NCBI GenBank assembly: GCA_024638915.1
Contig: JAHEJJ010000010.1
Span: 1 to 64,000 of the forward strand
DNA length: 64,000 nt
DNA from: Robiginitalea sp.
GTDB taxonomy: Bacteria > Bacteroidota > Bacteroidia > Flavobacteriales > Flavobacteriaceae
Direction: 5' to 3'
Shown: piece by piece, positions 1-64,000 of the stretch
Layout: each line of letters begins with the position of its first letter
How positions within the stretch are numbered: position 1 is the stretch's first letter
Made by a program: the position numbers and the translations under genes
Notes under the pieces: generated by a model
The model's input: only the letters and a program-made list of their open reading frames with translations
Databases searched by the model: none
What the model was told of the DNA's origin: nothing

Positions 1-226
1 ATCGGCAAAGCTTAGATGGAGCAGCGTACCCGGAGCTAAGGGATATAAAATTTATTGGAGAGACACCACTTCACCGACCTGGGACAATAGTATCTATGTG
101 GAAAACGTTACAGAACATACCTTGGAAGGTATAGTTATTGATAATTATTTCTTCGGTGTGGCAGCTGTTGGTGATGGGGGGCACGAAAGTGTAGTGGTTT
201 TCCCCAACAGCGTCTTCCGGGATTAA
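1..226 (+). CDS. C-terminal end of a secreted M28-type peptidase (5' truncated by the window edge)
   Basis: Frame 2 is open from the first base to the TAA at 224-226, giving about 74 residues. Visible motifs are LRWSSVPGAKGYKIYWRDT, an N-terminal fibronectin-III-like strand pattern, and NYFFGVAAVGDGGHES near the end. This tail is typical of Bacteroidota M28 (zinc aminopeptidase) proteins, where an Ig/FnIII-like domain follows the catalytic domain. The catalytic part lies outside the window, so the family call rests on this tail alone. The metalloprotease gene at 240 starts only 13 nt after its stop, so the two are probably co-transcribed. Confidence 0.65.
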   Translation, partial: SAKLRWSSVPGAKGYKIYWRDTTSPTWDNSIYVENVTEHTLEGIVIDNYFFGVAAVGDGGHESVVVFPNSVFRD

Positions 227-239
227 TACTTAAAAAAGC

Positions 240-1577
240 ATGAAAAAAATATTTTTGCCGGTATTGATTATTTTCTTGTTCAACCAGTGCAATGAAAGAC
301 CCCGGCAATCAGATGAGGATCGTATCGCCGCTCTTTACCTCCCTGACCTCAACGAACTTGATCCCTATTATGAAACGGTAGACAGCACTCTGGCCTATGG
401 AAAACTTGCTCACAGGATTTTAGAGGAAAACAGGGACCTCCAGGCTTCGCAAATGTATATCGAAGCCGCATGGTTCTACCAAAAAGCGGGGATGCAGGAT
501 TCGGCCTTAAAAATGTTACACAAGGCCATTGACCGCGGGATGGCCAATCCGAAGATCCTGCAAAAGTTTCCGGGACTCCTTGCAGATCGGGAAGATCCTG
601 AAATGACCCTACTTTTAAAACGTTTGGACTCCATACAAAATGAACTCCAGGACGTGTCTCACTTCAGTATAGAAATGGATGCTATGAATTCCTTTTGGCC
701 CTATTTCGAAAAAGCCCTGGAGGATACCGTAGAAGCTAAGGGTTTATTTAAAGAGTTTATTTTTAAGGGGCCGAAGGAAGTGCGCGACTTTTATGTCGCC
801 CGCTATCATAATACCGATAATATGTATGGGCAGATGATCAATGGAACTCCTCATTATTATAAATACTTAAGGAAACATCTCAATGTCGATAGCCTAAATG
901 CCCTGAATAATAGGACAACGGCCTGGATGCAAAGGTTTAAATCTTATTATCCTCAGGCGGTATTTCCCAAAGTATTCATAGTACCGGGTATTCTGAATAC
1001 CGGTGGAACCACCACCGAAATGGGCATGTTTGTGGGAGGTGATATGTACGGAAGATCGGATAATATGCCTTCTAAGGGCCTTACCGACTGGCAGAATGGT
1101 GCTATTATGAAGTTCGAAGACCTTCCCGGGTTAACCCTCCACGAATTAATGCATTTTCAGCAAAGCTATGCCGATGAGGCACAAAGAGAAAGCGTTTTGA
1201 TGGGGATTATCGGCGAAGGAGTCTGTGATTTTCTGGTTGAACTGTGCTCCGGTAAAACGCTTGAAAATAATAACCTGAAATATCTCCGTGTGCCCGAAAA
1301 TAGAGAATTCATATTTTCCGAATTACGTGGCGACCTTTTTGCGACCGATAACTCCAAATGGTTGTATAACGGGGGTTCAATCGAGGACAGGCCACATGAC
1401 CTGGGTTATACCATGGGCTATCTCATCACCAAATCCTATTACAATAATCAGGAGGATAAGAAAAAAGCCATTCATAATTTATTGAATACCGATGATGTGG
1501 TGTCTATTCTTAAGGGCAGCGACTATGCCTTTCTTCTTCAACCAGAGCTGAACAAGGAGACTGTTATAAGCCGATGA
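240..1577 (+). CDS. DUF2268/GldB-like predicted zinc metalloprotease, lipoprotein
   Basis: 445 residues. The N-terminus is a lipoprotein signal: hydrophobic residues 4-14, then FNQC with Cys17 as the likely lipidated residue, so the protein should be membrane-anchored on the periplasmic side. HELMH at residues 301-305 is a zinc HExxH site, and Glu326 in GEG 21 residues later is a plausible third ligand. The layout resembles the DUF2268 (predicted Zn-dependent protease) and GldB-like families, which are common in Bacteroidota. Substrate unknown. The stop overlaps the start of the next peptidase gene by 4 nt (ATGA), implying translational coupling. Confidence 0.7.
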   Translation: MKKIFLPVLIIFLFNQCNERPRQSDEDRIAALYLPDLNELDPYYETVDSTLAYGKLAHRILEENRDLQASQMYIEAAWFYQKAGMQDSALKMLHKAIDRGMANPKILQKFPGLLADREDPEMTLLLKRLDSIQNELQDVSHFSIEMDAMNSFWPYFEKALEDTVEAKGLFKEFIFKGPKEVRDFYVARYHNTDNMYGQMINGTPHYYKYLRKHLNVDSLNALNNRTTAWMQRFKSYYPQAVFPKVFIVPGILNTGGTTTEMGMFVGGDMYGRSDNMPSKGLTDWQNGAIMKFEDLPGLTLHELMHFQQSYADEAQRESVLMGIIGEGVCDFLVELCSGKTLENNNLKYLRVPENREFIFSELRGDLFATDNSKWLYNGGSIEDRPHDLGYTMGYLITKSYYNNQEDKKKAIHNLLNTDDVVSILKGSDYAFLLQPELNKETVISR

Positions 1578-3205
1578 AACAAATCGTATTTTTATTTCTG
1601 ATCCTGTCATCACCGGCCTTCGTCCTTTCTCAGTCAGAGGAATTTACAAAGCAGGACAGCTTGCGCGGCAGCATTACCCCCCAGAGAGCCTGGTGGGACC
1701 TTGTCTATTATCACCTTGAAGTAGATGTAGACCCGGAACAGAAATTTATTTCGGGCCGCAATACGATCCATTACCGTGTACTGGATAGTATGCAAGAACT
1801 GCAAATCGATTTGCAACCGCCACTGGCGATAGACCAGATTACACAAGACGGTGAAACCCTCGAGTACGTATCGAATGGAAATGCGCACTTTATATCCCTG
1901 GAAAAACAGCATAGTGTTGGAGACCTGGGGCAGATTATAGTCCATTATTCAGGCAATCCCAGAGAAGCCGCCTTCCCGCCCTGGGATGGAGGATTTAGCT
2001 GGAAAAAAGATAGTCGTGGTAACCCCTTTATCGCTACCTCCTGTCAGGGTATCGGAGCGAGTGTATGGTGGCCTAATAAGGACCATATGTACGATGAACC
2101 CGATAGTATGCGGATCAGTATCGGGACTCCAAAAAAACTAGTAGCTGTTGGGAATGGTCGTCTTGAGCGCGTGGAAGAGAAAGATGATAAAAAGATTTAC
2201 CACTGGGTGGTGCGAAACCCGATCAACAACTATGGCGTTAATGTGAATATCGGAGACTATGTTAACTTCGGGGAACAATATAAGGGGGAAAAAGGCATAC
2301 TCGACCTGGATTATTACGTCCTGAGGGATAACTTGAATAAAGCCAAAGATCAGTTCATGCAGGTACCTATGATGCTGGAGGCTTTCGAGTACTGGTTCGG
2401 TCCCTACCCTTTTTACGAAGATAGTTTTAAACTGGTGGAAGTGCCTTATCTCGGTATGGAGCATCAAAGCTCTGTTACCTATGGCAACCAATATCAAAAC
2501 GGATACCTGGGTAGAGATCTCTCGGGTAGCGGCTGGGGCATGGAATTCGATTTTATCATCGTTCATGAAGCAGGCCACGAATGGTTTGCTAACAATATTA
2601 CCTACAGAGATGCCGCAGATATGTGGGTCCATGAAGGTTTTACTGCCTATTCCGAAAATCTATATCTTGACTATCATTATGGGAATAAGGCGGCGGCCGA
2701 TTATGTCATAGGGACCAGGGCTAATATCAAAAACGACCGGCCTGTTATCGGATATTATGGAGTAAACAAGCCCGGGTCATCGGATATGTACTATAAGGGT
2801 TCGAACTTACTTCACACGCTCAGAGTGCTTATTGAAGACGATGCCTTATGGAGAGACATTCTCAGAGGCCTGAATACAGAGTTTTATCATCAGACGGTAA
2901 GCACAAAACAAGTAGAGGACTATATCAGCATGCGCAGCGCCAAGGATCTGACAGCTTTTTTTAATCAGTATTTAAGAACGGCAGATATTCCTGTCTTGGA
3001 ATACAAAACCAAGGCTGATATCTTATATTTCAGATATACTGACGTTGTTGAGGACTTCGATATGCCGGTGCGGATTCTGATCAACAACCAGCCTGAATGG
3101 ATCTTTCCCAAGGCCGAATGGACCGAGATAAAAGTGAAAGTCAAAAATCCTGATCTCTCTTTAGACAGGAATTTCTTTGTTGATTTCCGCAGGATACAGG
3201 ACTGA
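1574..3205 (+). CDS. M1 family metallopeptidase, secreted
   Basis: 543 residues with a Sec signal peptide (hydrophobic residues 4-18, probable cleavage near FVLSQ). The M1 (gluzincin) signature is complete: HEAGH at 331-335 and the third zinc ligand Glu354 in WVHEGF, 18 residues after the second His. GMEHQ at the expected upstream position matches the GxMEN exopeptidase loop of M1 aminopeptidases. The beta-sandwich N-domain and catalytic domain are present. It lacks the long C-terminal helical domain of PepN, as do many Bacteroidota M1 enzymes. Likely role: periplasmic or surface aminopeptidase. It overlaps the DUF2268 gene by 4 nt. Confidence 0.88.
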   Translation: MKQIVFLFLILSSPAFVLSQSEEFTKQDSLRGSITPQRAWWDLVYYHLEVDVDPEQKFISGRNTIHYRVLDSMQELQIDLQPPLAIDQITQDGETLEYVSNGNAHFISLEKQHSVGDLGQIIVHYSGNPREAAFPPWDGGFSWKKDSRGNPFIATSCQGIGASVWWPNKDHMYDEPDSMRISIGTPKKLVAVGNGRLERVEEKDDKKIYHWVVRNPINNYGVNVNIGDYVNFGEQYKGEKGILDLDYYVLRDNLNKAKDQFMQVPMMLEAFEYWFGPYPFYEDSFKLVEVPYLGMEHQSSVTYGNQYQNGYLGRDLSGSGWGMEFDFIIVHEAGHEWFANNITYRDAADMWVHEGFTAYSENLYLDYHYGNKAAADYVIGTRANIKNDRPVIGYYGVNKPGSSDMYYKGSNLLHTLRVLIEDDALWRDILRGLNTEFYHQTVSTKQVEDYISMRSAKDLTAFFNQYLRTADIPVLEYKTKADILYFRYTDVVEDFDMPVRILINNQPEWIFPKAEWTEIKVKVKNPDLSLDRNFFVDFRRIQD

Positions 3206-3219
3206 TGAAAGACTCGATC

Positions 3220-6200
3220 TCAGATACCGCTAAAGCTGATATCTAATAAGGCAATCGGGCTCTCTCCACGATTTTTCCCACTGTCGAATTTATACACGAA
3301 ATATACTTGCTGGTCCTTGATATTCAGGGGTTTATCCATTTTAAATTGTACAATCCCCCGCTCCTGACCCATAGCGGGTTTAGGCATCATGCCCGAACCG
3401 ATCATCGGTCCGTCAGGAGCGTCGAGCCTCATCTCAAAGTCCAGGCCCGATAATGGTGCTTCCTGCCAGCCGACCATCATTTGTGCTCCTCCTATTCCCG
3501 TAAGATCTACCTTATCCAGCGCAAACCAACTATCAGCCGCGGGCAGAAGGAACATATCCGTATTGTTGAAGTTAAATGGTATCACACCCTCATGGCGTAA
3601 CTGGTCCGAGAATTGTACAGTACTGCTTTTAAATCGAAAAGCCGAATAGCCTGTCAATGGTTTGGCAGAACCCGATCCTTGGTCTGTATAGCTGGCCGAG
3701 ATTTGCAATACTGCCATCGGATTCTTGGCCTGAGCAACAATTGAACCTTTTGGAGGCAGTGATTTCTTTTTTAGTTCATCGCCCTTGGATAGTGATAAGA
3801 TATAAGTAGCGAGCATACTGGTCTCGGATTGGGTAAGATTAGGGTGAGACGCCATGGCCACTTCGCCCCATACACCTGAACCACCGGAGACTATTTTTTC
3901 CTGAAGATATGCTGCGGCATTTTCGTCTTCTTTATATTTTTCTGAAATTTCAAGGTAGGAAGGTCCAATAGAAACCTGCTGCTCTTTATGACAGGCCTTA
4001 CAATCCATCGAAAGACTCAGCGCCTTGCCATTCTCCACAGCAGAGAATATTTTATGACCTGAAGATAATTGTGATTCATCCATACCGGTAATATAATCGA
4101 CTTTGACAAAAATATCTCTGGGATCGATTGCTTCCTCTGCGTCGGGATCCACCACCGTTACTTCGTATTCGATGGACTGTCCGTTCAAATAAAATGAAGA
4201 GTTCCCTCCTTTAAGTGCTATGTACACCTCTGGCCTTGAATTTCCCGCTACAATATTGATCACTTCACTTTGTGCTGAAGCACCTTGGCTATCCTTTACC
4301 TGCACCGAAACACTGTATTCACCAGCCCGATCAAATTCATGAGCTAATACCGGTTCCTCTGTCTGAACTGTATTACCGTTGCCCAGATCCCATAAAAAGG
4401 TGAGCAGATCTTCCTCACGATCGAGAGCCCGGACTTCAAGTTTAATGTTCAAGGGCAATTTTCCTGAATCCCGATCCACGATAAATCGATCGATGACCGG
4501 CGGCCTGTTGCCGCCTTTATAGGAAATGTAACTCAATCCTGAATCCGGATTTGCGGTGAACCACCCGCTACCGTACTCTAGTAAGTACAACCTTCCGTCG
4601 GGACCTAGTTCCATGTCTATAAGGCTATTGACCTCAACTCCGCTGGCGAAGGGTTCCATTTTATTAAATGTGCCGTCTTCAAAAAAGCTGATGGCTTTCA
4701 TCCATCCCCTCATCCAATCATAGAAAAATAATTTTCCATCGAAATAGGAAGGCAGACTTTCTGATCCGCTAAAAAGATCGGAATAATATACCGGTCCGGC
4801 CATCGCATTTCTGCCGCCTGATCCGAGTTGAGGAAAATCAGGAGACGGGGCATAAGGATAATAAACCATAGCCGGTACAGCCTCAGGGAGTTCAGTTATT
4901 CCGGTATTGTTTCGTGAATCGTTTACCGGTTTTAAAGGGTCATAGGCCACACCACTTTCTCCGTTTTGATAATTATAAGCTACATAGGGGCCGTTATTGC
5001 CTATAAATAGAGGCCAACCGAAATTACCGGCTTTCGTGGCCTGGTTTAACTCGTCATAACCCCTTGGTCCTCTGGTTTGCAAACTGTCTTGCTGCGCATC
5101 CGGACCTACGTCTCCCCAGTAAAGATTTGAGTTTTTCTGGTCTACGGAAATACGATAAGGATTCCGGTGGCCCATGGTATAGATCTCAGGCCTGGTCCTT
5201 GCAGTTCCTTCAGGAAACAAATTTCCTTCTGGTATTTCATAGCTGCCATCGGGCTTGACCCTGATACGCAAAACCTTACCCCTGAGATCGTTGGTATTTC
5301 CCGAAGACCTTCGTGCATCATATTGTGCCTTCCCGGGCAGGTCATTTAAAGGGCCAAAGCCGTGATGGACATATTTTGCTCCTGGATCATCGAAGGGTGT
5401 GGTATTATCACCCGTTGAAAGGTATAAGAATTTATCCGGACCGAAGGCGATGGAACCTCCTGTATGACAACAGACTTCCCTATCGGTATCGACCTCCAGA
5501 ATAATCTGTTCCGAGGACAGATCGAATTCTTCGTTACTAAACTTAAACCTCGACAGGCGATTTACCCATTTATCACCGGAAGGAGAATAGTAGAGATATA
5601 TCCAATTATTTTCATCAAAATCCGGATCTTTTTGCAAGCCCATCAGTCCATTTTCTACATTCACATCCGGGGTGTTCAACGCGGTATGATAGACATCGAG
5701 CTTGGCCAGTTCTTTAAGAGTACCCGATTCGCTGTCGTAATGCATAACCTCCCCCCTTCGTTGTGCAATGAGCACATCATTATTGGGCAGGATGGTCATT
5801 TCCGTAGGTTCGTAAAACTGCCCGACTGTCAAAGAATTCTTGCTGAAGCGGTCTTGCTCCGGGGGAATTTGGGTAACCACCTTATCGTATTGCAGCTCAT
5901 AATTCCCTCCTATAGCATATTGTATACCTCCCAGGATGTGATCCAGGAATTTCTGTTCTGAAAATGATTTATCGGTATGCCCTAAGGCGGTATAAAAAGA
6001 TCGGCCACCGTCATATTCGTGATACCAGGCCATAGGGTGGAAAGCGCCATTAGTGCCCCCTTCATAAGTTTTTTCGTCGACCTCGATCAGCACCTGGATA
6101 GGTTCATAGATCTTTTTGAAGTTATAGAGTTCGTCCGTATGTACCCATAGGTCATCGCCGAAATGAGAAGTAGCAATAAATTTACGATTCTTTATATGAT

Positions 6201-6648
6201 AATCGGCCTGGGCCACCCCTGATGGATGACTTTCAAAGTAAGCGCCGACGAGTCTTCCGTACCAATTCCAATCGTATTCGGTATCTGAGGCGGCATGAAT
6301 ACCTGCAAATCCTCCACCAGCTTGAATATATCTTTCAAAGGCCGCTTCCTCTTCATGGTTCAGAACATTTCCTGTAGTACTTAAAAAAATTACCGCAGCA
6401 TAATCTTTCAGAATCTCTTCACGAAACATATTGCTATTCTTGGTGGTATCAACCTGGAAATTATATGCGTCGCCTAATGCCTGAATCGCTGCGATACCTG
6501 AAGGAATGGAATTATGATTAAAACCCATGGTTTTTGAAAAGACAAGGACTTTAGGCGTACCCTCCCGCTTTTTCTTACAACTGAGTAAAGGCAGCATCAT
6601 GACCAAGATTAAAAGAAATAATATTCTGGATAGTCGTAATAAACACAT
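3220..6648 (-). CDS. Multidomain lipoprotein: ThuA + sugar (sorbosone-type) dehydrogenase + PKD + cytochrome c + C-terminal carbohydrate-binding-like domain
   Basis: 1142 residues. The signal ends in LLSCKKK (lipobox). Domain order by motif: ThuA-like domain at about 32-240 (GGFAGIHAASDTEYDWNWYG); six-bladed glucose/sorbosone dehydrogenase propeller at about 265-700 (GPDKFLYLSTGDN, GHRNPYRISVD, LYLLEYGSGW); PKD domain at about 735-815; cytochrome c at about 865-985 with haem site Cys883-Lys-Ala-Cys886-His887 and a Met in the following helix; then a beta-sandwich resembling CBM6-type domains. This architecture is known from Bacteroidota and Planctomycetes and suggests periplasmic oxidation of a sugar, with electrons leaving through the fused haem. 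Substrate unknown. A shorter start at the internal Met17 (6600) is possible. Convergent with the M1 peptidase gene. Confidence 0.85.
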   Translation of the reverse strand: MCLLRLSRILFLLILVMMLPLLSCKKKREGTPKVLVFSKTMGFNHNSIPSGIAAIQALGDAYNFQVDTTKNSNMFREEILKDYAAVIFLSTTGNVLNHEEEAAFERYIQAGGGFAGIHAASDTEYDWNWYGRLVGAYFESHPSGVAQADYHIKNRKFIATSHFGDDLWVHTDELYNFKKIYEPIQVLIEVDEKTYEGGTNGAFHPMAWYHEYDGGRSFYTALGHTDKSFSEQKFLDHILGGIQYAIGGNYELQYDKVVTQIPPEQDRFSKNSLTVGQFYEPTEMTILPNNDVLIAQRRGEVMHYDSESGTLKELAKLDVYHTALNTPDVNVENGLMGLQKDPDFDENNWIYLYYSPSGDKWVNRLSRFKFSNEEFDLSSEQIILEVDTDREVCCHTGGSIAFGPDKFLYLSTGDNTTPFDDPGAKYVHHGFGPLNDLPGKAQYDARRSSGNTNDLRGKVLRIRVKPDGSYEIPEGNLFPEGTARTRPEIYTMGHRNPYRISVDQKNSNLYWGDVGPDAQQDSLQTRGPRGYDELNQATKAGNFGWPLFIGNNGPYVAYNYQNGESGVAYDPLKPVNDSRNNTGITELPEAVPAMVYYPYAPSPDFPQLGSGGRNAMAGPVYYSDLFSGSESLPSYFDGKLFFYDWMRGWMKAISFFEDGTFNKMEPFASGVEVNSLIDMELGPDGRLYLLEYGSGWFTANPDSGLSYISYKGGNRPPVIDRFIVDRDSGKLPLNIKLEVRALDREEDLLTFLWDLGNGNTVQTEEPVLAHEFDRAGEYSVSVQVKDSQGASAQSEVINIVAGNSRPEVYIALKGGNSSFYLNGQSIEYEVTVVDPDAEEAIDPRDIFVKVDYITGMDESQLSSGHKIFSAVENGKALSLSMDCKACHKEQQVSIGPSYLEISEKYKEDENAAAYLQEKIVSGGSGVWGEVAMASHPNLTQSETSMLATYILSLSKGDELKKKSLPPKGSIVAQAKNPMAVLQISASYTDQGSGSAKPLTGYSAFRFKSSTVQFSDQLRHEGVIPFNFNNTDMFLLPAADSWFALDKVDLTGIGGAQMMVGWQEAPLSGLDFEMRLDAPDGPMIGSGMMPKPAMGQERGIVQFKMDKPLNIKDQQVYFVYKFDSGKNRGESPIALLDISFSGI

Positions 6649-6811
6649 AACCTTCTTTTTTAAATAATTCCTTAAACCCCAACTTACAAAGCCTATTTTT
6701 TTGGGCCTTCGGAATATGACTGTTGAACCGATTAATGATGTATCTTTAAGGAAGACCTAAATATAACCAAAGCCATCGAGAAAATCTAAGTAATAAGAGC
6801 TGCTGAAGGAA

Positions 6812-7393
6812 ATGACGGCCACCAAAGACAACATCAGCGAATTATACTTTGAGACCCCGGATTTATGGAGGTCCTGGCTCGAAGAAAATCATGATCGGAC
6901 TCCCGGTGTGTATTTGATTTTTTATAAAGTAGAACATGAGAAAGTGAGTATGCGGTGGGAAGAAGCCGTCAGACAAGCGCTCTGTTTTGGTTGGATCGAT
7001 AGTACCGTAAAGAGTTTGGGGGACGGTAAACGCCGGCAATATTTCTGTCCCAGGAAGCCGAAAAGCAGCTGGAGCAAACTCAATAAGACATATATCAAAG
7101 AATTGAATGCGCTGGGCCTGATGCACAGCAGCGGCATGAAGAAAATTAAGGAGGCGAAAAAAGACAAATCGTGGTATGCGTTGGATGATGTTGAAGACGG
7201 TGTGATCCCCGAGGATCTTCAAAAGGCCTTTGACTCCAATCCCCGGGCTTTTGAGAATTATAAAAGCTTTACCCGTACTTATCAAAAGTCTTATCTCTAT
7301 TGGCTTAATCAGGCCAAAAGACAGGAGACCAGAGCCAGAAGAATCGAAGAAATTGTCCGACTTAGCAAGGCCGGAATAAAATCGAGAACATAA
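6812..7393 (+). CDS. YdeI/OmdA family protein
   Basis: 193 residues, no signal peptide, so cytoplasmic. LYFETPDLWRSWLEENHD, WEEAVRQALCFGWIDS and the basic block FCPRKPKSSWSKLNK form the DUF1801/YdeI-type N-domain. The C-terminus (PRAFENYKSFTRTYQKSYLYWLNQAKRQ) is the OmdA domain (Pfam PF13376). Family members are described as bacteriocin-protection or OmpD-associated proteins, but their biochemistry is unresolved. The amidohydrolase gene follows after 11 nt, so the two may share a transcript. A second member of this superfamily, broken by a frameshift, is at 17252-17714. Confidence 0.8.
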   Translation: MTATKDNISELYFETPDLWRSWLEENHDRTPGVYLIFYKVEHEKVSMRWEEAVRQALCFGWIDSTVKSLGDGKRRQYFCPRKPKSSWSKLNKTYIKELNALGLMHSSGMKKIKEAKKDKSWYALDDVEDGVIPEDLQKAFDSNPRAFENYKSFTRTYQKSYLYWLNQAKRQETRARRIEEIVRLSKAGIKSRT

Positions 7394-7404
7394 ATGATAT
7401 ACGT

Positions 7405-8778
7405 ATGAAGAACTTCATTTTTATATGCCTCAGCATCCTTATCCTTTCATGTACACAGTCTCAGGAAAAAATAAGTCCGACTGCCTTGCTGATTTCCAAT
7501 ATAAACGTGGTTGATGTTAGAGACGGCTCCATCTTGGAGGCTCGGAATATCATCATTGATTCCGGCAGGTTTATAAGTATTTCAGGCCAACTGAAAAATC
7601 CTAAAATATACAAGAATCAAATAGATGGTGCCGGGCAATTTATCCTTCCCGGTCTATCAGAAATGCATGCACATATTCCTTCCCCTCCAACTTCTCCCAC
7701 CAGGGTGGAAGAAACGCTGTTCCTCTACCTCTCTAACGGAATTACCACTATTAGGGGCATGCTGGGACATCCCTCTCACCTGGAACTCCGTGAAAGGGCA
7801 TTATCTGGTGATCTTTTAAGTCCAAGGATCTTTACTTCCAGTCCCTCTTTAAATGGAAATAGTGTTCAAACTCCCGAAGAAGCCCGACAGAAAGTAGCTG
7901 CCTATGCGAGTGCCGGCTATGACTTTCTAAAGATACATCCAGGTATTCGCCTCGAGGTTTTTGAGGCGTTGGTAGAAACTGCCGATCAGGAGGAAATACC
8001 TTTCGCAGGCCATGTACCTGTGGATGTTGGTATCATCAGAGCCCTTGAAAGCGGTTATGCAACAATAGACCATATAGATGGTTTTTTGGAAGGATTGGTT
8101 CCACCAGAACAAATTTCAAACCCAAATGATAACGGTTTTTTTGGATATAATTTTACCCAACTGGTTGATACCACAAGGATTCCGGGACTTGTAGAGTTAT
8201 CAAAGAAAAAAGAGGTCTGGGTTGTCCCTACTCAAAGTCTCTTCGAACGTTGGTTTGCCCCAACCACAGCAGATGACATGCTGGCACAGTCAGAGATGAA
8301 ATATATGCCTAAGGCCACGCTTCAGAATTGGCGGGAAAGGAAAATCCAGGCTACGGGAGACCAAAGTGGCTTTGATAGTGAAATATGGGAAGAGTTTATC
8401 AATATAAGAAAAAAGCTGCTCACCTCAATCCAGGACAATGGATATGGATTGTTGTTGGGATCCGATGCGCCGCAAATTTTTAATGTGCCAGGTTTTTCCA
8501 TTCATCGGGAAATTGAAGGCATGGTCCGGGCCGGACTTAGCCCATTGGAAATCCTTCAGTCCGGAACTATTAATGTGGCGCGTTACCTCAATATGGAAGA
8601 TCGGTTCGGGGAGATCAAAGAAGGTCTTGAAGCAGATGCCATACTTATAAAAGGGAATCCCATTCAAGACTTAGGGGCTTTAAAGGATATTCAAGGGGTT
8701 CTGGTACGCGGTCAGTGGATATCAGCTGAGGAAATAGATATTAGGTTAAAGGAAATAGAAAACAATGCCAGTAAATAA
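7405..8778 (+). CDS. Amidohydrolase family protein (imidazolonepropionase-like), lipoprotein
   Basis: 457 residues with a lipoprotein signal ending LILSC (Cys16). Metal-binding elements of the amidohydrolase superfamily occur in order: MHAHIP after strand 1, a Lys in FLKIHPGI that could be carboxylated, GHVPVDVG and TIDHIDGF for the later His ligands, and LLGSDAP for the catalytic Asp. The ends form the usual composite beta-sandwich (NVVDVRDGSI; ADAILIKGNPIQDL). It resembles secreted imidazolonepropionase-like or prolidase-like enzymes of Bacteroidota. Substrate unknown. The next gene starts 9 nt downstream. Confidence 0.82.
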   Translation: MKNFIFICLSILILSCTQSQEKISPTALLISNINVVDVRDGSILEARNIIIDSGRFISISGQLKNPKIYKNQIDGAGQFILPGLSEMHAHIPSPPTSPTRVEETLFLYLSNGITTIRGMLGHPSHLELRERALSGDLLSPRIFTSSPSLNGNSVQTPEEARQKVAAYASAGYDFLKIHPGIRLEVFEALVETADQEEIPFAGHVPVDVGIIRALESGYATIDHIDGFLEGLVPPEQISNPNDNGFFGYNFTQLVDTTRIPGLVELSKKKEVWVVPTQSLFERWFAPTTADDMLAQSEMKYMPKATLQNWRERKIQATGDQSGFDSEIWEEFINIRKKLLTSIQDNGYGLLLGSDAPQIFNVPGFSIHREIEGMVRAGLSPLEILQSGTINVARYLNMEDRFGEIKEGLEADAILIKGNPIQDLGALKDIQGVLVRGQWISAEEIDIRLKEIENNASK

Positions 8779-8787
8779 AAATCAATT

Positions 8788-9759
8788 GTGAGACGAAGGC
8801 GCTTTGTTAAAAACTCAACCTTTCTCACTGCGGCCAGCCTGATCCCATATTCAGCGGTCCTCTCCAGCAATATCATCGATCCAGACCCAATAGTACTTAG
8901 CGACATTGGAATCCAGCTGTTTTCGGTCCCTCTGCTTATGGAAGAAGATGTGAGCAATGGTGTGGGATTATTAGCTGAAATGGGTTTTAAAAAATTAGAG
9001 TTATTCGGGCCCTACCCATTCAGTGCCGCTTCGGCCAAAGAACGTTGGAATTCACTTATTCCCAGGCTGGGTTTTTCAGGCAGTGGTTTTTTTGGTAAGA
9101 CGCCACTGGAGTTCAGTAGTATCGTCAGGGATCATGGTATGCACATTCCTTCAATGCATACCGATCTTAACACTTTAGAAAATCATCTGGAATCTCTGGC
9201 TGAAAACAGTGAACCGTTTGGGTTTGAATATATTGTTCTTCCTGCGCTTCCACAGGAATACCGGGAGAGCATGGAACACTATAAACGAACAGCCGAACTT
9301 TTTAACGCGATTGGTAAGAGGGCGCAGCAATTGGGATTAAAATTTACCTATCACAACCACGGTTACGGACTTGGCATAACCGGAGGCACAACACCCCTGC
9401 GCTACCTTATCGAAAATACGGACCCGGAGTGGGTTTATTTCGAAATGGACATTTTCTGGACCACGGCAGGTGGAGCTGACCCCCTGGAATACCTTCAGGA
9501 CTATCCCGGTCGTTACCATCTTATGCATATAAAAGATATGAGTGTAAAACGCAGGTTTTCTGGCGATGGTGGAGACCCAGCTCAATGGATGGAACTTTTC
9601 CCATTGATGTGTTCGGCTGGCGATGGTGTTCTCCAACTCCGGGAGATTATCCCTGCCGCAAAAAAATGTGGAGTGCAACATTTTATTGTTGAGCAAGATA
9701 TGGTAGCCCAACCCGGAACCGCTTTACAAAGAAGTATTAATTACCTCTCTGAGTTATAG
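8788..9759 (+). CDS. Sugar phosphate isomerase/epimerase-like TIM-barrel protein, exported (GTG start)
   Basis: 323 residues beginning at a GTG that yields a Tat-like signal (RRRRFVKNSTFLTAASL). Barrel signatures of the xylose isomerase-like AP-endonuclease-2 family include GIQLFSVPLLM, FKKLELFGPYPF, FTYHNHGYG, YFEMDIFW, YHLMHIKDM and the terminal FIVEQD, which carry the His/Glu/Asp metal ligands. These secreted Bacteroidota proteins are linked to sugar or inositol catabolism. Position 9 nt after the amidohydrolase suggests one operon (6812-9759). It faces the molybdenum hydroxylase operon. A similar Tat-exported barrel is at 31195-32136. Confidence 0.82.
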   Translation: MRRRRFVKNSTFLTAASLIPYSAVLSSNIIDPDPIVLSDIGIQLFSVPLLMEEDVSNGVGLLAEMGFKKLELFGPYPFSAASAKERWNSLIPRLGFSGSGFFGKTPLEFSSIVRDHGMHIPSMHTDLNTLENHLESLAENSEPFGFEYIVLPALPQEYRESMEHYKRTAELFNAIGKRAQQLGLKFTYHNHGYGLGITGGTTPLRYLIENTDPEWVYFEMDIFWTTAGGADPLEYLQDYPGRYHLMHIKDMSVKRRFSGDGGDPAQWMELFPLMCSAGDGVLQLREIIPAAKKCGVQHFIVEQDMVAQPGTALQRSINYLSEL

Positions 9760-9787
9760 AGCTCCATGATAACTAAAACAGCGGATA

Positions 9788-11950
9788 TTAGGCAGGTATT
9801 AAGGGCATTTTTCTGAGGCGACGGCCCGAAATCTTATAGGCTGCATTAGCAATCGCTGCGGCTATGGGTCCGAGCGGAGGTTCACCGACGGCGCCAGGGT
9901 GGGTTCCATTTTCCAGAAGCGCCACTTTTATGACACGGGGGCTATGTCTCATCTGCGCCATTCGGTATGGTCCGTATATTTCAGGCTGCAATTCACCATC
10001 CACCACTTTCATCTCTTCGAACATGGCAGCACTGATGCCCATGATGATACTTCCTTCGCATTGTGCTTTTACCTGATCAGGATTCACAATCAACCCAGGG
10101 TCGATAGCACAGAATACCTTATGAACAACAATATCGTTATCTTTTACCGACACCTCAGCCACCTGGGCCACCGGTGTATTCGCATCGGTTGAGGCGGCAA
10201 AACCCATCGCCCTTCCATCGATCACCTCATTATGCCAGCCTGCTATTTCAGCAGCAGATTTAATCACCTCCTTTAAGCGATTTCCGCGTTGGTCATCCTG
10301 TATATGATCCAGTCTGAATTCCACAGGGTCCCTGGAGGCCGTTTCTGCCAGTTCATCAATGAAACTTTCAATGGCGAAGGTATTGGCCAAAAGTCCCAGA
10401 CTCCGCCACCAACTGGTGGCAAAGGGCAGCTTTACCCTCCATGATACAGCCCTGTAATTGGGTATCTTTCCATATTGTACCATACCGCCGCGCCAGGCCC
10501 CTATATCCGCACCTAGCAAGGGCTCAGCAATACGTGGGGTAAAAGGTGAACCAAACATCACATCTCCACTTGAAACCTGGTGTTCAAAGGCTTCGATAGA
10601 TCCGTTTTCATTCAATAAAGCCCGGAGCAGGTGATGTGTAGGCGGCCTGAAAGTGTCGTGTTGAAATTCCTCCTTCCGGTTAAAAAAGCATTTTACGGGC
10701 TTGCCCACAGCTTTCGAGAGCAAGGCTACCTCTGCAGCATGGGGGGTATGCAATCTTCTGCCAAATGCTCCACCCAGAAAGGTAGGTTTGATAACTACCT
10801 GTTCCAAATCCATTCCAAGCTGTTCTGCCACTTCCTCACGGGTAATTTTAACCACCTGGGTGGAAATCCAGATCGTGGCTTTATCCTCTTCTACAAAGGC
10901 CACCGCCCCATTTGGCTCAAGCTGTGCATGAGCACCGATCGGACTTTTGTATTCGGCTCGAAAAACATTATCACCCTCATCGAGTAATCGCCGCGCTTTA
11001 CCTTCTTTCTGAATTACATAAGGTTTGCCGGAACCTATCTCGATCATCTGCTCAATATCTTTGGTCTGCCAGACCTTTTCTGTAATCCATTTTGCCTCTA
11101 TAGCCTCCTTGGCATTTTCTGCTTCTGTGTATGAATCAGCCACAACCCCTACAAATTCTTTCTCTACAACAATACGGACAACTCCAGGCATGGCTTCTGC
11201 CGTTGATATATCGACCGAATCCAATGTTGCCCCGATTGCCGTAGGTCTTACTATGGCCCCAAAGAGCATTCCCGGCAATTCTACATCCATACCAAAGATA
11301 GAAGCACCACAGACCTTGTCCATCAGATCTAAGCGTGGAGCTGGCTTGCCTATGTGCCGGAACTCAGAAGGTTTTTTCAGCTCCGGAATCTCAGGTATTT
11401 CCCAGGTGTCTGTATCCCGTACGATATCACCATAACTGATCTCAAGCCCGGTTGCCTTGATGAATCCGTTCTCGGCCCTAAGATCCCCTAATGGGACTTG
11501 AAGCTTCTTCGATGCTTCAGCCCTTAACATTTCCCTCATTGTGGCCGCAAGTTCTCTTAGCGAGATCCATAAGCTGGATATGGAATTACTGCCCCCTGTA
11601 CTCAGCCCATCTATATTGCCGGTAGCTGTAGAGGCGTGTATCACCTTGATCTGATCCATTGAGATCTCCAATTCTTCGGCTGCGATCTGTGCCAGTCCGG
11701 TAAAGATCCCCTGGCCCATTTCTACTTTAGGACAATGCAGCGTTACCGAATTGTCTGTGCTAATCTGGAACCACATGATAGGATCATCGGTACTGCCCAC
11801 ATAGGGTAGTTCTGCCGTATTGGCCATTTCGGCGATTCTTCTGCGCAGCGGATTCCTGGCCAGATAGGTCGTCCCCAGTATTATTGCGGTTCCACCCAGT
11901 GTTGAACGGACTATAAACCTGCGTCTGGATATTTTTTTATTCTTCTCCAC
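9788..11950 (-). CDS. Molybdopterin-binding (large) subunit of a xanthine dehydrogenase-family hydroxylase, IorB-like
   Basis: 720 residues. The N-terminus carries a Tat motif (SRRRFIVRSTLGG), so the complex is exported folded. Molybdopterin-binding features include PTFLGGAFGRR, VEMGQG and the C-terminal VGEPPLGPIA, whose Glu matches the catalytic Glu of the family. No FAD subunit is encoded nearby. With the 2Fe-2S subunit just upstream, this is the two-subunit isoquinoline 1-oxidoreductase type (IorAB), which passes electrons to a cytochrome rather than NAD. Substrate (aldehyde or N-heterocycle) cannot be read from sequence. Its first 14 nt overlap the end of the 2Fe-2S gene. Confidence 0.88.
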   Translation of the reverse strand: MEKNKKISRRRFIVRSTLGGTAIILGTTYLARNPLRRRIAEMANTAELPYVGSTDDPIMWFQISTDNSVTLHCPKVEMGQGIFTGLAQIAAEELEISMDQIKVIHASTATGNIDGLSTGGSNSISSLWISLRELAATMREMLRAEASKKLQVPLGDLRAENGFIKATGLEISYGDIVRDTDTWEIPEIPELKKPSEFRHIGKPAPRLDLMDKVCGASIFGMDVELPGMLFGAIVRPTAIGATLDSVDISTAEAMPGVVRIVVEKEFVGVVADSYTEAENAKEAIEAKWITEKVWQTKDIEQMIEIGSGKPYVIQKEGKARRLLDEGDNVFRAEYKSPIGAHAQLEPNGAVAFVEEDKATIWISTQVVKITREEVAEQLGMDLEQVVIKPTFLGGAFGRRLHTPHAAEVALLSKAVGKPVKCFFNRKEEFQHDTFRPPTHHLLRALLNENGSIEAFEHQVSSGDVMFGSPFTPRIAEPLLGADIGAWRGGMVQYGKIPNYRAVSWRVKLPFATSWWRSLGLLANTFAIESFIDELAETASRDPVEFRLDHIQDDQRGNRLKEVIKSAAEIAGWHNEVIDGRAMGFAASTDANTPVAQVAEVSVKDNDIVVHKVFCAIDPGLIVNPDQVKAQCEGSIIMGISAAMFEEMKVVDGELQPEIYGPYRMAQMRHSPRVIKVALLENGTHPGAVGEPPLGPIAAAIANAAYKISGRRLRKMPLIPA

Positions 11951-12437
11951 CCAAAGTCTTTTTCAAGGTTAAGGCAGATTCGTTCTTTAGGGCGGCAGCG
12001 CGATGGATGGCCTTACGCATTCTGTAGTAAGTCCCGCATCTGCAAAGATTCAGGATCTGACGGTCGATATCCTCATCTGTAGGTGCCTGCACCTTATCGA
12101 GCAAAGCTACGGCAGCCATAATGAACCCAGGCTGACAATATCCGCATTGTGGCACGATTTCCTCTACCCAGGCCTGCTGCACGGGGTGTAGCGTTCCATG
12201 GTCACCGATCCCTTCTATGGTAGTCACTTCGGCACCTTCTGCCAAGCGCACAGGATAGCTGCAACAGCGTATCGCATCTCCGTTGATGAGCACGGTACAT
12301 GACCCACAGGCCGCCTTACCACATCCGAATTTAGTGCCTTTCAGATCCAGCTCATCCCGGATCACCCAAAGAAGAGGTGTATTCCCATCCACATCGATAC
12401 TGACTGCTTTATTATTTACTTTTAGTGAAATTTTCAT
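11937..12437 (-). CDS. 2Fe-2S subunit of the molybdenum hydroxylase, IorA-like
   Basis: 166 residues. The N-terminal plant-ferredoxin-type cluster has GCGKAACGSC followed by a fourth Cys after about 11 residues. The C-terminal helical domain binds the second 2Fe-2S cluster through CGYCQPGF and CRCGTYYR. This is the small subunit of xanthine dehydrogenase-family hydroxylases and delivers electrons from the Mo cofactor. It has no signal of its own, so it is probably exported by hitchhiking on the Tat signal of the large subunit. First gene of a two-gene minus-strand operon. Confidence 0.92.
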   Translation of the reverse strand: MKISLKVNNKAVSIDVDGNTPLLWVIRDELDLKGTKFGCGKAACGSCTVLINGDAIRCCSYPVRLAEGAEVTTIEGIGDHGTLHPVQQAWVEEIVPQCGYCQPGFIMAAVALLDKVQAPTDEDIDRQILNLCRCGTYYRMRKAIHRAAALKNESALTLKKTLGGEE

Positions 12438-12606
12438 AGAAGAATCGATCTCGCTCTGGCTTAAAGATATATCCTTAACTCCAAGGGCACAAATAGAATG
12501 CTTTCAAAGATGAGAAGCCTGTTGAATACGGCGACTTAACACCTTGTTAAGAATAAACATCTGAGATTTATTTACCTTTAGCTGATTAACCATACCCGAA
12601 ACCTAG

Positions 12607-15600
12607 ATGCGAAAAATTACTTTAGCATTGTGGATATTATCCGCAGTATCACTAACCGCTCAAGAATTCAATCCTGAACTACTACAAGACCTAAAACCCA
12701 GGAATATTGGTCCCGGAGGTATGAGTGGTCGTGTTACCGCTATCGATGTGGTACACAACAACCACGACATCATCTATGCAGGCACAGCCTCCGGTGGATT
12801 ATGGAAATCAGAATCGGGGGGGATCAGCTGGAAACCTGTTTTTGACAAAGAAATTACGGCATCGATCGGGGCGGTGGCCATACAGCAATCCAATCCGTCA
12901 GTGATCTGGGTGGGTACCGGTGAGGGTAATCCACGGAATAGCCTTAATGGCGGATATGGGATATACCGATCCCTCGATGGAGGAAAGAGCTGGCAACTAA
13001 TGGGGCTTGAGAAAAGCCGGCATATCCACCGAATTATTATCGATCCAACCGATCCCAATACAATTTATGCGGGCGCCATCGGTTCTCCCTGGGGTGCTCA
13101 TCCGGAAAAAGGTGTTTATAAAACCGAAGATGGTGGTATTACCTGGGTAAGGATACTCCATAGCAATGACCTCAGTGGTGTGGCCGATTTGGTAATGGAT
13201 CCTACAAACCCGAATAAGCTGATCGCCGCCTTGTGGGAACATAAAAGAGACCCATGGTTTTTTAAATCCGGCGGGAAAGGTAGTGGGTTATATTTAACAT
13301 ACGATGGTGGAGAAAACTGGAAGAAACTAGGAGAAGAAGATGGTTTGCCAAAAGGCGAACTCGGCCGAATTGGCCTGGCCATAGCGGCTAATAAACCGAA
13401 CTTCGTATACGCCCTTATCGAGTCGAAAAAGAATGCACTCTACCGTTCGGAAGACGGAGGACTGAAATGGACCAAGGTTAATGACAAAAGCAGTATCGGC
13501 AATCGGCCATTTTACTATTCCGACATTTATGTAGATCCCGAAAATGAAAATCGGGTTTATTCTGTTTTCACCTATGTAAATGTCTCCGAGGATGGGGGCC
13601 GGACATTTAAGCAACTAATGCCCGCCTACAGGGTTTCCAATGGCGTCCATCCAGATCATCATGCCTGGTGGATTCACCCTGAAAATGGCCAGTTTATGAT
13701 CGATGGTAATGACGGCGGATTGAATATTACCAGGGATGGTGGTAAAAGCTGGAGGTTTATCGGAAATCTTCCTGTGGCCCAGTTCTATCATATCAACATA
13801 GACCTGGAATACCCCTATAATGTTTATGGAGGAATGCAGGACAATGGCTCCTGGCGCGGTCCGGCTTATGTCTGGCGTGAACAGGGAATCCGAAACAGTT
13901 ACTGGCAGGAAATCACTTTTGGAGACGGCTTCGACGTTATTCCTGACCCTGATGATTCACGATTCGGATATTCCATGAGCCAGCAGGGATTTGTATCTCG
14001 TTACGACTGGCAAACCGGGAATAATTACCTGGTCAGGCCAACAGCGCCCGATGAAATGACACTGTTGCGCTTCAATTGGAATGCTGGAATAGGGCAGGAT
14101 CCCTTTGACAATAAAACGATCTACTTCGGTAGCCAATTTGTACATAAGAGTAACGATAAGGGTCTGACCTGGCAAATTATTTCCCCCGATCTCACCACAA
14201 ACGATCCCGCCAAACAGAAACAGCATGAAAGCGGAGGCCTGACACTCGATGCCACCGGCGCCGAGAATTATTGCACCATCCTGGTGATAGAACCCTCGAA
14301 ACTGGAGAAAGACATGCTCTGGGTAGGTACAGATGACGGCCGGGTGCATTATACCAACAACGGTGGGGAAAACTGGACGGAAGTAAGTGCCAACATCAAG
14401 GACTTGCCCGCAGGCAGCTGGATCACCCAGATTAAAGCGTCCGATAAAAAAAAGGGGGAAGCGCTGTTGATCGCGAACGATTACAGGCGTTTTAACTATA
14501 TGCCTTATGCCTTCAGGACCCGTGATTATGGGAAAACATGGGCGAGGATAACAGATGAAAAAGATGTAGAGGGATATGTGCTATCGATTGTTGAAGATCC
14601 GAAATCCGACAAGCTCCTTTTCCTCGGTACCGACGATGGATTATATTTTTCTCTCGATGGCGCCAGGCGTTGGCAAAAGTGGAATGAAGGATTCCCGACG
14701 GTTTCTACCAAAGATCTGGTGATTCATCCCAGGGAAGAAGACCTGGTAATCGGAACATTCGGCCGTGCGGCCTGGGTGCTGGACGATATCCGGCCTTTGC
14801 GGGCTATAGCAGAAGACCCCGGTATTCTGGAGGAGGGTCTTAAGTTATTCTCACCCCCCAATGCCTACCTCGCTGCCTATCAACAACCTACAGGAAGCCG
14901 TTTTGGAGGTGATGCAATCTACAACGCGGAAAATCGAAAGAAAGGGGCGATGATCACCTATTACCTTAAAAAGGGTTATGAAAAGAAAACAGTTGAAACC
15001 GAAGGATCAAAAGAAGAAAAAGAAGCTTACGATCAAGCGGATAGTTCAAAAGAGGATCAGAAAATAAAAAAAGATTCCATCCGGCTTAAAATTTATGATA
15101 AGGATCAACTGATCCGCACCTTGAAATTCAAAACCCCCGAAAAAGCAGGATTGCACAGGGTATACTGGAACCTGGATCGTAAAGGAGTTCAAAATCCCAC
15201 CCGAAAAATAAGCAAGGATAGCAAAGAAGCACCGGGAATGACGGTGAGGCCCGGTAAGTACAAGTTAATGATGGAATTTGGAGAATTCAGTGATGCATCT
15301 GAGATCGATGTGCTGGCCGACCCGCGATTGGACATCAACCCGACCGTTCATGAGAATATTTACCAAGCCCGTGAAGAATTGAGAAAGTACAAACAACTGA
15401 CGGCAGATGCCGTAAAACAATTAGTGGAAAGTAAGAACACCACCGCAGAATTACTCAAGAAACTTAAAAAGCAAGACAAAAATACTTTTAAGATAAATAT
15501 CGAAGCATCAGAAGGCATGATCAAAAGTATCGATAGCCTTGTCGCCCTATACCTGGGTAAAGAAGATAAAAGGCAGGGAATTATTCGAAATCCGGAAATG

Positions 15601-15825
15601 ACGGTGATGAAACGTATCCAGACCGCGGAGCGATACATCAGTACAAGTCGTAATGAGTTCAGCCAGACCGAAGAACGGTTGGTGCAATTCGCCAAGAATG
15701 ATCTCGACCAGGCATTAAAGAAGACCAATGAGTTTTATGCTGTAAAATGGAACGAATACAAAATGGCTATTGATACCCTAAGTTTATCGCCTTTTAAGGA
15801 GGTTAAATCCTTTGAACTGGAATAG
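12607..15825 (+). CDS. Secreted sortilin/VPS10-like BNR-repeat protein
   Basis: 1072 residues with a Sec signal (residues 5-18, cleavage near LTAQE). About ten BNR/Asp-box repeats (S/T-x-D-G-G-x-x-W, for example SLDGGKSW, TEDGGITW, TYDGGENW, TRDGGKSW, TNNGGENW) run from about residue 70 to 720 and build one or two large beta-propellers of the VPS10/sortilin type. A lysine-rich coiled-coil C-terminus follows at about 790-1070. Bacteroidota homologues are often labelled glycosyl hydrolase, but I see no catalytic residues that prove hydrolysis. Likely secreted or surface binding protein. Single gene. Confidence 0.78.
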   Translation: MRKITLALWILSAVSLTAQEFNPELLQDLKPRNIGPGGMSGRVTAIDVVHNNHDIIYAGTASGGLWKSESGGISWKPVFDKEITASIGAVAIQQSNPSVIWVGTGEGNPRNSLNGGYGIYRSLDGGKSWQLMGLEKSRHIHRIIIDPTDPNTIYAGAIGSPWGAHPEKGVYKTEDGGITWVRILHSNDLSGVADLVMDPTNPNKLIAALWEHKRDPWFFKSGGKGSGLYLTYDGGENWKKLGEEDGLPKGELGRIGLAIAANKPNFVYALIESKKNALYRSEDGGLKWTKVNDKSSIGNRPFYYSDIYVDPENENRVYSVFTYVNVSEDGGRTFKQLMPAYRVSNGVHPDHHAWWIHPENGQFMIDGNDGGLNITRDGGKSWRFIGNLPVAQFYHINIDLEYPYNVYGGMQDNGSWRGPAYVWREQGIRNSYWQEITFGDGFDVIPDPDDSRFGYSMSQQGFVSRYDWQTGNNYLVRPTAPDEMTLLRFNWNAGIGQDPFDNKTIYFGSQFVHKSNDKGLTWQIISPDLTTNDPAKQKQHESGGLTLDATGAENYCTILVIEPSKLEKDMLWVGTDDGRVHYTNNGGENWTEVSANIKDLPAGSWITQIKASDKKKGEALLIANDYRRFNYMPYAFRTRDYGKTWARITDEKDVEGYVLSIVEDPKSDKLLFLGTDDGLYFSLDGARRWQKWNEGFPTVSTKDLVIHPREEDLVIGTFGRAAWVLDDIRPLRAIAEDPGILEEGLKLFSPPNAYLAAYQQPTGSRFGGDAIYNAENRKKGAMITYYLKKGYEKKTVETEGSKEEKEAYDQADSSKEDQKIKKDSIRLKIYDKDQLIRTLKFKTPEKAGLHRVYWNLDRKGVQNPTRKISKDSKEAPGMTVRPGKYKLMMEFGEFSDASEIDVLADPRLDINPTVHENIYQAREELRKYKQLTADAVKQLVESKNTTAELLKKLKKQDKNTFKINIEASEGMIKSIDSLVALYLGKEDKRQGIIRNPEMTVMKRIQTAERYISTSRNEFSQTEERLVQFAKNDLDQALKKTNEFYAVKWNEYKMAIDTLSLSPFKEVKSFELE

Positions 15826-16016
15826 CCAATTCGTTGTCTACTGTATAAACGGCCAGTGCTAATCATGGGTCCGAAAAAATCGTCAGGATAAACGATTCAT
15901 AATCAATTTAGAATGGCATTTCTGCTTCGAGATATGGCAAATTGTGCCTCATGATAATGATACCTTGACACGACCTGGCATTAAACAAGACCTATTGGAA
16001 TGAAAAAGTTACTAGT

Positions 16017-17231
16017 ATGAACCTGAAAAAAGTATCATTTAGCAATAAAGAAGGGCAAACACTGAATGGAAGGCTGGAACTTCCTGTTGACCAACATCCT
16101 CATAACATGGTGTTGTTTGCACACTGCTTCACCTGCACGAAAAATCTATCAGCAGTTAAAAATATCAGTAAGGGGTTAACCTCAAACGGTTTTGGTGTCT
16201 TACGTTTCGATTTTGCCGGATTAGGGGAAAGCGAAGGCGACTTTGCCGAGACCAATTTTTCGGGGAATGTGGAGGACCTTATTGCGGCGGCTGAATTTCT
16301 TGAAAAGGAGTATCAGGCCCCCAGTCTTTTAATAGGCCATTCTCTTGGAGGTGCTGCGGTTATTTATGCTGCTGCTAAACTCCAGGCCGTGAGGGCTGTG
16401 GCAACCGTTGGTGCACCCTCAGACCCCAGCCATTTAAAACACCTCCTCAAAAGCAGTATAGAAGAGATCAGATCTTATGGCAAGGCAGTAGTCAACATCA
16501 GCGGCAGGGATTTCACCATCAAAAAACAGTTCCTGGATGATCTGGAGAAAAATTCACTCTCTGATGTGCTGGAGACTTTAAATAAACCTGTCCTGATCAT
16601 GCATTCGCCACAGGACACTATTGTGGGAATAAAAAACGCTGAAAAACTATATCATTATGCGCATCATCCTAAGAGTTTTATATCTCTCGATGGTGCTGAT
16701 CATCTACTCAGCAATAAGGCAGATTCTCTATACGTCGGAAAAACAATAGCTAGCTGGGCGGAACGCTATTTGGCCGTTCCCGATCCGGCAGATCTCAAAA
16801 CCAGCCACCAGGTGGTGGCCAGCCTTGATAATGATGATGGCTTTTCTACTCAGATCAAAGCGGGGAAACATAATTTAGTGGCCGATGAACCTGAGGATTT
16901 TGGAGGTAACGATTTTGGTCCCTCGCCTTATGAATTAGTTTCAGCCGGACTTTCGGCCTGCACGGTAATGACCCTTCAGATGTACGCCAAACGGAAAAAA
17001 TGGGACCTGCAAAACGTAAAGGTCCATACTTCCTACGGCAAAGTTCATGCTGAAGATTGCGCCGCCTGTGAATCGAAAAATGCTAAGATCGATACCTTCG
17101 AAAGGCAGATCTCACTAACGGGATCACTTGAGGCTGACCAAAAAAAGCGTCTGCTCGAAATCGCTGATAAATGCCCTGTGCACCGCACACTGGAGTCCAA
17201 TTCCCATATAAAGACGGTGCTTCTCAAATAA
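16017..17231 (+). CDS. Bifunctional alpha/beta hydrolase-OsmC family protein
   Basis: 404 residues in two modules. Residues 1-250 are an alpha/beta hydrolase with nucleophile elbow GHSLGG, acid loop MHSPQD and catalytic His in DGADHLL. Residues 265-404 are an OsmC/Ohr domain with the redox Cys pair in LSACTVM and ADKCPVHRTLE. Single-domain OsmC/Ohr proteins reduce organic hydroperoxides. The fused form is widespread, with a presumed role in detoxifying lipid or ester hydroperoxides. No signal peptide: cytoplasmic. The damaged YdeI-like gene begins just after its stop. Confidence 0.9.
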   Translation: MNLKKVSFSNKEGQTLNGRLELPVDQHPHNMVLFAHCFTCTKNLSAVKNISKGLTSNGFGVLRFDFAGLGESEGDFAETNFSGNVEDLIAAAEFLEKEYQAPSLLIGHSLGGAAVIYAAAKLQAVRAVATVGAPSDPSHLKHLLKSSIEEIRSYGKAVVNISGRDFTIKKQFLDDLEKNSLSDVLETLNKPVLIMHSPQDTIVGIKNAEKLYHYAHHPKSFISLDGADHLLSNKADSLYVGKTIASWAERYLAVPDPADLKTSHQVVASLDNDDGFSTQIKAGKHNLVADEPEDFGGNDFGPSPYELVSAGLSACTVMTLQMYAKRKKWDLQNVKVHTSYGKVHAEDCAACESKNAKIDTFERQISLTGSLEADQKKRLLEIADKCPVHRTLESNSHIKTVLLK

Positions 17232-17251
17232 AGGAAAGCGAAGTTTTTGAA

Positions 17252-17714
17252 GTGAGCCTCAAAGGCAACCACTCGTTGGTAATACTGGAAGGGCATACGC
17301 AGCCATTCCGCAATACGGGTAAACCAAAGGTTCGGATCAAGGCCGAATTCGAAGATAAAACCATTACCTTCCATGCCGCCCTGCAGAAATGCAGAGGCCA
17401 GTATATGATCATCTTTGGTAAGCGCTATCATAAGGAATTAGGCGTTTTTCCTAACGACTATTTTCAAATTCAACTACTTGAGGACAATAGTAAATATGGC
17501 ATGGGAATGCCGGAAGAGCTCGAGGCAGTACTCCAAAGCGACAAAGAAGTTGCAGATATTTTTCATTCCTTAACAGCTGGCCGGATTCGCGGTTTGATAT
17601 ACCCCCATAACACGTTTTAAGAATTTACAGACCAGGATCGACAATTCGCTTCTACTGGCGTAAAATCTTAGCAGAGGGATCCGGGATCCCAGTGAATTGT
17701 TTAAAGCGGTTTGA
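17252..17714 (+). pseudogene. DUF1905/YdeI C-terminal-like gene broken by a frameshift
   Basis: The readable part is VRIKAEFEDKTITFHA, then a DUF1905-like stretch (VFPNDYFQIQLLED) and an OmdA helix (VADIFHSLTAGRIRGLIY). It then ends abruptly in PHNTF with a stop at 17618. Deleting one C from the run CCCCC at 17602-17606 restores the expected family ending: PITRFKNLQTRIDNSLLLA, stop at 17661, and past that stop NLSRGIRDPSELFKAV to a TGA at 17712. The gene therefore looks damaged by a +1 insertion and possibly a nonsense change. There is no good ATG; GTG at 17252 is the most plausible start. A sequencing error in the C run is an alternative. Confidence 0.6.
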
Positions 17715-17741
17715 CATCAGTACTAAATATGTATACCTTTA
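17711..17741 (+). promoter_or_regulatory. Bacteroidota-type promoter of the Cu/Zn SOD gene
   Basis: TTG at 17711-17713 and TACCTTTA at 17734-17741 are separated by 20 nt. This matches the TTG / TAnnTTTG -33/-7 elements used by the Bacteroidota primary sigma factor, with the last G replaced by A. The start codon lies 26 nt downstream. Confidence 0.5.
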
Positions 17742-17766
17742 AGGCAAACTGAAAATTTAAAAAGAA

Positions 17767-18342
17767 ATGAGAATTATACCCGTAGTACTTCTGAGCATCT
17801 TGATCGGCTTGGGATACAGTTGTAAACAAACCAAGAAGGAATCCGAAAAAGAGATGAAGGAAGTAGAAAATGTTGAAGAAGAAGTAAAAGTCGAGCAAGT
17901 TTCATTTACCATGCAAGCCAAAAGCGGCAGTGAGGTCAGCGGTATGGTGACCTTTACTGAAGAAGCCGGGACGGTTTCCATGAAGGCGGAACTAAAGGGC
18001 CTTAGTCCGGGCGAACACGCGATCCATCTTCACGAAAAGGCAGATTGTTCTTCTGACGACGGTAAATCGACAGGTGGTCATTGGAACCCCACCGCTCAAC
18101 CTCATGGCAAATGGGGTGCAGCAGAGGGATTTCACATCGGTGATATCGGTAATTTTACAGCAGATGAGGAGGGATCTGCTACGGTTGAATTCTCCACAGA
18201 TCTTTGGTGCCTCGGTTGTGATGATGCGAATAAGAACATACTTGGCAAAGCAGTGATCGTGCATCAGGGTGTAGACGACTTTACCTCGCAGCCAAGCGGT
18301 GCAGCCGGTGCACGGATTAGTTGTACAGGTATTATAGAATAA
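17767..18342 (+). CDS. Superoxide dismutase [Cu-Zn]-like lipoprotein
   Basis: 191 residues. The lipoprotein signal ends GYSC (Cys19) and is followed by a Lys/Glu-rich linker (residues 20-45). The SOD_Cu domain shows the copper site HLHEKADC, the bridging and zinc ligand region GGHWNP with HGKWG, HIGDIGNF, and the last copper His in AVIVHQG. The conserved C-terminal RISCTG gives the Cys for the structural disulfide with ADC. It should scavenge superoxide in the periplasm. A strong terminator follows, so it is monocistronic from the promoter at 17711. Confidence 0.92.
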   Translation: MRIIPVVLLSILIGLGYSCKQTKKESEKEMKEVENVEEEVKVEQVSFTMQAKSGSEVSGMVTFTEEAGTVSMKAELKGLSPGEHAIHLHEKADCSSDDGKSTGGHWNPTAQPHGKWGAAEGFHIGDIGNFTADEEGSATVEFSTDLWCLGCDDANKNILGKAVIVHQGVDDFTSQPSGAAGARISCTGIIE

Positions 18343-18362
18343 TGATCAAAAGACCGATAAAG

Positions 18363-18390
18363 ACCGCCGACAATAGCCGGCGGTTTTTTT
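18363..18390 (+). terminator. Rho-independent terminator after the SOD gene
   Basis: The GC-rich arms ACCGCCG and CGGCGGT flank a short loop and run directly into seven T residues, 20 nt after the SOD stop codon. Confidence 0.85.
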
Positions 18391-18500
18391 TATCCAAATC
18401 CAGGCATTAATTCCCAATCATACATTTACCAAACGAGTATTTGATATGTTCCGCTGGAATCTGCCGGATATAAAATTAAATAGTTTGTGCTTTGGAAATT

Positions 18501-18617
18501 TTATCCGTCGTGAGGTCTTTTCTTGATAGCATTTTGCAGCGATATATACGCCTGCAAAACTTTAGTTACTAAGAAAATCATGATGGAAATCCAAATAAAA
18601 AAGAGGTAATATTCCAT
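18501..18617 (-). CDS. Possible small single-pass membrane protein (38 aa)
   Basis: An ATG at 18617 opens a 38-codon frame ending in TAA at 18501. The product starts MEYYLFFIWISIMIFLVT, one clear hydrophobic helix, followed by an amphipathic basic tail ending AIKKRPHDG. That composition is typical of genuine small inner-membrane proteins and unusual for random AT-rich DNA. I see no convincing ribosome-binding site or promoter and recognise no family, so this remains a candidate. Confidence 0.3.
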   Translation of the reverse strand: MEYYLFFIWISIMIFLVTKVLQAYISLQNAIKKRPHDG

Positions 18618-18882
18618 AACATAGGTGATTTGGGTTATTCATCTCGTTCTTGGTCAAAGGCCCGTTTCATGAACTACTTGGGGCTTAATTAAAGTAAGAC
18701 TTTTGGGCAATTGAACGATAAACATAGGCATTTCGTCTATATTTTCCTAAAACTCTGTTAAAAAAAGACCAATAAACTGTCAAATATTCGATGAGTGGTT
18801 CATTTTCAAACAAAATAAAACCCTATCTAACCCTATTACTTATTGATTTTGGGATTTCCGAAAGGAATGAGACAAGGGAGAA

Positions 18883-20142
18883 ATGCTCGTTCAAAAGTTT
18901 AGATTCCTGGTTTTTCTATTATTTTTGATTTTCTATACCCATTGCACTATGAATCCGTCTGCATCTGGTTGGATCGATAAATACGGTTACGTTGTCAAGG
19001 ACAATCTTGAGGCCTTCAAAGACTTTGAAGACCTATATGCCGGTCTGAAAAAGGCAGGATTTGTCTATGGGCTCAATATAAAGATTCCCAGATTCATAAA
19101 GGTAGAGCACAACTTGTCTGAAGACGAAAAAGCCAAGATCAATCTGCTCACGGCCTTGTACTACACTTTTCAGTTAAGTCGACAAAATAGCGGCTTTAAG
19201 GAGTTTCTAGGAACCATATTCGAGTTCTATAAGCTTTTAAACATCGATCAGAAATCCTTTTTGGATAAGATCCTTTCCGGGAAAAAAACTTCGGCTAAAC
19301 TCGAGACACTGATCAATTCGAGGGTATATCTCGATGATAATATGTTTAGCAAGACTTTTAACAATATTATTACCAATAGTCTGCTATTCATAGATGTCCT
19401 TACGTTCAAATATTTTCTGGAGGGCGGTGAAGAAGTACGCCAACATGCTCAAACTCTCGAGTTTCTGGTGATAAACATTGCCTACCATGCCCTGAATTCA
19501 AAGGAAAAAAACAAATCGGATGAAAAACTATCACAACTTTTCGAATCCTCGCTGACTTTTATAGATGGAAGAGAACAGGATTTCGACGGATCGTACAGGG
19601 AACAGCTGATTACTTACAATTATTCATGGCAAAAGCCATATTTTCTGGATGTTGCCTGCGTAACGGTTTGGGAAGACAAAACACTCGAATACAAAGAATC
19701 CGAATTTATTTACGGCATTGGGAAAGATCTCGGATTCGAAAATAAAGAGATTTCCAGGGCGCTGGAAGAAATCACCACCTTCTTTGAAAAAAATTCCAGG
19801 ATCATACCTTTTTTGAAAAACAACAATATGGCATTGCAGTTTTACGATGGGATGTCTAAGGTTGTAATCAGGCTTATCCAAAGAAACAGCAAGAGACTTC
19901 AAAAAGAGCTTTCTGAAAGCAGGGAACTTATGCTGCTTTTATCAAAATCCACGGTGAAAGATCTCAGTAGGGAAGAGAAGAAAAAAGTACAAAATCAGCT
20001 ACTGGATATCTTTAAGACCATTCCCTCACTGGCCATTTTCATGCTGCCTGGTGGAGCTGTTCTATTACCCATTTTTATAAAACTGATTCCAAGTTTACTT
20101 CCTTCGGCCTTTGATGAAAATAGAGTTGATAAAAGTAAGTAA
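18883..20142 (+). CDS. LETM1-like lipoprotein (LETM1-related biofilm-associated type)
   Basis: 419 residues. The C-terminus reads LFKTIPSLA-like (DIFKTIPSLAIF), then MLPGGAVLLPIFIKLIPSLL and PSAF. This closely mirrors the LETM1 core (VPFSVFVVVPFMEFLLPVYL, then PSTF), including the proline-bounded membrane helix. The rest is mostly alpha-helical without known motifs. Bacteroidota homologues are annotated as LETM1-related biofilm-associated proteins. The chosen start has a good GGGAG site and gives a lipoprotein-like signal (FYTHC, Cys21). I recall relatives starting at the internal MNPSASGWIDKYG (18949), which here lacks a ribosome site, so the signal may be an extension. Function unproven. 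Confidence 0.65.
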   Translation: MLVQKFRFLVFLLFLIFYTHCTMNPSASGWIDKYGYVVKDNLEAFKDFEDLYAGLKKAGFVYGLNIKIPRFIKVEHNLSEDEKAKINLLTALYYTFQLSRQNSGFKEFLGTIFEFYKLLNIDQKSFLDKILSGKKTSAKLETLINSRVYLDDNMFSKTFNNIITNSLLFIDVLTFKYFLEGGEEVRQHAQTLEFLVINIAYHALNSKEKNKSDEKLSQLFESSLTFIDGREQDFDGSYREQLITYNYSWQKPYFLDVACVTVWEDKTLEYKESEFIYGIGKDLGFENKEISRALEEITTFFEKNSRIIPFLKNNNMALQFYDGMSKVVIRLIQRNSKRLQKELSESRELMLLLSKSTVKDLSREEKKKVQNQLLDIFKTIPSLAIFMLPGGAVLLPIFIKLIPSLLPSAFDENRVDKSK

Positions 20143-20218
20143 TTTCTTATTAAATATATATTATAAGAAAAATCTATACTTAACCTTATATTATTGTTAT
20201 TCAATGTTATAGATTTAT

Positions 20219-20974
20219 TTACTCTAACCATAACTTAAAGTCACGTACTCGCTCCCTGCTAACGATGATTTCTTGTTCACCAAAGCGCTTTAATACGATT
20301 TTCAGACGTGAATTCGTATAGGAAATAATGTCTTTAATGTGGTTGACATTGACATAAAATTTCCTGCTTACCCGGAAAAACATTTCAGGTTCCAATTCAT
20401 TTTCCAGTTGTTCCAGGGTCATGTCAAGAAGGTAATTTCTGCCTTCGGTGGTATAGGCATAAGTTCCTTTGTTCTCGCTGTAGAAACACTCGATCTCTTC
20501 GGCATTTATAATTTTGATATGCTGCCCTACCCTTGCGGTGAATCTTTTTTTATACTCCCGTTCCAATGGATCGACCAAAAGCTTTTTGATATCATCGAAG
20601 TCGAGTGAGATTTTTTTTTGGGGCTGGTTCAGATTACGATATTGTTCCAGTGCCTGTTCCAGTTCTTCGGAATCGATCGGTTTTAGAAGATAATCAATAC
20701 TGTTTAGCTTGAAGGCCTGTAATGCATACTCATCGTAGGCTGTGGTAAAAATAATGGCGCTATTCACTTCAATGAGGTCAAAGATCTCAAAAGAAAGCCC
20801 ATCAGATAATTGTATATCGAGAAAAATCAAATCAGGATGTTGATTCCGCTGAAACCAATCCACGGATTCTTCTACAGAATGCAACATGGTAGCTACTTCT
20901 AAACCCTTTTCTGATAATAAACGTGCTAACCGGCGGGCGGCGGGTTTTTCATCTTCAATGATCAGTACATTCAT
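20219..20974 (-). CDS. LytTR-family response regulator
   Basis: 251 residues. Receiver domain at about 1-120, with acidic pocket EDE near the start, phospho-acceptor Asp in LIFLDIQLSDG, TTAYDEYA and the Lys in YLLKPID. LytTR DNA-binding domain at about 145-250 (FYSENKGTYAYT, FFRVSRKFYVNVNHI). It is last in the minus-strand run that starts with the kinase at 23380, with 12 nt after the preceding 2TM gene, so the kinase-2TM-regulator set is probably one operon. The regulon cannot be read from the sequence. Confidence 0.92.
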   Translation of the reverse strand: MNVLIIEDEKPAARRLARLLSEKGLEVATMLHSVEESVDWFQRNQHPDLIFLDIQLSDGLSFEIFDLIEVNSAIIFTTAYDEYALQAFKLNSIDYLLKPIDSEELEQALEQYRNLNQPQKKISLDFDDIKKLLVDPLEREYKKRFTARVGQHIKIINAEEIECFYSENKGTYAYTTEGRNYLLDMTLEQLENELEPEMFFRVSRKFYVNVNHIKDIISYTNSRLKIVLKRFGEQEIIVSRERVRDFKLWLE

Positions 20975-20986
20975 ATCGCTCTTCTT

Positions 20987-21328
20987 CTATCGATGTCTAT
21001 TAAGCTGGTTATCGTCTTCCTCCAAAATCTTCCTGATCTGGCGTTCCTCCCAACGCTTTACAAACCCGAATTTATGACGATAGGCGTAAATCCCGTGAAT
21101 TAACAGACCTATGCCCCAAAGTAATGGCGTAAGCAAGACATTGAGATCAATCCAACCTAAAAAACCTGGATCGATGGTTTCACTCTTGCCCAGAATAAAG
21201 TCGAGTAACCGACCCCTTAACAGTAAGATCAAAATATTTATAAGGATATAGACGCGGATATGTGTATAGAATTGTTTTAATTCCTCCACTCGTTTTTTGG
21301 CCTTTTCCCTTCTCTGATTATATTCCAT
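20987..21328 (-). CDS. 2TM domain protein
   Basis: 113 residues. The family pattern is a basic N-terminal helix ending in VEELKQFY, two membrane segments (about 27-45 and 65-85), a G-I-G-L-L-I-H-G motif, then F-V-K-R-WEERQIRKILEED. This is Pfam 2TM (PF13239), frequent next to LytTR systems in Flavobacteriia and with no assigned function. It is the most divergent of the four copies in this operon. 5 nt separate it from the upstream 2TM gene. Confidence 0.85.
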   Translation of the reverse strand: MEYNQRREKAKKRVEELKQFYTHIRVYILINILILLLRGRLLDFILGKSETIDPGFLGWIDLNVLLTPLLWGIGLLIHGIYAYRHKFGFVKRWEERQIRKILEEDDNQLNRHR

Positions 21329-21333
21329 TTCAA

Positions 21334-21651
21334 TTATCGATATTTGTCTGCTTCTCGTTTGTCTTCATCCATGTATTTCTGAATCTGTTTTTTCTCCCAG
21401 TCTTTACCAAAAAAAGGATTGAGATTAAAGGTATGGATCGCGTGAAAGAGCAATCCAATACCCCAGAAGACCGGCGTTACAAAAGTGCCGAATTCCCAAA
21501 AACTATCAGAATCGTTATAGCTCCGCACAGCTATGTTGATCATAATGAAAGCGTTGATGGCCAGATAAACCGCGAGGTGGATATAAAATCCTTTAATTTC
21601 CTCAACTCGCTTCTTGGCCTGCTTTAATTTATCTTCATTGTAATTTTCCAT
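21334..21651 (-). CDS. 2TM domain protein
   Basis: 105 residues with the same plan as its neighbours: AKKRVEEIKGFYIHLAVYL leading into membrane helix 1, FVTPVFWGIGLLFHA in helix 2, then NPFFGKDWEKKQIQKYMDED. Strong similarity to the copies at 21685 and at the kinase C-terminus indicates local duplication. Both ends carry charged segments expected in the cytoplasm, suggesting a hairpin membrane topology. Function unknown, probably part of the signalling module. Confidence 0.88.
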   Translation of the reverse strand: MENYNEDKLKQAKKRVEEIKGFYIHLAVYLAINAFIMINIAVRSYNDSDSFWEFGTFVTPVFWGIGLLFHAIHTFNLNPFFGKDWEKKQIQKYMDEDKREADKYR

Positions 21652-21684
21652 AATACTTCATCTTAAAATTTTGTCTCTGTATTC

Positions 21685-21990
21685 TTAAACCCAACGGCTC
21701 TCATCCTTATCATCTTCCTCCATAAATTCCTGAATTTTTCGCTCCTCCCAATTCCTGCCAAAAAATGGGTTTAAGCCAAAGACCTTAAAGGCATGAAAAG
21801 AGAGCCCGATTCCCCATCCAAAGGCGGCCCAGAGGAACCACATATAGCGCCATTGGTTATTCCAGTAATTGATGCCAGCCAGTATAGAGATGACAATGAT
21901 ATAGGATGTAAGATTGCTGTAAAACTTTTTTAGCATTTCCACCCGGTCTTTAGCTCTTAAGTATTTGCTTTCTCTGTTTTGATCTTCCAT
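21685..21990 (-). CDS. 2TM domain protein
   Basis: 101 residues: RAKDRVEMLKKFYSNLTSYI, membrane helix 1, MWFLWAAFGWGIGLSFHAFK as helix 2, then NPFFGRNWEERKIQEFMEED. It lies 58 nt after the kinase-2TM fusion gene and 33 nt before the next copy. The tail motif N-P-F/L-F/W-G-x-x-W-E-x-x-x-I/L is shared by three of the four modules. Confidence 0.88.
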   Translation of the reverse strand: MEDQNRESKYLRAKDRVEMLKKFYSNLTSYIIVISILAGINYWNNQWRYMWFLWAAFGWGIGLSFHAFKVFGLNPFFGRNWEERKIQEFMEEDDKDESRWV

Positions 21991-22048
21991 ATCTATAGTT
22001 TGTGTTATTAGGTTCCTTCAGTTACGTTCTGCAGATGTAGATCTCATT

Positions 22049-23380
22049 CTAGAAATCTTCTTGTTCCATCAATTCTTTTAATTTGCGCTCTTCCCATCGC
22101 TTTCCCCATAAGGGATTGTACCCGTACACCTCCATGCCGTGCAACAGGACACCCAGTCCCCAACCGAGTGCGGGAAAAAATACCCATGGAAATCCTGTGG
22201 TTCGCCAGTTAAGCCATCCCAGGAATGGAATTACTATACAATATGCCAGTAGGTTACCATAGAAGCCTTTTATAGCTTCAACTTTCTCCCTGGCTTTTTG
22301 ATAACGCTTGTCTTTGATATATAAATCTTGTGTTTTCATCGTCGATACTTGTTTGGTGAGCATCGGTAAGTATACGCTGAAATTTCTCAGCTTTTTGTCG
22401 ATGCGCACAGTTTTGTCTGTCAGCAGGTTATAGCGTTGTTGTATGTTTCTAAGCCCAACGCCGCTGCTTTTCTTTAGTACTTGTTTTTCCTGAAGGTTAT
22501 TGGTTACCACCAGAAATCCATCTTCTTCGTAAACTTTAATTTTCAATGGTTTTGTACTGGTGACTACATTGTGCTTCACGGCATTTTCGAGGAGAAGCTG
22601 AAGTGATAACGGTACAATTTTAGCTTCCGGATTAGATGAGGTATCGGGAAGGTCCAGTACAATACTGTCCTCGAATCTCATTTTTAAAAGGCGTACATAG
22701 GTCTTGGCGAATTGCAACTCCTCCTCCACCGAAACAAGATCCTTGTTTTTTTGTTCGAGTACATAGCGATACACCTTGGAAAGCGCTGTAGTGAACTTCT
22801 GGGCCTGCTGGGCATCTTCCTCGATCAGGCTGGTCAACACATTAAGGCTATTGAACAAGAAATGCGGATCTAACTGGTTCTTTAGGGCATCGAATTTAGC
22901 CGAAGCCGTTCCGGCGATGATCTTCTGCTCTTTTACTCTTTTATCCTGAATGCTCCGGTAGAAGTAAGCCGCGTGGAAAAATACCGAAACCACGATAGTG
23001 ATCAATAAAGCAATGATATAATATACCGCCCTTTCATTCTGAACGAAGCCTTCCCAATCAGCACCTTCAAATCCCATTCGTATAAGGATTCTCAGCCAAA
23101 AGATCGTAAGCATCGTCACTACTATTCCGCCCAACGCTGCAATGAGTATTCGGTACTTTCTGTACTTTTTCCATTCAACCCTGCGATTTATATAGTCGAA
23201 ATAGTAAGCGTTTACAAGGGTTAGGACAATCGAAAAAAGAAAATAATAGCCGATCTCTTTGAACAGGGCAGTATCGAAAGAGATAGTACGCCCCATTAAA
23301 ACCTGTATACCGATAAATACAAAGGCAATTATGAAACCTACCCATATCCCGGTCAAAAATGTTTTACTCAAATATCTCAT
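22049..23380 (-). CDS. LytS-type sensor histidine kinase fused to a C-terminal 2TM domain
   Basis: 443 residues from the ATG at 23380 (MRYLSKTF). An upstream in-frame ATG at 23458 adds 26 residues unlike a signal and would overlap a hairpin. Four membrane helices occupy the first ~150 residues. The His_kinase box follows (LKNQLDPHFLFNSLN, phospho-His at residue 173), then an ATPase N-box (LLLENAVKHNV) and G-box (SSGVGLRNIQQRY). The kinase ends at YLPMLTKQV, and the frame continues without a stop through MKTQDLYIKDK into a full 2TM module (IKGFYGNLLAYC; WGLGVLLHGMEV; NPLWGKRWEERKLKELMEQ). It phosphorylates, presumably, the LytTR regulator at 20219. Confidence 0.88.
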   Translation of the reverse strand: MRYLSKTFLTGIWVGFIIAFVFIGIQVLMGRTISFDTALFKEIGYYFLFSIVLTLVNAYYFDYINRRVEWKKYRKYRILIAALGGIVVTMLTIFWLRILIRMGFEGADWEGFVQNERAVYYIIALLITIVVSVFFHAAYFYRSIQDKRVKEQKIIAGTASAKFDALKNQLDPHFLFNSLNVLTSLIEEDAQQAQKFTTALSKVYRYVLEQKNKDLVSVEEELQFAKTYVRLLKMRFEDSIVLDLPDTSSNPEAKIVPLSLQLLLENAVKHNVVTSTKPLKIKVYEEDGFLVVTNNLQEKQVLKKSSGVGLRNIQQRYNLLTDKTVRIDKKLRNFSVYLPMLTKQVSTMKTQDLYIKDKRYQKAREKVEAIKGFYGNLLAYCIVIPFLGWLNWRTTGFPWVFFPALGWGLGVLLHGMEVYGYNPLWGKRWEERKLKELMEQEDF

Positions 23381-23456
23381 GCTATCTCGATCTGTTCTGT
23401 TTATACCAACTCGTGCTCTGGTTAACAATGCTGGGTTTGTCCACTTTAAAGTTACC

Positions 23457-23514
23457 AAAAGATGATTGTATCATGACAAAGTATTTGGCTAAGGTCCGAT
23501 CACAATCATCTTTT
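23457..23514 (-). repeat. 13-bp perfect inverted repeat in the kinase operon leader
   Basis: AAAAGATGATTGT at 23457-23469 is repeated as its exact reverse complement at 23502-23514, around a 32-nt loop. It lies 77 nt upstream of the kinase ATG. The stem is AT-rich and the downstream side ends in TTTT when read on the minus strand, so it could be an RNA hairpin or a protein-binding palindrome. Confidence 0.6.
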
Positions 23515-23540
23515 TGTCTTCTAGGACATACTCCATGGTC

Positions 23541-23657
23541 TTATACGATATAGTTTCTGGCTTCTGTCCATCGAACTCTTTTGCTTTCTCTAAAATTAGA
23601 AAAGAAACTATGCCTTCTTGATTGTGTTGGTGTGTAATACTTGCTTAAATTTTTCAT
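23541..23657 (-). CDS. Possible basic leader peptide (38 aa) upstream of the kinase
   Basis: An ATG at 23657 after an A-rich segment (AATTAAAAACAGACATC) opens 38 codons ending in TAA at 23541. The product begins MKNLSKYYTPTQSRRHSFFS and is rich in Arg, Lys and Ser. Its start context looks like an ordinary Bacteroidota gene start, and the 13-bp inverted repeat follows 27 nt after its stop. No family recognised; could be a leader peptide or chance. Confidence 0.28.
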   Translation of the reverse strand: MKNLSKYYTPTQSRRHSFFSNFRESKRVRWTEARNYIV

Positions 23658-23921
23658 GATGTCTGTTTTTAATTGATTTTAAATTCTTGTACAAAAATGA
23701 ATATGAACTAGTCAATTTTATAAAAAGAAATACCGAATCGTCGATATGGGACGATGGATTGTCATTTTGTTCCATTTTGATGATAACGCAAGAAGACAAA
23801 TACCGTGAGGTTTACCATTTTAAGCGTTGCCTTAAAGTCAAAATGCATTGGATGTTTCAGAAATAAGGATAAGCGACTATCTTTGAAGGCCTAACGCCCT
23901 TTTAGTCCAGATAGCTACATT

Positions 23922-24536
23922 ATGTATATTCCGATACAATATCAAAACAAGGACTTTGAAGAAATCAGGGAATTCATTCAGGAGAACTCATTTGCTATAC
24001 TTATAAATCAGGTCGATGCACAATCCTGGGCTTCACATATTCCTCTGGAATTGATCTTGGAAAAAGATGGTTCTTATAAACTTGTTGGGCACCTGGCCAG
24101 GGCAAACCCTCAATGGCGATCCTTTAAAGATCGGCCAGAGGTACTTGTTATTTTTAATGGGCCGCATTCCTATATATCCTCCTCCTGGTACAAGAAAGAG
24201 GAGGTCCCCACATGGAATTATATCGCTGTACATATCTATGGCTCAATCCGTATTCTGACGGAAAGCGAACTGCATAACTCCCTGGTGCGGCTGGTGGATA
24301 AATACGAGCGCGATAGTGTTTATCCGGTATCCGTTACTGGCTTTTCCAAAAAAACCATGCGGCAAATTAAAGGTGTGGTGGGGTTTGAAATTGGTGTGAC
24401 TAAGATCCAGGCCGCGTATAAACTTTCCCAGGGACGGGCAGAAGATCACGATGCCATCATTGATCACCTGGAGGAAAAATCGAATTCAGGAAGCCGGGAC
24501 ATTGCCCGTGAAATGAAAAAACGACGTCAACGGTGA
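23922..24536 (+). CDS. FMN-binding negative transcriptional regulator, PaiB family
   Basis: 204 residues, the usual PaiB length. Diagnostic segments are MYIPIQYQNKDFEEIREFI, SHIPLELILEKDGSYKLVGH, LVIFNGPHSYISSSWY, VPTWNYIAVHIYG and the late FEIGVTKIQAAYKLSQ. The split-barrel flavin-reductase-like fold is expected to bind FMN. In Bacillus subtilis PaiB acts with PaiA in repressing sporulation and protease genes; DNA binding in this organism is not shown. Convergent with the LytTR gene at 24551. Confidence 0.88.
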   Translation: MYIPIQYQNKDFEEIREFIQENSFAILINQVDAQSWASHIPLELILEKDGSYKLVGHLARANPQWRSFKDRPEVLVIFNGPHSYISSSWYKKEEVPTWNYIAVHIYGSIRILTESELHNSLVRLVDKYERDSVYPVSVTGFSKKTMRQIKGVVGFEIGVTKIQAAYKLSQGRAEDHDAIIDHLEEKSNSGSRDIAREMKKRRQR

Positions 24537-24550
24537 TTATTAACCTCTGG

Positions 24551-25288
24551 TCATATAGTCTGTAATCTGCCCAAAAGGAACTCTTTATAGGAACGACTCA
24601 CCGGAATGGTCTTCCTCCTTATCTCTAAATGACTTTCAGCAAGCGTGTCAAGCTTTGCGATGTTGACCAAAAATGAACGGTGGACCCTTATGAAATGGCC
24701 ATTGCGCAAGCGCCTTTCGATAGATTTTAATGTGCTTACCACCAAATAATTGCCTTTTTCAGTAACGATATTACAGTAATTGCGATCGGCTTCCACATAG
24801 AGAACATGGTCGAGCAGGATCTTAACCATCTTCCCATTGTGCCGCACAAAGATTCTATCGTCCATCACCTCCATGTTATTCGATGTCCGGGATGAATGCT
24901 CAGGAAGCGTTTCACTGATCTGTTCAGCCACCAGAGCAATGGAACGTTGTAAATTCAGTTTATGAAAGGGTTTGGATATAAACGCATGCGGTTGAGTGCT
25001 CTTGGCCCGGGTAAAAGTACCCTCATCATTATTGGCCGTAAGATACACCACACCAAGGTCTCTTTGCTGTTGGATCAGCCGCACTGTTTCAATACCGTCC
25101 AGCTCACCTTTAAGGTTTACATCCATCAATACAATATCCGGACTATTTTCCTGTGCGTGATGAAGGGCTTCTTCACCTCTCGATTCAATCCCGGTGACCT
25201 CATAACCCAGTTTGGTGAGTTGCAGGGACAAATTGGCGGCGATGATCATATCGTCTTCAACAATCAGGATGCGAATTTTTCTATTCAT
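24551..25288 (-). CDS. LytTR-family response regulator
   Basis: 245 residues. The receiver domain has the acidic EDD pair near residue 10, phospho-Asp in IVLMDVNLKGELDG, VYLTANND and SKPFHKL. The LytTR DNA-binding domain starts near residue 145 (LYVEADRNYCNIVTE, GHFIRVHRSFLVNIAKLD). It begins 2 nt after the TPR histidine kinase gene, so the two are a cognate pair translated together. The regulated genes are unknown. Confidence 0.92.
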   Translation of the reverse strand: MNRKIRILIVEDDMIIAANLSLQLTKLGYEVTGIESRGEEALHHAQENSPDIVLMDVNLKGELDGIETVRLIQQQRDLGVVYLTANNDEGTFTRAKSTQPHAFISKPFHKLNLQRSIALVAEQISETLPEHSSRTSNNMEVMDDRIFVRHNGKMVKILLDHVLYVEADRNYCNIVTEKGNYLVVSTLKSIERRLRNGHFIRVHRSFLVNIAKLDTLAESHLEIRRKTIPVSRSYKEFLLGRLQTI

Positions 25289-25290
25289 GA

Positions 25291-27255
25291 TTAGGCTGCT
25301 TTATTATGGTTTTGGAATTCGAAAGAAACCGAGGTACCGTCCTTAACGGTAAGAGACATCTTTCCTTCGAGTTGTTTAGTGAGTAAAGTGATGAGCTGGG
25401 TACCAAAACCGGTACCTTCATTCTCACCGTTTAGAGGTTTTCCAATTCCATTATCACTTATTTCAAGGAATAATTGGGCCTCTTTTTCCTGAAGATTGAT
25501 AATGACATTTCCTTCACCCCCGTTTGGAAACGCATACTTCATAGAATTGGTAATAAGTTCATTAACGATCAAACCTATCGGTATGGCCATATCAACATCG
25601 AGTTCAAGTTTGTCCATGGGGCATTCCACCTTGATCCGGTCCTGCGCATCGAAGGTTGCTACTATATAATTGCTGAGGTTCATAAAATAGTCCCGCATTT
25701 CGATCACTGAGATACTTTTCCCCTGATATAGCTTTTGATGGATCATGCTCATGCTATGAATACGATGCTGACTTTTTTGCATGACATCCCTTACCCTACT
25801 ATCTGTAATCTGTTCCGATTGCAGTGCGAGCAGACTGGAAACTATTTCAAGGTTGTTTTTTACCCGGTGATGAATTTCTTTTAAGAGAAACTCTTTCTCC
25901 TTGTTTTGTTCCTGAAGCAAAATATTCTTGCGCTTATTGCTCTGGACCGTCTTGTAGAGCAAAACCAGGATGAGCAGAAGCAAAGCGGCAATAATACTGA
26001 TCAAGGTTTGTCTGGAGCGCTGTTTCTTGATTTGGGATTCCTGAACGAGAATCGTGGATTCTTTTTCAGCCATATCGAACTCGGTTTGCAATAAGGATAT
26101 ATGTCGGTCGGCTTCGGTGGTGAAAATCGAATTTTTTAGTCGATCATATTCTTCCAATGCCAGGTAGGCCTCCTGATAATTATGATTCCCGGCATAGGCT
26201 TTACCAAGATTTTCGTAGGCCTGGCTCAGATAAAATTCATCTCCAAAATCTACTGTAGCGACCTCGATACTCTTCTGTAAACTTTTTATGGCCGATATAT
26301 ACTTACCCTGAAGATTCTGCAATTTTCCCATTGCCAGCCAGGACCTCATGGTCATAAAATTATTGTCGAGCAGTTCAGCATATTTCAAAGCTTTGGCGCC
26401 AGCCTCTTCAGCCGCCTGGTAATCCTTCATCACGGCATAGAGATCAACAAGGGATATGTAGATGTCGCTTAAGTTGTTATAAAACCCGTAACGTTCCCCT
26501 ATGGCAATGGCATGCCGATATAATTTTAGCGCCTGTTCGTATTGTTCAAGAGCCAGGTAGTTATTCCCTACAACGTAAAGTGTAAAATCGTAGTCAAGAT
26601 CATGAATACCCCTTTTTTCAAAGATTTCGAGAGATTTCAATCCGTATTCCAGTCCTTTCAAATATTTTGATTGCTTCCAGAAAAGGTTGCTTAAATCGCT
26701 GTAGGCCACGGCTATAGCTCTCTTATCACCCAATTCTTCACCCAGTTGCAATGATTTAAGTGCATAATCTGCCGCCATGTCAAGCTCCCCTTGCCGTTCA
26801 AATACATATCCTATTTGAGTATATAAAAAGGGCAGGTCGGACTGGAGCACCTTTCTTTTAGCCGACCGCAAGACGGTCAATGCGCTGTCTAAAGCCTCCA
26901 TCCGTAACAGGATGGCGCCCTGGGTAATCTGGAATCTGCCTTCCCACAAACTGTCTTTGTAGGCTGCGGCCAGTGCCAGTCCTTCTCGGTTGAATTCAAG
27001 TGCCCTGATCAGATTACGCGTGTGCCAATAATACCCCAGATCATTTAAGATGGCGAATTTAACAGAGTCCGTTTCCGCCTCTTTATAGGTATTTTCAAGA
27101 TTTTCAAGATAAGAGAGCCCAAAATTATCCGTGTCTACAAAAACTCTGTTGTAGGAATTTTCGCGATCAATGGCTAAGATTTGTGAAAAGATATAGTTAG
27201 CGTTCAGCAAAGAACATACAATGACAAAAACGGCTTTCAACAAACTGGTTGTCAT
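25291..27255 (-). CDS. TPR-containing sensor histidine kinase (HisKA_2 type)
   Basis: 654 residues. Sec signal at 1-25 (cleavage near YIFSQ). About seven TPR helical repeats at 45-380 (for example YSDLSNLFWKQSKYLKGLEY, ALKLYRHAIAIGERYG) form a periplasmic sensor. A coiled coil and one membrane helix (TLISIIAALLLLILVLLY) follow at about 415-435. The HisKA_2 dimerisation box LKEIHHRVKNNLEIVSSLL carries the phospho-His, and the HATPase has VNELITNSMKYAFPNG and GTGFGTQLI. It pairs with the LytTR regulator downstream. Ligand unknown. Confidence 0.92.
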   Translation of the reverse strand: MTTSLLKAVFVIVCSLLNANYIFSQILAIDRENSYNRVFVDTDNFGLSYLENLENTYKEAETDSVKFAILNDLGYYWHTRNLIRALEFNREGLALAAAYKDSLWEGRFQITQGAILLRMEALDSALTVLRSAKRKVLQSDLPFLYTQIGYVFERQGELDMAADYALKSLQLGEELGDKRAIAVAYSDLSNLFWKQSKYLKGLEYGLKSLEIFEKRGIHDLDYDFTLYVVGNNYLALEQYEQALKLYRHAIAIGERYGFYNNLSDIYISLVDLYAVMKDYQAAEEAGAKALKYAELLDNNFMTMRSWLAMGKLQNLQGKYISAIKSLQKSIEVATVDFGDEFYLSQAYENLGKAYAGNHNYQEAYLALEEYDRLKNSIFTTEADRHISLLQTEFDMAEKESTILVQESQIKKQRSRQTLISIIAALLLLILVLLYKTVQSNKRKNILLQEQNKEKEFLLKEIHHRVKNNLEIVSSLLALQSEQITDSRVRDVMQKSQHRIHSMSMIHQKLYQGKSISVIEMRDYFMNLSNYIVATFDAQDRIKVECPMDKLELDVDMAIPIGLIVNELITNSMKYAFPNGGEGNVIINLQEKEAQLFLEISDNGIGKPLNGENEGTGFGTQLITLLTKQLEGKMSLTVKDGTSVSFEFQNHNKAA

Positions 27256-27434
27256 AATAATTAAGTCTTAGCCGTGGGGGAAAAGGCAAGATATGAAATA
27301 TACAAAAATTAAGCTGACCTGCTCCCGATAAATGAAAATATCTACTGGGACATATTTTTGGTGCATTCGTCCCTTTTTGTTTTTGCTTGTGCCAGAAATA
27401 TAATTCATTGTATCTCAATGTAATCTGCCTATCT

Positions 27435-27965
27435 GTGAAGTCCACGACCCTATATACCTTAATAGTATTGACCACGATGTCTTTTTTGTTTTGGATTTCC
27501 TGCCAGGAAAAACAGGGTGATAAAGATCTGGCACTGCGGGAACAACTCCGCGGACAATTGGAATTGTATATAGATTCCTGTTGGAACAAACAGAACATGA
27601 AGGTTTTGGGGCAGCTGACCACCTCGGGATTTATAAGGAATCTCAACGGGATCCGTGTAGCTAAGAGCTCCAATGAAATGGAAGCACATATGAAGGTTTT
27701 TTTCAACGCCTTCCCCGATCTTGAAATATCGCTGAAGGAGACGGATATGAAAGGAAATAAAGTATTTCTGACCTGGCAATCAACCGGGACAAACACAGGG
27801 GTCTACGGTGAGGTTGGCGCTACGGGTAAAAAAGTTAAAATCAATGGCATGTCGCAACTCTATTTCGACGAAATCGGACAAATATACCGCGAGGATGTCT
27901 ATTTCAACGAACTCGATCTATTGCAGCAGTTGGGGTATTCTCTAAGCTTTCCCAACCTTGAATAG
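27435..27965 (+). CDS. SnoaL-like/ester cyclase family lipoprotein (NTF2 fold)
   Basis: About 176 residues from a GTG at 27435. Other in-frame starts are TTG 27387 and ATG 27477; the ATG would leave too short a signal. With the GTG the product has a lipoprotein signal ending FWISC. The mature part has NTF2/SnoaL features: LYIDSCWNKQNM, LTTSGFIRNLNGI, FFNAFPDLEISLKE and TGKKVKINGMSQLYF, as in polyketide-cyclase-like proteins. No ribosome site decides the start. It runs in the same direction as two further small secreted proteins. Confidence 0.7.
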   Translation: MKSTTLYTLIVLTTMSFLFWISCQEKQGDKDLALREQLRGQLELYIDSCWNKQNMKVLGQLTTSGFIRNLNGIRVAKSSNEMEAHMKVFFNAFPDLEISLKETDMKGNKVFLTWQSTGTNTGVYGEVGATGKKVKINGMSQLYFDEIGQIYREDVYFNELDLLQQLGYSLSFPNLE

Positions 27966-28021
27966 ATCGAACTTAATTATGGATATAAACAACTGTAATA
28001 TTAAATCTTAAACAAAAAATT

Positions 28022-28780
28022 ATGAAACGACTTAAAATTTGGATTATCGGATTATTGTTTATGGCTCCCTTCGGTTTGATGGGCCAGGAGGCGCCTACTA
28101 TGTACTGGGTACATGAAGATCATGTAAAGCCCTCAATGGTAATGGATTACGAAAAATCGGCCAAGCAATTGGCAGACAACTGCAAAAAGTATAACATCCA
28201 GACCCTGGGATGGATTACCACCTCGACCAGTGATCTCCGTTATATGTATGTGTCGCCGATTAGCTCTATGGCCGACATTAATTATGATGGCTTCAAACCA
28301 TTGCAAGAAGCCATGGGTGATGAAGCCTTTGGCAAGATGTTCGCCGACATGGACAAGTGTTATTCTTCGCACGGCGATTATATTTTGATGCTTAATAATG
28401 AACTAACCTATATGCCTGAAGGTATGACCCAGACTCCCGAAGGTAAAGATTATAGAAGATTCTACTATGTCCGAACCACTCCGGAACATAATGCAAAACT
28501 CAAGGAAAAGATGAAGGCGATTAAGGACTTTTACGCCCAAAAGAATTCAAAGGTGCATTACCGGGTATATCAAAGTGGTTTTGGGACCATGGAGAATTAC
28601 TACCTCGTGGCTATTGCAGCAGAAGACGGTGTTGCTTATGAAACCATGGGTGAGGAAAACGAAGCTATCCTGGGAGAGGAACGCCATCAGCTCTTCGGCG
28701 AAATGATGAAGTATGTAACTAGTATTGATGAGGTAACCGGACAAATGCGGCCCGACCTGGCCTATAGCCCGGAAAAATAA
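28022..28780 (+). CDS. Secreted protein of unknown function
   Basis: 252 residues with a Sec signal at 1-22 (cleavage near GLMGQ). No catalytic motif is apparent. The mature part contains two similar-looking segments, beginning near PTMYWVHEDHVKPSMVMDYE and RRFYYVRTTPEHNAKLKEKM. Each pairs a strand with a helix, as in tandem dimeric alpha-beta barrel (ferredoxin-like) domains. I do not recognise the family. It sits 56 nt after the SnoaL-like gene and 54 nt before the next NTF2-like gene. Confidence 0.6.
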   Translation: MKRLKIWIIGLLFMAPFGLMGQEAPTMYWVHEDHVKPSMVMDYEKSAKQLADNCKKYNIQTLGWITTSTSDLRYMYVSPISSMADINYDGFKPLQEAMGDEAFGKMFADMDKCYSSHGDYILMLNNELTYMPEGMTQTPEGKDYRRFYYVRTTPEHNAKLKEKMKAIKDFYAQKNSKVHYRVYQSGFGTMENYYLVAIAAEDGVAYETMGEENEAILGEERHQLFGEMMKYVTSIDEVTGQMRPDLAYSPEK

Positions 28781-28834
28781 ACTGATAATTAGATGAAGTT
28801 TATGACTTCTTAAAAACTTGATTTGAAATACATT

Positions 28835-29347
28835 ATGAAAAGATCAATATTAGCATTCATCATTATTATTGCGGTAGTTTCCTGCAAGCAGGGCCCGGAC
28901 CGCTGGACCAACCAGTCTCCTGAAATAGATGTGGTGAAAGCCTTGATAAAAGATTATGAAGCTGGTGATTGGGAAGCCTGGAAAGGACATTATGCCGATA
29001 CTGCCAAACTTTATCACAACACTACTAAACCAGGAAGTGTGGGAGAGACGCTGGAGGGTCTTCGCAGTTATCTTGAAAATGTTTCGGAATACAGCTTTTC
29101 AGATAAGGATATCTATTACGAAATGATCATCGATGATAAAAATCAAAAGTGGGTCAACTTCTGGGGTACATGGGAAGGACATATCCAACCATTGGACAGG
29201 AATCTGACTATACCCGTCCACCTTACACTGCAGTTTGTAGACAGCAAGATTGTTGAGGAACACGGTTTTTATAATATGGCTGAATACGCCGTCGCCATGG
29301 GTGAAATGGCCAACCAGGCAGCGGCCGAAGAAGAACCGGAGGAATAG
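28835..29347 (+). CDS. NTF2-like (SnoaL-type) lipoprotein
   Basis: 170 residues from the ATG at 28835. Lipoprotein signal with AVVSC (Cys17). The NTF2-like domain shows VVKALIKDYEAGDWEAWKGH, YADTAKLYHN, LEGLRSYLENVSEYSF and a C-terminal VEEHGFYNMAEYAVAMGE. The tail is very acidic (EEEPEE). Such proteins often bind small hydrophobic ligands in the NTF2 cavity, but no active-site residue can be named. A terminator follows, closing the 27435-29347 transcription unit. Confidence 0.75.
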   Translation: MKRSILAFIIIIAVVSCKQGPDRWTNQSPEIDVVKALIKDYEAGDWEAWKGHYADTAKLYHNTTKPGSVGETLEGLRSYLENVSEYSFSDKDIYYEMIIDDKNQKWVNFWGTWEGHIQPLDRNLTIPVHLTLQFVDSKIVEEHGFYNMAEYAVAMGEMANQAAAEEEPEE

Positions 29348-29662
29348 ACCAGATTATAACCAACCATTATGTGGAAAGGGGTCGTAAATGACCCCTTTTT
29401 TTGTCCACATCCTTTTTCAAAATCATATTCTCGGGAAGAATTGTCAAGACAGCTAAATTTTTGTACTTTAGGAAGAAATAGAACCATCACAGATTTCTCA
29501 AATCTGTAACCCCATTTCGCTCCAGGAGTACTCGCTTGTATAAGCTGGCAATTTAAGTATGGAAAACAGTTTTGGTTTTAATTTAATCCGGTACCTGCAG
29601 TTGGCTACTACTCTGATATTATACCGGTTACCCGAATATTCAACTCACTAAATTTTGATTAT
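29348..29662. other. 315-bp intergenic region before the methyltransferase gene
   Basis: It contains the terminator at 29375-29403, a short inverted repeat CAGATTT-CTC-AAATCTG near 29490, and AT-rich sequence that presumably carries the methyltransferase promoter. A 30-codon frame near 29560 has no coding character. Confidence 0.45.
29375..29403 (+). terminator. Rho-independent terminator after the NTF2-like gene
   Basis: AAAGGGGTC and GACCCCTTT flank the loop GTAAAT and continue into a run of T residues, about 28 nt after the stop codon at 29347. Confidence 0.85.
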
Positions 29663-30718
29663 ATGGAATCTACACTAGCAACCGAAGTACCAAAGCAGCA
29701 GCAGCTCAGTCCCACCAGAATTATGGATACTGGTATGGGATTCTGGGCCTCAAAAGTATTATTGACAGCAGTTAATATTGGGCTATTTACACGCCTCGGC
29801 AGAGGGCCGGCATCTGCTGAAAAACTCAAGACGAAATTAGGACTGCACGAACGTAATTTATACGATTTTTTGGATGCTTTGGTAGCGATGGGATTCCTGC
29901 ACAGAAGAGGGCTCAAAGAAACCGCTGTTTACAGCAACTCACCGGATGCCGATCTTTATTTAGACAAAAACAAGGCCACTTATATCGGGAGTCTGCTGGA
30001 GATGTGCAACAACCGCCTATATGGCTTTTGGAATAATCTGGAAGATGGTCTTAGAGGCGGCAAACCTCAAAATGAGGTTAAAGGTGGTGACAAGCCTTTC
30101 TTTGAAGTCCTGTACTCCGATGAGAAGCGTTTAAGGGAATATATCGGCGCGATGGGGGGATTCCAAATGGAAAACTTTATGACTTTTGCCCGTGAATTTG
30201 ATTTCTCCGCTTATAACAGTTTCTGTGATATTGGAGGTGCCGGGGGAAATCTGGCAACACAGGTCGCCGCCTCACATCCCCATATGGAATGCATAACTTT
30301 CGATCTGCCCGTTGTTTCGTCCATAGCCAGGGAAAATATCGAACGCCTCGATTTCACGCCAAGGGTAAAAGTAGTAGAAGGTGATTTTGAGGATGATGAA
30401 TTCCCAAAAGCAGACGTGATCGCTATGGGCCTCATTCTTCATCAACTCGGCACCGATGCGAAAAGAGCACTGATCAAAAAGGCTTATGAGGCACTCCCGG
30501 AGGGCGGTGCCTTCGTGGTTATAGAAAACATTATTGACGACTACAGGAATACCAACACGTTTGGCCTTCTCACCTCGCTGAACATGTTGATTGAAACACA
30601 CCAGGGTTATGATTTTACGGCCAACGATTTTGACCAATGGGCACGGAGTGCCGGCTTCAGAAGGACCACAAAAATGGCTTTAACCGGTCCCACCAGCGCC
30701 GTGGTAGCTTACAAATAA
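29663..30718 (+). CDS. Class I SAM-dependent O-methyltransferase (COMT/hydroxyindole type)
   Basis: 351 residues. The N-terminal dimerisation/winged-helix domain is at 15-100 (MGFWASKVLLTAVNIGLFTR, ERNLYDFLDALVAMGFL). The methyltransferase domain has motif I FCDIGGAGGNLATQ at about residue 190, an acidic VVEGDFEDDEFP, the motif IILHQLGTDAKRALIKKAYE and GGAFVVIENII. This layout is shared by plant COMT-like and antibiotic-pathway O-methyltransferases. The substrate cannot be inferred, and no biosynthetic cluster surrounds it. Single gene ending in a terminator. Confidence 0.87.
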   Translation: MESTLATEVPKQQQLSPTRIMDTGMGFWASKVLLTAVNIGLFTRLGRGPASAEKLKTKLGLHERNLYDFLDALVAMGFLHRRGLKETAVYSNSPDADLYLDKNKATYIGSLLEMCNNRLYGFWNNLEDGLRGGKPQNEVKGGDKPFFEVLYSDEKRLREYIGAMGGFQMENFMTFAREFDFSAYNSFCDIGGAGGNLATQVAASHPHMECITFDLPVVSSIARENIERLDFTPRVKVVEGDFEDDEFPKADVIAMGLILHQLGTDAKRALIKKAYEALPEGGAFVVIENIIDDYRNTNTFGLLTSLNMLIETHQGYDFTANDFDQWARSAGFRRTTKMALTGPTSAVVAYK

Positions 30719-30734
30719 ACATTCTATCTTCACA

Positions 30735-30766
30735 AGAACCCGGCCTTGTCCGGGTTCTTTTTTTTT
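30735..30766 (+). terminator. Rho-independent terminator after the methyltransferase gene
   Basis: AGAACCCGG and CCGGGTTCT form a perfect 9-bp stem around CCTTGT, followed by eight or more T residues, 16 nt after the stop. Confidence 0.92.
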
Positions 30767-30803
30767 GATCCAATTCAGTATCTTTAAGTCAAACAACAAA
30801 ACC

Positions 30804-31175
30804 ATGCTACACAATAAATTCTGGCAGGCCTTCTTTGCCCTGATCCCACTGATCATATTTTTTCTGTTCTTTATTTGCTATGCCATATTTCTGATCACAT
30901 TGTTCAATCAGATACCGGAGTTTGAAGCAGATCCGGATAAGGTTCCATTTGCTGTCTTTGGGGGCCTGGGAACATTTTTCTTTCTGCTTTTTATGGCGAT
31001 TTTCCTGTCGCTTGCCAGCCTTGTTTTTTATATCGTACATGCCGTGCAGAATCCTAATTTAAAGGGTAATAATCTCCTTGTCGTCTGGATAATTTTATTC
31101 ATTTTCGTCGGTGGAATTTCTCAACTCTTGTATTGGATTATCGAGATTATCAACAAACGACACGGGGCGGTTTGA
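30804..31175 (+). CDS. Small membrane protein with three predicted helices
   Basis: 123 residues from the ATG at 30804. A TTG 39 nt upstream would add residues overlapping the terminator. Three hydrophobic segments are visible: about 8-32 (FFALIPLIIFFLFFICYAIF), 48-80 (FGGLGTFFFLLFMAIFLSLA) and 92-115 (LLVVWIILFIFVGGISQLLY). The C-terminus is basic (INKRHGAV). It resembles short phospholipase-D-N-terminal-like membrane proteins in layout, but I assign no function. The Tat-exported barrel follows after 19 nt. Confidence 0.65.
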   Translation: MLHNKFWQAFFALIPLIIFFLFFICYAIFLITLFNQIPEFEADPDKVPFAVFGGLGTFFFLLFMAIFLSLASLVFYIVHAVQNPNLKGNNLLVVWIILFIFVGGISQLLYWIIEIINKRHGAV

Positions 31176-31194
31176 ATCCCGCTTATCCTTTTAA

Positions 31195-32136
31195 ATGAAA
31201 AGACGAAAATTTTTAAGCAGGTCTTTAAGTGGTGCCATGGTGCTTTTGGTTCCAGGGCCACTGAAAGCTACACAGCAATATTTTAATTTGGAGGAATCAG
31301 TTCCGAGGATCTCACTGGCCCAGTGGTCGTTGCACAGAACCTTTGAGAAAAGAGTTTTTAAAGCAGAAGACTTTGCCAAAATCGCTAAGGATACCTACGG
31401 GATCGCTGCCGTTGAATACGTCAGTTCGCTATATGGCGGATTTGGAAAAGATGAAGTATTCTGGAATCGAATGAAAGGTAAGGCCGATGATGTTGCTGTT
31501 TTGAACCTTTTGATAATGGTAGATAACGAAGGGAATCTTGGGGATCCCAGTGAGGAAAAAAGAAACCAGGCCGTTGAAAACCATATAAAATGGTTGAATG
31601 CTGCCAGGATCTTGGATTGTCATTCGATTCGGGTCAATGCATTTGGATCGGGGGACCGTGATTCTCTTCGCTCCCAACTGGTCGATGGTTTAGGCAAACT
31701 AGCCGAGTATGGTGCTGAAATCGGTATTAACATCCTTGTAGAAAATCATGGTTTGCACACTTCGGACGGTGCTTTTATCGGTGAAATCATAGGTGAAGTG
31801 GGAAATAATTTCCTTGGAAGCCTGCCCGATTTTGGCAACTGGTGCCTAAATGCCAAGTGGGGCAGTACCCAGGGAGGTAAATGTTCTGAGGTATATGATC
31901 CTTATAATGGAGTGGAACAGTTGCTTCCTTTCGCCAAGGGTGTAAGCGCTAAGTCTTACGACTTTGATGCAGATGGGAAAGAGACCACCATCGATTACCA
32001 TAAAATGCTAGAATTGGTAAAGTCGTCCGGATTTGACGGGTATATAGGGATTGAATATGAAGGTAGCCGACTGAGTGAAGATTTAGGGATAAAAGCAACC
32101 AAATCGCTTATTGAAAAGACCTGGCAGGCACTTTGA
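31195..32136 (+). CDS. Sugar phosphate isomerase/epimerase-like TIM-barrel protein, Tat-exported
   Basis: 313 residues with a twin-arginine signal (MKRRKFLSRSLSGAMVLL). The xylose isomerase-like fold shows ISLAQWSLHRTF, GIAAVEYVSSLYGG, INILVENHGLHTS with a probable metal-binding Glu, LPDFGNWCL and the final FDGYIGIEYEG. It is analogous to the exported barrel at 8788-9759 but not a close copy. Likely periplasmic carbohydrate or polyol epimerase. It may be co-transcribed with the membrane protein 19 nt upstream. Confidence 0.82.
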   Translation: MKRRKFLSRSLSGAMVLLVPGPLKATQQYFNLEESVPRISLAQWSLHRTFEKRVFKAEDFAKIAKDTYGIAAVEYVSSLYGGFGKDEVFWNRMKGKADDVAVLNLLIMVDNEGNLGDPSEEKRNQAVENHIKWLNAARILDCHSIRVNAFGSGDRDSLRSQLVDGLGKLAEYGAEIGINILVENHGLHTSDGAFIGEIIGEVGNNFLGSLPDFGNWCLNAKWGSTQGGKCSEVYDPYNGVEQLLPFAKGVSAKSYDFDADGKETTIDYHKMLELVKSSGFDGYIGIEYEGSRLSEDLGIKATKSLIEKTWQAL

Positions 32137-32609
32137 AATATCTTTAAAATCCTCCCGAGCATTTTAAGATGAATCAAAAATGAAAAACTAAAAGCTGCAA
32201 ATGACATCATTAGTAGCCAATATGCAATGGTAAATTCGGGGTTGAGCGGGTTATTTGATCCATGGCGCTCATATTAGGTGCTAAACGCCATTTCTCACTA
32301 AAGGCAGTCACCTAAGTGAACTACCTTAGATATAAAATGCTCAGGAGGAAGTAGTTTCAAAGCATAGATTAAGTTCTAAATAAGATTTGAGCACCTAAGA
32401 TACGGCATCCAGATAAACGGCCAACTTTTTTCGATGAAGTGCAATGCGCATTGCAAATTCACATTCTAAAAGCTATTTTTATTATCATATTATCACTAAA
32501 ATAGTTAATATATTAATATTAAATTATAAGAATTTTCCTTCATTTTTTGTTATAAATAGAGTATTGGCTTGTTAGACCCTATAAACATTGTATTTGCAGC
32601 CATTGCAAT
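32137..32609. other. 473-bp AT-rich intergenic region between convergent genes
   Basis: No reading frame with coding character is visible. It contains a 9-bp inverted repeat TTAGGTGCT (32274-32282) / AGCACCTAA (32390-32398) about 107 nt apart, and very AT-rich sequence at 32460-32560. No clear terminator is seen for either flanking gene. Confidence 0.45.
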
Positions 32610-33704
32610 CTACATCTCTAATCTAAATAGGGTCAATGCCTTAGATTTGCCTCTCAGGGCGATCTTACCTATTTCTGAAAATCTGTGATTTACATCGTCT
32701 GTTAAATGTTCCTTTAGTGTGTCGGATATCAGCAAACGGGCCTGATATTGATTGCAAAGTACCTGAATGCGGGCAGCCGTATTAAGGACATCTCCCGAAT
32801 AGATGATATCTTTTTTTAAGGTCCCTATTTCCCCTGTGGTTACTTCGCCTATATGAAAGCCTGCCTTAAATTCAGGCACAAATCCATATTCTTCCCTATA
32901 ATGTTCTTTTTTGTTTTCGATCGCCAGGCTGATCGCTTCAAAACAACGTATACAATTGTTGCGCTTCAATCCGGCTTCCCGGGTCCACGAAACCACGATC
33001 TCGTCTCCTACATATTGGTAGATCTCACCTGAAGTTTCGAGAATGGCGTCGGTCATCTCCGAATAAAAAGACTTTATAAGCTTAAAATAGTTCGAATGAC
33101 CTATTTTTTCTGCTATAGTCGTGGAAGATTTCATATCCAGGAACATAAAAATCCTCACCTCTTTCATAGGTCTGTGGTACTTTCCGAAAGCATAGTTGAA
33201 GTAAACATTACCCCCAACAAAATCTTTTATTTCAGAAAAGAATAGAGCCAAATCAACAATTACCGCGATGTAGATGACAGTACTCCAGAACGCAAAATCG
33301 CTGAAAAATATCCGAGCGCTACGCACTACCTCATTACTAAAAGGACTTGTTTCATATCTGATCGCATTAATACCCAATGTTATGACCGCCAGGAAGGCAA
33401 CGATTAGCAGCAGATATAAACTTCCCTTATAAAGTATCTTATACCAAAAGGGTTTGCTGAAAAATTTTTTCTTTAACCAGGTCACTTCTATCCACCCCTG
33501 GAAAAATCCCATTAGAAAACTCGCAGGAACCGTAAAAAGGAGTGAGCTTTGAAAATCATAAATATTTTCAGTGGCCGGGTAGTATATACTCTCGCCAAGA
33601 ATACCTCTCTCCAACAGCACATAAATAAATCCGAAAAAAGCCCAAATAGCTGCAAAGGTCAATGCCTGGAAAAATGAGCGGCGGTATTTCGGTTGAAGTC
33701 TCAT
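32610..33704 (-). CDS. Membrane-bound class III adenylate/guanylate cyclase
   Basis: 364 residues. Four membrane helices lie in about residues 10-165 (FFQALTFAAIWAFFGFIYVL; LLLIVAFLAVITLGINAIRY). The cyclase domain at about 185-364 has the metal-binding Asp pair in FMFLDMKSSTT and YVGDEIVVSW, plus GFHIGEVTTGEIG and the conserved VLNTAARIQ. This fits the Bacteroidota family of 4TM-CHD cyclases making cAMP or cGMP. No partner gene is adjacent. Confidence 0.88.
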   Translation of the reverse strand: MRLQPKYRRSFFQALTFAAIWAFFGFIYVLLERGILGESIYYPATENIYDFQSSLLFTVPASFLMGFFQGWIEVTWLKKKFFSKPFWYKILYKGSLYLLLIVAFLAVITLGINAIRYETSPFSNEVVRSARIFFSDFAFWSTVIYIAVIVDLALFFSEIKDFVGGNVYFNYAFGKYHRPMKEVRIFMFLDMKSSTTIAEKIGHSNYFKLIKSFYSEMTDAILETSGEIYQYVGDEIVVSWTREAGLKRNNCIRCFEAISLAIENKKEHYREEYGFVPEFKAGFHIGEVTTGEIGTLKKDIIYSGDVLNTAARIQVLCNQYQARLLISDTLKEHLTDDVNHRFSEIGKIALRGKSKALTLFRLEM

Positions 33705-33894
33705 CTATTTAAAATTCTAAAATTTCATAGTAGTTACCAATTGGCTTGTTACTTTACACCCAGCTGTCCTGTCTGTTGTTCTAAAATACAATGATTTAGC
33801 CTTGATCGTTCAAGATACCCTTCCCGGCATTGATAAAAAAAAGTTATTTTAGCCTGTCTCTGAAATCAACACCGCCCAATTAATTCAATAACTC

Positions 33895-35220
33895 ATGTCG
33901 AAAATTTCTATCAGTTCCGTGAAGCCGCGACTCTCGTTTTGGGAGATATGGAATATGAGTTTCGGGTTTTTGGGCATTCAATTCGGATTTGCCCTTCAAA
34001 ACGCAAACGTAAGCCGAATATTCGAAACCCTTGGGGCGTCCAAGGATGAATTACCCATTCTCTGGCTTGCCGCCCCGGTAACCGGTTTGTTGGTACAACC
34101 TATAATTGGATATTACAGCGATCGAACCTGGCATGCCAAATGGGGAAGGCGAAGGCCTTTCTTTGCCATCGGTGCCATATTGGCCACCCTGGCGCTTTTC
34201 GGTATGCCTAATTCGACCGTCCTCTGGATGGCCGTCATCATGTTATGGCTGATGGATGCTTCGATCAATATCAGCATGGAACCTTTCAGGGCCTTTGTTG
34301 GAGACATGCTGCCCAACGAACAGCGCACCAGCGGTTTTGCTATGCAGAGCTTTTTTATCGGGCTAGGGGCCATTATCGCCTCGGCATTACCCTATATCAT
34401 GACCAATTGGTTAGGAATAAGCAATGTATCGGAAGGTGGCGGTATTCCCGATTCCGTCAAATGGTCATTTTATATCGGAGGTGTCGCCTATTTTACGGCT
34501 GTTATGTGGACGGTTTTCAAAACAGAGGAATATCCGCCAGACGATATTGACAAGTTAAAGGAGGAAAATGCATCCAAAGGGGTTTTTACCGGACTCAAGG
34601 AGTCGTTTATGGGAATATTCAAGATGCCTAAAACGATGATACAACTCTCTTTTGTACAATTCTTCTCCTGGTTCTCCCTCTTTGCCATGTGGATCTATAC
34701 CACCTCGGCAGTTACCAGTCATATCTATGAAACTTCAGACACCTCGTCTGCTTTGTACAACGAAGGGGCAGATTGGGTAGGGATTTGTTTTGCCGTGTAT
34801 AACGGCGTTGCCGCTTTGGTAGCCTTCTTACTCCCGTTGGTGGCACGCAGGATAAGTCGGCGTATAACACATTTGCTCGCATTGTTCTGTGGTGGAATTG
34901 GCCTGATTTCGATCTTCTTTATTTCGGACCCCATACTTCTTCTGGTTGCAATGGTCGGGGTAGGAATTGCCTGGGCCAGCATTCTGTCCATGCCCTACGC
35001 CATGCTGTCGAGTATATTGCCAGCTGACAAAATGGGCTATTATATGGGTGTCTTTAATTTCTTTATCGTAATACCCCAAATTGTGGCGGCGGGTATCCTT
35101 GGGTTTATGCTTAAATCCTTCTTCGGTAACGTATCGGTCTATGCCCTTATAATAGGAGGTGTTTCCATGCTACTAGCCGGATTATTATGCCTGATCGTAC
35201 AGGATAATGAAGATAATTAA
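33895..35220 (+). CDS. MFS sugar transporter, SLC45/GPH-like
   Basis: 441 residues with about 12 hydrophobic helices. SLC45 hallmarks: MSFGFLGIQFGFALQNANVS at the start, WLAAPVTGLLVQPIIGYYSD, and the loop DRTWHAKWGRRRPFFAIGA, which has the RxGRRRPF motif of sucrose and SLC45 carriers. The N-helix FRAFVGDMLPNEQRTSGF is also typical. Bacteroidota homologues are linked to maltose or sucrose import, but no glycosidase is adjacent here. Confidence 0.88.
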   Translation: MSKISISSVKPRLSFWEIWNMSFGFLGIQFGFALQNANVSRIFETLGASKDELPILWLAAPVTGLLVQPIIGYYSDRTWHAKWGRRRPFFAIGAILATLALFGMPNSTVLWMAVIMLWLMDASINISMEPFRAFVGDMLPNEQRTSGFAMQSFFIGLGAIIASALPYIMTNWLGISNVSEGGGIPDSVKWSFYIGGVAYFTAVMWTVFKTEEYPPDDIDKLKEENASKGVFTGLKESFMGIFKMPKTMIQLSFVQFFSWFSLFAMWIYTTSAVTSHIYETSDTSSALYNEGADWVGICFAVYNGVAALVAFLLPLVARRISRRITHLLALFCGGIGLISIFFISDPILLLVAMVGVGIAWASILSMPYAMLSSILPADKMGYYMGVFNFFIVIPQIVAAGILGFMLKSFFGNVSVYALIIGGVSMLLAGLLCLIVQDNEDN

Positions 35221-35434
35221 GGTTTTAACAAGGAAAACCAAGTCTAGTAGGTTAGTGACTCTTTTCTATTAAAATTATAGATCCTTCTCATAAGTCCCAC
35301 TTTACCGGATTTTCCGAGAAGAATAGTTATATAAAGAAGTTTTTATGAACTGCATCATGCGTCAAAAACGGAGATAATAAAGCAAAGTTTTACACGTTAG
35401 CAATCTATAATATACGCTAATTTTAATCATTACT

Positions 35435-35884
35435 ATGAAATTCTCAAGTGTAAAAATTTCCAAATTCATCCTATTAATATCAGCCGTATTTTTGTTTGTA
35501 GCCTGTAGCAATGATGATGACTCTTTTGCCAGGCTAACCGTAAACGGCCTAGTTCTGGTTGGTGATGTATCAGATTTCAACGGGGATATCGATGCCAGCT
35601 TCACGGGTAACGGAGGAAGTACAACCCGCTCCTTTCTATGGAATAACAATCTGAGTAGCGCCGATTACAATGCGGATATTACAGCTACTTCAGAGGGAAG
35701 TTTCGAGATGGTTGTAGAGGATTCCGAAGGGGTGGTGGTCTTGGAAAGAGTTATTCTGGGAGGCCAGGAACCTGATTCTATTGATGGTGTTACCTCCTCG
35801 GGAACATCCGGAATATGGACCGTAACCATACGGCTCGTTAACTTTAATGGGGATGGAAGCTTTTCCTTAAGTGAAGGTGACTAG
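35435..35884 (+). CDS. Hypothetical lipoprotein
   Basis: 149 residues. Lipoprotein signal FVACSNDDDS: Cys24 followed by an acidic stretch, a pattern often seen in surface-exposed lipoproteins of Bacteroidota. The mature part is beta-rich (ARLTVNGLVLVGDVSDFNGD, GTSGIWTVTIRLVNFNGDGS). No family recognised. Single gene with a hairpin downstream. Confidence 0.65.
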   Translation: MKFSSVKISKFILLISAVFLFVACSNDDDSFARLTVNGLVLVGDVSDFNGDIDASFTGNGGSTTRSFLWNNNLSSADYNADITATSEGSFEMVVEDSEGVVVLERVILGGQEPDSIDGVTSSGTSGIWTVTIRLVNFNGDGSFSLSEGD

Positions 35885-35902
35885 CCTTAAAAATCAAAGG
35901 TA

Positions 35903-35937
35903 AAATAGCCCTGTGCGCATTTCTAACAGGGCTATTT
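35903..35937 (+). terminator. Hairpin terminator after the hypothetical lipoprotein gene
   Basis: AAATAGCCCTG and CAGGGCTATTT form a perfect 11-bp stem around a 13-nt loop, 19 nt after the stop. The U-tract after it is weak (TAATTTATAAT). Confidence 0.7.
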
Positions 35938-36014
35938 AATTTATAATATATCTATTATCAGTAGGAGGTTACCTCAAAATAGACTCCTAGGAATTACTCA
36001 TATGGTCCTCCTAA

Positions 36015-36494
36015 TTAAATACCTTCTGCCAGCCAGGCCTTCATCATCCATACCGTTTTCTCCTGTTCGGTTATAAGGTCGCTCATCATGGCATTGGTTC
36101 CTTCGTCCGCGGCTTCATCGGAGGCTGATAAAATTTGGCGTTCAAGGATGAGCAATTCTTTAAGTGAATCGACTATTAGCCTGATCGCTGTTTCGTCCTG
36201 GGTTATATTTTTACCCACCGGAACTTTGGAATGCACCATGTAGTCCTCAAACGTATGGAGAGGAACACCACCCAAGGTTAAAACCCGTTCTGCGATCTCA
36301 TCTACCTTCAGGTTAGCATCCGTATATAATTCTTCAAATTTAACATGAAGATCAAAGAAACTCTTACCGCGAATATTCCAGTGAATACCCCTTAGATTTT
36401 GATAATACTGTTGAAAATTCGCCAACAGGACATTCAGGTCTTCCGCCAGACGTGTCGACATTTTTTCGCTTAATCCAATACTGTTCAATTTCAT
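36015..36494 (-). CDS. dps: Dps-family ferritin-like DNA protection protein
   Basis: 159 residues, the normal Dps length. Ferroxidase-site region: NLRGIHWNIRGKSFFDLHVK FEELYTDANLKVDEIAER in two adjacent stretches, with the conserved His and Asp/Glu ligands of the dimer interface. It should oxidise and store iron using hydrogen peroxide and protect DNA. It is divergent from an OxyR-type regulator, whose orthologues commonly activate dps. A 16-bp palindrome lies 18 nt before its start. Confidence 0.93.
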   Translation of the reverse strand: MKLNSIGLSEKMSTRLAEDLNVLLANFQQYYQNLRGIHWNIRGKSFFDLHVKFEELYTDANLKVDEIAERVLTLGGVPLHTFEDYMVHSKVPVGKNITQDETAIRLIVDSLKELLILERQILSASDEAADEGTNAMMSDLITEQEKTVWMMKAWLAEGI

Positions 36495-36512
36495 ATTCTA
36501 AAAATTTAATTG

Positions 36513-36580
36513 TGGTATAAAAATACCATATATTAATAAGGTTTCTGATAAATTTTATTGATAGTTTTTATACATTTATC
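36513..36580. promoter_or_regulatory. Divergent dps/oxyR control region with two inverted repeats
   Basis: TGGTAT-AAAA-ATACCA is a perfect palindrome at 36513-36528. GATAAAT (36547-36553) and ATTTATC (36574-36580) form a second, wider inverted repeat with GATAG and TAT elements between. On the minus strand the palindrome contains TATTTTTA, close to the TAnnTTTG -7 element, so it may overlap the dps promoter. OxyR normally contacts an extended, partly symmetric AT-rich site, so this is its most likely target. Confidence 0.45.
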
Positions 36581-36597
36581 ACCTAAAATTATACAGC

Positions 36598-37539
36598 ATG
36601 ACCATTACGCAATTACAATATGTTCTGGCCGTTGCCGAGTACCAGAATTTCACACTGGCAGCACAAAAGAGCCATGTTACCCAACCTACCCTGAGCATGC
36701 AGGTGCAAAAACTGGAAGATGAGCTCGATGTATTGATCTTTGACCGCGGGAAGAAGCCAATCACCACCACCGAAGTGGGTCAAAAAATCGTGGAGCAGGC
36801 CAAGAATATTGTGAATGAAGCCGAAAGGATAAAAGATATTGTAGACCAGGACAAGGGGTTTATAGGAGGTGAATTTACTTTGGGGATCATCCCTACCATT
36901 ATGCCTACTCTTTTGCCGATGTTCCTCAAGACTTTTATTAAGCGTTACCCCAACGTAAATCTTATCATCAGGGAACAGAATACAGATCAGCTGATCCGCA
37001 ATCTACAGGATGGTCACTTAGATGCAGCCATTGCCGCCACTCCTTTGGAAATTGAATTTATTAAGGAAAGGCCCTTGTACTATGAGCCTTTTGTGGGGTA
37101 TGTTCCCAAAAACCACCGTCTGGCAAAAAAGGAAAAAATCGGTGCAGAGGATCTGGATATCAGCGATATACTACTTCTTCGGGATGGACACTGTTTTCGA
37201 GAAGGTGTCATTAATCTCTGCCATGCATCCAAGGACCTTAGAAAAGAGCACTTTCAATTGCAGAGTGGTAGTTTCGAAACATTGATAAATCTGGCGGATG
37301 AAGGTTTGGGTATGACCCTTCTTCCTTATTTAAATACGCTGGAACTAGACAAAGCCAAAAGAACGAACCTAAGGCATTTCGACAAACCCACTCCTGCGCG
37401 TGAGGTAAGCCTTATCTATCATAAGAACGAGCTTAAAATTCAAATTACAGATGCGATTAAAGAGGTGATTTCGGGGATTGTCAGGGGAGCAATCGCCTTC
37501 CAGGACGTGAAGATTATCAGTCCGTTAAATAAAAAATAA
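36598..37539 (+). CDS. oxyR: LysR-family hydrogen peroxide regulator OxyR
   Basis: 313 residues. The N-terminal winged helix (LAVAEYQNFTLAAQKSHVTQ, PTLSMQVQKLEDELDV) is followed by a LysR effector domain. The peroxide switch is present: Cys199 and Cys208 in GHCFREGVINLC, with the same spacing and even the same numbering as in Escherichia coli OxyR. Oxidation to the disulfide should convert it to an activator. It is transcribed away from dps, from a shared 103-bp region. Confidence 0.93.
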   Translation: MTITQLQYVLAVAEYQNFTLAAQKSHVTQPTLSMQVQKLEDELDVLIFDRGKKPITTTEVGQKIVEQAKNIVNEAERIKDIVDQDKGFIGGEFTLGIIPTIMPTLLPMFLKTFIKRYPNVNLIIREQNTDQLIRNLQDGHLDAAIAATPLEIEFIKERPLYYEPFVGYVPKNHRLAKKEKIGAEDLDISDILLLRDGHCFREGVINLCHASKDLRKEHFQLQSGSFETLINLADEGLGMTLLPYLNTLELDKAKRTNLRHFDKPTPAREVSLIYHKNELKIQITDAIKEVISGIVRGAIAFQDVKIISPLNKK

Positions 37540-37540
37540 A

Positions 37541-37557
37541 ACCGCCCGTTGGGCGGT
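37541..37557. terminator. Terminator hairpin between convergent oxyR and a small gene
   Basis: ACCGCCC-GTT-GGGCGGT is a compact 7-bp GC-rich stem. On the minus strand it is followed by TTTTATTTTTTATT, so it is strongest for the small gene at 37563. It lies 2 nt after the oxyR stop and may serve both directions. Confidence 0.75.
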
Positions 37558-37562
37558 ATAAG

Positions 37563-37760
37563 TTATGCTTTAAGATAGATTAAACTTGGCTGCAGTTCCG
37601 GCTTGTCGGAAATAAATAACTGAAGCCATTTTTTTAATTCTTCGATTTCTTCTGGCAATAATCTCGTTATTGCTTTTTTAAGTTCTTTACTGAATAATTT
37701 TACATCAAAACTGACTTTTTGAAGTACCGTTTTATAATACTCCAGCATTGGTCTAGCCAT
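37563..37760 (-). CDS. Conserved small cytoplasmic protein
   Basis: 65 residues from the ATG at 37760 (MARPMLEYYKTVLQKVSFD). An upstream ATG at 37805 would add 15 unconvincing residues. Two helices are evident: VKLFSKELKKAITRLL and EEIEELKKWLQLFISDKP. The MARPMLEYxKTVLxKVSFD opening looks familiar from other Flavobacteriia, where such short proteins are annotated as hypothetical. No function can be assigned. Terminated by the hairpin at 37541. Confidence 0.6.
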   Translation of the reverse strand: MARPMLEYYKTVLQKVSFDVKLFSKELKKAITRLLPEEIEELKKWLQLFISDKPELQPSLIYLKA

Positions 37761-37852
37761 ACTATGTGATTGTTTTAATAGATTGTTCGAACAAAATAAC
37801 CCCATTAAGTTACAAATTATTGCACGTTTTCAGTTAAAAATTGGCTAATTTC

Positions 37853-39178
37853 ATGTTAAAATCGATTATCTACAAGAAAGAATTTACCTTTATATCAGTA
37901 CGTAAATACCTATATTATAGTATTGCTTTTTTTTTATTGACCCTCCATTTTGCTTGTGGAAGTTCAAAGTTTCGGCGTCTTGAAAAAGCGATGGATAAAG
38001 AATTTAGATCACGTGCAAGAACGCATCATCATATGGGATTTATGCTTTATGATCCTGTCTCGAAAGATACGCTTATCCGGGAAGCAGCAGACCGTTATTT
38101 TGTCCCGGCCAGCAACCTCAAAGTCTTCACGCTCTACGCTGCATTAAAACTTATCCCTGAAAATATACCTGTGTTAAAATATTCAGTTGTTGGTGACACC
38201 TTATATTTTGAAGGCCAGGCAGACCCATCGGGCCTTCACCCCTATTTTAGAGATAGTACGGCTCTTGAATTTCTTTCCAGGTTCCAATTTATCAGGTACC
38301 ATCCGAACAATTTGGCAACCACGGCCTTCGCGCCCGGCTGGGCATGGGAGGATTATGACCAGTCTTTTGCGCCTGAAAGAAATGGCTTCCCGTTATATGG
38401 TAATGTGGTATCGATTTACCCGGATTCAAATCCCAGGGTTATCCCAGGTTATTTTAAAGACAGCGTTGTTATCAGCGATATGACTTTTCGGCGGGAGGAG
38501 AGCCGGAATTTTTTCTATATCCCGCGCACCACATCAGATAGTCTTGAGATTCCAATAAAGGTTAACACCGATCTTACGGCCAGACTATTGCATCATAGTC
38601 TTGATAAAAATGTCGCTATAACTAAGCAAATGCCTGCCGTAGATAAAGAAATACTCTCAGGTATATCAAGAGATAGTATTATAAAAAGAATGATGGTAGA
38701 AAGCGATAATTTTCTGGCAGAACAGTTATTGCTGGCGGTTTCGGCGACATTATCGGATACCCTTCAGTCAGAAATCGCTATACGCCACATGTTGGAGGAG
38801 GTGGTTCCCGAAATAAAGCCACCACCCAAATGGGTAGACGGTTCAGGGCTTTCACGATACAATTTGTTTACCCCCGGGGCGATGGTGAATGTGCTTAACA
38901 GGCTCTACCTGGAATTTGGGGATACCTATATTATTAATTTCTTCCCCAAAGGTGGGGTTTCCGGAACCTTGAAGGAGCATTTTCATGGAAATTCTAATCC
39001 TTTTATCTTCGCCAAATCGGGCAGCCTGGGCAATATCTATTGCCTTAGCGGTTATTTGAAAACCGAGTCAGGACGACTGTTGATCTTCAGCTTTATGAAT
39101 AACCATTTTACCATGGAAAGCGCACAGCTAAAAGCGCAGATGGCCTCAATTTTCGAATTTATTCGCGATAATTATTGA
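37853..39178 (+). CDS. D-alanyl-D-alanine carboxypeptidase/endopeptidase, PBP4 (S13) family
   Basis: About 441 residues from the ATG at 37853; a TTG 12 nt upstream is also in frame. Likely lipoprotein (LHFACGSS). Penicilloyl-serine transferase motifs: SNLK (SxxK) in FVPASNLKVFT, SDN (SxN) in VESDNFLAEQLLL, and KSGS (KTG-type box) in IFAKSGSLGNIYCLSGYL. This is the S13/PBP4 class acting on peptidoglycan cross-links in the periplasm. The substrate-binding GSGLSRYN segment is also present. Confidence 0.88.
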   Translation: MLKSIIYKKEFTFISVRKYLYYSIAFFLLTLHFACGSSKFRRLEKAMDKEFRSRARTHHHMGFMLYDPVSKDTLIREAADRYFVPASNLKVFTLYAALKLIPENIPVLKYSVVGDTLYFEGQADPSGLHPYFRDSTALEFLSRFQFIRYHPNNLATTAFAPGWAWEDYDQSFAPERNGFPLYGNVVSIYPDSNPRVIPGYFKDSVVISDMTFRREESRNFFYIPRTTSDSLEIPIKVNTDLTARLLHHSLDKNVAITKQMPAVDKEILSGISRDSIIKRMMVESDNFLAEQLLLAVSATLSDTLQSEIAIRHMLEEVVPEIKPPPKWVDGSGLSRYNLFTPGAMVNVLNRLYLEFGDTYIINFFPKGGVSGTLKEHFHGNSNPFIFAKSGSLGNIYCLSGYLKTESGRLLIFSFMNNHFTMESAQLKAQMASIFEFIRDNY

Positions 39179-39183
39179 TCGCT

Positions 39184-39768
39184 TTACTGGCCCGGCAGAT
39201 GATGCAGCGCAGCATGCTGTAATAGCATAATCGTCTTTGCATCTTTTATTTCACCCGAGGAGATCATTTGCAATGCTTTTTCAAAGGGAACCTCCATTAC
39301 CTCCAGATATTCGGTCTCCCTCTGATTCCCCCCTCCTGGGCCGGTCTTCATATCATCATCATAAATCCCTATAAATAAATACAGCATCTCCGTTACTGCG
39401 CCGGGCGACATATAAGGAGACAACACCTGGGTCACCTCAGAGATCCGGATGCCTGTTTCCTCCTCGGTTTCTTTTTTGATGCACTGAACAGGGTCCAGGC
39501 CGTCTAAGAGACCTGCACAAACCTCGATCAACATGCCATCCTCATTCCCGTTAACGAAGGTAGGCATGCGAAACTGACGAGTGAGTACCACATTATGTTT
39601 AGAAGGATTGATCAATAGTATCGCTGCTCCATTGCCCCGATCGTACACTTCCCTATGATGTTCCTCCCAAATACCATCGGGTCTGAGGTAGTCATAGGAA
39701 TATTTGTAAAGCCGATACCACTTGTCCGACAGGAGTTTTTTAGAGATGTTCTTGATTTTTAGGTCCAT
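39184..39768 (-). CDS. nudK: NUDIX hydrolase, GDP-mannose pyrophosphatase NudK-like
   Basis: 194 residues. The Nudix helix is CIKKETEEETGI, preceded by EVCAGLLDGLDP. The slightly atypical box with Lys for the first Arg matches NudK-type enzymes rather than MutT. The N-terminus (LSDKWYRLYKYSYDYLRPDG) and VVLTRQFRMPTFVNGN also fit. Expected reaction: hydrolysis of GDP-mannose or ADP-ribose-like sugars. Last gene of a minus-strand group that starts at 41833; 65 nt after the DUF2461 gene. Confidence 0.8.
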   Translation of the reverse strand: MDLKIKNISKKLLSDKWYRLYKYSYDYLRPDGIWEEHHREVYDRGNGAAILLINPSKHNVVLTRQFRMPTFVNGNEDGMLIEVCAGLLDGLDPVQCIKKETEEETGIRISEVTQVLSPYMSPGAVTEMLYLFIGIYDDDMKTGPGGGNQRETEYLEVMEVPFEKALQMISSGEIKDAKTIMLLQHAALHHLPGQ

Positions 39769-39833
39769 TATGCATTGACAATTAGTTTATCTGATCTACC
39801 ATCAGTGGTAAACCACTAAGAAATAAGATCTTT

Positions 39834-40487
39834 TCAAACGGTAATTGCGTGATTGAGATAACGCCTGAACGGCAACATTTCGAGATAAACAGTTATAATA
39901 TGATCTTCAAAACCGGGATCCAGAATTTCTTTCCGGGTCACTGGGCAAGCCACCGCAAAAGACTTGTTTTTCAGGAGTTCTATATGAGGATGATCAGAAG
40001 AATAGCCCTTGGGCGAAGCGCGCAACCTTTCGTCTTTAAACAAACCTCCGAAAATCTTTTTGAAAGATGGTTTTTGGAGAATAACCTGTAATTCTTCTCC
40101 ATTGTAATCGATGGCCTCCCGGATACTTTTCAATTTGGAACTCGCTGGCCTCCAAAGACCGCCCGCCAGCATGGATTCGCGGATTCCGATCTGGATATAA
40201 AAATCTCCGGTATTCGGAGCCTTATCCAGTCCTGCGCCAAAATGATCCTTGTAAACCGGTTTCCCCGGATGGAACATCAGGTTATTGTTGATCCGGTTGA
40301 TCGATCTCCGTCCAGGCGTATAAAAGTATTCCGGATCTACTTGAGACAAGCGTGTATTGAGTTGATCGATCCACCGAATAAAATCCTCCCTTAGCGCTCT
40401 ATAATGGCCTCTGTTCTGGTCCATCCAGTGCTTGGAATTGTTTTTATCGAGGGCTTCGAGAAATGTAAATAGTCCTGTGAAATCCAT
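39834..40487 (-). CDS. DUF2461 family protein
   Basis: 217 residues covering the whole DUF2461 domain: FLEALDKNNSKHWMDQNR, RRSINRINNNLMFHPGKPVYKDHFGA, FYIQIGIRESMLAGGLW and a C-terminal VYLEMLPFRRYLNHAI. The family is widespread and of unknown function. No signal or membrane helix: cytoplasmic. It lies 20 nt after the AIM24-like gene and is probably in the same operon. Confidence 0.88.
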   Translation of the reverse strand: MDFTGLFTFLEALDKNNSKHWMDQNRGHYRALREDFIRWIDQLNTRLSQVDPEYFYTPGRRSINRINNNLMFHPGKPVYKDHFGAGLDKAPNTGDFYIQIGIRESMLAGGLWRPASSKLKSIREAIDYNGEELQVILQKPSFKKIFGGLFKDERLRASPKGYSSDHPHIELLKNKSFAVACPVTRKEILDPGFEDHIITVYLEMLPFRRYLNHAITV

Positions 40488-40507
40488 TCGCCAGATTTGC
40501 TCTACGA

Positions 40508-41308
40508 TTAGAAGGGTCTGTCGCCATCCAGGATATCACCCAGATCGCCGAGAATACTACCCTCGCCTTTGCGTTTTCCATCCCCCTTGGGCGCGGCCGC
40601 CCACACGCGCGATGCCAGTCTGCTAAAGGGCAGCGACTGGATATATACAACTCCGGGGCCCTTTAAGGTAGCAAAGAACAATCCTTCGCCCCCGAATATG
40701 GTGTTTTTGATCCCGCCCACAAATTCAATATCGTAATCGACCTCTTTGGTAAATCCCACTATACATCCGGTATCCACTTTTATCATTTCGCCTGGGGCCA
40801 ATTCTTTTCTGGCCAGCGTTCCACCTGCATGAACAAAAGCCATCCCGTCACCTTCCAGTTTTTGCATGATAAATCCCTCACCACCGAAAAGACCTCGCCC
40901 GAGCCTTTTGGAAAATTCAATACCTACCGATACGCCTTTGGCCGCGCAGAGAAAAGCATCTTTCTGGCAGATGAACCTTCCTCCTTTTTCCGAGAGGTCG
41001 ATCGGGACGATCTTACCGGGATAAGGCGACGCAAAACTCAACTGTCTTTTGCCACTACCAATATTGAGGAAGGCGGTCATAAAAAGACTTTCGCCTGTTA
41101 ACACCCGTTTACCGGCTGAAAATATTTTACCCAGAACACTATTGTCCTGGTTTGAACCATCGCCAAAAATGGTTTCCATTTTTATATCGGTTTGCATCAT
41201 CATAAAACTACCCGCCTCGGCCACCACAGCCTCCTGGGGGTCCAAACCTATTTCCACATATTGCATTTCCTCTCCGAAGATGTGATAATCGATTTCGTGT
41301 GCATTCAT
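40508..41308 (-). CDS. TIGR00266/AIM24 family protein
   Basis: 266 residues. Typical stretches are MQYVEIGLDPQEAVVAEAGS with FMMMQTDIKMETIFGD, the glycine-rich GEGFIMQKLEGDGMAFVHAG, GGIKNTIFGGEGLFFATLKG and VYIQSLPFSRLASR. The double-stranded beta-helix fold is related to the tryptophan RNA-binding attenuator-like superfamily and to the yeast mitochondrial protein Aim24. Function in bacteria unknown. It sits between DUF4442 and DUF2461 genes on the minus strand. Confidence 0.9.
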   Translation of the reverse strand: MNAHEIDYHIFGEEMQYVEIGLDPQEAVVAEAGSFMMMQTDIKMETIFGDGSNQDNSVLGKIFSAGKRVLTGESLFMTAFLNIGSGKRQLSFASPYPGKIVPIDLSEKGGRFICQKDAFLCAAKGVSVGIEFSKRLGRGLFGGEGFIMQKLEGDGMAFVHAGGTLARKELAPGEMIKVDTGCIVGFTKEVDYDIEFVGGIKNTIFGGEGLFFATLKGPGVVYIQSLPFSRLASRVWAAAPKGDGKRKGEGSILGDLGDILDGDRPF

Positions 41309-41380
41309 TTGTTCTGGTTTTATAGATTGACACTTGTTGGTTGTAAAAGGATAAGAAATGTTACACCAAGTCCTTAGCCT

Positions 41381-41833
41381 CTAAGATTTCAGCTTTACGG
41401 TCCATTCAAAATCGAAGGATGCCACCTGATCACCCGTTTCATCGCGACCGACAGAATTCATCCAAAAGGTTTGCCCTTCACCTGTAGCAACAGTTAGTTG
41501 CAGTGCATCTTCTATCTTATGCCCGTCTTCACAGACAAATGTGATCTTACCCCTGGCTTTTTTTGTAAAAACCGCTTTATTCCGGACTACCAGCATTGAG
41601 ATGCGACGATCGCTCTGCCTGATCTGGTCGATGACCATAGCACCGGTACTCAGTTCTGCAGCCATACCCTGAACGGCCCAGAACATAGATTTAAATGGAT
41701 TTTGATTGATCCATCTATACCTTACGGTTACCACGGCCCTCTGCTTACTTAGTTCTCTCAAACGTACCCCACACCACCAGGCAGCAGGTAAACTGAAGAA
41801 GGTAAAGGTATTGAACTTGCTTACGGTGCTCAT
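41381..41833 (-). CDS. DUF4442 (hotdog-fold thioesterase-like) protein
   Basis: 150 residues. MSTVSKFNTFTFFSLPAAWW, GVRLRELSKQRAVVTVRYRW, NPFKSMFWAVQGMAAELSTG and the final SFDFEWTVKLK are the DUF4442 pattern, with a hotdog fold related to acyl-CoA thioesterases. No activity has been shown for close relatives as far as I know. First gene of the minus-strand group ending with the Nudix gene. Confidence 0.82.
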   Translation of the reverse strand: MSTVSKFNTFTFFSLPAAWWCGVRLRELSKQRAVVTVRYRWINQNPFKSMFWAVQGMAAELSTGAMVIDQIRQSDRRISMLVVRNKAVFTKKARGKITFVCEDGHKIEDALQLTVATGEGQTFWMNSVGRDETGDQVASFDFEWTVKLKS

Positions 41834-41917
41834 ATTTCATCGCTTAGAGGTTTCAAAAATATCAAATATATCTAAGCATTAAAATGTTAAATATATGTTA
41901 AATTATAGTACTATGTT

Positions 41918-41949
41918 TTGCATAATACCTTTTTTTGGATATATATTTG
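41918..41949 (+). promoter_or_regulatory. Bacteroidota-type promoter of the DUF4870 gene
   Basis: TTG at 41918-41920 is followed after 21 nt by a perfect TAnnTTTG element, TATATTTG at 41942-41949. The start codon is 19 nt further downstream. Confidence 0.6.
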
Positions 41950-41968
41950 CATAAGAAACTAATATGCC

Positions 41969-42451
41969 ATGACAGAATCATTGACCAAACACGAGAGAAA
42001 CCTATCGGCAATAATCCATGCTTCGACCTTTAGCAGGTTTATGATCCCGTTCGGAAATTTCTTTATACCCCTGGTACTATGGTTGGCCAACAGAAAGGAT
42101 TACGAATTCGTAGATTATAACGGAAAGCAGGTGCTGAACTTCCAGATCAGCCTGCTCCTCTACTCTATAGTTCTGGGGATGATATCGGTTCCTTTCTTCC
42201 TTGGTATTCTGCCAAATGTATTGGAAGGCGGTATTCTGAACCTGCGCGATTTTAATGAATTCAACAATATCAGATTTCACTGGGACAGCGATTGGCTTAG
42301 TTTAGGACGCTTGTTGTGGCCTATCGGTATTACAGGATTGCTCCAACTTTCTCTGTTTATCATCAACATAGTCTATTCCATATTAGGTACCATAAGAACA
42401 AACGAGGGAGAAGCCTTCCGCTATCCCATCACTATAAAATTTATAAAATAA
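41969..42451 (+). CDS. DUF4870 family small membrane protein
   Basis: 160 residues with three membrane helices typical of DUF4870/Tic20-like proteins: FSRFMIPFGNFFIPLVLWLA at 20-40, the segment LLLYSIVLGMISVPFFLGIL, and LLQLSLFIINIVYSILGTIR before the conserved short tail EGEAFRYPITIKFIK. YNGKQVLNFQISLLLY is the family signature. Function unknown. Its TAA overlaps the ATG of the truncated DUF4440 remnant by one base. Confidence 0.85.
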   Translation: MTESLTKHERNLSAIIHASTFSRFMIPFGNFFIPLVLWLANRKDYEFVDYNGKQVLNFQISLLLYSIVLGMISVPFFLGILPNVLEGGILNLRDFNEFNNIRFHWDSDWLSLGRLLWPIGITGLLQLSLFIINIVYSILGTIRTNEGEAFRYPITIKFIK

Positions 42452-42666
42452 TGACCGCACTTATTCGACATCTAGTATTTCTTGTTGTGTTGCTCTGCTC
42501 TTTTTTATTTAGTCGGGCACAGGAAAGTCAACAAAGCAGTCTCTATTTACTGCTCAAACAAAAGGATAGCCTTCTTTTTGATGCTTCTTTTAACAGATGT
42601 GATGCCAAGACCATGGAAGATCAAACGGGAATTGAGTTACATATACAAATACCATCAGTCAGATAA
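42451..42666 (+). pseudogene. Truncated DUF4440/NTF2-like secreted protein remnant
   Basis: 71 residues. A clear Sec signal (LVFLVVLLCSFLFSRAQ) is followed by LLLKQKDSLLFDASFNRCDA, which is the first helix of secreted DUF4440 (NTF2-like) proteins of Bacteroidota. The family continues with an FEFYHD-type strand and about 90 more residues. Here it runs into DQTGIELHIQIPSVR and stops. I could not restore the rest in another frame, so a deletion seems more likely than a simple frameshift. The TAATG overlap with the DUF4870 gene suggests it was once a translated operon member and may still be expressed as a short peptide. Confidence 0.5.
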
Positions 42667-42760
42667 TAGCCAATAAGAGAACTATTAAACATTCATCAAT
42701 CACACATCAGCAGTTTATTCATCAATCAAATGGAAACACAAAAAATGAACAGTTAATCGA

Positions 42761-42794
42761 ATGCCGGAGCGAAGCTATAGCTCCACTCCGGCAT
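42761..42794. repeat. Hairpin palindrome upstream of the PadR gene
   Basis: ATGCCGGAG (42761-42769) and CTCCGGCAT (42786-42794) form a perfect 9-bp stem, with the palindrome AGCTATAGCT inside the loop. It ends 19 nt before the PadR start codon and lacks a T-run, so it may be a regulatory site or an mRNA leader structure rather than a terminator. Confidence 0.6.
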
Positions 42795-42813
42795 ACATCA
42801 GAATCGTAAAATT

Positions 42814-43149
42814 ATGAACATAGAAAATACAAAAGCACAAATGCGCAAAGGGGTTTTGGAGTACTGTATCCTTTCCATCATCGATGGAGAGGACAAATAC
42901 GCCTCCGAGATTTTAGCCACCCTTAAGGACGCCAAGATGCTTGTAGTAGAAGGAACTATATATCCGCTGCTCACAAGGCTCAAAAATGCCGGTCTTCTCA
43001 ACTACCGCTGGGAAGAGTCTACCTCAGGACCGCCTCGTAAATATTATGGGTTAACGGAAACAGGTAAGGTTTTTCTGAAAGAACTCAATACCACCTGGGA
43101 TGAATTGCGTGGGGCAGTGAACCTGGTTACTAATGCAAAAAAGATCTAA
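42814..43149 (+). CDS. PadR-family transcriptional regulator
   Basis: 111 residues. The N-terminal winged helix has MRKGVLEYCILSIIDGEDKY, ASEILATLKDAKMLVVEGTI, YPLLTRLKNAGLLNY and PRKYYGLTETGKVFL, the standard PadR wing. It starts 2 nt-coupled with the PspC-domain gene downstream, a pairing common in Bacteroidota. It probably represses this operon. The hairpin at 42761-42794 is a candidate operator. Confidence 0.92.
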   Translation: MNIENTKAQMRKGVLEYCILSIIDGEDKYASEILATLKDAKMLVVEGTIYPLLTRLKNAGLLNYRWEESTSGPPRKYYGLTETGKVFLKELNTTWDELRGAVNLVTNAKKI

Positions 43150-43151
43150 AA

Positions 43152-44867
43152 ATGAACAAGACAGTAAATATTAATCTCGCTAATATACTTTTTCATATAG
43201 ATGAAAAAGCATTCACTAAGCTACAGCGCTACCTGGAAGCGATTAAACGCTCTTTCCAGGGAACTACCGGAAGCGATGAGATCATCGCTGATATTGAAGC
43301 GCGAATAGCAGAATTATTCCATGAAAAACTGGAAAACGAACGTCAGGTGATCACTTTAAAGGAAGTAGACGAAGTGATCAACGTTATGGGACAGCCCGAA
43401 GACTATATGGTTGACGAAGACATTTTCGAGGATGCGCCCCGAGCTTCCGAACCTTCAGGCAAAAGGGTTAAAAAACTATACAGGGATATCGACAATAAAT
43501 ATATTGGAGGGGTATGTTCCGGCCTGGAACACTATCTCGGCATCGATGCCCTTTGGATTCGTTTGTTCTTTATTTTCTTTGCGCTTTTTACCGGTTTCGG
43601 CTTTATCGCCTATATCCTATTATGGATACTGGTTCCTGAAGCGGCGACGACATCTCAAAAACTCGACATGAGGGGGGAGCCGGTCAACATCAGCAATATC
43701 GAACGCAAAGTCAAGGAAGGATTTGAAGATGTTACCGAAAAAGTTAAGAACGTAGACTATGAGAAGGTCGGGAAAAAGGTAAAAAGCAGCACGCATACCT
43801 TTTTTGATACCCTGGGCGACATCATTATGTTCCTGTTTAAAGTAGTGGGTAAATTCATCGGGATCTTGCTCATTATAATAGGAGCAGCCACTTTGATCGG
43901 ACTGTTTATCGCCCTTTTCACCGTTGGCGTTCTGGATATCGTACATATCCCAGGTATAGATTTTTACGATATGGTGAGTTCGACGGGTACACCTGTTTGG
44001 TTGGTCTCGCTACTCGCTTTCTTCGCCATTGGTATTCCATTTTTCTTTCTTTTATACCTGGGATTGAAAATACTGGTGAACAATTTGAAGTCGATTGGGA
44101 ACATCGCCAAGTTCTCCCTGCTTGGACTTTGGTTATTGTCTATCATCGGGCTTACCGTACTGGGTGTAAAACAGGCCTCAGCACATGCCTATACGGGTAC
44201 AACGACCGTTAAGGAGGAATTGTATTTCCCGGCAGATACGCTCAATGTAGTGATGCGCAGCAGCGAATTTTATGAAAACCAGGAGAATATCGGGATCGCC
44301 GATATGGTGATCAGCTATAACGAAAGCGGTGATAGGTTTTTATATTCAGATGATGTCCGTTTCGACATTAAGAAATCTGAAGACAGCCTTAGTCGGATAA
44401 GGATCCGGAAAGATGCCGACGGCAGCTCTTTTGGCAATGCCAGAGATCGTGCCTCAAAGATCGATTATTCCTTTTCATCTGAGGGCAATACGCTTATGCT
44501 CGATGACTATCTCACCACGGCCGTTGAAAATAAGGTACGCGATCAGGAAATCCGTGTAACCGTATATCTGCCGGAAGGAAAAGTGGTTCGGCTTGATGAA
44601 TCTACCCGCCGTCATATCGCAAGAACCATGCGGTACGACAAGGACATTTACCGTGGTGACATGGTCGATTATTATTGGTCGATGGCTGCCGATGGCGAAC
44701 TTAAATGCCTGGGTTGCCCCGATGATATGAGTGATGATGGCACCAACGACGGCCGTATCATTATTAACGAGGATGGAGTCGACATCAACATTAAAGACGA
44801 TGAAGATTCCTTTGAAATGAAGATCGATGAAAACGGTTTGAAAATAAAAGCAGAAGAAAATAACTAA
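43152..44867 (+). CDS. PspC-domain membrane protein
   Basis: 571 residues. The N-domain (MNKTVNINLANILFHIDEKA to about 95) is followed by a PspC domain at about 110-170: KLYRDIDNKYIGGVCSGLEH, then LWIRLFFIFFALFTGFGFIA and YILLWILVPEA. Three further membrane helices lie at about 235-345. The C-terminal beta-rich, Asp-rich domain (IIINEDGVDINIKDDEDSFE) is probably extracytoplasmic. The family belongs to envelope-stress (phage-shock) systems. It begins 2 nt after padR. Confidence 0.87.
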   Translation: MNKTVNINLANILFHIDEKAFTKLQRYLEAIKRSFQGTTGSDEIIADIEARIAELFHEKLENERQVITLKEVDEVINVMGQPEDYMVDEDIFEDAPRASEPSGKRVKKLYRDIDNKYIGGVCSGLEHYLGIDALWIRLFFIFFALFTGFGFIAYILLWILVPEAATTSQKLDMRGEPVNISNIERKVKEGFEDVTEKVKNVDYEKVGKKVKSSTHTFFDTLGDIIMFLFKVVGKFIGILLIIIGAATLIGLFIALFTVGVLDIVHIPGIDFYDMVSSTGTPVWLVSLLAFFAIGIPFFFLLYLGLKILVNNLKSIGNIAKFSLLGLWLLSIIGLTVLGVKQASAHAYTGTTTVKEELYFPADTLNVVMRSSEFYENQENIGIADMVISYNESGDRFLYSDDVRFDIKKSEDSLSRIRIRKDADGSSFGNARDRASKIDYSFSSEGNTLMLDDYLTTAVENKVRDQEIRVTVYLPEGKVVRLDESTRRHIARTMRYDKDIYRGDMVDYYWSMAADGELKCLGCPDDMSDDGTNDGRIIINEDGVDINIKDDEDSFEMKIDENGLKIKAEENN

Positions 44868-45003
44868 GGTTTTACAATTCGGTCATCAAAAATGACAATT
44901 GGGTATAAATTATGTGCAGATCTTCGGTAAACCTTGCAATTTTACACCATGATCCAACGCATAGAAAAGAGTATTAATCAACAACAATCTAAAAACGAAA
45001 ATC

Positions 45004-45726
45004 ATGACAACGCTAGCTAAAATTACTATCGCACTTATCGTAGCGCTTATAATGTCTTCCTGCGTATTTGATGCCAACTTCGGCACCGGTAAAAAAGGAA
45101 ATGGAGAAGTGGTAAAGGACAGAAGAGAGATAAATGACGATTTTACGGTCATTTCCGCCTCTGAAGGACTAGATGTATTTGTTACCCAGGGATCGGACTA
45201 TGAAATTACTGTGGAAGCCGATGAAAATATCATCGATCTGATCGGAACTGATATTTCCGATGGTAAGTTAAAAGTCCATGCGATTGAGAATATCGGCAGG
45301 GCCACCAAGAAAATATACGTAACACTTCCAGAGGTTAGTGCGATGTATGTTTCCAGTGGAGCCGATCTGGTTTCACAAGGAGTGATCAAAGCCGATAAAA
45401 TCTCACTGGATGCCAGCAGCGGAGCCGATCTGAGAGTAGAGCTCACCGCCGATGAAGTAGATGCTGACTCAAGTAGTGGGGCTGATATCAGGATATCCGG
45501 CCAGGCGAATTTGTTCTATGCCGATGCCAGCAGTGGTTCGGATATAAAAGCCAAGGATTTTATGGTGAAGACCTGCCATGCAGACGCCAGCAGTGGAGCA
45601 GGTATAGATGTCAACGTCTCCGAAGCTCTCACAGCAGATGCGAGTAGCGGGGCAGACATTTCTTATACAGGAGAGGCCAGTGTTCAAAAGAAAAAATCGG
45701 TTTCAGGAAGCGTTCATAAGTACTAA
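45004..45726 (+). CDS. GIN-domain (DUF2807) lipoprotein with short beta-helix repeats
   Basis: 240 residues. Lipoprotein signal ends MSSC (Cys20). The GIN domain has repeats of D-A/S-S-S-G-A/S-D-I/L about 20 residues apart (VSSGADLV, DASSGADLR, DSSSGADIR, DASSGSDIK, DASSGAGID, DASSGADIS), each one turn of a right-handed beta-helix with Ser/Gly turns. Such proteins follow PadR-PspC genes in many Bacteroidota and are probably exported or surface exposed. No enzymatic residues seen. Terminator at 45777. Confidence 0.88.
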   Translation: MTTLAKITIALIVALIMSSCVFDANFGTGKKGNGEVVKDRREINDDFTVISASEGLDVFVTQGSDYEITVEADENIIDLIGTDISDGKLKVHAIENIGRATKKIYVTLPEVSAMYVSSGADLVSQGVIKADKISLDASSGADLRVELTADEVDADSSSGADIRISGQANLFYADASSGSDIKAKDFMVKTCHADASSGAGIDVNVSEALTADASSGADISYTGEASVQKKKSVSGSVHKY

Positions 45727-45776
45727 GGCACAATCAAACAAGGAACAGTCTGATTCATTTCTACACCAACCGGTTT

Positions 45777-45802
45777 AAACCCTGTCGTGATCGACAGGGT
45801 TT
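45777..45802 (+). terminator. Terminator after the GIN-domain gene
   Basis: AAACCCTGTCG and CGACAGGGTTT form an 11-bp stem around a 4-nt loop, followed by TAATGTTTT. Confidence 0.75.
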
Positions 45803-45856
45803 AATGTTTTAGACTATCCCGGATTTCCATATATTCGTATACGTGGATTATTTCGT

Positions 45857-46870
45857 ATGCTAAAACTCGAGCTAAAACCTTATCGCCTAAAATTAAAACA
45901 TAGGTTTAGAATTTCACGTGAGGCTTACGACGAGCAGGAAGGTCTTATTGTAAGCCTGAGTTCGGCAGGGCAGACTGGATTTGGTGAAACCACCGCCAAC
46001 CCCTACTATGGTATGAAGGTCGGTGACATGACAGAAAGCATAGAGGCAATACGGTCTGATATTGAAAGTTATGATTTTAAGGAACCCAGAGCTTTTCATG
46101 AGTATTTGAGCAGATTGATCGCTCACCCTTTTATACTCTGCGCTCTCGATCTTGCCGCCTGGGACCTTTTTGGGAAAAAGCTGGGGAAACCGCTCTATGA
46201 GATATGGGAGACTACTGTTGACCAATATCCGGTTTCCAATTACACCATCGGTCTGGACACAGTAGAGAACATGATCGCCAAGATGGAAGAGCAACCCTGG
46301 CCTATCTATAAGATCAAACTGGGAACAGACCATGATATCGAAATTGTCCGGGAATTGCGCCGGTACACCAAGTCGGTATTTCGTATAGATGCTAATTGTG
46401 CCTGGACAACCAGGCAAACGATCCATTACGCCCCTGTTTTGAAAGAACTAGGGGTAGAATTCATAGAACAACCTTTGGAGGCCGGAGACTGGGAAGGAAT
46501 GGAGCAGGTGCAGCACCACAGCGTACTACCAATTATCGCTGATGAGAGTTGCAGGACGGAAGAGGATGTGGATCGATGTGCCCTTCATTTTAATGGCATC
46601 AACATTAAACTGACAAAATGCGGTGGTCTCACCCCTGCCCTTCGTATGATCCGACGGGCAAGGGAACTGGGCTTAAAGGTTATGGTGGGTTGTATGACCG
46701 AATCGACTGTGGGTATTTCGGCCATAGCGCAATTGCTTCCACAACTCGACTACGTCGATATGGATGGGGCATTACTGCTAAAGGAAGATATAGCGACTGG
46801 CGTGGAATTGCTCGAGGGAGGTATTGTAAAATTTCCTGATATGGGAGGAAGTGGAATTCAGTTGCTATGA
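45857..46870 (+). CDS. Dipeptide (L-Ala-D/L-Glu type) epimerase, enolase superfamily
   Basis: 337 residues. Active-site pattern of the muconate lactonizing/AE-epimerase subgroup: KIK at 152-154 (KIKLGTD), metal ligands Asp178 (FRIDAN), Glu204 (IEQPLE) and Asp229 (IIADES), then the acid/base Lys in NIKLTKCGG (251 or 254). It should epimerise a dipeptide, possibly from peptidoglycan turnover. The stop overlaps the ATG of the PLP enzyme gene by 4 nt, so the two proteins probably act together. Confidence 0.87.
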   Translation: MLKLELKPYRLKLKHRFRISREAYDEQEGLIVSLSSAGQTGFGETTANPYYGMKVGDMTESIEAIRSDIESYDFKEPRAFHEYLSRLIAHPFILCALDLAAWDLFGKKLGKPLYEIWETTVDQYPVSNYTIGLDTVENMIAKMEEQPWPIYKIKLGTDHDIEIVRELRRYTKSVFRIDANCAWTTRQTIHYAPVLKELGVEFIEQPLEAGDWEGMEQVQHHSVLPIIADESCRTEEDVDRCALHFNGINIKLTKCGGLTPALRMIRRARELGLKVMVGCMTESTVGISAIAQLLPQLDYVDMDGALLLKEDIATGVELLEGGIVKFPDMGGSGIQLL

Positions 46871-47919
46871 AACCGATCTATATTCCGGGTTTTCCGGGAC
46901 GTGAAATCCATTTTAACAATCGATATTATTTGTACTTCGGAGGAACCTCATACCTCGGGATGCAAACGTTGCCCCAATTTCAACAATTATTGATCGATGA
47001 GATCCAACGATACGGAACTAATTACGGGGCCTCCAGAATTTCCAATATCAGACTGGATATTTATGATAAAACCGAAGAATACCTTAGCAATTGGGTAGGC
47101 AGTGAAGCATGTATCGTCTTATCCTCGGGTTTTTTAGCCGGGCAGCTGCTGGCAAAATATTTTAATAAAAAGGATTACAAACTATTTTATACGACACACA
47201 CGCATGCCTCGCTATTTTCAAATGATCGTACGACATGTGCCGACTATGACCAACTCAGCCAAGCGTTGAAAAGCCACCTGAAAACAGGTGATAAAAGAAT
47301 CCCTGTGGTTTTTTTGGACACCATTGATTTTAGCCCCGACACCTATCCGGATTATAATGGCCTTAATGGTCTTCCACTGGAATCTTGCATATTAATTGCA
47401 GATGATTCGCATGGGATAGGACTTCTGGGACCAAATGGAAGTGGTGCGTACAGGTGTTTGAGAGAATTGTCATCCAAAGAGCTCCTTGTCTGTGGTTCCC
47501 TTGGTAAGTCTTTAGGAGTGCAGGGTGGGGCTGTTTTTGGAAACAGATCCCGCCTTGAGGGGTTAAGGAAGACATCGATTTTCGCCGGAGCGAGTCCGCC
47601 GCCTCCAGCATATATGTCAGCACTGCTCAGAGCGACGCCCTTGTATGCCTCTCAAAGATCAATTCTTTTCACTCTATTAGAGAAATTTCATAAGTCCCTG
47701 AACAATCCTGATAGATTTCGATTTCTGCTTGGCTATCCGGTATACGAATCCGACGACCACAAATTATTTTCATATCTGCGTCATCAGGGGATCTGGGCTA
47801 CCGATTTTGACTATGTTGCTGAGAATGATTCCAGACAATGCCGACTGGTAATAAGCGCTGGACACAGGCCGGAGGACATCTCCATGCTGGTTGAAAAAAT
47901 CAATAATTACTATCGGTAA
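46867..47919 (+). CDS. PLP-dependent alpha-oxoamine synthase-like enzyme (AONS/KBL fold)
   Basis: 350 residues, shorter than BioF or Kbl (about 390). PLP-site motifs: SGFLAGQLLAKYF, VVFLDTIDFSPDTYPDYNG, Asp179/Asp180 with His182 in IADDSHGIGLLG, and the Schiff-base Lys214 in CGSLGKSLGVQGG. This resembles class II aminotransferase-fold condensing enzymes, but the biotin genes are absent, so it is unlikely to be BioF. Coupled to the dipeptide epimerase gene (ATGA overlap), it may condense or transform an amino acid released from the epimerised dipeptide. Confidence 0.8.
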   Translation: MKPIYIPGFPGREIHFNNRYYLYFGGTSYLGMQTLPQFQQLLIDEIQRYGTNYGASRISNIRLDIYDKTEEYLSNWVGSEACIVLSSGFLAGQLLAKYFNKKDYKLFYTTHTHASLFSNDRTTCADYDQLSQALKSHLKTGDKRIPVVFLDTIDFSPDTYPDYNGLNGLPLESCILIADDSHGIGLLGPNGSGAYRCLRELSSKELLVCGSLGKSLGVQGGAVFGNRSRLEGLRKTSIFAGASPPPPAYMSALLRATPLYASQRSILFTLLEKFHKSLNNPDRFRFLLGYPVYESDDHKLFSYLRHQGIWATDFDYVAENDSRQCRLVISAGHRPEDISMLVEKINNYYR

Positions 47920-48039
47920 ATGTCTTTAACGGACCTCATGACTTAAAATCATTAAATAGAGAAATTATTTTAACGGTTTTAATAAAAAAAATTGTAACTT
48001 TTTGGATCATTTCTTAATTCAAATTTAAAATACGCAACC

Positions 48040-48486
48040 ATGAAAAAATTAGTAGGCTTGGTTATATTAATGGTGATCTTCGTGACAACCATGGCTATCA
48101 CCTCATCAAAACCCCCAACCATGCATACCATGGAAGGCACATGGGAACTTCAGAGTTTTTATAATTATGACGGACAGGCAGTAACCGATACACTTAATCT
48201 GCCAGAAGGATACAGACAGGTAAAAATGTACTACAATGGTAAGATAATGTGGTCGAGAACAGATCCCAATGATACTGTGGGCAGGTTTGGATATGGATCC
48301 TATAAAATTACCAATGAAGACTTAATTGAAACTATTGAATTCGGCGATTATCAAATGATGCAAGCTCTGGATACATTACGTGAGTTTACTTTTGAGCTTG
48401 TACTAAAGGATGAAACTTATATCCAGATCTCCGTTGATGAAGACGGCAACCGGACTTTCTCAGAGAATTATAAGCGCATAGAATAA
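48040..48486 (+). CDS. Secreted lipocalin-like hypothetical protein
   Basis: 148 residues with a Sec signal (hydrophobic residues 4-20, MAITSS boundary). The mature part begins METGTWELQS-like (MEGTWELQSFYNYDGQAV) and continues as a short beta-barrel pattern (MYYNGKIMWSRTDPN, GYGSYKITNEDLIETIEFGD). This is the layout of lipocalin-like DUF proteins in Bacteroidota. No ligand can be proposed. Single gene with its own terminator. Confidence 0.65.
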   Translation: MKKLVGLVILMVIFVTTMAITSSKPPTMHTMEGTWELQSFYNYDGQAVTDTLNLPEGYRQVKMYYNGKIMWSRTDPNDTVGRFGYGSYKITNEDLIETIEFGDYQMMQALDTLREFTFELVLKDETYIQISVDEDGNRTFSENYKRIE

Positions 48487-48498
48487 TCTTATTCCACA

Positions 48499-48530
48499 AA
48501 AAACCGCTATGAGGACATAGCGGTTTTTTT
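48499..48530 (+). terminator. Terminator after the lipocalin-like gene
   Basis: AAACCGCTATG and CATAGCGGTTT form an 11-bp stem around AGGA and continue into a T-run. It lies between convergent genes and may also act on trxB. Confidence 0.88.
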
Positions 48531-48548
48531 ATTGCTTAAAGTTTAAAT

Positions 48549-49517
48549 TTACTGCGTCACCTCTTCACGGGTTTCCACTGAAGCCAGATATCTTTCAGCG
48601 TCTAAGGCTGCCATACAACCCGTACCTGCGGCGGTTACAGCCTGGCGATATACCTTATCCTGGACATCACCACTGGCGAATACTCCAGGTTTAGTGGTTT
48701 TGGTAGACTTGGCTTCGGTGATGATATAACCAGTATCATCCATTTCCAATTGTCCTTTAAAAATATCCGTATTCGGTTTATGTCCGATGGCAACAAAGAA
48801 GCCTGTGATCGCAATTTCTTCTTTTTCACCGGTCTTATTATTAAAAATTCGAAGACCTTCCACCACCTGATCTCCCATTACTTCTTCCACCTCGGTATTA
48901 TAGCGTAAATCGATGTTGGGTAAACTCTCGACTCGATGTTGCATCGCCTTGGAAGCTCTCATATAATCCTTGCGCACCAACATAGTCACTTTATTGCAAA
49001 TATTTGCGAGGTATGAGGCCTCTTCTGCGGCCGTATCACCACCCCCGACTATAGCTACATCCTGACCCTTATAGAAAAAACCATCGCAAACGGCACAGGC
49101 CGATACTCCGCCCCCCCTCAATCTCTGTTCACTGGGAAGATTGAGATATTTAGCGGTAGCACCTGTAGAGATGATCACCGCTTCTGCTTCGATTATCTTA
49201 GACCCATCGATCGTGACTTTATGAATACCCCCAACTTCATCGCTGAAATCTACTGCGGTGGCCATCCCTATTCGAACCTCAGTCCCAAATCGTTCTGCTT
49301 GTTGCTGTAATTCGACCATCATAGTAGGTCCATCAATACCTTTGGGATAACCTGGAAAGTTATCTACGTCTGTAGTAGTGGTAAGTTGCCCGCCTGGTTC
49401 CATTCCCGTATAAAGCAAGGGTTTGAGATCTGCTCTTGCAGCATAAATCGCAGCTGTATAGCCCGCAGGACCAGATCCGAGGATCAATGTTTTTAAACGT
49501 TCTGCTTTCTCCGTCAT
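48549..49517 (-). CDS. trxB: Thioredoxin-disulfide reductase
   Basis: 322 residues. The FAD-binding motif GSGPAGYTAAIYAAR is at 15-28, the redox disulfide Cys141-Ala-Val-Cys144 lies in CAVCDG, the NADPH motif is VAIVGGGDTAAEEASYL, and the C-terminal FAD loop is GVFASGDVQDKVYRQAVTAA. It reduces thioredoxin with NADPH in the cytoplasm. Complete with no anomalies. 142 nt separate its start from the upp stop. Confidence 0.96.
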   Translation of the reverse strand: MTEKAERLKTLILGSGPAGYTAAIYAARADLKPLLYTGMEPGGQLTTTTDVDNFPGYPKGIDGPTMMVELQQQAERFGTEVRIGMATAVDFSDEVGGIHKVTIDGSKIIEAEAVIISTGATAKYLNLPSEQRLRGGGVSACAVCDGFFYKGQDVAIVGGGDTAAEEASYLANICNKVTMLVRKDYMRASKAMQHRVESLPNIDLRYNTEVEEVMGDQVVEGLRIFNNKTGEKEEIAITGFFVAIGHKPNTDIFKGQLEMDDTGYIITEAKSTKTTKPGVFASGDVQDKVYRQAVTAAGTGCMAALDAERYLASVETREEVTQ

Positions 49518-49659
49518 AACCGTAATTCTGAAATTTATTTTAAACGATGTAAAAGTAGGATTTTAGCACAAATCCTTACTTCTAAAGTTATCAAAAGTTG
49601 TTATAGTTTGATAAACAGATAATAAGGTATTACTGTTAAGTTAATCTTTTTCGGACCCG

Positions 49660-50313
49660 TTATAATTTAACTCCAAAAGCAAGGTCTCCGGCATCGCCTA
49701 AACCCGGGATTATATAGCCCTTGGCTGTGAGCTCCTGATCGATAGCCGCTATCCAAAGATGTGTATCCTCAGGAAAAATACCGCTGATATACTCCACACC
49801 AGGTTGCGAACCGATAACAGAAATAATGTGTATCTGTGCCGGATGTCCATGAGATTGCAGGGACTTATAGACATTTTCCAATGTCTTGCCGGTGGCGAGC
49901 ATCGGATCGGTAAGAATAAGTGTTTTTGCTCCCAGCACTGGTGCAGCAAAATATTTGACAATTACTTGGAATGCATCTCCTCCATCCTGATGGTGCCTGT
50001 AGGCGGAAATAAATGCATTTTCCGCGGTATCAAAATAATTAAGAAGACCCTGATGAAGCGGTAATCCGGCCCTTAGAACCGAACAGAGCACCAGGCTATC
50101 TGAGGGCAATGACATGGTCTTGTTACCGAATGGGGTCGGCACCGATTTTATTTTATAGTTCAATGTTTTGCTCAGTTCATAGCATAATATCTCCCCGATA
50201 CGTTCAATATTCCTTCTGAAACGCATGGAATCTTTTTGTACTTGCACATCTCTAAGCTCCGAGAGAAATTGATTCAAAAGAGTATTCTCAGTATCAAATT
50301 GGTGAATAATCAT
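49660..50313 (-). CDS. upp: Uracil phosphoribosyltransferase
   Basis: 217 residues. The PRPP-binding motif LILTDPMLATGKT is clear. VLCSVLRAGLPLHQGLLNYF and the uracil-binding C-terminal PGLGDAGDLAFG are diagnostic for Upp. It salvages uracil to UMP. Single gene on the minus strand, starting just before the channel gene end at 50352 (38 nt apart). Confidence 0.95.
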   Translation of the reverse strand: MIIHQFDTENTLLNQFLSELRDVQVQKDSMRFRRNIERIGEILCYELSKTLNYKIKSVPTPFGNKTMSLPSDSLVLCSVLRAGLPLHQGLLNYFDTAENAFISAYRHHQDGGDAFQVIVKYFAAPVLGAKTLILTDPMLATGKTLENVYKSLQSHGHPAQIHIISVIGSQPGVEYISGIFPEDTHLWIAAIDQELTAKGYIIPGLGDAGDLAFGVKL

Positions 50314-50351
50314 ATCATAGGTAAAGTTAAAGTTATAGACTCAGCATCGAC

Positions 50352-51437
50352 TCAATTCACCTCTGTGGCGTATTGATTAAGAACCTCTTTCCACCATGGT
50401 TCCTCCAGTTTTTCTATCAGCTTTAAATTGAGTTCTTGGAATATTGGGTGTGCCTTAGGCAACATAAAACTTCGATATCGATCCTCAAAACCAATGTTTA
50501 GTAGCTGCAATTTACCTTCGAACTGATTCGTCCTTATCAGATATTTCAGCTGCAACTTGTGATGTATCAGAACATCGATTTCCTTTCGTGATAAAGCCCT
50601 AAGGCCTTGCTGGGGAGTCCGGTATAGCTGATGGGGAACCATATTGTGCTTTCTCAGGAAGTTCTCGCTCTCTGAAGCTCCGACAATCCCAATCTTATCT
50701 ACTACAGCCAAATCGGCCAGACCCTTGATATCGGCCGAAAGCGTGTTCACCGTTAGGGTAGATGCGATGGTAGCTGTAAAACTTGAAATAATGATCACCG
50801 CGGTGAACATCCAGACAATGGCAATGGTTTTACCGGCATTGGTTTTGGGAGCTTTATCCCCGTAGCCCACCGTAGTCATGGTTACCGCTGCCCACCATAG
50901 TCCATCGAGCAGTCCTTTTACACCCGGTCTGAACTGATACTTATTATTTTTTCGCTCGAGAAGCCATAAGATCGTACCGAAAAAAAGCAGAATTAGTAGC
51001 AGAAGCAGAATGACTTTAAGAAAAGCCTTTGAGAAAAAATTATTTACAAAAATCTGGAACTGACTTTGACTGGAACTCGTAATGGCCACACCCAGGTTCG
51101 AAACATAAAAAGGTTGCGTTACCGCGAATTTGCCCATTCGCGAAGGACTATTCACCAGCGGATTGATCGACATGTCTAATTCCTGATAGTCCAGAGCTCT
51201 GATGATTCCAATGACATCGCTATATTCCCGATACATAAAGGGCTGTTCGAGGTCATCGGCTATATGCTCCCAGAGTACTATGGAAAGGCCCTCTAAGCCA
51301 CCTTCCTTGTTTTTAATGATGAAGGGAGGATCTTCGTGAATACCAACAAGCAGGGTATCTCTTGTCACTAATCCCATCACAGGATTCCAGAAAAACACAG
51401 TCAGAATAAAAAGTAAATATGGATTCGCTTTCATCAT
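50352..51437 (-). CDS. GluR0-like potassium channel with periplasmic amino-acid-binding domain
   Basis: 361 residues from the ATG at 51437, which overlaps the upstream stop as ATGA. Signal at about 5-22. The SBP-type binding lobe 1 is at 27-125 ([17 protein letters not shown]), TM1 at 141-160, and the pore helix plus selectivity filter TVGYGD at 189-194. TM2 at 204-224 ends in [13 protein letters not shown], close to the SYTANLAAF motif of ionotropic glutamate receptors. Lobe 2 is at 235-345. A TVGYGD filter predicts K+ selectivity. It should open on binding a small ligand in the periplasm. Confidence 0.87.
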
Positions 51438-54349
51438 TTGAGTTGGTCTGTAACATTCGTCGACAAGAAGGTTGCCAGAATTTGTAATATAGTGAGATCC
51501 TGAACAGAAAACCGACCTACTCCTTTGCCGTAGGCACAAAGAACAGCTTCGGACCCTTTATTCTGCACAAATGGAATATAAATACGGGATGGATAGCCTC
51601 TATTGTCTTTCAAACTGATATATTGACCGGATTCCTCATCACAATCTTTGATCACTATAGCCCTTTTATTGTGCAATACATAACTGCTGAGATTTTCCTT
51701 TTCATTAAAATCCTCTTCGCGTTTCTGAACTTCTTCAAGGCCCCGCTGATACCCAAGATGGCGAACCGTGTTACCATGCAGAAATGCCAATTCAAAAGTA
51801 TCCATTCCGGTAGGTAATTCTACCAGTTTTGCCAAAATGGGCAATACTTTAGACCATCTAGAGCGCAAGGGGATTTGCCTCATGAGCCGGTATAATAAAT
51901 AAATACTAACCCCGGCACTCTTAAGTGCTGCCTCTTGATTTTTAATGGCGTCTCCCTGGGTAATCAGTTGCTCTTCTTTTGCACTGAGTTCTTTTTCCTT
52001 GAAGGACAATAACAACTGTAATTCTTCTATTTTCTTCTTGTTAAAGAGCCGCTGACCATAATTCATCAGCGCTGCACCGATTAGCAATAAAAGCAAAATA
52101 CCCCACCAGGTGGCATACCAGGGTTTCATCACTTTAAATGTAACAACCTCAGGGATACTCCAGCTGTACCCTCCAGGTTTTTGAGCCCTTACTTCGAGCT
52201 TATACGAACCGGCGGTTTCGGGTTGGATTCTCACCCTGGAATCTACTTCTCCATTCAACCATGAGACATCCTGTACTTCGTCAGAAGGTAAACCAGAACC
52301 GTAATATTTGTACTGAACTTTATTCTCGTCTCCCGGGTAAGAAATGGTGGTAAAATAGAAATCTGCAATATCGTTTTTGTCGAGTTCAATACCATCGCCT
52401 ATACTCTGTTCCCTTGCATTGATCACAATTCGATTCAATGAAGGCTTTTTGGTGCTCAATGGCGCTGGGAAAGGCATTACCGAATAAACAACACCTTCGG
52501 CTGTTCCAGCCCACAATCTGTTGGCGTTGTCCAGGACCATAGCCCTATAGCTCGAAATCCTTGAGGGTGTTCCACTCTTTTCATCGAAGAGAACATAATT
52601 ACCTCCCGGATCCAGATGGATCATCCCACTGGTTGCTGTGGCCATCCAAATCGATCCGTCAGGTAGTGAGCACACCGCTCGGATTTCGCTTTGGCTGTGG
52701 CTTCCAAGATCTATTCTGCGCATTCGTTCTGTATCGTATTGGAGTAAGCCATCGGTAGTGGCCATCCAAACAATACCTCTCGAATCTACGGCGATATCAT
52801 GTACCTCGAAATTCCTACTCACCTTGAAAGGGAACGGCAGGCTTTTGTTTTCGAATCGATCCGCATCCCTGTCATATTTATATAAATATGATTCCAATCC
52901 AATGCCGGCAGCATAGAGTTCAGACTTCCCTCCTTCATCCAATACGAGCACTCTGCTTAAAAGACCTTTATCATACCCATATTCTTTAAGGTCGCCTTGT
53001 TGGTTTAACTGACCAACTCCTATGATAGGTTTGTCATTTGGTGCCTGGCAAAACCAAACTTTTCCTGTACTATCCTCGAACATATAGAAAATACCTCCAC
53101 CCCTGTCGCTGATATCGAATTGGGAACGTATGCCTTGCCTGGCCCTAATAACCTTACCCTCAGAAGTCCCCAGCCATGTATAGGGTCCGTTAGATGTAAT
53201 GGCTGTTACCCTTATTTCATCAGTGTTGAATTCATCAAAAATATCCTCGCCTGCTACATTCCTTATTCGGAAAATATTACCCTGTGAAACCAAGATCTCA
53301 TTCCTTATCGTCGATCCAAGGGCCAGGGTATTATCCAAGGCCATACCACTTACACTTCTGAAAAAGCCCGAATACAACAATATCAGACCTTCAGGTGTGG
53401 AAACCCAGATCTTACCCCCGATACGGACCTGATCTGAGGAAAAATATATCTGGTTGATCTCATGCAACGGAAGGGGTTCTATGCGATGAGGATCGTTTGA
53501 TCCATAAACCTCTCTTAATTCATGTGGCCTGCCCGACAAAAGCGTATACAATCCCTTTTCGGAAGCCAGGAATATCATTCCGGTTTTATCGACCGTGAGA
53601 TAGGTAAAATTATGGCCCCCTGCGCTGAGGTAGTCTGTCCTTAAAATACCGGCGTCTTCATCGATCTGAAGTTGTATGACCCTGTCTCCTGCCATCAGAA
53701 TACGGTCTTCGATAATATGAAAGCAACTATAATTTTTATAGCCAGATTTTCGCTTAAATCGCTTGCTGACCTTGTCGTAAAAAAAGAGGCCCTCCCCCGG
53801 ACTGAATACCCATACCCGATTATATTGATCCTGACTCAATACAACCGCAGCGGGGTCGGTTTTTGTAAATAATTCAAACCGCTGGACGAATTTCCGATTA
53901 TCATCGAAAAGGAATACCTGTCCGTCGCGCTGACTTATCCATAACCAGCCCCTGGAATCCACCAAAATATCTTCCGGATATTCCAGGTCACTGACAGTTT
54001 CATCAACTTCCACGTAAGGTGAGACCACTACCTTATAACCTTCATAGGACAATTGATAAACTCCGGTATCATTTGAAAAGAGAATTTTGTCTTCATCCAA
54101 TGGAACGAGCGATTTGATGTATTTGCTGGACAGCGAAGTATTGAAATCTTCAAAAGTGGTACCGTCAAAACGGAAAAGGCCACGATCGGTGGCCAGCCAG
54201 GTAAAAGAAAGTGGATCCTCTATCACCTCATTCACCTTGCCAAAAGGGACGTTTTCTCCTTTATAGGTCACGTACTTAAATTTTTGACCATAGGCCAACC
54301 ATAGCGGCAGGAAGAACCATAAGAAAATCCAGGCGTATCGGAATCTCAT
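51434..54349 (-). CDS. Two-component-type beta-propeller receptor with Y_Y_Y and GAF domains, no kinase
   Basis: 971 residues. Sec signal at 1-21. About fourteen regulator-propeller repeats lie at 30-660 ([64 protein letters not shown]). A Y_Y_Y domain is at about 700-770 ([26 protein letters not shown]), followed by a membrane helix ([15 protein letters not shown]) and a cytoplasmic coiled coil. A GAF-like domain covers the last 150 residues. Related hybrid receptors carry a histidine kinase or HTH domain here; this one has neither. Start overlap with the channel gene suggests the two work together. Confidence 0.87.
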
Positions 54350-54500
54350 AAATACCCATATTGATGGTATTTAAATATACTAAAAAGGCCCGAACAAAAG
54401 TTCTGGATCTTAAGTCCTTATTTAAGCGGACGAGACAACTTTAAATTAGGATCAACAGGGAGTTATTTTGAAAGTATTATCGGTAGATCTGGTATACTAT

Positions 54501-54548
54501 AAAAAGACCGGCCAGAGGGAACAGGTAATATTTAACTGCCGGTCCTTT
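54501..54548 (-). terminator. Terminator after the SQR gene
   Basis: Read on the minus strand, GGACCGGC and GCCGGTCT form an 8-bp GC-rich stem with a 26-nt loop, followed by TTTTTAT, just after the SQR stop codon. Confidence 0.7.
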
Positions 54549-54555
54549 CGAATAG

Positions 54556-55818
54556 CTAGACTTTTTTGCCCTTCATCATTTTATTCCAATACAGGTAGGG
54601 AAGTCCATATTTCTTTAACATCCAGAGTCTCCAGTGTTCTTTGGCGCTATTGAACACCAACATCTGTTTTAATTTTGGATCGGGTGTGAAATTGTTGTTG
54701 TAATCGAACTCCGCAAGCACCATCTTGCCATAACCTGTGATAAGTGGACAAGAAGAATAGCCATCGTATGAGCTGTTTGTAGCTTCCTGGTTCTTGATCA
54801 GTTTTGAAATATTATCGACAACAATAGGTACCTGTTTTCGTATTGCGGCTCCGGTTTTGGCCGTCGGTAATGCAGCAACGTCACCCAGACTAAAGATATT
54901 CGGGTACTTATTATGCTGCATGGAATAATGGTCCACATCTACCCAGCCTCCTTCGTTGACCAGGTCTGAGTTTACAATAAAGTCCGGGGCCTTTTGTGGC
55001 GGAGCGAGGTGCAACATGTCGAATGGGATCGCTCGTACATTATCTTCAAGAGCTTGTTCTGACAAGGTATTTCCACTTTTTACTTCCTTGAACTTGTCTT
55101 CCGGGGCGGTATATCGAAAGTAAGCGATTCGTTTGTCTGGATCTATTTTAAAAGGAGCATAGTACGGTTTGAAATGCATTCCATACCTCTTCAATACCTT
55201 GGTAAGTGTTTCCTTGATTTCTTTCACACCAAAAATGACCGTTCCAGGGGTGGCAAAAATAACGTTGGTCTTGTTGGCAAGTCCGTTTTTCCTAAAATAA
55301 TCGGCTGAAAGGTAAGCGGTTTTCTGGGGAGCTCCACCACACTTAATCGGTGTGGTAGGCTGTGTGAATAGCGCATTGCCCCCATTAAAATTTTTCAGGA
55401 TTTCCCAGGTCTTTTCCGGATCGGTATAATTACTGCAAACTATTCCTTTCTCGAGAGCCTCTGGTAAGCCTTCGATCAGCTCTGGTGCCATCACCAGACC
55501 AGGTGCTACCACCAGGTAATCGTACCCGATGTCTCCGCTGTTTTGAGTAGTAACCACGTTGTTTGGGGCATCAAAACCTGTGGCATAATCTTTAATCCAA
55601 TCAACACCATCTGGAATAATCTTAGCCATGGGGCGCGCGGTTTTTTTATAGTCAAAGGTCCCGGCACCTACTAACGTCCAAGCGGGCTGATAATAGTGTG
55701 TGTCAGCAGGTTCTATAATAGCCAGATCGTAATTCTTGTCCAAACGCTTTAGTTGCGCGGCGGTCATTATTCCAGCGGTACCCCCGCCTATAATGAGGAT
55801 CTGATAATGCGATTTCAT
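54556..55818 (-). CDS. sqr: Sulfide:quinone oxidoreductase
   Basis: 420 residues. FAD motif GGGTAGIMTAAQL at 11-23. Three cysteines at 128, 160 and 357 match the catalytic set of SQR; the 32-residue spacing of the first two equals that of the Aquifex enzyme. IKCGGAPQKTAYLSADYFRK around Cys160 and SSCPLITGYGKMVLAEFDYN around Cys357 are family signatures, and IFSLGDVAALPTAKTGAAIR closes the FAD site. No signal peptide: a monotopic inner-membrane protein. It oxidises sulfide to a persulfide or polysulfide and reduces quinone. Divergent from the sulfite oxidase gene with a shared operator. Confidence 0.92.
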   Translation of the reverse strand: MKSHYQILIIGGGTAGIMTAAQLKRLDKNYDLAIIEPADTHYYQPAWTLVGAGTFDYKKTARPMAKIIPDGVDWIKDYATGFDAPNNVVTTQNSGDIGYDYLVVAPGLVMAPELIEGLPEALEKGIVCSNYTDPEKTWEILKNFNGGNALFTQPTTPIKCGGAPQKTAYLSADYFRKNGLANKTNVIFATPGTVIFGVKEIKETLTKVLKRYGMHFKPYYAPFKIDPDKRIAYFRYTAPEDKFKEVKSGNTLSEQALEDNVRAIPFDMLHLAPPQKAPDFIVNSDLVNEGGWVDVDHYSMQHNKYPNIFSLGDVAALPTAKTGAAIRKQVPIVVDNISKLIKNQEATNSSYDGYSSCPLITGYGKMVLAEFDYNNNFTPDPKLKQMLVFNSAKEHWRLWMLKKYGLPYLYWNKMMKGKKV

Positions 55819-55842
55819 TTTAAGTTGTTTTAGTGATCGGTA

Positions 55843-55886
55843 TAAAATTAAGCAAGGAATACCATAGTAAGGGTAACAAAAGTTAC
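55843..55886 (-). promoter_or_regulatory. SQR promoter with upstream GTAAC-N4-GTTAC operator
   Basis: The palindrome GTAACAAAAGTTAC is at 55873-55886. Read on the minus strand, the -7-like element TAATTTTA (55850-55843) follows it after 22 nt. The palindrome centre is therefore about 41 nt before the expected transcription start, the class II activator position. On the plus strand a TATTTTAG element at 55910-55917 sits 23 nt from the other side, towards the sulfite oxidase gene, so one operator may serve both directions. Confidence 0.6.
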
Positions 55887-55940
55887 GTGTTTATCCTTTC
55901 AGATTTGATTATTTTAGTGGAATCAGGAAAATAGCTATTT

Positions 55941-57161
55941 GTGGAAAGACGAAAGTTTGTTAAAAGAAGTGTTCTGGGTTCGCTTACGGCAGCTTTGGGA
56001 ATGGACATTGTATTTGGATGGAAGATACCGGCAGGTTATACCCCGCTGGTCTTTCAGGATCCGGATCCCTATTCCATGTTTGGCAAGGACAAACAGATGG
56101 TGTTGCTCAATGACCGGCCATGGAATATGGAGGCTCAGGCTCATCTTTTAGACGATCCTGTCACGCCGGATAAATTTATGTTCATACGAAATAATGGTCT
56201 GGTACCTGAAGAGATCGATGTGGACAGCTGGACCCTTACCATCGATGGTGAGGCTGTACGGCAAAAAAAGGTCTATACCCTGAAGGATCTTAAATCCAGA
56301 TTTCCGGTTCATAGCTACCAGCTAACACTTGAATGCGGGGGTAATGGCCGGAGCGAATTCGACCCTGCTGCCAAAGGGAACCAATGGACGGTGGGTGCCG
56401 TCTCTTGTGCGGAATGGACGGGCATACGTTTAGGAGATCTCCTGGAAGAGGTAGGAATAAAAAATGAAGCCGTATATGTGGGTTATCATGCCGCTGATAT
56501 TCATCTGAGTCGGGATCCCAGCAAAGAACCGATATCGAGGGGCATACCCATCGCCAAAGCCATGCAAAAAGAAACACTGTTAGCCTTTGCCATGAATGGA
56601 AGGGATATTCCTATGGTACACGGACATCCTCTGCGCCTTATCGCCGGGGGCTGGCCGGCATCGGCCTCAGGTAAATGGCTCAACCGACTGAGTATTCGCG
56701 ATCAGGTCCACGACGGAGCCAAAATGACCGGAACCTCATACAGGGTCCCTTGTAATACCGTAGCACCCGGGGAAAAGGTAAAGGATGAAGATATGTGCAT
56801 AATAGAATCGATGCCCGTAAAATCACTGATTACCCATCCAAAATCCGGAGCAGTAATTAGCAATGGTAAGTCTCTTAAAATAAGGGGGCACGCCTGGGCC
56901 GGGGAATTGGAAGTGACCAAAATGGAATATTCTATTGATTTTGGATCCACCTGGACCTCATGCACTATAAATCAACCGCCCAATCGATTGGCATGGCAAC
57001 GGTTTGAAGCTAATGTAGCTTTTCCGAAAAAGGGATATTATGAAATTTGGAGTCGTGCCACCGATTCCAATGGTGTGAGCCAGCCCATGGTGCTGCCAGG
57101 CTGGAATCCGAAAGGATATTTGAATAATGCCTGCCACCGGATTGCCGTGAAAGTTTCTTAA
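55941..57161 (+). CDS. Molybdenum sulfite oxidase, Tat-exported (SorA/SorT-like)
   Basis: 406 residues from a GTG start. Tat signal (MERRKFVKRSVLGSLTAAL). Molybdopterin domain with the Mo ligand Cys132 in LECGGNGRSEF, TVGAVSCAEWTGIRL, SRGIPIAKAMQKETLLAFAM, and MVHGHPLRLIAGGWPASASG for cofactor and sulfite binding. The Mo-co dimerisation domain at about 290-400 (SLKIRGHAWAGELEVTKMEY) has an immunoglobulin-like fold. It oxidises sulfite to sulfate in the periplasm. The next gene, a monohaem cytochrome c, begins 3 nt after its stop and is the likely electron acceptor. Confidence 0.9.
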   Translation: MERRKFVKRSVLGSLTAALGMDIVFGWKIPAGYTPLVFQDPDPYSMFGKDKQMVLLNDRPWNMEAQAHLLDDPVTPDKFMFIRNNGLVPEEIDVDSWTLTIDGEAVRQKKVYTLKDLKSRFPVHSYQLTLECGGNGRSEFDPAAKGNQWTVGAVSCAEWTGIRLGDLLEEVGIKNEAVYVGYHAADIHLSRDPSKEPISRGIPIAKAMQKETLLAFAMNGRDIPMVHGHPLRLIAGGWPASASGKWLNRLSIRDQVHDGAKMTGTSYRVPCNTVAPGEKVKDEDMCIIESMPVKSLITHPKSGAVISNGKSLKIRGHAWAGELEVTKMEYSIDFGSTWTSCTINQPPNRLAWQRFEANVAFPKKGYYEIWSRATDSNGVSQPMVLPGWNPKGYLNNACHRIAVKVS

Positions 57162-57164
57162 GCG

Positions 57165-57650
57165 ATGGAAGATTACAGCAAATTTAAACAGCAAGCCCGG
57201 GCCATTTATAGGCTGATGTTGCTGGTACTGTTTTTTATGGCCATCACTGCAGCCGGTGTAGTCTATCTGGTTTCCAATCCCGATCTAAGCAGTTTCCGGT
57301 CTGGCTCTGCCGACATGGAATATGTTGAAATAAAAGAGGTTGAAGAAGACGATTTTGACAAAATCGTGAATGGAATACATCAGAGAACTGGTCTGGTTGA
57401 GGCCGAAGGGCTTATGGCAGTGGTTAATAATTGTACAAATTGTCATTCGGCTTTGCTGATCACTCAGAATAGAATGAACCACGAGCGTTGGCTAACGACA
57501 ATCCGGTGGATGCAGGAAACACAGAATTTGTGGGATTTGGGAAAGAATGAAGAAATTATCATCAACTATCTCGTATCGAATTACCCACCTGAAAAAAAGG
57601 GCCGTCGAGCGAGTTTGAAGGATATCGAATGGTATGAATACCAGGAATAA
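57165..57650 (+). CDS. Membrane-anchored monohaem cytochrome c, SorB-like
   Basis: 161 residues. One membrane helix near the N-terminus (RLMLLVLFFMAITAAGVVYL) anchors it with the rest in the periplasm. Haem site CTNCH at 90-94 (VVNNCTNCHSALL), with Met104 in the following helix as a possible distal ligand. The rest resembles the small cytochrome that accepts electrons from sulfite dehydrogenases. Position directly after the sulfite oxidase gene supports that pairing. The start of the next rhodanese gene overlaps its last 17 nt. Confidence 0.85.
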   Translation: MEDYSKFKQQARAIYRLMLLVLFFMAITAAGVVYLVSNPDLSSFRSGSADMEYVEIKEVEEDDFDKIVNGIHQRTGLVEAEGLMAVVNNCTNCHSALLITQNRMNHERWLTTIRWMQETQNLWDLGKNEEIIINYLVSNYPPEKKGRRASLKDIEWYEYQE

Positions 57651-58587
57651 AATAGCATTATTGTTAATAGTTCTGTCTTTTCTTAGTTGTAGGGAAAGGC
57701 AGCAAGGTATCATCGATACGGAGATTAGCCGGCATGCGCCATTGATCGAGGTCGAGCAATTGCAAGGGAGAATGGGTGAGGCAGGCTTGATGATCATCGA
57801 TATGAGAAAGCCCCAATACTACGAACAGGGGCATATTGAAGGAGCGGTGAATGTCTGGCGCGATCAGCTCGAAGATAGCAGTTACCCTTACGGAGGAATG
57901 ATGGCCACCAAAGAATCGGTTGAAAGGCTTTTAAGCCGTTTGGGAATTAGCAATAGACATACGTTGGTAATCTACGATGACCGAGGCTGTCCGGATGCGG
58001 CACGCTTGTGGTGGTTGCTAAAATTCTATAATTTTGAGCGGGTTTCGTTGCTTAATGGGGGCCTTGAAGCATGGCAGGGATCGGGCTTGAAACTCAGCAG
58101 AGATGCGGTCCGCTACACCCCAACAAGTTTTAAGTTTACGGATTACAGTAATATGCATATCTGGATCGATAAAGAAAGCCTAATAGCTGATATAAATGAT
58201 CAAAAAAGCAATATGATCCTTATCGACTCAAGAACAAAGGATGAATTCCTGGGAAGTACCCATAAAGCCGGGGCAAAAAAGGCCGGGCGCATACCTGGCA
58301 GTCTCCATATTGACTGGGCTGAAGCCGTAGACTTCAAGAATCACAAAAGGATCAAACCTGCTGAACAGCTTAGAAAAATCTATCATAAATACGGAGTAAC
58401 TGAAATAGATACCATAGTAGTTTACTGTCATTCAGGGTCGCGTTCTGCACTAACCACGTTTGTGCTAAGCGAAATTTTAGGATATCCTAATGTCAGGAAT
58501 TATGATGGATCCTGGACGGAGTGGAGTTATTTTGATCATTTACCATATCATCAAGACAGCCTGATAAAAAAAAATCACTATGAATAA
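57634..58587 (+). CDS. Two-domain sulfurtransferase (rhodanese), lipoprotein
   Basis: 317 residues. Lipoprotein signal ending SFLSC (Cys19). Two rhodanese domains, residues 35-155 and 175-315. The second has the active-site loop VVYCHSGSRS with Cys265. The first has YDDRGCPDAAR, where Asp replaces the catalytic Cys at the equivalent loop, so it is probably structural, as in most tandem rhodaneses. Likely role: periplasmic sulfane transfer, for example making thiosulfate from sulfite and persulfide. It overlaps the sterol-desaturase-like gene by 8 nt. Confidence 0.88.
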   Translation: MNTRNKIALLLIVLSFLSCRERQQGIIDTEISRHAPLIEVEQLQGRMGEAGLMIIDMRKPQYYEQGHIEGAVNVWRDQLEDSSYPYGGMMATKESVERLLSRLGISNRHTLVIYDDRGCPDAARLWWLLKFYNFERVSLLNGGLEAWQGSGLKLSRDAVRYTPTSFKFTDYSNMHIWIDKESLIADINDQKSNMILIDSRTKDEFLGSTHKAGAKKAGRIPGSLHIDWAEAVDFKNHKRIKPAEQLRKIYHKYGVTEIDTIVVYCHSGSRSALTTFVLSEILGYPNVRNYDGSWTEWSYFDHLPYHQDSLIKKNHYE

Positions 58588-59455
58588 ATACTTAGAAGCT
58601 TTTGCCGATGCTTTTTTAGGAAGCGTGGAATGGACCTGGAGGTCTATTCTTTTTGAGGTTCCCTGGTACACCAATTATTTCTGGGGACTTATTGCCATTT
58701 CCCTGCTGGTCTGGTTGCTTGAGATCATTTTCCCATGGAGAAAGAATCAGTCGATTTTCAGACGTGATTTCTGGCTCGACGCATTTTATATGTTTTTTAA
58801 TTTCTTCATGTTTTCCATTGCGATCAGCGGGTTTTACAAAGTACTTGAACTGATTTTTACCAATTTTGGCATCAACGCAAAAAGCCTTGCTGTTATAGAT
58901 CTGGCTACTCTCCCTACCTGGGTGCAATTGCTGTTGTTCTTTATTATACTGGACTTTGTTCAGTGGTTTACACATATTTTACTACACAAGTATAAGGTCC
59001 TTTGGAATTTTCACAAGGTTCATCACTCGGTCAAGGAAATGGGTTTCGCGGCCCACCTTAGATATCACTGGATGGAAAACATCTTTTATAAACCTTTAAA
59101 GGTATTCGGGGTGATGATACTGGGCGGTTTTGAACCCGAACAAGCCTATGTGGTCCATTTTGTGGCCATTGCCATTGGCCATTTTAATCATTCTAACATT
59201 AAGATCACCTGGGGGCCGCTAAAATATATTTTTAACAACCCTGTGATGCATTTATATCACCACTCCTACATTCTGCCCAAGGGATCGTATGGGGTTAACT
59301 TTGGTATTAGTTTGAGTCTGTGGGACTATATATTCAAAACAAATTATATACCTGAAGACAGCGGCACCATAGAACTGGGGTTCCCTGGTGACGAAAGATT
59401 TCCACAAGACTTCCTGCACCAGAACATATATGGTTTCCGCAAGGAAAAAGATTAA
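58580..59455 (+). CDS. Sterol desaturase/fatty acid hydroxylase superfamily membrane protein
   Basis: 291 residues with four or more membrane helices (WGLIAISLLVWLLEIIF; FMFFNFFMFSIAISG; LLLFFIILDFVQWFTHILLH). The di-iron histidine clusters are present: HILLHKYKVLWNFHKVHHSV supplies HxxxH and HxxHH, and LYHHSY another HH pair, as in the PF04116 family. Substrate unknown. It is the fourth gene of the sulfite oxidase operon by overlap (8 nt), which is unusual for a lipid enzyme and suggests a link to the redox chain or membrane. Confidence 0.85.
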   Translation: MNKYLEAFADAFLGSVEWTWRSILFEVPWYTNYFWGLIAISLLVWLLEIIFPWRKNQSIFRRDFWLDAFYMFFNFFMFSIAISGFYKVLELIFTNFGINAKSLAVIDLATLPTWVQLLLFFIILDFVQWFTHILLHKYKVLWNFHKVHHSVKEMGFAAHLRYHWMENIFYKPLKVFGVMILGGFEPEQAYVVHFVAIAIGHFNHSNIKITWGPLKYIFNNPVMHLYHHSYILPKGSYGVNFGISLSLWDYIFKTNYIPEDSGTIELGFPGDERFPQDFLHQNIYGFRKEKD

Positions 59456-59480
59456 CCAAAAGATAGGATTCCAAGCGTGG

Positions 59481-60161
59481 TTAGCTCAGGATAAAATCGG
59501 CGGCCATTTGTGCGTGCAAATGAGTGGTAGGGATCAACGGCACCGTTGTGTCTTCCTGAGATATGAGTATGGGCAATTCTGTACATCCGAGAATAACCCC
59601 TTCGGCCCCTCTTTCTTTTAGCAACTCGATCTGCCTGAGATAAAATTCCCTGGCTTCATCAGAGAATATACCACGGGTAAGCTCCTTTGATACAAAAAAG
59701 TGAGACCTGGCGATCCCCATCGCTTCTGGTATAAGGGTTTTGATCTTGTAATGAGACTCAAGGTAGGAGGGTATAAACTCTCCTGTCATGGTAGGTTTAT
59801 TTCCCAACAGGCCTAAGATCTTTAGATCATTCCCCGAGGCCGATCTACCGATGGCATCGGCGATATGCAAAATGGGAATATCGATCAGTGGTTGAACGTG
59901 TTGATATACCGTGTGGGGAGTGTTCGCGCAGATTACAATGGCCTGGGCTCCTGCTTTTTGTAATATTCGGGACACCTCAAGGTATTTCCTGTTGATCTTT
60001 TCCCAGTCTTGTGATCTCATGATCTCGATGTTCAGACTGTAGAGTATAAGTGGTGGATTCCCTTCTGTACCTATCTTTTCTGAGACCAGACTATTGATCA
60101 GGCGATAATAGTCGAGCGTAGAATGCCATGAAGTTCCTCCTATGAGTCCTATCGTTTTCAT
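59481..60161 (-). CDS. Aspartate/glutamate racemase family protein
   Basis: 226 residues. Active-site cysteines Cys78 (VICANTPH) and Cys193 (LGCTELPIL) occupy the two-base positions of the Asp/Glu racemase fold. Start motif KTIGLIGGTSWHSTLDYY is typical. PLIDIPILHIADAIG and LGLLGNKPTMTGEFI complete the core. It may racemise aspartate or another amino acid in the cytoplasm. A link to the surrounding sulfur genes is not evident. Convergent with the desaturase gene. Confidence 0.88.
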   Translation of the reverse strand: MKTIGLIGGTSWHSTLDYYRLINSLVSEKIGTEGNPPLILYSLNIEIMRSQDWEKINRKYLEVSRILQKAGAQAIVICANTPHTVYQHVQPLIDIPILHIADAIGRSASGNDLKILGLLGNKPTMTGEFIPSYLESHYKIKTLIPEAMGIARSHFFVSKELTRGIFSDEAREFYLRQIELLKERGAEGVILGCTELPILISQEDTTVPLIPTTHLHAQMAADFILS

Positions 60162-60233
60162 TAAATCAAAAGTTCGCTTACCAAGTCATCTCAACATTAT
60201 TTTAAGGATCGGTCCATTAATTTAAAAGATCTA

Positions 60234-60578
60234 CTAGCGCCAGTTCAGGATTCCTCCTTTAAGATCATAGATTTTTTTGAAGCCCATATCGATCAGCTTC
60301 CGAGCGGCCTTGGCACTCCTGGCCCCTGAACGGCAGTAGATATATACCGGTTTTTCCTTGTCAAGTACCTCAAAACCCTCCACAAATTGTTTGCTTTTGT
60401 GGTAATCTATATTTCTGGCATTCCCGAGATGACCACTTCGGTATTCCCGGGGCGTTCTCACATCGACCAATTGTACATCTTTATTAATTACTGCCTCCTT
60501 GTATTCTGTGACGTCCAATACCACAAATTCTTCAACTTGTTGTTTTTGGGGACTGAAAAAAGAATTGAAAAAAGTCAT
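60234..60578 (-). CDS. Single-domain rhodanese
   Basis: 114 residues. Rhodanese core with Cys82 in the active-site loop YIYCRSGARSAKAARKL, DVRTPREYRSGHLGNARNID at the second strand, and GFKKIYDLKGGILNW at the end. It has no strong signal peptide, although the N-terminus MTFFNSFFS is weakly hydrophobic. It lies 89 nt after the persulfide dioxygenase gene and probably works with it in persulfide handling. Confidence 0.9.
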   Translation of the reverse strand: MTFFNSFFSPQKQQVEEFVVLDVTEYKEAVINKDVQLVDVRTPREYRSGHLGNARNIDYHKSKQFVEGFEVLDKEKPVYIYCRSGARSAKAARKLIDMGFKKIYDLKGGILNWR

Positions 60579-60598
60579 CTCTTAAAAAATTTAAAATT

Positions 60599-60634
60599 GG
60601 AAGGCGATGATAATTTACCTTTATCATCACCTCC
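60599..60634 (-). terminator. Hairpin between the persulfide dioxygenase and rhodanese genes
   Basis: Minus-strand GGAGGTGATGATAA pairs with TTATCATCGCCTTCC, allowing one G-U pair, around a short loop of AGGTAAA. It is followed by an A/T-rich stretch with a T-run (AATTTTAAATTTTTT). This may attenuate transcription into the downstream rhodanese gene. Confidence 0.55.
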
Positions 60635-60667
60635 CATAACAACCAACTAAAACAATATTAACCAATC

Positions 60668-62086
60668 TTACAACATGGTAGTTGGAGCGATATATTCCGT
60701 TAACTCTACTTTAGTTTCGTCTTTTATACCATTGATTCCATCAGCTATATCAACAAAATTTTCCCAACCTCTAGATTTGAGTATAGATGAGGCAATCATG
60801 CTGCGATAACCACCTTCACAATGGATGTAGAAGGGTTTGTCTTTCGGAAACTGAGCCAGATGCTGGTTCATCTCATTCAATGGTATATTGACTGCACCTA
60901 CAACATGCTCAGAATCGAATTCACTTTTCTTTCTTACATCGAAAACCAATGTGTTTTCTGTTGTAAATATTTTTTCGAATCCCTTTGGAGAAATTTGATT
61001 GACGCGATCTGTTTCCTTTCCGGCTTTTCTCCAGCGCTCATAGCCACCTTCCAGATAACCCAGGGTATTATCGTAGCCCACACGCGACAATCTGGTGATG
61101 GCCTCTTCTTCTTTGCCAGCCTCGGTGATCAACAAAATAGGTTGTTTCACATCGGGTATCATCTCCCCTACCCATTGGGCATATTTTCCTTCTAAAGCTA
61201 TATTTATGCTGTTCGGGACAAATCCTCTGGCGAATACTTTTTCATTCCGTGTATCGAGCATAAGCGCATCTGTTTCATTGGCTGCTGCTTCAAAGGCTTC
61301 TGGCGAAAGAGGTTTTTCACCCCGCTCCATAATAGTATCCAGGCTTTCATATCCCTGAATGTTCATCAGTACATTCTGAGGAAAGTATCCCGGAGGAGTG
61401 GTAAGACCCGTAAGTAATTCCTTAATGAATTCCTCTTTGGTCATGTCTGCGCGCAAGGCGTAGTTTATTTCTTTCTGGTGACCCAAGGTATCCTGTGTTT
61501 GGTCACTCATCATTTTACCGCAGGCCGAACCAGCACCGTGGTTGGGATAGATGATCAAATCATCACTGAGAGGCATAATCCGATTCCTCAGGGAATCAAA
61601 AAGAAGTCCGGCCAGTTTTTCCTCCGTCAAATCTGAAACAACGTGCTGGGCCAGGTCTGGTCGTCCTACATCTCCTATGAAAAGGGTATCTCCTGTGATG
61701 ATACCATGCTCCTCGCCTTTCTCATCGATCAGCAAGTATGTAGTACTCTCCATGGTATGACCGGGAGTATGAATCACCTTAACTTTATAATCTCCTACTT
61801 CGAAAACCTGGTTATCTTCTGCAACTATAGCCTCATATCGAGGCTTGGCCGTCGGACCAAAGACAATTTGTGCCCCGGTCTTCTTTTGGAGATCGAGGTG
61901 TCCACTGACAAAATCGGCATGAAAATGCGTTTCGAATACATATTTAATCCTAGCGTTGTCTTTTTGAGCTCGTTCAATATAAGGTCCTACCTCCCTAAGC
62001 GGATCAAAAATGGCAGCTTCGCCATTGCTTTCGAGGTAATATGCGGCATGTGCTAAACATCCTGTATAAATCTGTTCAATCTTCAT
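60668..62086 (-). CDS. CstB-like persulfide dioxygenase-rhodanese fusion
   Basis: 472 residues in three parts. Residues 1-240: metallo-beta-lactamase domain with the ETHE1-type metal motif HFHADF (His54, His56, Asp58), GHTMESTTYLL and GDTLFIGDVGRPD. About 255-355: a rhodanese fold whose active loop is LLITEAGKEEE, with no Cys, hence inactive. About 365-472: a rhodanese domain with Cys423 in YIHCEGGYRS. This is the arrangement of Staphylococcus aureus CstB, which oxidises persulfides to sulfite and then makes thiosulfate. Cytoplasmic. An upstream GTAAC-N4-GTTAC operator matches that of the SQR gene. Confidence 0.9.
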   Translation of the reverse strand: MKIEQIYTGCLAHAAYYLESNGEAAIFDPLREVGPYIERAQKDNARIKYVFETHFHADFVSGHLDLQKKTGAQIVFGPTAKPRYEAIVAEDNQVFEVGDYKVKVIHTPGHTMESTTYLLIDEKGEEHGIITGDTLFIGDVGRPDLAQHVVSDLTEEKLAGLLFDSLRNRIMPLSDDLIIYPNHGAGSACGKMMSDQTQDTLGHQKEINYALRADMTKEEFIKELLTGLTTPPGYFPQNVLMNIQGYESLDTIMERGEKPLSPEAFEAAANETDALMLDTRNEKVFARGFVPNSINIALEGKYAQWVGEMIPDVKQPILLITEAGKEEEAITRLSRVGYDNTLGYLEGGYERWRKAGKETDRVNQISPKGFEKIFTTENTLVFDVRKKSEFDSEHVVGAVNIPLNEMNQHLAQFPKDKPFYIHCEGGYRSMIASSILKSRGWENFVDIADGINGIKDETKVELTEYIAPTTML

Positions 62087-62401
62087 CTTAAAAAACTTAT
62101 TTGGTTTATAGTGATCATAAAATTATCCCCATTGTCAAAACTATCCCGTAACCTAGGTTACACAGTTCGGTAACACAGCCATAAGGTCGTTTAATAACCA
62201 TCTGATATTGAATCATTTATAAAAGCAGATTCGGGTTGGATATCGTGTTGATCTGAAATATGATTTTTGTCATAATCCGATCATGTTTTGGCTGATAATT
62301 TCGCCTCAGATATTTGTAAAAACCAGCAACATGTGAATACCATTTCACGAAATACCTGCTCTTTTTGGGGTAGGTTTTTTGTTGCATAAATCATAAGACC
62401 T
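62087..62401. other. 315-bp divergent intergenic region between the persulfide dioxygenase and OmpP1 genes
   Basis: It holds the palindromic operator and promoter at 62118-62161 near the minus-strand gene. On the FadL side I see TTTTGG near 62286 and TATTTG near 62309 as a possible but imperfect promoter. No reading frame with coding character is present. Confidence 0.45.
62118..62161 (-). promoter_or_regulatory. Persulfide dioxygenase promoter with GTAAC-N4-GTTAC operator
   Basis: GTAACCTAGGTTAC at 62148-62161 is a perfect 14-bp palindrome. On the minus strand TAATTTTA (62125-62118) follows it after 22 nt, the same sequence and spacing as before the SQR gene; GATCACTA follows both -7 elements. 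The start codon is 31 nt downstream of the -7 element. Confidence 0.6.
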
Positions 62402-63727
62402 ATGCGTAACTATCTTCTAAAACTTTTATTCTCACTCTTTACAATGGCCGCCTTCTCTCAAGCCGGTCATATCATGCAGGGTGTAGGTGCTGTAAACATG
62501 TCAATGGGAGGGGCTGCCACCGGTCAGCCAGTAGACATTTCGGGAGCCCTCCACTGGAACCCGGCTTCCATTTCTTCCTTCGATGAAAATCTGGCCAGGT
62601 TCGACATTGGTTTGTTTTTTTCATCACCAGAGTTGAGTTCCACCGTTCCCGAATTTGATTCTATGGGAATGCCCACAGGTAATTTTTTTAGCGGTATCAC
62701 AAAAGACGACAGAGGGATATCCCCATTACCAAATCTAGCTTTTGTATGGGCCAATCCGGATAGCCGTCACTCATTCGGGGCTTCGGCCTTTGGTATCAGC
62801 GGCTTCGGTGTTACATTTCCTGAAAGTATGACGAATCCCATCAATTTTCCACAAAGCATGGGAGGCTTTGGGCGAGTAGAATCTTCTTACAGCCTTCTGC
62901 AAACCAGTTTCACCTATGCCTATGCGTTGTCGGACAAATTCTCGGTGGGCTTACAGCCAAATTTTGACTTTGCTACGCTCGAACTACTACCCAATCCAAC
63001 TGCCAATCCTTCTCCAACCGCCGGATATCCTTCTACGGATAAATCCACTGCATTTGGATTTGGCGGCCAGATCGGTTTGTTCTTCGATTCAGGTTCGGGT
63101 TTCAAAGCCGGGGCCTCCTATAAAACGACCCAGTCATTCGGAGATTTTGAATTGGATAATACCTATCTGGACAATTCTACTGGCACCAATAAACTGGCGC
63201 TCGATTATCCGGCTATACTTTCTGCAGGTGTAGGGTATTCCAAAGGCGTTGTAGACGTTGCGCTCGATTACCGCTGGGTGAATTATGAAAACACGGATGG
63301 TTTTAGCACTACCGGCTGGACACCTACATTTTCAGTCGCAGGCTTTGGCTGGCAGGACATCAGTATTATCAGTGCGGGAATACAATATAAAGGTATCGAC
63401 CGGCTGCCACTTAGACTGGGTTATACCTATAGTTCTAACCCGATTAGTTCCGAAACGGCTTTTTTTAACATTCCTGCTACCGCCATAATTAAAAATGCCT
63501 TTCAAATCGGTTTGGGCTATGATATAAACGATCGATGGGGCATCGACGGTGTCTTCCATTACGGTACGAGTGGCGATGCCACTTCCGGCCCACTTTATAA
63601 TCCGCAATTTATCGGAAGCTTCCCTCCTTATGGTGCCATTCCTGGAAGTGAGGTATCTTACGATATGACCACTTCCATGATCATGGTAGGGGTCAGTTAT
63701 AAGCTGAAAGCACCATCAGCTAACTAA
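62402..63727 (+). CDS. FadL/OmpP1/TodX family outer membrane protein
   Basis: 441 residues with a Sec signal (LLFSLFTMAAFSQAG). The N-terminus of the mature protein is GHIMQGVGAVNMSMGGAATG, the hatch region typical of FadL-type long-chain fatty acid and hydrophobic-compound channels. Many alternating beta-strands follow, with Tyr/Trp girdle residues, for example FGVTFPESMTNPINFPQSMG and SYSLLQTSFTYAYALSDKFS. The C-terminus is SMIMVGVSYKL. Predicted function: passive uptake of hydrophobic molecules across the outer membrane. Single gene with a strong terminator. Confidence 0.9.
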   Translation: MRNYLLKLLFSLFTMAAFSQAGHIMQGVGAVNMSMGGAATGQPVDISGALHWNPASISSFDENLARFDIGLFFSSPELSSTVPEFDSMGMPTGNFFSGITKDDRGISPLPNLAFVWANPDSRHSFGASAFGISGFGVTFPESMTNPINFPQSMGGFGRVESSYSLLQTSFTYAYALSDKFSVGLQPNFDFATLELLPNPTANPSPTAGYPSTDKSTAFGFGGQIGLFFDSGSGFKAGASYKTTQSFGDFELDNTYLDNSTGTNKLALDYPAILSAGVGYSKGVVDVALDYRWVNYENTDGFSTTGWTPTFSVAGFGWQDISIISAGIQYKGIDRLPLRLGYTYSSNPISSETAFFNIPATAIIKNAFQIGLGYDINDRWGIDGVFHYGTSGDATSGPLYNPQFIGSFPPYGAIPGSEVSYDMTTSMIMVGVSYKLKAPSAN

Positions 63728-63744
63728 ATATTCTCCATAGTCAT

Positions 63745-63782
63745 GCAAAGCCCTGCTTCTGATCTGAAGCAGGGCTTTTGCT
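63745..63782 (+). terminator. Terminator after the OmpP1 gene
   Basis: GCAAAGCCCTGCTTC and GAAGCAGGGCTTTTGC form a long near-perfect stem with a 6-nt loop, followed by T-rich sequence, 18 nt after the stop. Confidence 0.85.
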
Positions 63783-64000
63783 TGCTTCCATACTCGATAA
63801 TTCCACGTTATTTTTTTATTAGAAACCCAGCTTAAAAATGCACTGAGGCTATTCTTCACTGATCCTGGCCTCAATTTCGTATGATCGAATTTCATAATCT
63901 TGGCAAGTATTAACAAAAATTATCAAAAAACCGTTAAACTATGTTAAATACTTGATTTAATGATAATTAAATGTATATTACATATATGTTTATTAACAAA

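Follow-up and report, generated by a model that had tools for sequence, protein, structure and literature searches.

Conserved operators of a putative Crp/Fnr activator precede sulfide-oxidation genes in Flavobacteriaceae

Two GTAAC-N4-GTTAC sites in the 64,000-nucleotide stretch of Robiginitalea DNA analysed here (the window) are part of a control switch that, judged from sequence comparison, is conserved across the bacterial family. We consider it likely that these palindromes are operators of a Crp/Fnr activator of the C77 type (named after the contig that encodes it), which would drive the oxidation of sulfide to sulfate from a class II position; both its binding and the activation are features that we infer.

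Operators and promoter boxes in the window and the genome

The sites, their promoter boxes and the surrounding genes are as follows.

54556..55818, minus strand: sulfide:quinone oxidoreductase (SQR); best NCBIfam match NF049943, type III SQR, at 227 bits, below the cut-off of 525
55843..55850, minus strand: SQR promoter box of the -7 type (TAATTTTA), 22 nt downstream of the operator, an offset conserved in relatives
55873-55886, no strand assigned: operator GTAAC-AAAA-GTTAC (GTAACAAAAGTTAC), with SQR on one side and the divergent SorA-like operon on the other
55909..55916, plus strand: weaker, putative -7 box TTATTTTA of the SorA-like operon, facing the SQR operator, one mismatch at offset 22
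55941..57161, plus strand: SorA/SoxC-like sulfite dehydrogenase; PF00174 and PF03404; NCBIfam SorA at 225 bits, below the cut-off of 600
57165..57650, plus strand: small protein carrying a CxxCH motif for haem binding; no family match
57634..58587, plus strand: two-domain rhodanese (mercaptopyruvate/thiosulfate sulfurtransferase-like), from sequence and family profiles
58580..59455, plus strand: membrane protein of the fatty-acid-hydroxylase family, with which the SorA-like run ends
60234..60578, minus strand: single-domain rhodanese, downstream of the persulfide dioxygenase
60668..62086, minus strand: CstB-like persulfide dioxygenase (PDO), with a metallo-beta-lactamase domain and two rhodanese stretches
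62118..62125, minus strand: -7-type promoter box TAATTTTA of PDO, 22 nt after the operator
62148-62161, no strand assigned: operator GTAACCTAGGTTAC in the PDO promoter

The product of 60668..62086 is one that we take to be similar to CstB, and the CxxCH protein probably serves the sulfite dehydrogenase as its cytochrome c partner. Homologues of the fatty-acid-hydroxylase-family gene sit directly after the operator in two other loci (L111 and L170).

The initial annotation had described two perfect 14-bp palindromes, each exactly 22 nt from an identical octamer on the minus strand. A check of the sequence reproduced the distance and the octamer at both promoters; the palindrome at 62148-62161 is indeed perfect, whereas that at 55873-55886 has perfect 5-bp arms around a non-palindromic AAAA spacer. 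The sequence GATCACTA, also pointed out previously, is present after both octamers but at differing distances (4 nt and 1 nt), and it was ruled out as part of the element, being present at none of the 98 exact sites of named relatives.

Five exact GTAAC-N4-GTTAC palindromes occur in the 3.04 Mb genome, three of them within 10.4 kb. The third lies at contig position 66211-66224, 2.2 kb past the end of the window, and is followed by TATTTTTA after 22 nt and by a SulP gene after 60 nt; each of the three clustered palindromes stands 22 nt before a TAnnTTTA box, that of SQR, PDO or SulP. The SQR operator is 68 nt upstream of the divergent SorA-like operon, a distance that is the same in L022, L028 and L029; from this near-constant spacing it is plausible that one operator serves both SQR and SorA. 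A check for divergent double promoters in the named loci found only one palindrome of 125 flanked on each side by a strict box at exactly 22.

The fourth site (C60:40086) is flanked by citrate synthase and glgA and has the TAATTTTA box at 22, on the strand antisense to glgA. Its surroundings could be aligned in five of eight close genomes, none of the five with an exact site and box, and the only same-genus genome, G088, shows one mismatch and no box at the equivalent position; this site is probably due to chance or lineage-specific. The fifth, at C65:45296, falls within a permease ORF and does not belong to the sites that have a box.

A candidate regulator on another contig

As noted in the initial annotation, no such regulator is encoded in the window; the conserved Crp/Fnr gene that it proposed to look for has a candidate on contig C77 of the same genome, a homologue of which (E <= 1e-20) is present in 275 of 299 family genomes. 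This protein is most likely the regulator. Exact sites occur in 232 of the 275 genomes with a homologue (43 have none) and in one of the 24 without, many of which are small. Likewise, the site is found at 28 of 33 PDO promoters whose named locus holds a V-type regulator (Val181), compared with one of eight with an E-type regulator in the locus and 11 of 38 with no regulator there. Against this, the neighbours of the regulator gene in the host genome include a second SulP and PDO, yet the palindrome (one mismatch or fewer) was not found on the 20 kb examined there.

The C77-type protein belongs to the Crp/Fnr superfamily, with a cNMP-binding-type domain and a Crp-type helix-turn-helix (PF00027 at 30.7 bits and PF13545 at 35.1 bits, both above their cut-offs). 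Foldseek matches of an orthologue's model agree with this assignment; the Maribacter orthologue is modelled with a Crp/Fnr fold, least confidently between its cysteines. With E. coli CRP and FNR it would share the fold, a dimer on two arms and a fixed centre near -41, the class II position of those proteins. It scores far below the thresholds for CRP itself (NCBIfam equivalog PRK11753, 47.8 bits, with a cut-off of 266) and FNR (subfamily PRK11161, 26.6 against 228), and, unlike FNR, it has no N-terminal Fe-S cluster cysteines but a C-x5-CC motif at the nucleotide pocket.

The only cysteines of the protein are at positions 78, 84 and 85. Among 35 V-type proteins, some of them near-identical, Cys78 and Cys84 are present in all, which is the conserved pair expected of a persulfide sensor, Cys85 is present in 34, and 31 have exactly three cysteines. 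By our reading of the alignment, these residues occupy the place where Crp holds its nucleotide, and their conservation suggests a thiol switch with persulfide as the putative effector. The nearest solved sequence, 3dv8 (E 1.1e-15), a Crp/Fnr protein of Eubacterium rectale from structural genomics, has the same C-x5-C spacing but is listed just as a putative regulator, with no function given. A further Crp-family protein, A1S_1182 of A. baumannii, is persulfidated in sulfide-treated cells (PMC7315123); it shares about 50% identity with E. coli CRP, and the available text of that report draws no tie to a sulfide-oxidation regulon.

The operator itself is already in print, which the initial annotation did not mention: the consensus of HcpR2, a Crp/Fnr-family regulator that occurs in Bacteroides, is exactly GTAACnnnnGTTAC, i.e. 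GTAAC-N4-GTTAC (PMC1274295). The sites could thus be those of an HcpR2 orthologue, with a regulon that answers nitric oxide or nitrosative stress and includes the sulfur genes as part of the response, and in Desulfovibrio, too, a prediction exists that HcpR controls sulfate-reduction genes (PMC545781). We regard this as improbable. HcpR2 is tied to hcp genes, and its recognition-helix position 181 is Pro in most species and Ser or Gln in three (PMC1274295), whereas the host genome has no hcp gene (no match to PF03063) and Val occupies position 181 in the host protein as well as in each of the 35 V-type rows. The C77-type protein, linked to the HcpR2 operator by co-occurrence, thus departs from HcpR2 in two of the three features tested, hcp co-occurrence and Pro181, and we rejected its membership. 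The Prismane family had no match among 20 scanned representatives of the downstream genes, and a phmmer search of the PDB (E <= 0.001) listed no molecule named HcpR.

Five proteins with a cNMP-binding domain are encoded in the host genome, and another of them, such as the C6-type protein or the FNR-like C66, might bind the sites while the C77-type gene merely travels with the cluster. C6 carries a CRP-like RE pair and adjoins a GTGACN4GTCAC site, a sister motif of the same spacing that occurs in 64 of 299 genomes. This is an unlikely reading, given that the sites track V-type rather than E-type genes in the loci and C77 homologues genome-wide, in the counts above, and that both FNR-like proteins differ in the recognition helix. 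The sister motif is, however, also found ahead of PDO where the genome has a V-type regulator, which counts against the favoured reading and leaves the pairing of paralogues with GTAAC and GTGAC tentative. A simple rule by which V181 would go with GTAAC and E181 with GTGAC is unsupported: the sister motif does stand before SQR/PDO in Clade-B loci, but 12 genomes chosen for GTGAC sites hold 13 V-type and two E-type proteins, and in 6 of the 12 the site was read and stands before a PDO gene.

Promoter geometry and its conservation

In the mechanism that we favour, a dimer of the C77-type protein, centred some 41 bp ahead of the expected start and thus overlapping the -33 element, would bring RNA polymerase to the TAnnTTTR box, as in class II activation. 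It would thereby switch on SQR, persulfide dioxygenase and rhodanese, the SorA-like sulfite dehydrogenase operon and the SulP anion transporter, with persulfide or other sulfane sulfur as the presumed signal, read by Cys78, Cys84 and Cys85. Repression is the opposite possibility: the dimer would overlap the promoter and leave once persulfide modifies its cysteines, in the manner of CstR and SqrR/BigR, known persulfide sensors that are repressors (PMC9774590). Conservation of the -33 region is weak, which fits promoters that depend on an activator and argues against repression. A class II activator would, moreover, sit at just this constant distance of 22 nt ahead of the box, and we consider repression quite unlikely.

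This offset is strongly conserved. Across 80 named loci with 125 palindromes, 98 promoter boxes were found at offset 22 and at most three at any other offset from 0 to 60, compared with 14 site-strands of the reversed motif, none at offset 22. Forty of 79 intact PDO promoters had the palindrome (one mismatch or fewer) with a box at 22, and none at 16-21 or 23-29; here the reversed motif gave none at 22 and two at 26, while swapped-arm and GTGAC control patterns gave 8 and 12 at 22, since one mismatch can let them match true sites. The full architecture, palindrome plus box at 22, is present in 233 of 299 family genomes, compared with 12 of 299 for the reversed control (counted by eye). The recurrence in relatives proposed as a check was therefore observed, with motif and spacing found before SQR and persulfide-dioxygenase genes family-wide.

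By itself, the palindrome is no rarer in the host genome than its reversed control (5 vs 5). The full architecture, however, has four exact copies vs none in the control, where a Markov model built on the window predicts 0.004, in agreement with the earlier view that matching sequence and spacing are hard to explain by chance; with up to two mismatches, the genome count (9) does not exceed that of the control (13). With the spacing kept in the named loci and across the family, where controls gave few or none, a chance likeness of the two promoters is practically dismissed.

Target genes and relation to known sulfide regulation

In a census of ORFs downstream of distinct sites, 45 of 85 were sulfur-oxidation or sulfur-anion-transport genes (persulfide dioxygenase/rhodanese, SQR-like, TauE/SafE, SulP or SorA-like); other targets included TolC-type efflux genes (17/85), peroxiredoxins (4) and cytochromes (4). 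The sulfide- or persulfide-responsive regulon predicted in the initial annotation is supported by this content, but the motif also precedes genes without a known tie to sulfide, such as the TolC-type group. With many TolC-type targets and some peroxiredoxins and cytochromes among them, the signal may be wider than sulfide.

FisR, CstR and SqrR/BigR also control sulfide-oxidation genes. FisR is of the sigma-54 type and not a Crp/Fnr protein. CstR (CsoR family) and SqrR/BigR (ArsR family) are, unlike the C77-type candidate, repressors from outside Crp/Fnr; dithiol sensing is described for CstR and SqrR (PMC9774590). In the open-licence literature we found no published Crp/Fnr regulon of sulfide oxidation (the slash spelling of Crp/Fnr may escape such a search), no title naming a Crp/Fnr regulator of SQR or persulfide dioxygenase in Bacteroidota and, in the text available, no account of the control of sulfide oxidation in Bacteroidota, which carry and express sulfide-oxidation genes in marine sediment (PMC12345210). 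The operator sequence is known as the HcpR2 motif (PMC1274295); as far as the available sources extend, its sulfide-oxidation regulon seems to be new, and neither the regulator nor its likely sulfur-sensing cysteines seem to have been described so far.

More broadly, a Crp/Fnr activator that senses persulfide or polysulfide, in which a C-x5-CC switch replaces the cyclic-nucleotide pocket, may run the sulfide-to-sulfate pathway of the Flavobacteriaceae (SQR, persulfide dioxygenase, sulfite dehydrogenase, TauE/SafE, SulP and rhodanese) together with an RND efflux system, a proposal that we hold to be evenly balanced. The operator pattern predicts additional regulon members, among them RND pump, peroxiredoxin, DUF983 and FA_hydroxylase genes, and the defined operator, fixed promoter geometry and named candidate regulator make the model directly testable. 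If the cysteines do sense persulfide, the Crp/Fnr fold would join the persulfide sensors, as an activator. Overall, a single regulator protein probably turns on the genes with which this marine bacterium burns toxic sulfide.

Proposed operators and target genes in the Robiginitalea genome

Two copies of the operator GTAAC-N4-GTTAC lie in front of sulfur-oxidation genes in the window, and a third lies beyond it on the same contig (C51). The relevant features are:

54556-55818, minus strand: SQR (best family match, under the curated cut-off)
55873-55886: operator GTAACAAAAGTTAC of the SQR promoter
55941-57161, plus strand: SorA/SoxC-like sulfite dehydrogenase (best family match SorA, under the curated cut-off)
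Tight run after the SorA-like gene, plus strand: small CxxCH protein, two-domain rhodanese, fatty-acid-hydroxylase-family protein
62148-62161: operator GTAACCTAGGTTAC of the PDO promoter
Minus strand: rhodanese and PDO (metallo-beta-lactamase plus two rhodanese stretches)
C51 66211-66224, 2.2 kb past the window end: third operator, before a SulP gene; 22 nt, then box TATTTTTA
C77:2421-3056, on another contig: candidate regulator gene, 211 aa, with a further SulP and PDO pair next to it

On the minus strand, the identical box TAATTTTA was read exactly 22 nt after each window palindrome, as the initial annotation had stated, and the low end of the palindrome is 55 nt (SQR) or 62 nt (PDO) from the ATG. 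Of the two 14-bp palindromes described there as perfect, the copy at 62148-62161 is so, but that at 55873-55886 has perfect arms around an AAAA spacer; likewise, the octamer GATCACTA is present after both, but at differing distances, and is missing from the 98 sites of relatives.

Throughout the assembly (3.04 Mb, 81 contigs), exact GTAACN4GTTAC occurs five times, equal to the count for the reversed-motif control, and three of the five, the two in the window and the third operator, fall within 10.4 kb on C51. The SulP gene downstream of the third site matches TIGR00815 with 491.7 bits (cut-off 380). The full architecture, operator, 22 nt and a -7-type box (TAnnTTTR), is found in four exact copies versus none in the control, with 0.004 expected under a first-order Markov model built from the window. 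Since matches with up to two mismatches (9) are not above control (13), only exact sites are informative. The fourth exact copy (C60:40086-40128, operator plus box) points antisense into the 3' end of glgA, adjoining citrate synthase; G088, a genome of the same genus, does not preserve it.

Judged from gene content, the window encodes a predicted sulfide-to-sulfate pathway, with a PDO whose domain layout resembles that of CstB. The SQR operator is 68 nt upstream of the SorA-like ORF; in relatives this distance is 68 (L022), 69 (L028) and 68 (L029), while in L026 a site with one mismatch lies 31 nt from the listed (longest-frame) start, and in L072 the nearest site, also with one mismatch, lies at 64. 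The SQR operator may serve both directions, SQR and the SorA-like operon, but strict boxes at 22 nt on both flanks occur at only 1 of 125 palindromes in the named loci. A palindrome between a DUF983-like and a divergent hemN-looking gene (L034:7959-7972) is flanked on each side by a box and an ORF, and is a possible bidirectional promoter.

Conservation of the operator and its downstream genes

A PDO-based scan gave at least 80 named loci, of which the 80 taken comprise 1.495 Mb; the nearest relative among the matches listed was an uncultured Eudoraea, with a PDO 91% identical. These 80 loci contain 125 palindromes and 98 TAnnTTTR boxes at offset 22, against at most three boxes at any other offset from 0 to 60, and the reversed motif gave 14 site-strands with none at offset 22. 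At least one exact site was present in 37 of the 80. One locus was dropped because its ORF was not long and intact. Among the other 79 focal PDO promoters, all intact, 40 carry a palindrome (up to one mismatch) with a box at exactly 22 nt, and none has it at 16-21 or 23-29; the same spacing recurs upstream of SQR, SulP, rhodanese and regulator genes. Two loci, in records named Bifidobacterium breve (L089) and Comamonas sp. (L092), encode Bacteroidota-like PDOs (64-65% identical), and these metagenome-bin names are probably wrong.

At family scale, the exact architecture was detected in 233 of 299 Flavobacteriaceae genomes versus 12 of 299 for the reversed control (14 hits, manual count), bearing out the expectation that motif and spacing would be kept before SQR and PDO in relatives. 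Across the wider class, the architecture is present in 62 of 296 genomes, with 56 of 285 outside the family (manual count), and the reversed control gave 22 hits in 20 of the 296 (manual count); the element is thus mainly a Flavobacteriaceae feature.

To describe the downstream genes, we used 90 loci, 30 best-match loci and 60 hand-picked stretches from the family-scan matches. They contain 90 exact sites after duplicates are merged, and an ORF follows 85 of these; ORFs were classed by BLAST clusters with duplicates removed and Pfam names taken from representatives. Sulfur-oxidation or sulfur-anion-transport genes account for 45 of the 85, and individual classes include PDO or rhodanese (21/85), TolC-type outer-membrane efflux (17/85), SQR-like and TauE/SafE (8/85 each), SulP (6/85), cytochrome c and peroxiredoxin (4/85 each), SorA-like (2/85) and smaller classes. 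At L073:15252-20852, the operator precedes a run headed by the TolC-type gene, with a membrane-fusion protein and an RND pump behind it (identities read from ORFs), and TolC-type genes also follow it in L115, L117-L119, L121, L124, L128, L130, L136, L137 and others.

A sister motif, GTGACN4GTCAC, occurs with equal spacing in 64 of 299 family genomes (one control hit), before PDO, SQR-like or YgaP-like genes and also in genomes with a V-type regulator (Val at residue 181), which speaks against a simple assignment of one motif to each paralogue. On C6 (L021:3129-3501), GTGACCTAAGTCAC stands after the C6-type crp gene and before a small YgaP-like membrane-protein gene; similar ORFs follow GTGAC sites in L207, L210, L211 and L216 (PF11127 in L216, the one scanned), suggesting a sister regulon. 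Proteins of ~120 aa follow both operator kinds (L131, L140, L152, L203, L204, L208, L212, L217); two that were scanned had no Pfam match, and several share a conserved CxNKxxPELxCxGKC stretch.

Candidate regulator, promoter geometry and proposed signal

The genome encodes five cNMP-binding-domain proteins and four Crp-type HTH proteins over cut-off, among which the C77 protein is our candidate; its orthologues lie ~1 kb before PDO in many named loci. The conserved Crp/Fnr gene anticipated by the initial annotation was indeed recovered, with homologues (E <= 1e-20) in 275 of 299 family genomes, 15 of them with a distant best match (E above 1e-50). Exact sites track it, occurring in 232 of 275 genomes with a homologue versus 1 of 24 without (Fisher p 5e-16, kinship ignored; the 24 include many small genomes, and four of the 24 were identified by elimination), and 43 of the 275 have no exact site. 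Among named loci, a site is present at the PDO promoter in 28 of 33 with a V-type regulator in the locus, 1 of 8 with an E-type (Glu at residue 181) and 11 of 38 with no regulator in the locus. No palindrome (up to one mismatch) was found in 20 kb around the C77 regulator cluster with its second SulP and PDO (L020:2421-7312).

Class II activators bind with the site centre ~41 bp before the transcript start. Here, the operator centre would lie ~41 bp before a start placed from the box, which would be the class II position. In the logo of 127 distinct sites, T is frequent at -1 (0.80), and TG directly follows the palindrome (0.55, 0.60), ~20 nt upstream of the box, at the place expected for a -33 element.

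Among V-type proteins, a set that counts the C77 protein itself and has some near-identical members, Cys78 and Cys84 are each present in 35 of 35 and Cys85 in 34 of 35; E-type proteins keep Cys78 in 9/9, Cys84 in 7/9 and Cys85 in 0/9. By our reading of the alignment, these cysteines fall within the stretch that corresponds to Crp's nucleotide-binding cassette. A predicted model of the Maribacter orthologue of L027 has a Crp/Fnr fold (mean pLDDT 84, pTM 0.60), with lowest confidence at residues 80-82, between cysteines 77 and 83, and the nearest solved sequence, 3dv8, has an identical C-x5-C spacing. We propose that a thiol switch of the regulator would read persulfide, the most economical signal because the targets remove persulfide and sulfite. 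The non-sulfur targets leave room for a regulon answering a wider redox signal.

Relation to known regulators

The motif GTAACnnnnGTTAC has been in print since 2005 as that of HcpR2, a Crp/Fnr regulator of nitrosative stress (PMC1274295). C77-type sites share it, but the C77-type protein differs in two further HcpR2 features tested, residue 181 and association with hcp, and we consider HcpR2 membership unlikely. Persulfide sensors named in the consulted passages of one review are CstR, SqrR/BigR and others, with Crp appearing there only in the reference list (PMC9774590); Acinetobacter Crp is persulfidated (PMC7315123), and FNR is given as an oxygen sensor in a 2025 review (PMC12170894). For sediment, one study reports that Bacteroidota sqr and pdo transcripts rise with sulfide; its main text lacks the word "regulator" (PMC12345210). 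Among the titles listed by our literature searches, none deals with control of Bacteroidota sulfide oxidation by a Crp/Fnr protein and its regulon.

Both the feature and its conservation are real. As far as sequence goes, the sulfide- or persulfide-responsive regulon predicted for this organism is supported. The system is, on this reading, a putative case of Crp/Fnr class II control with an already published motif, in which the regulator subfamily and the target pathway are new.
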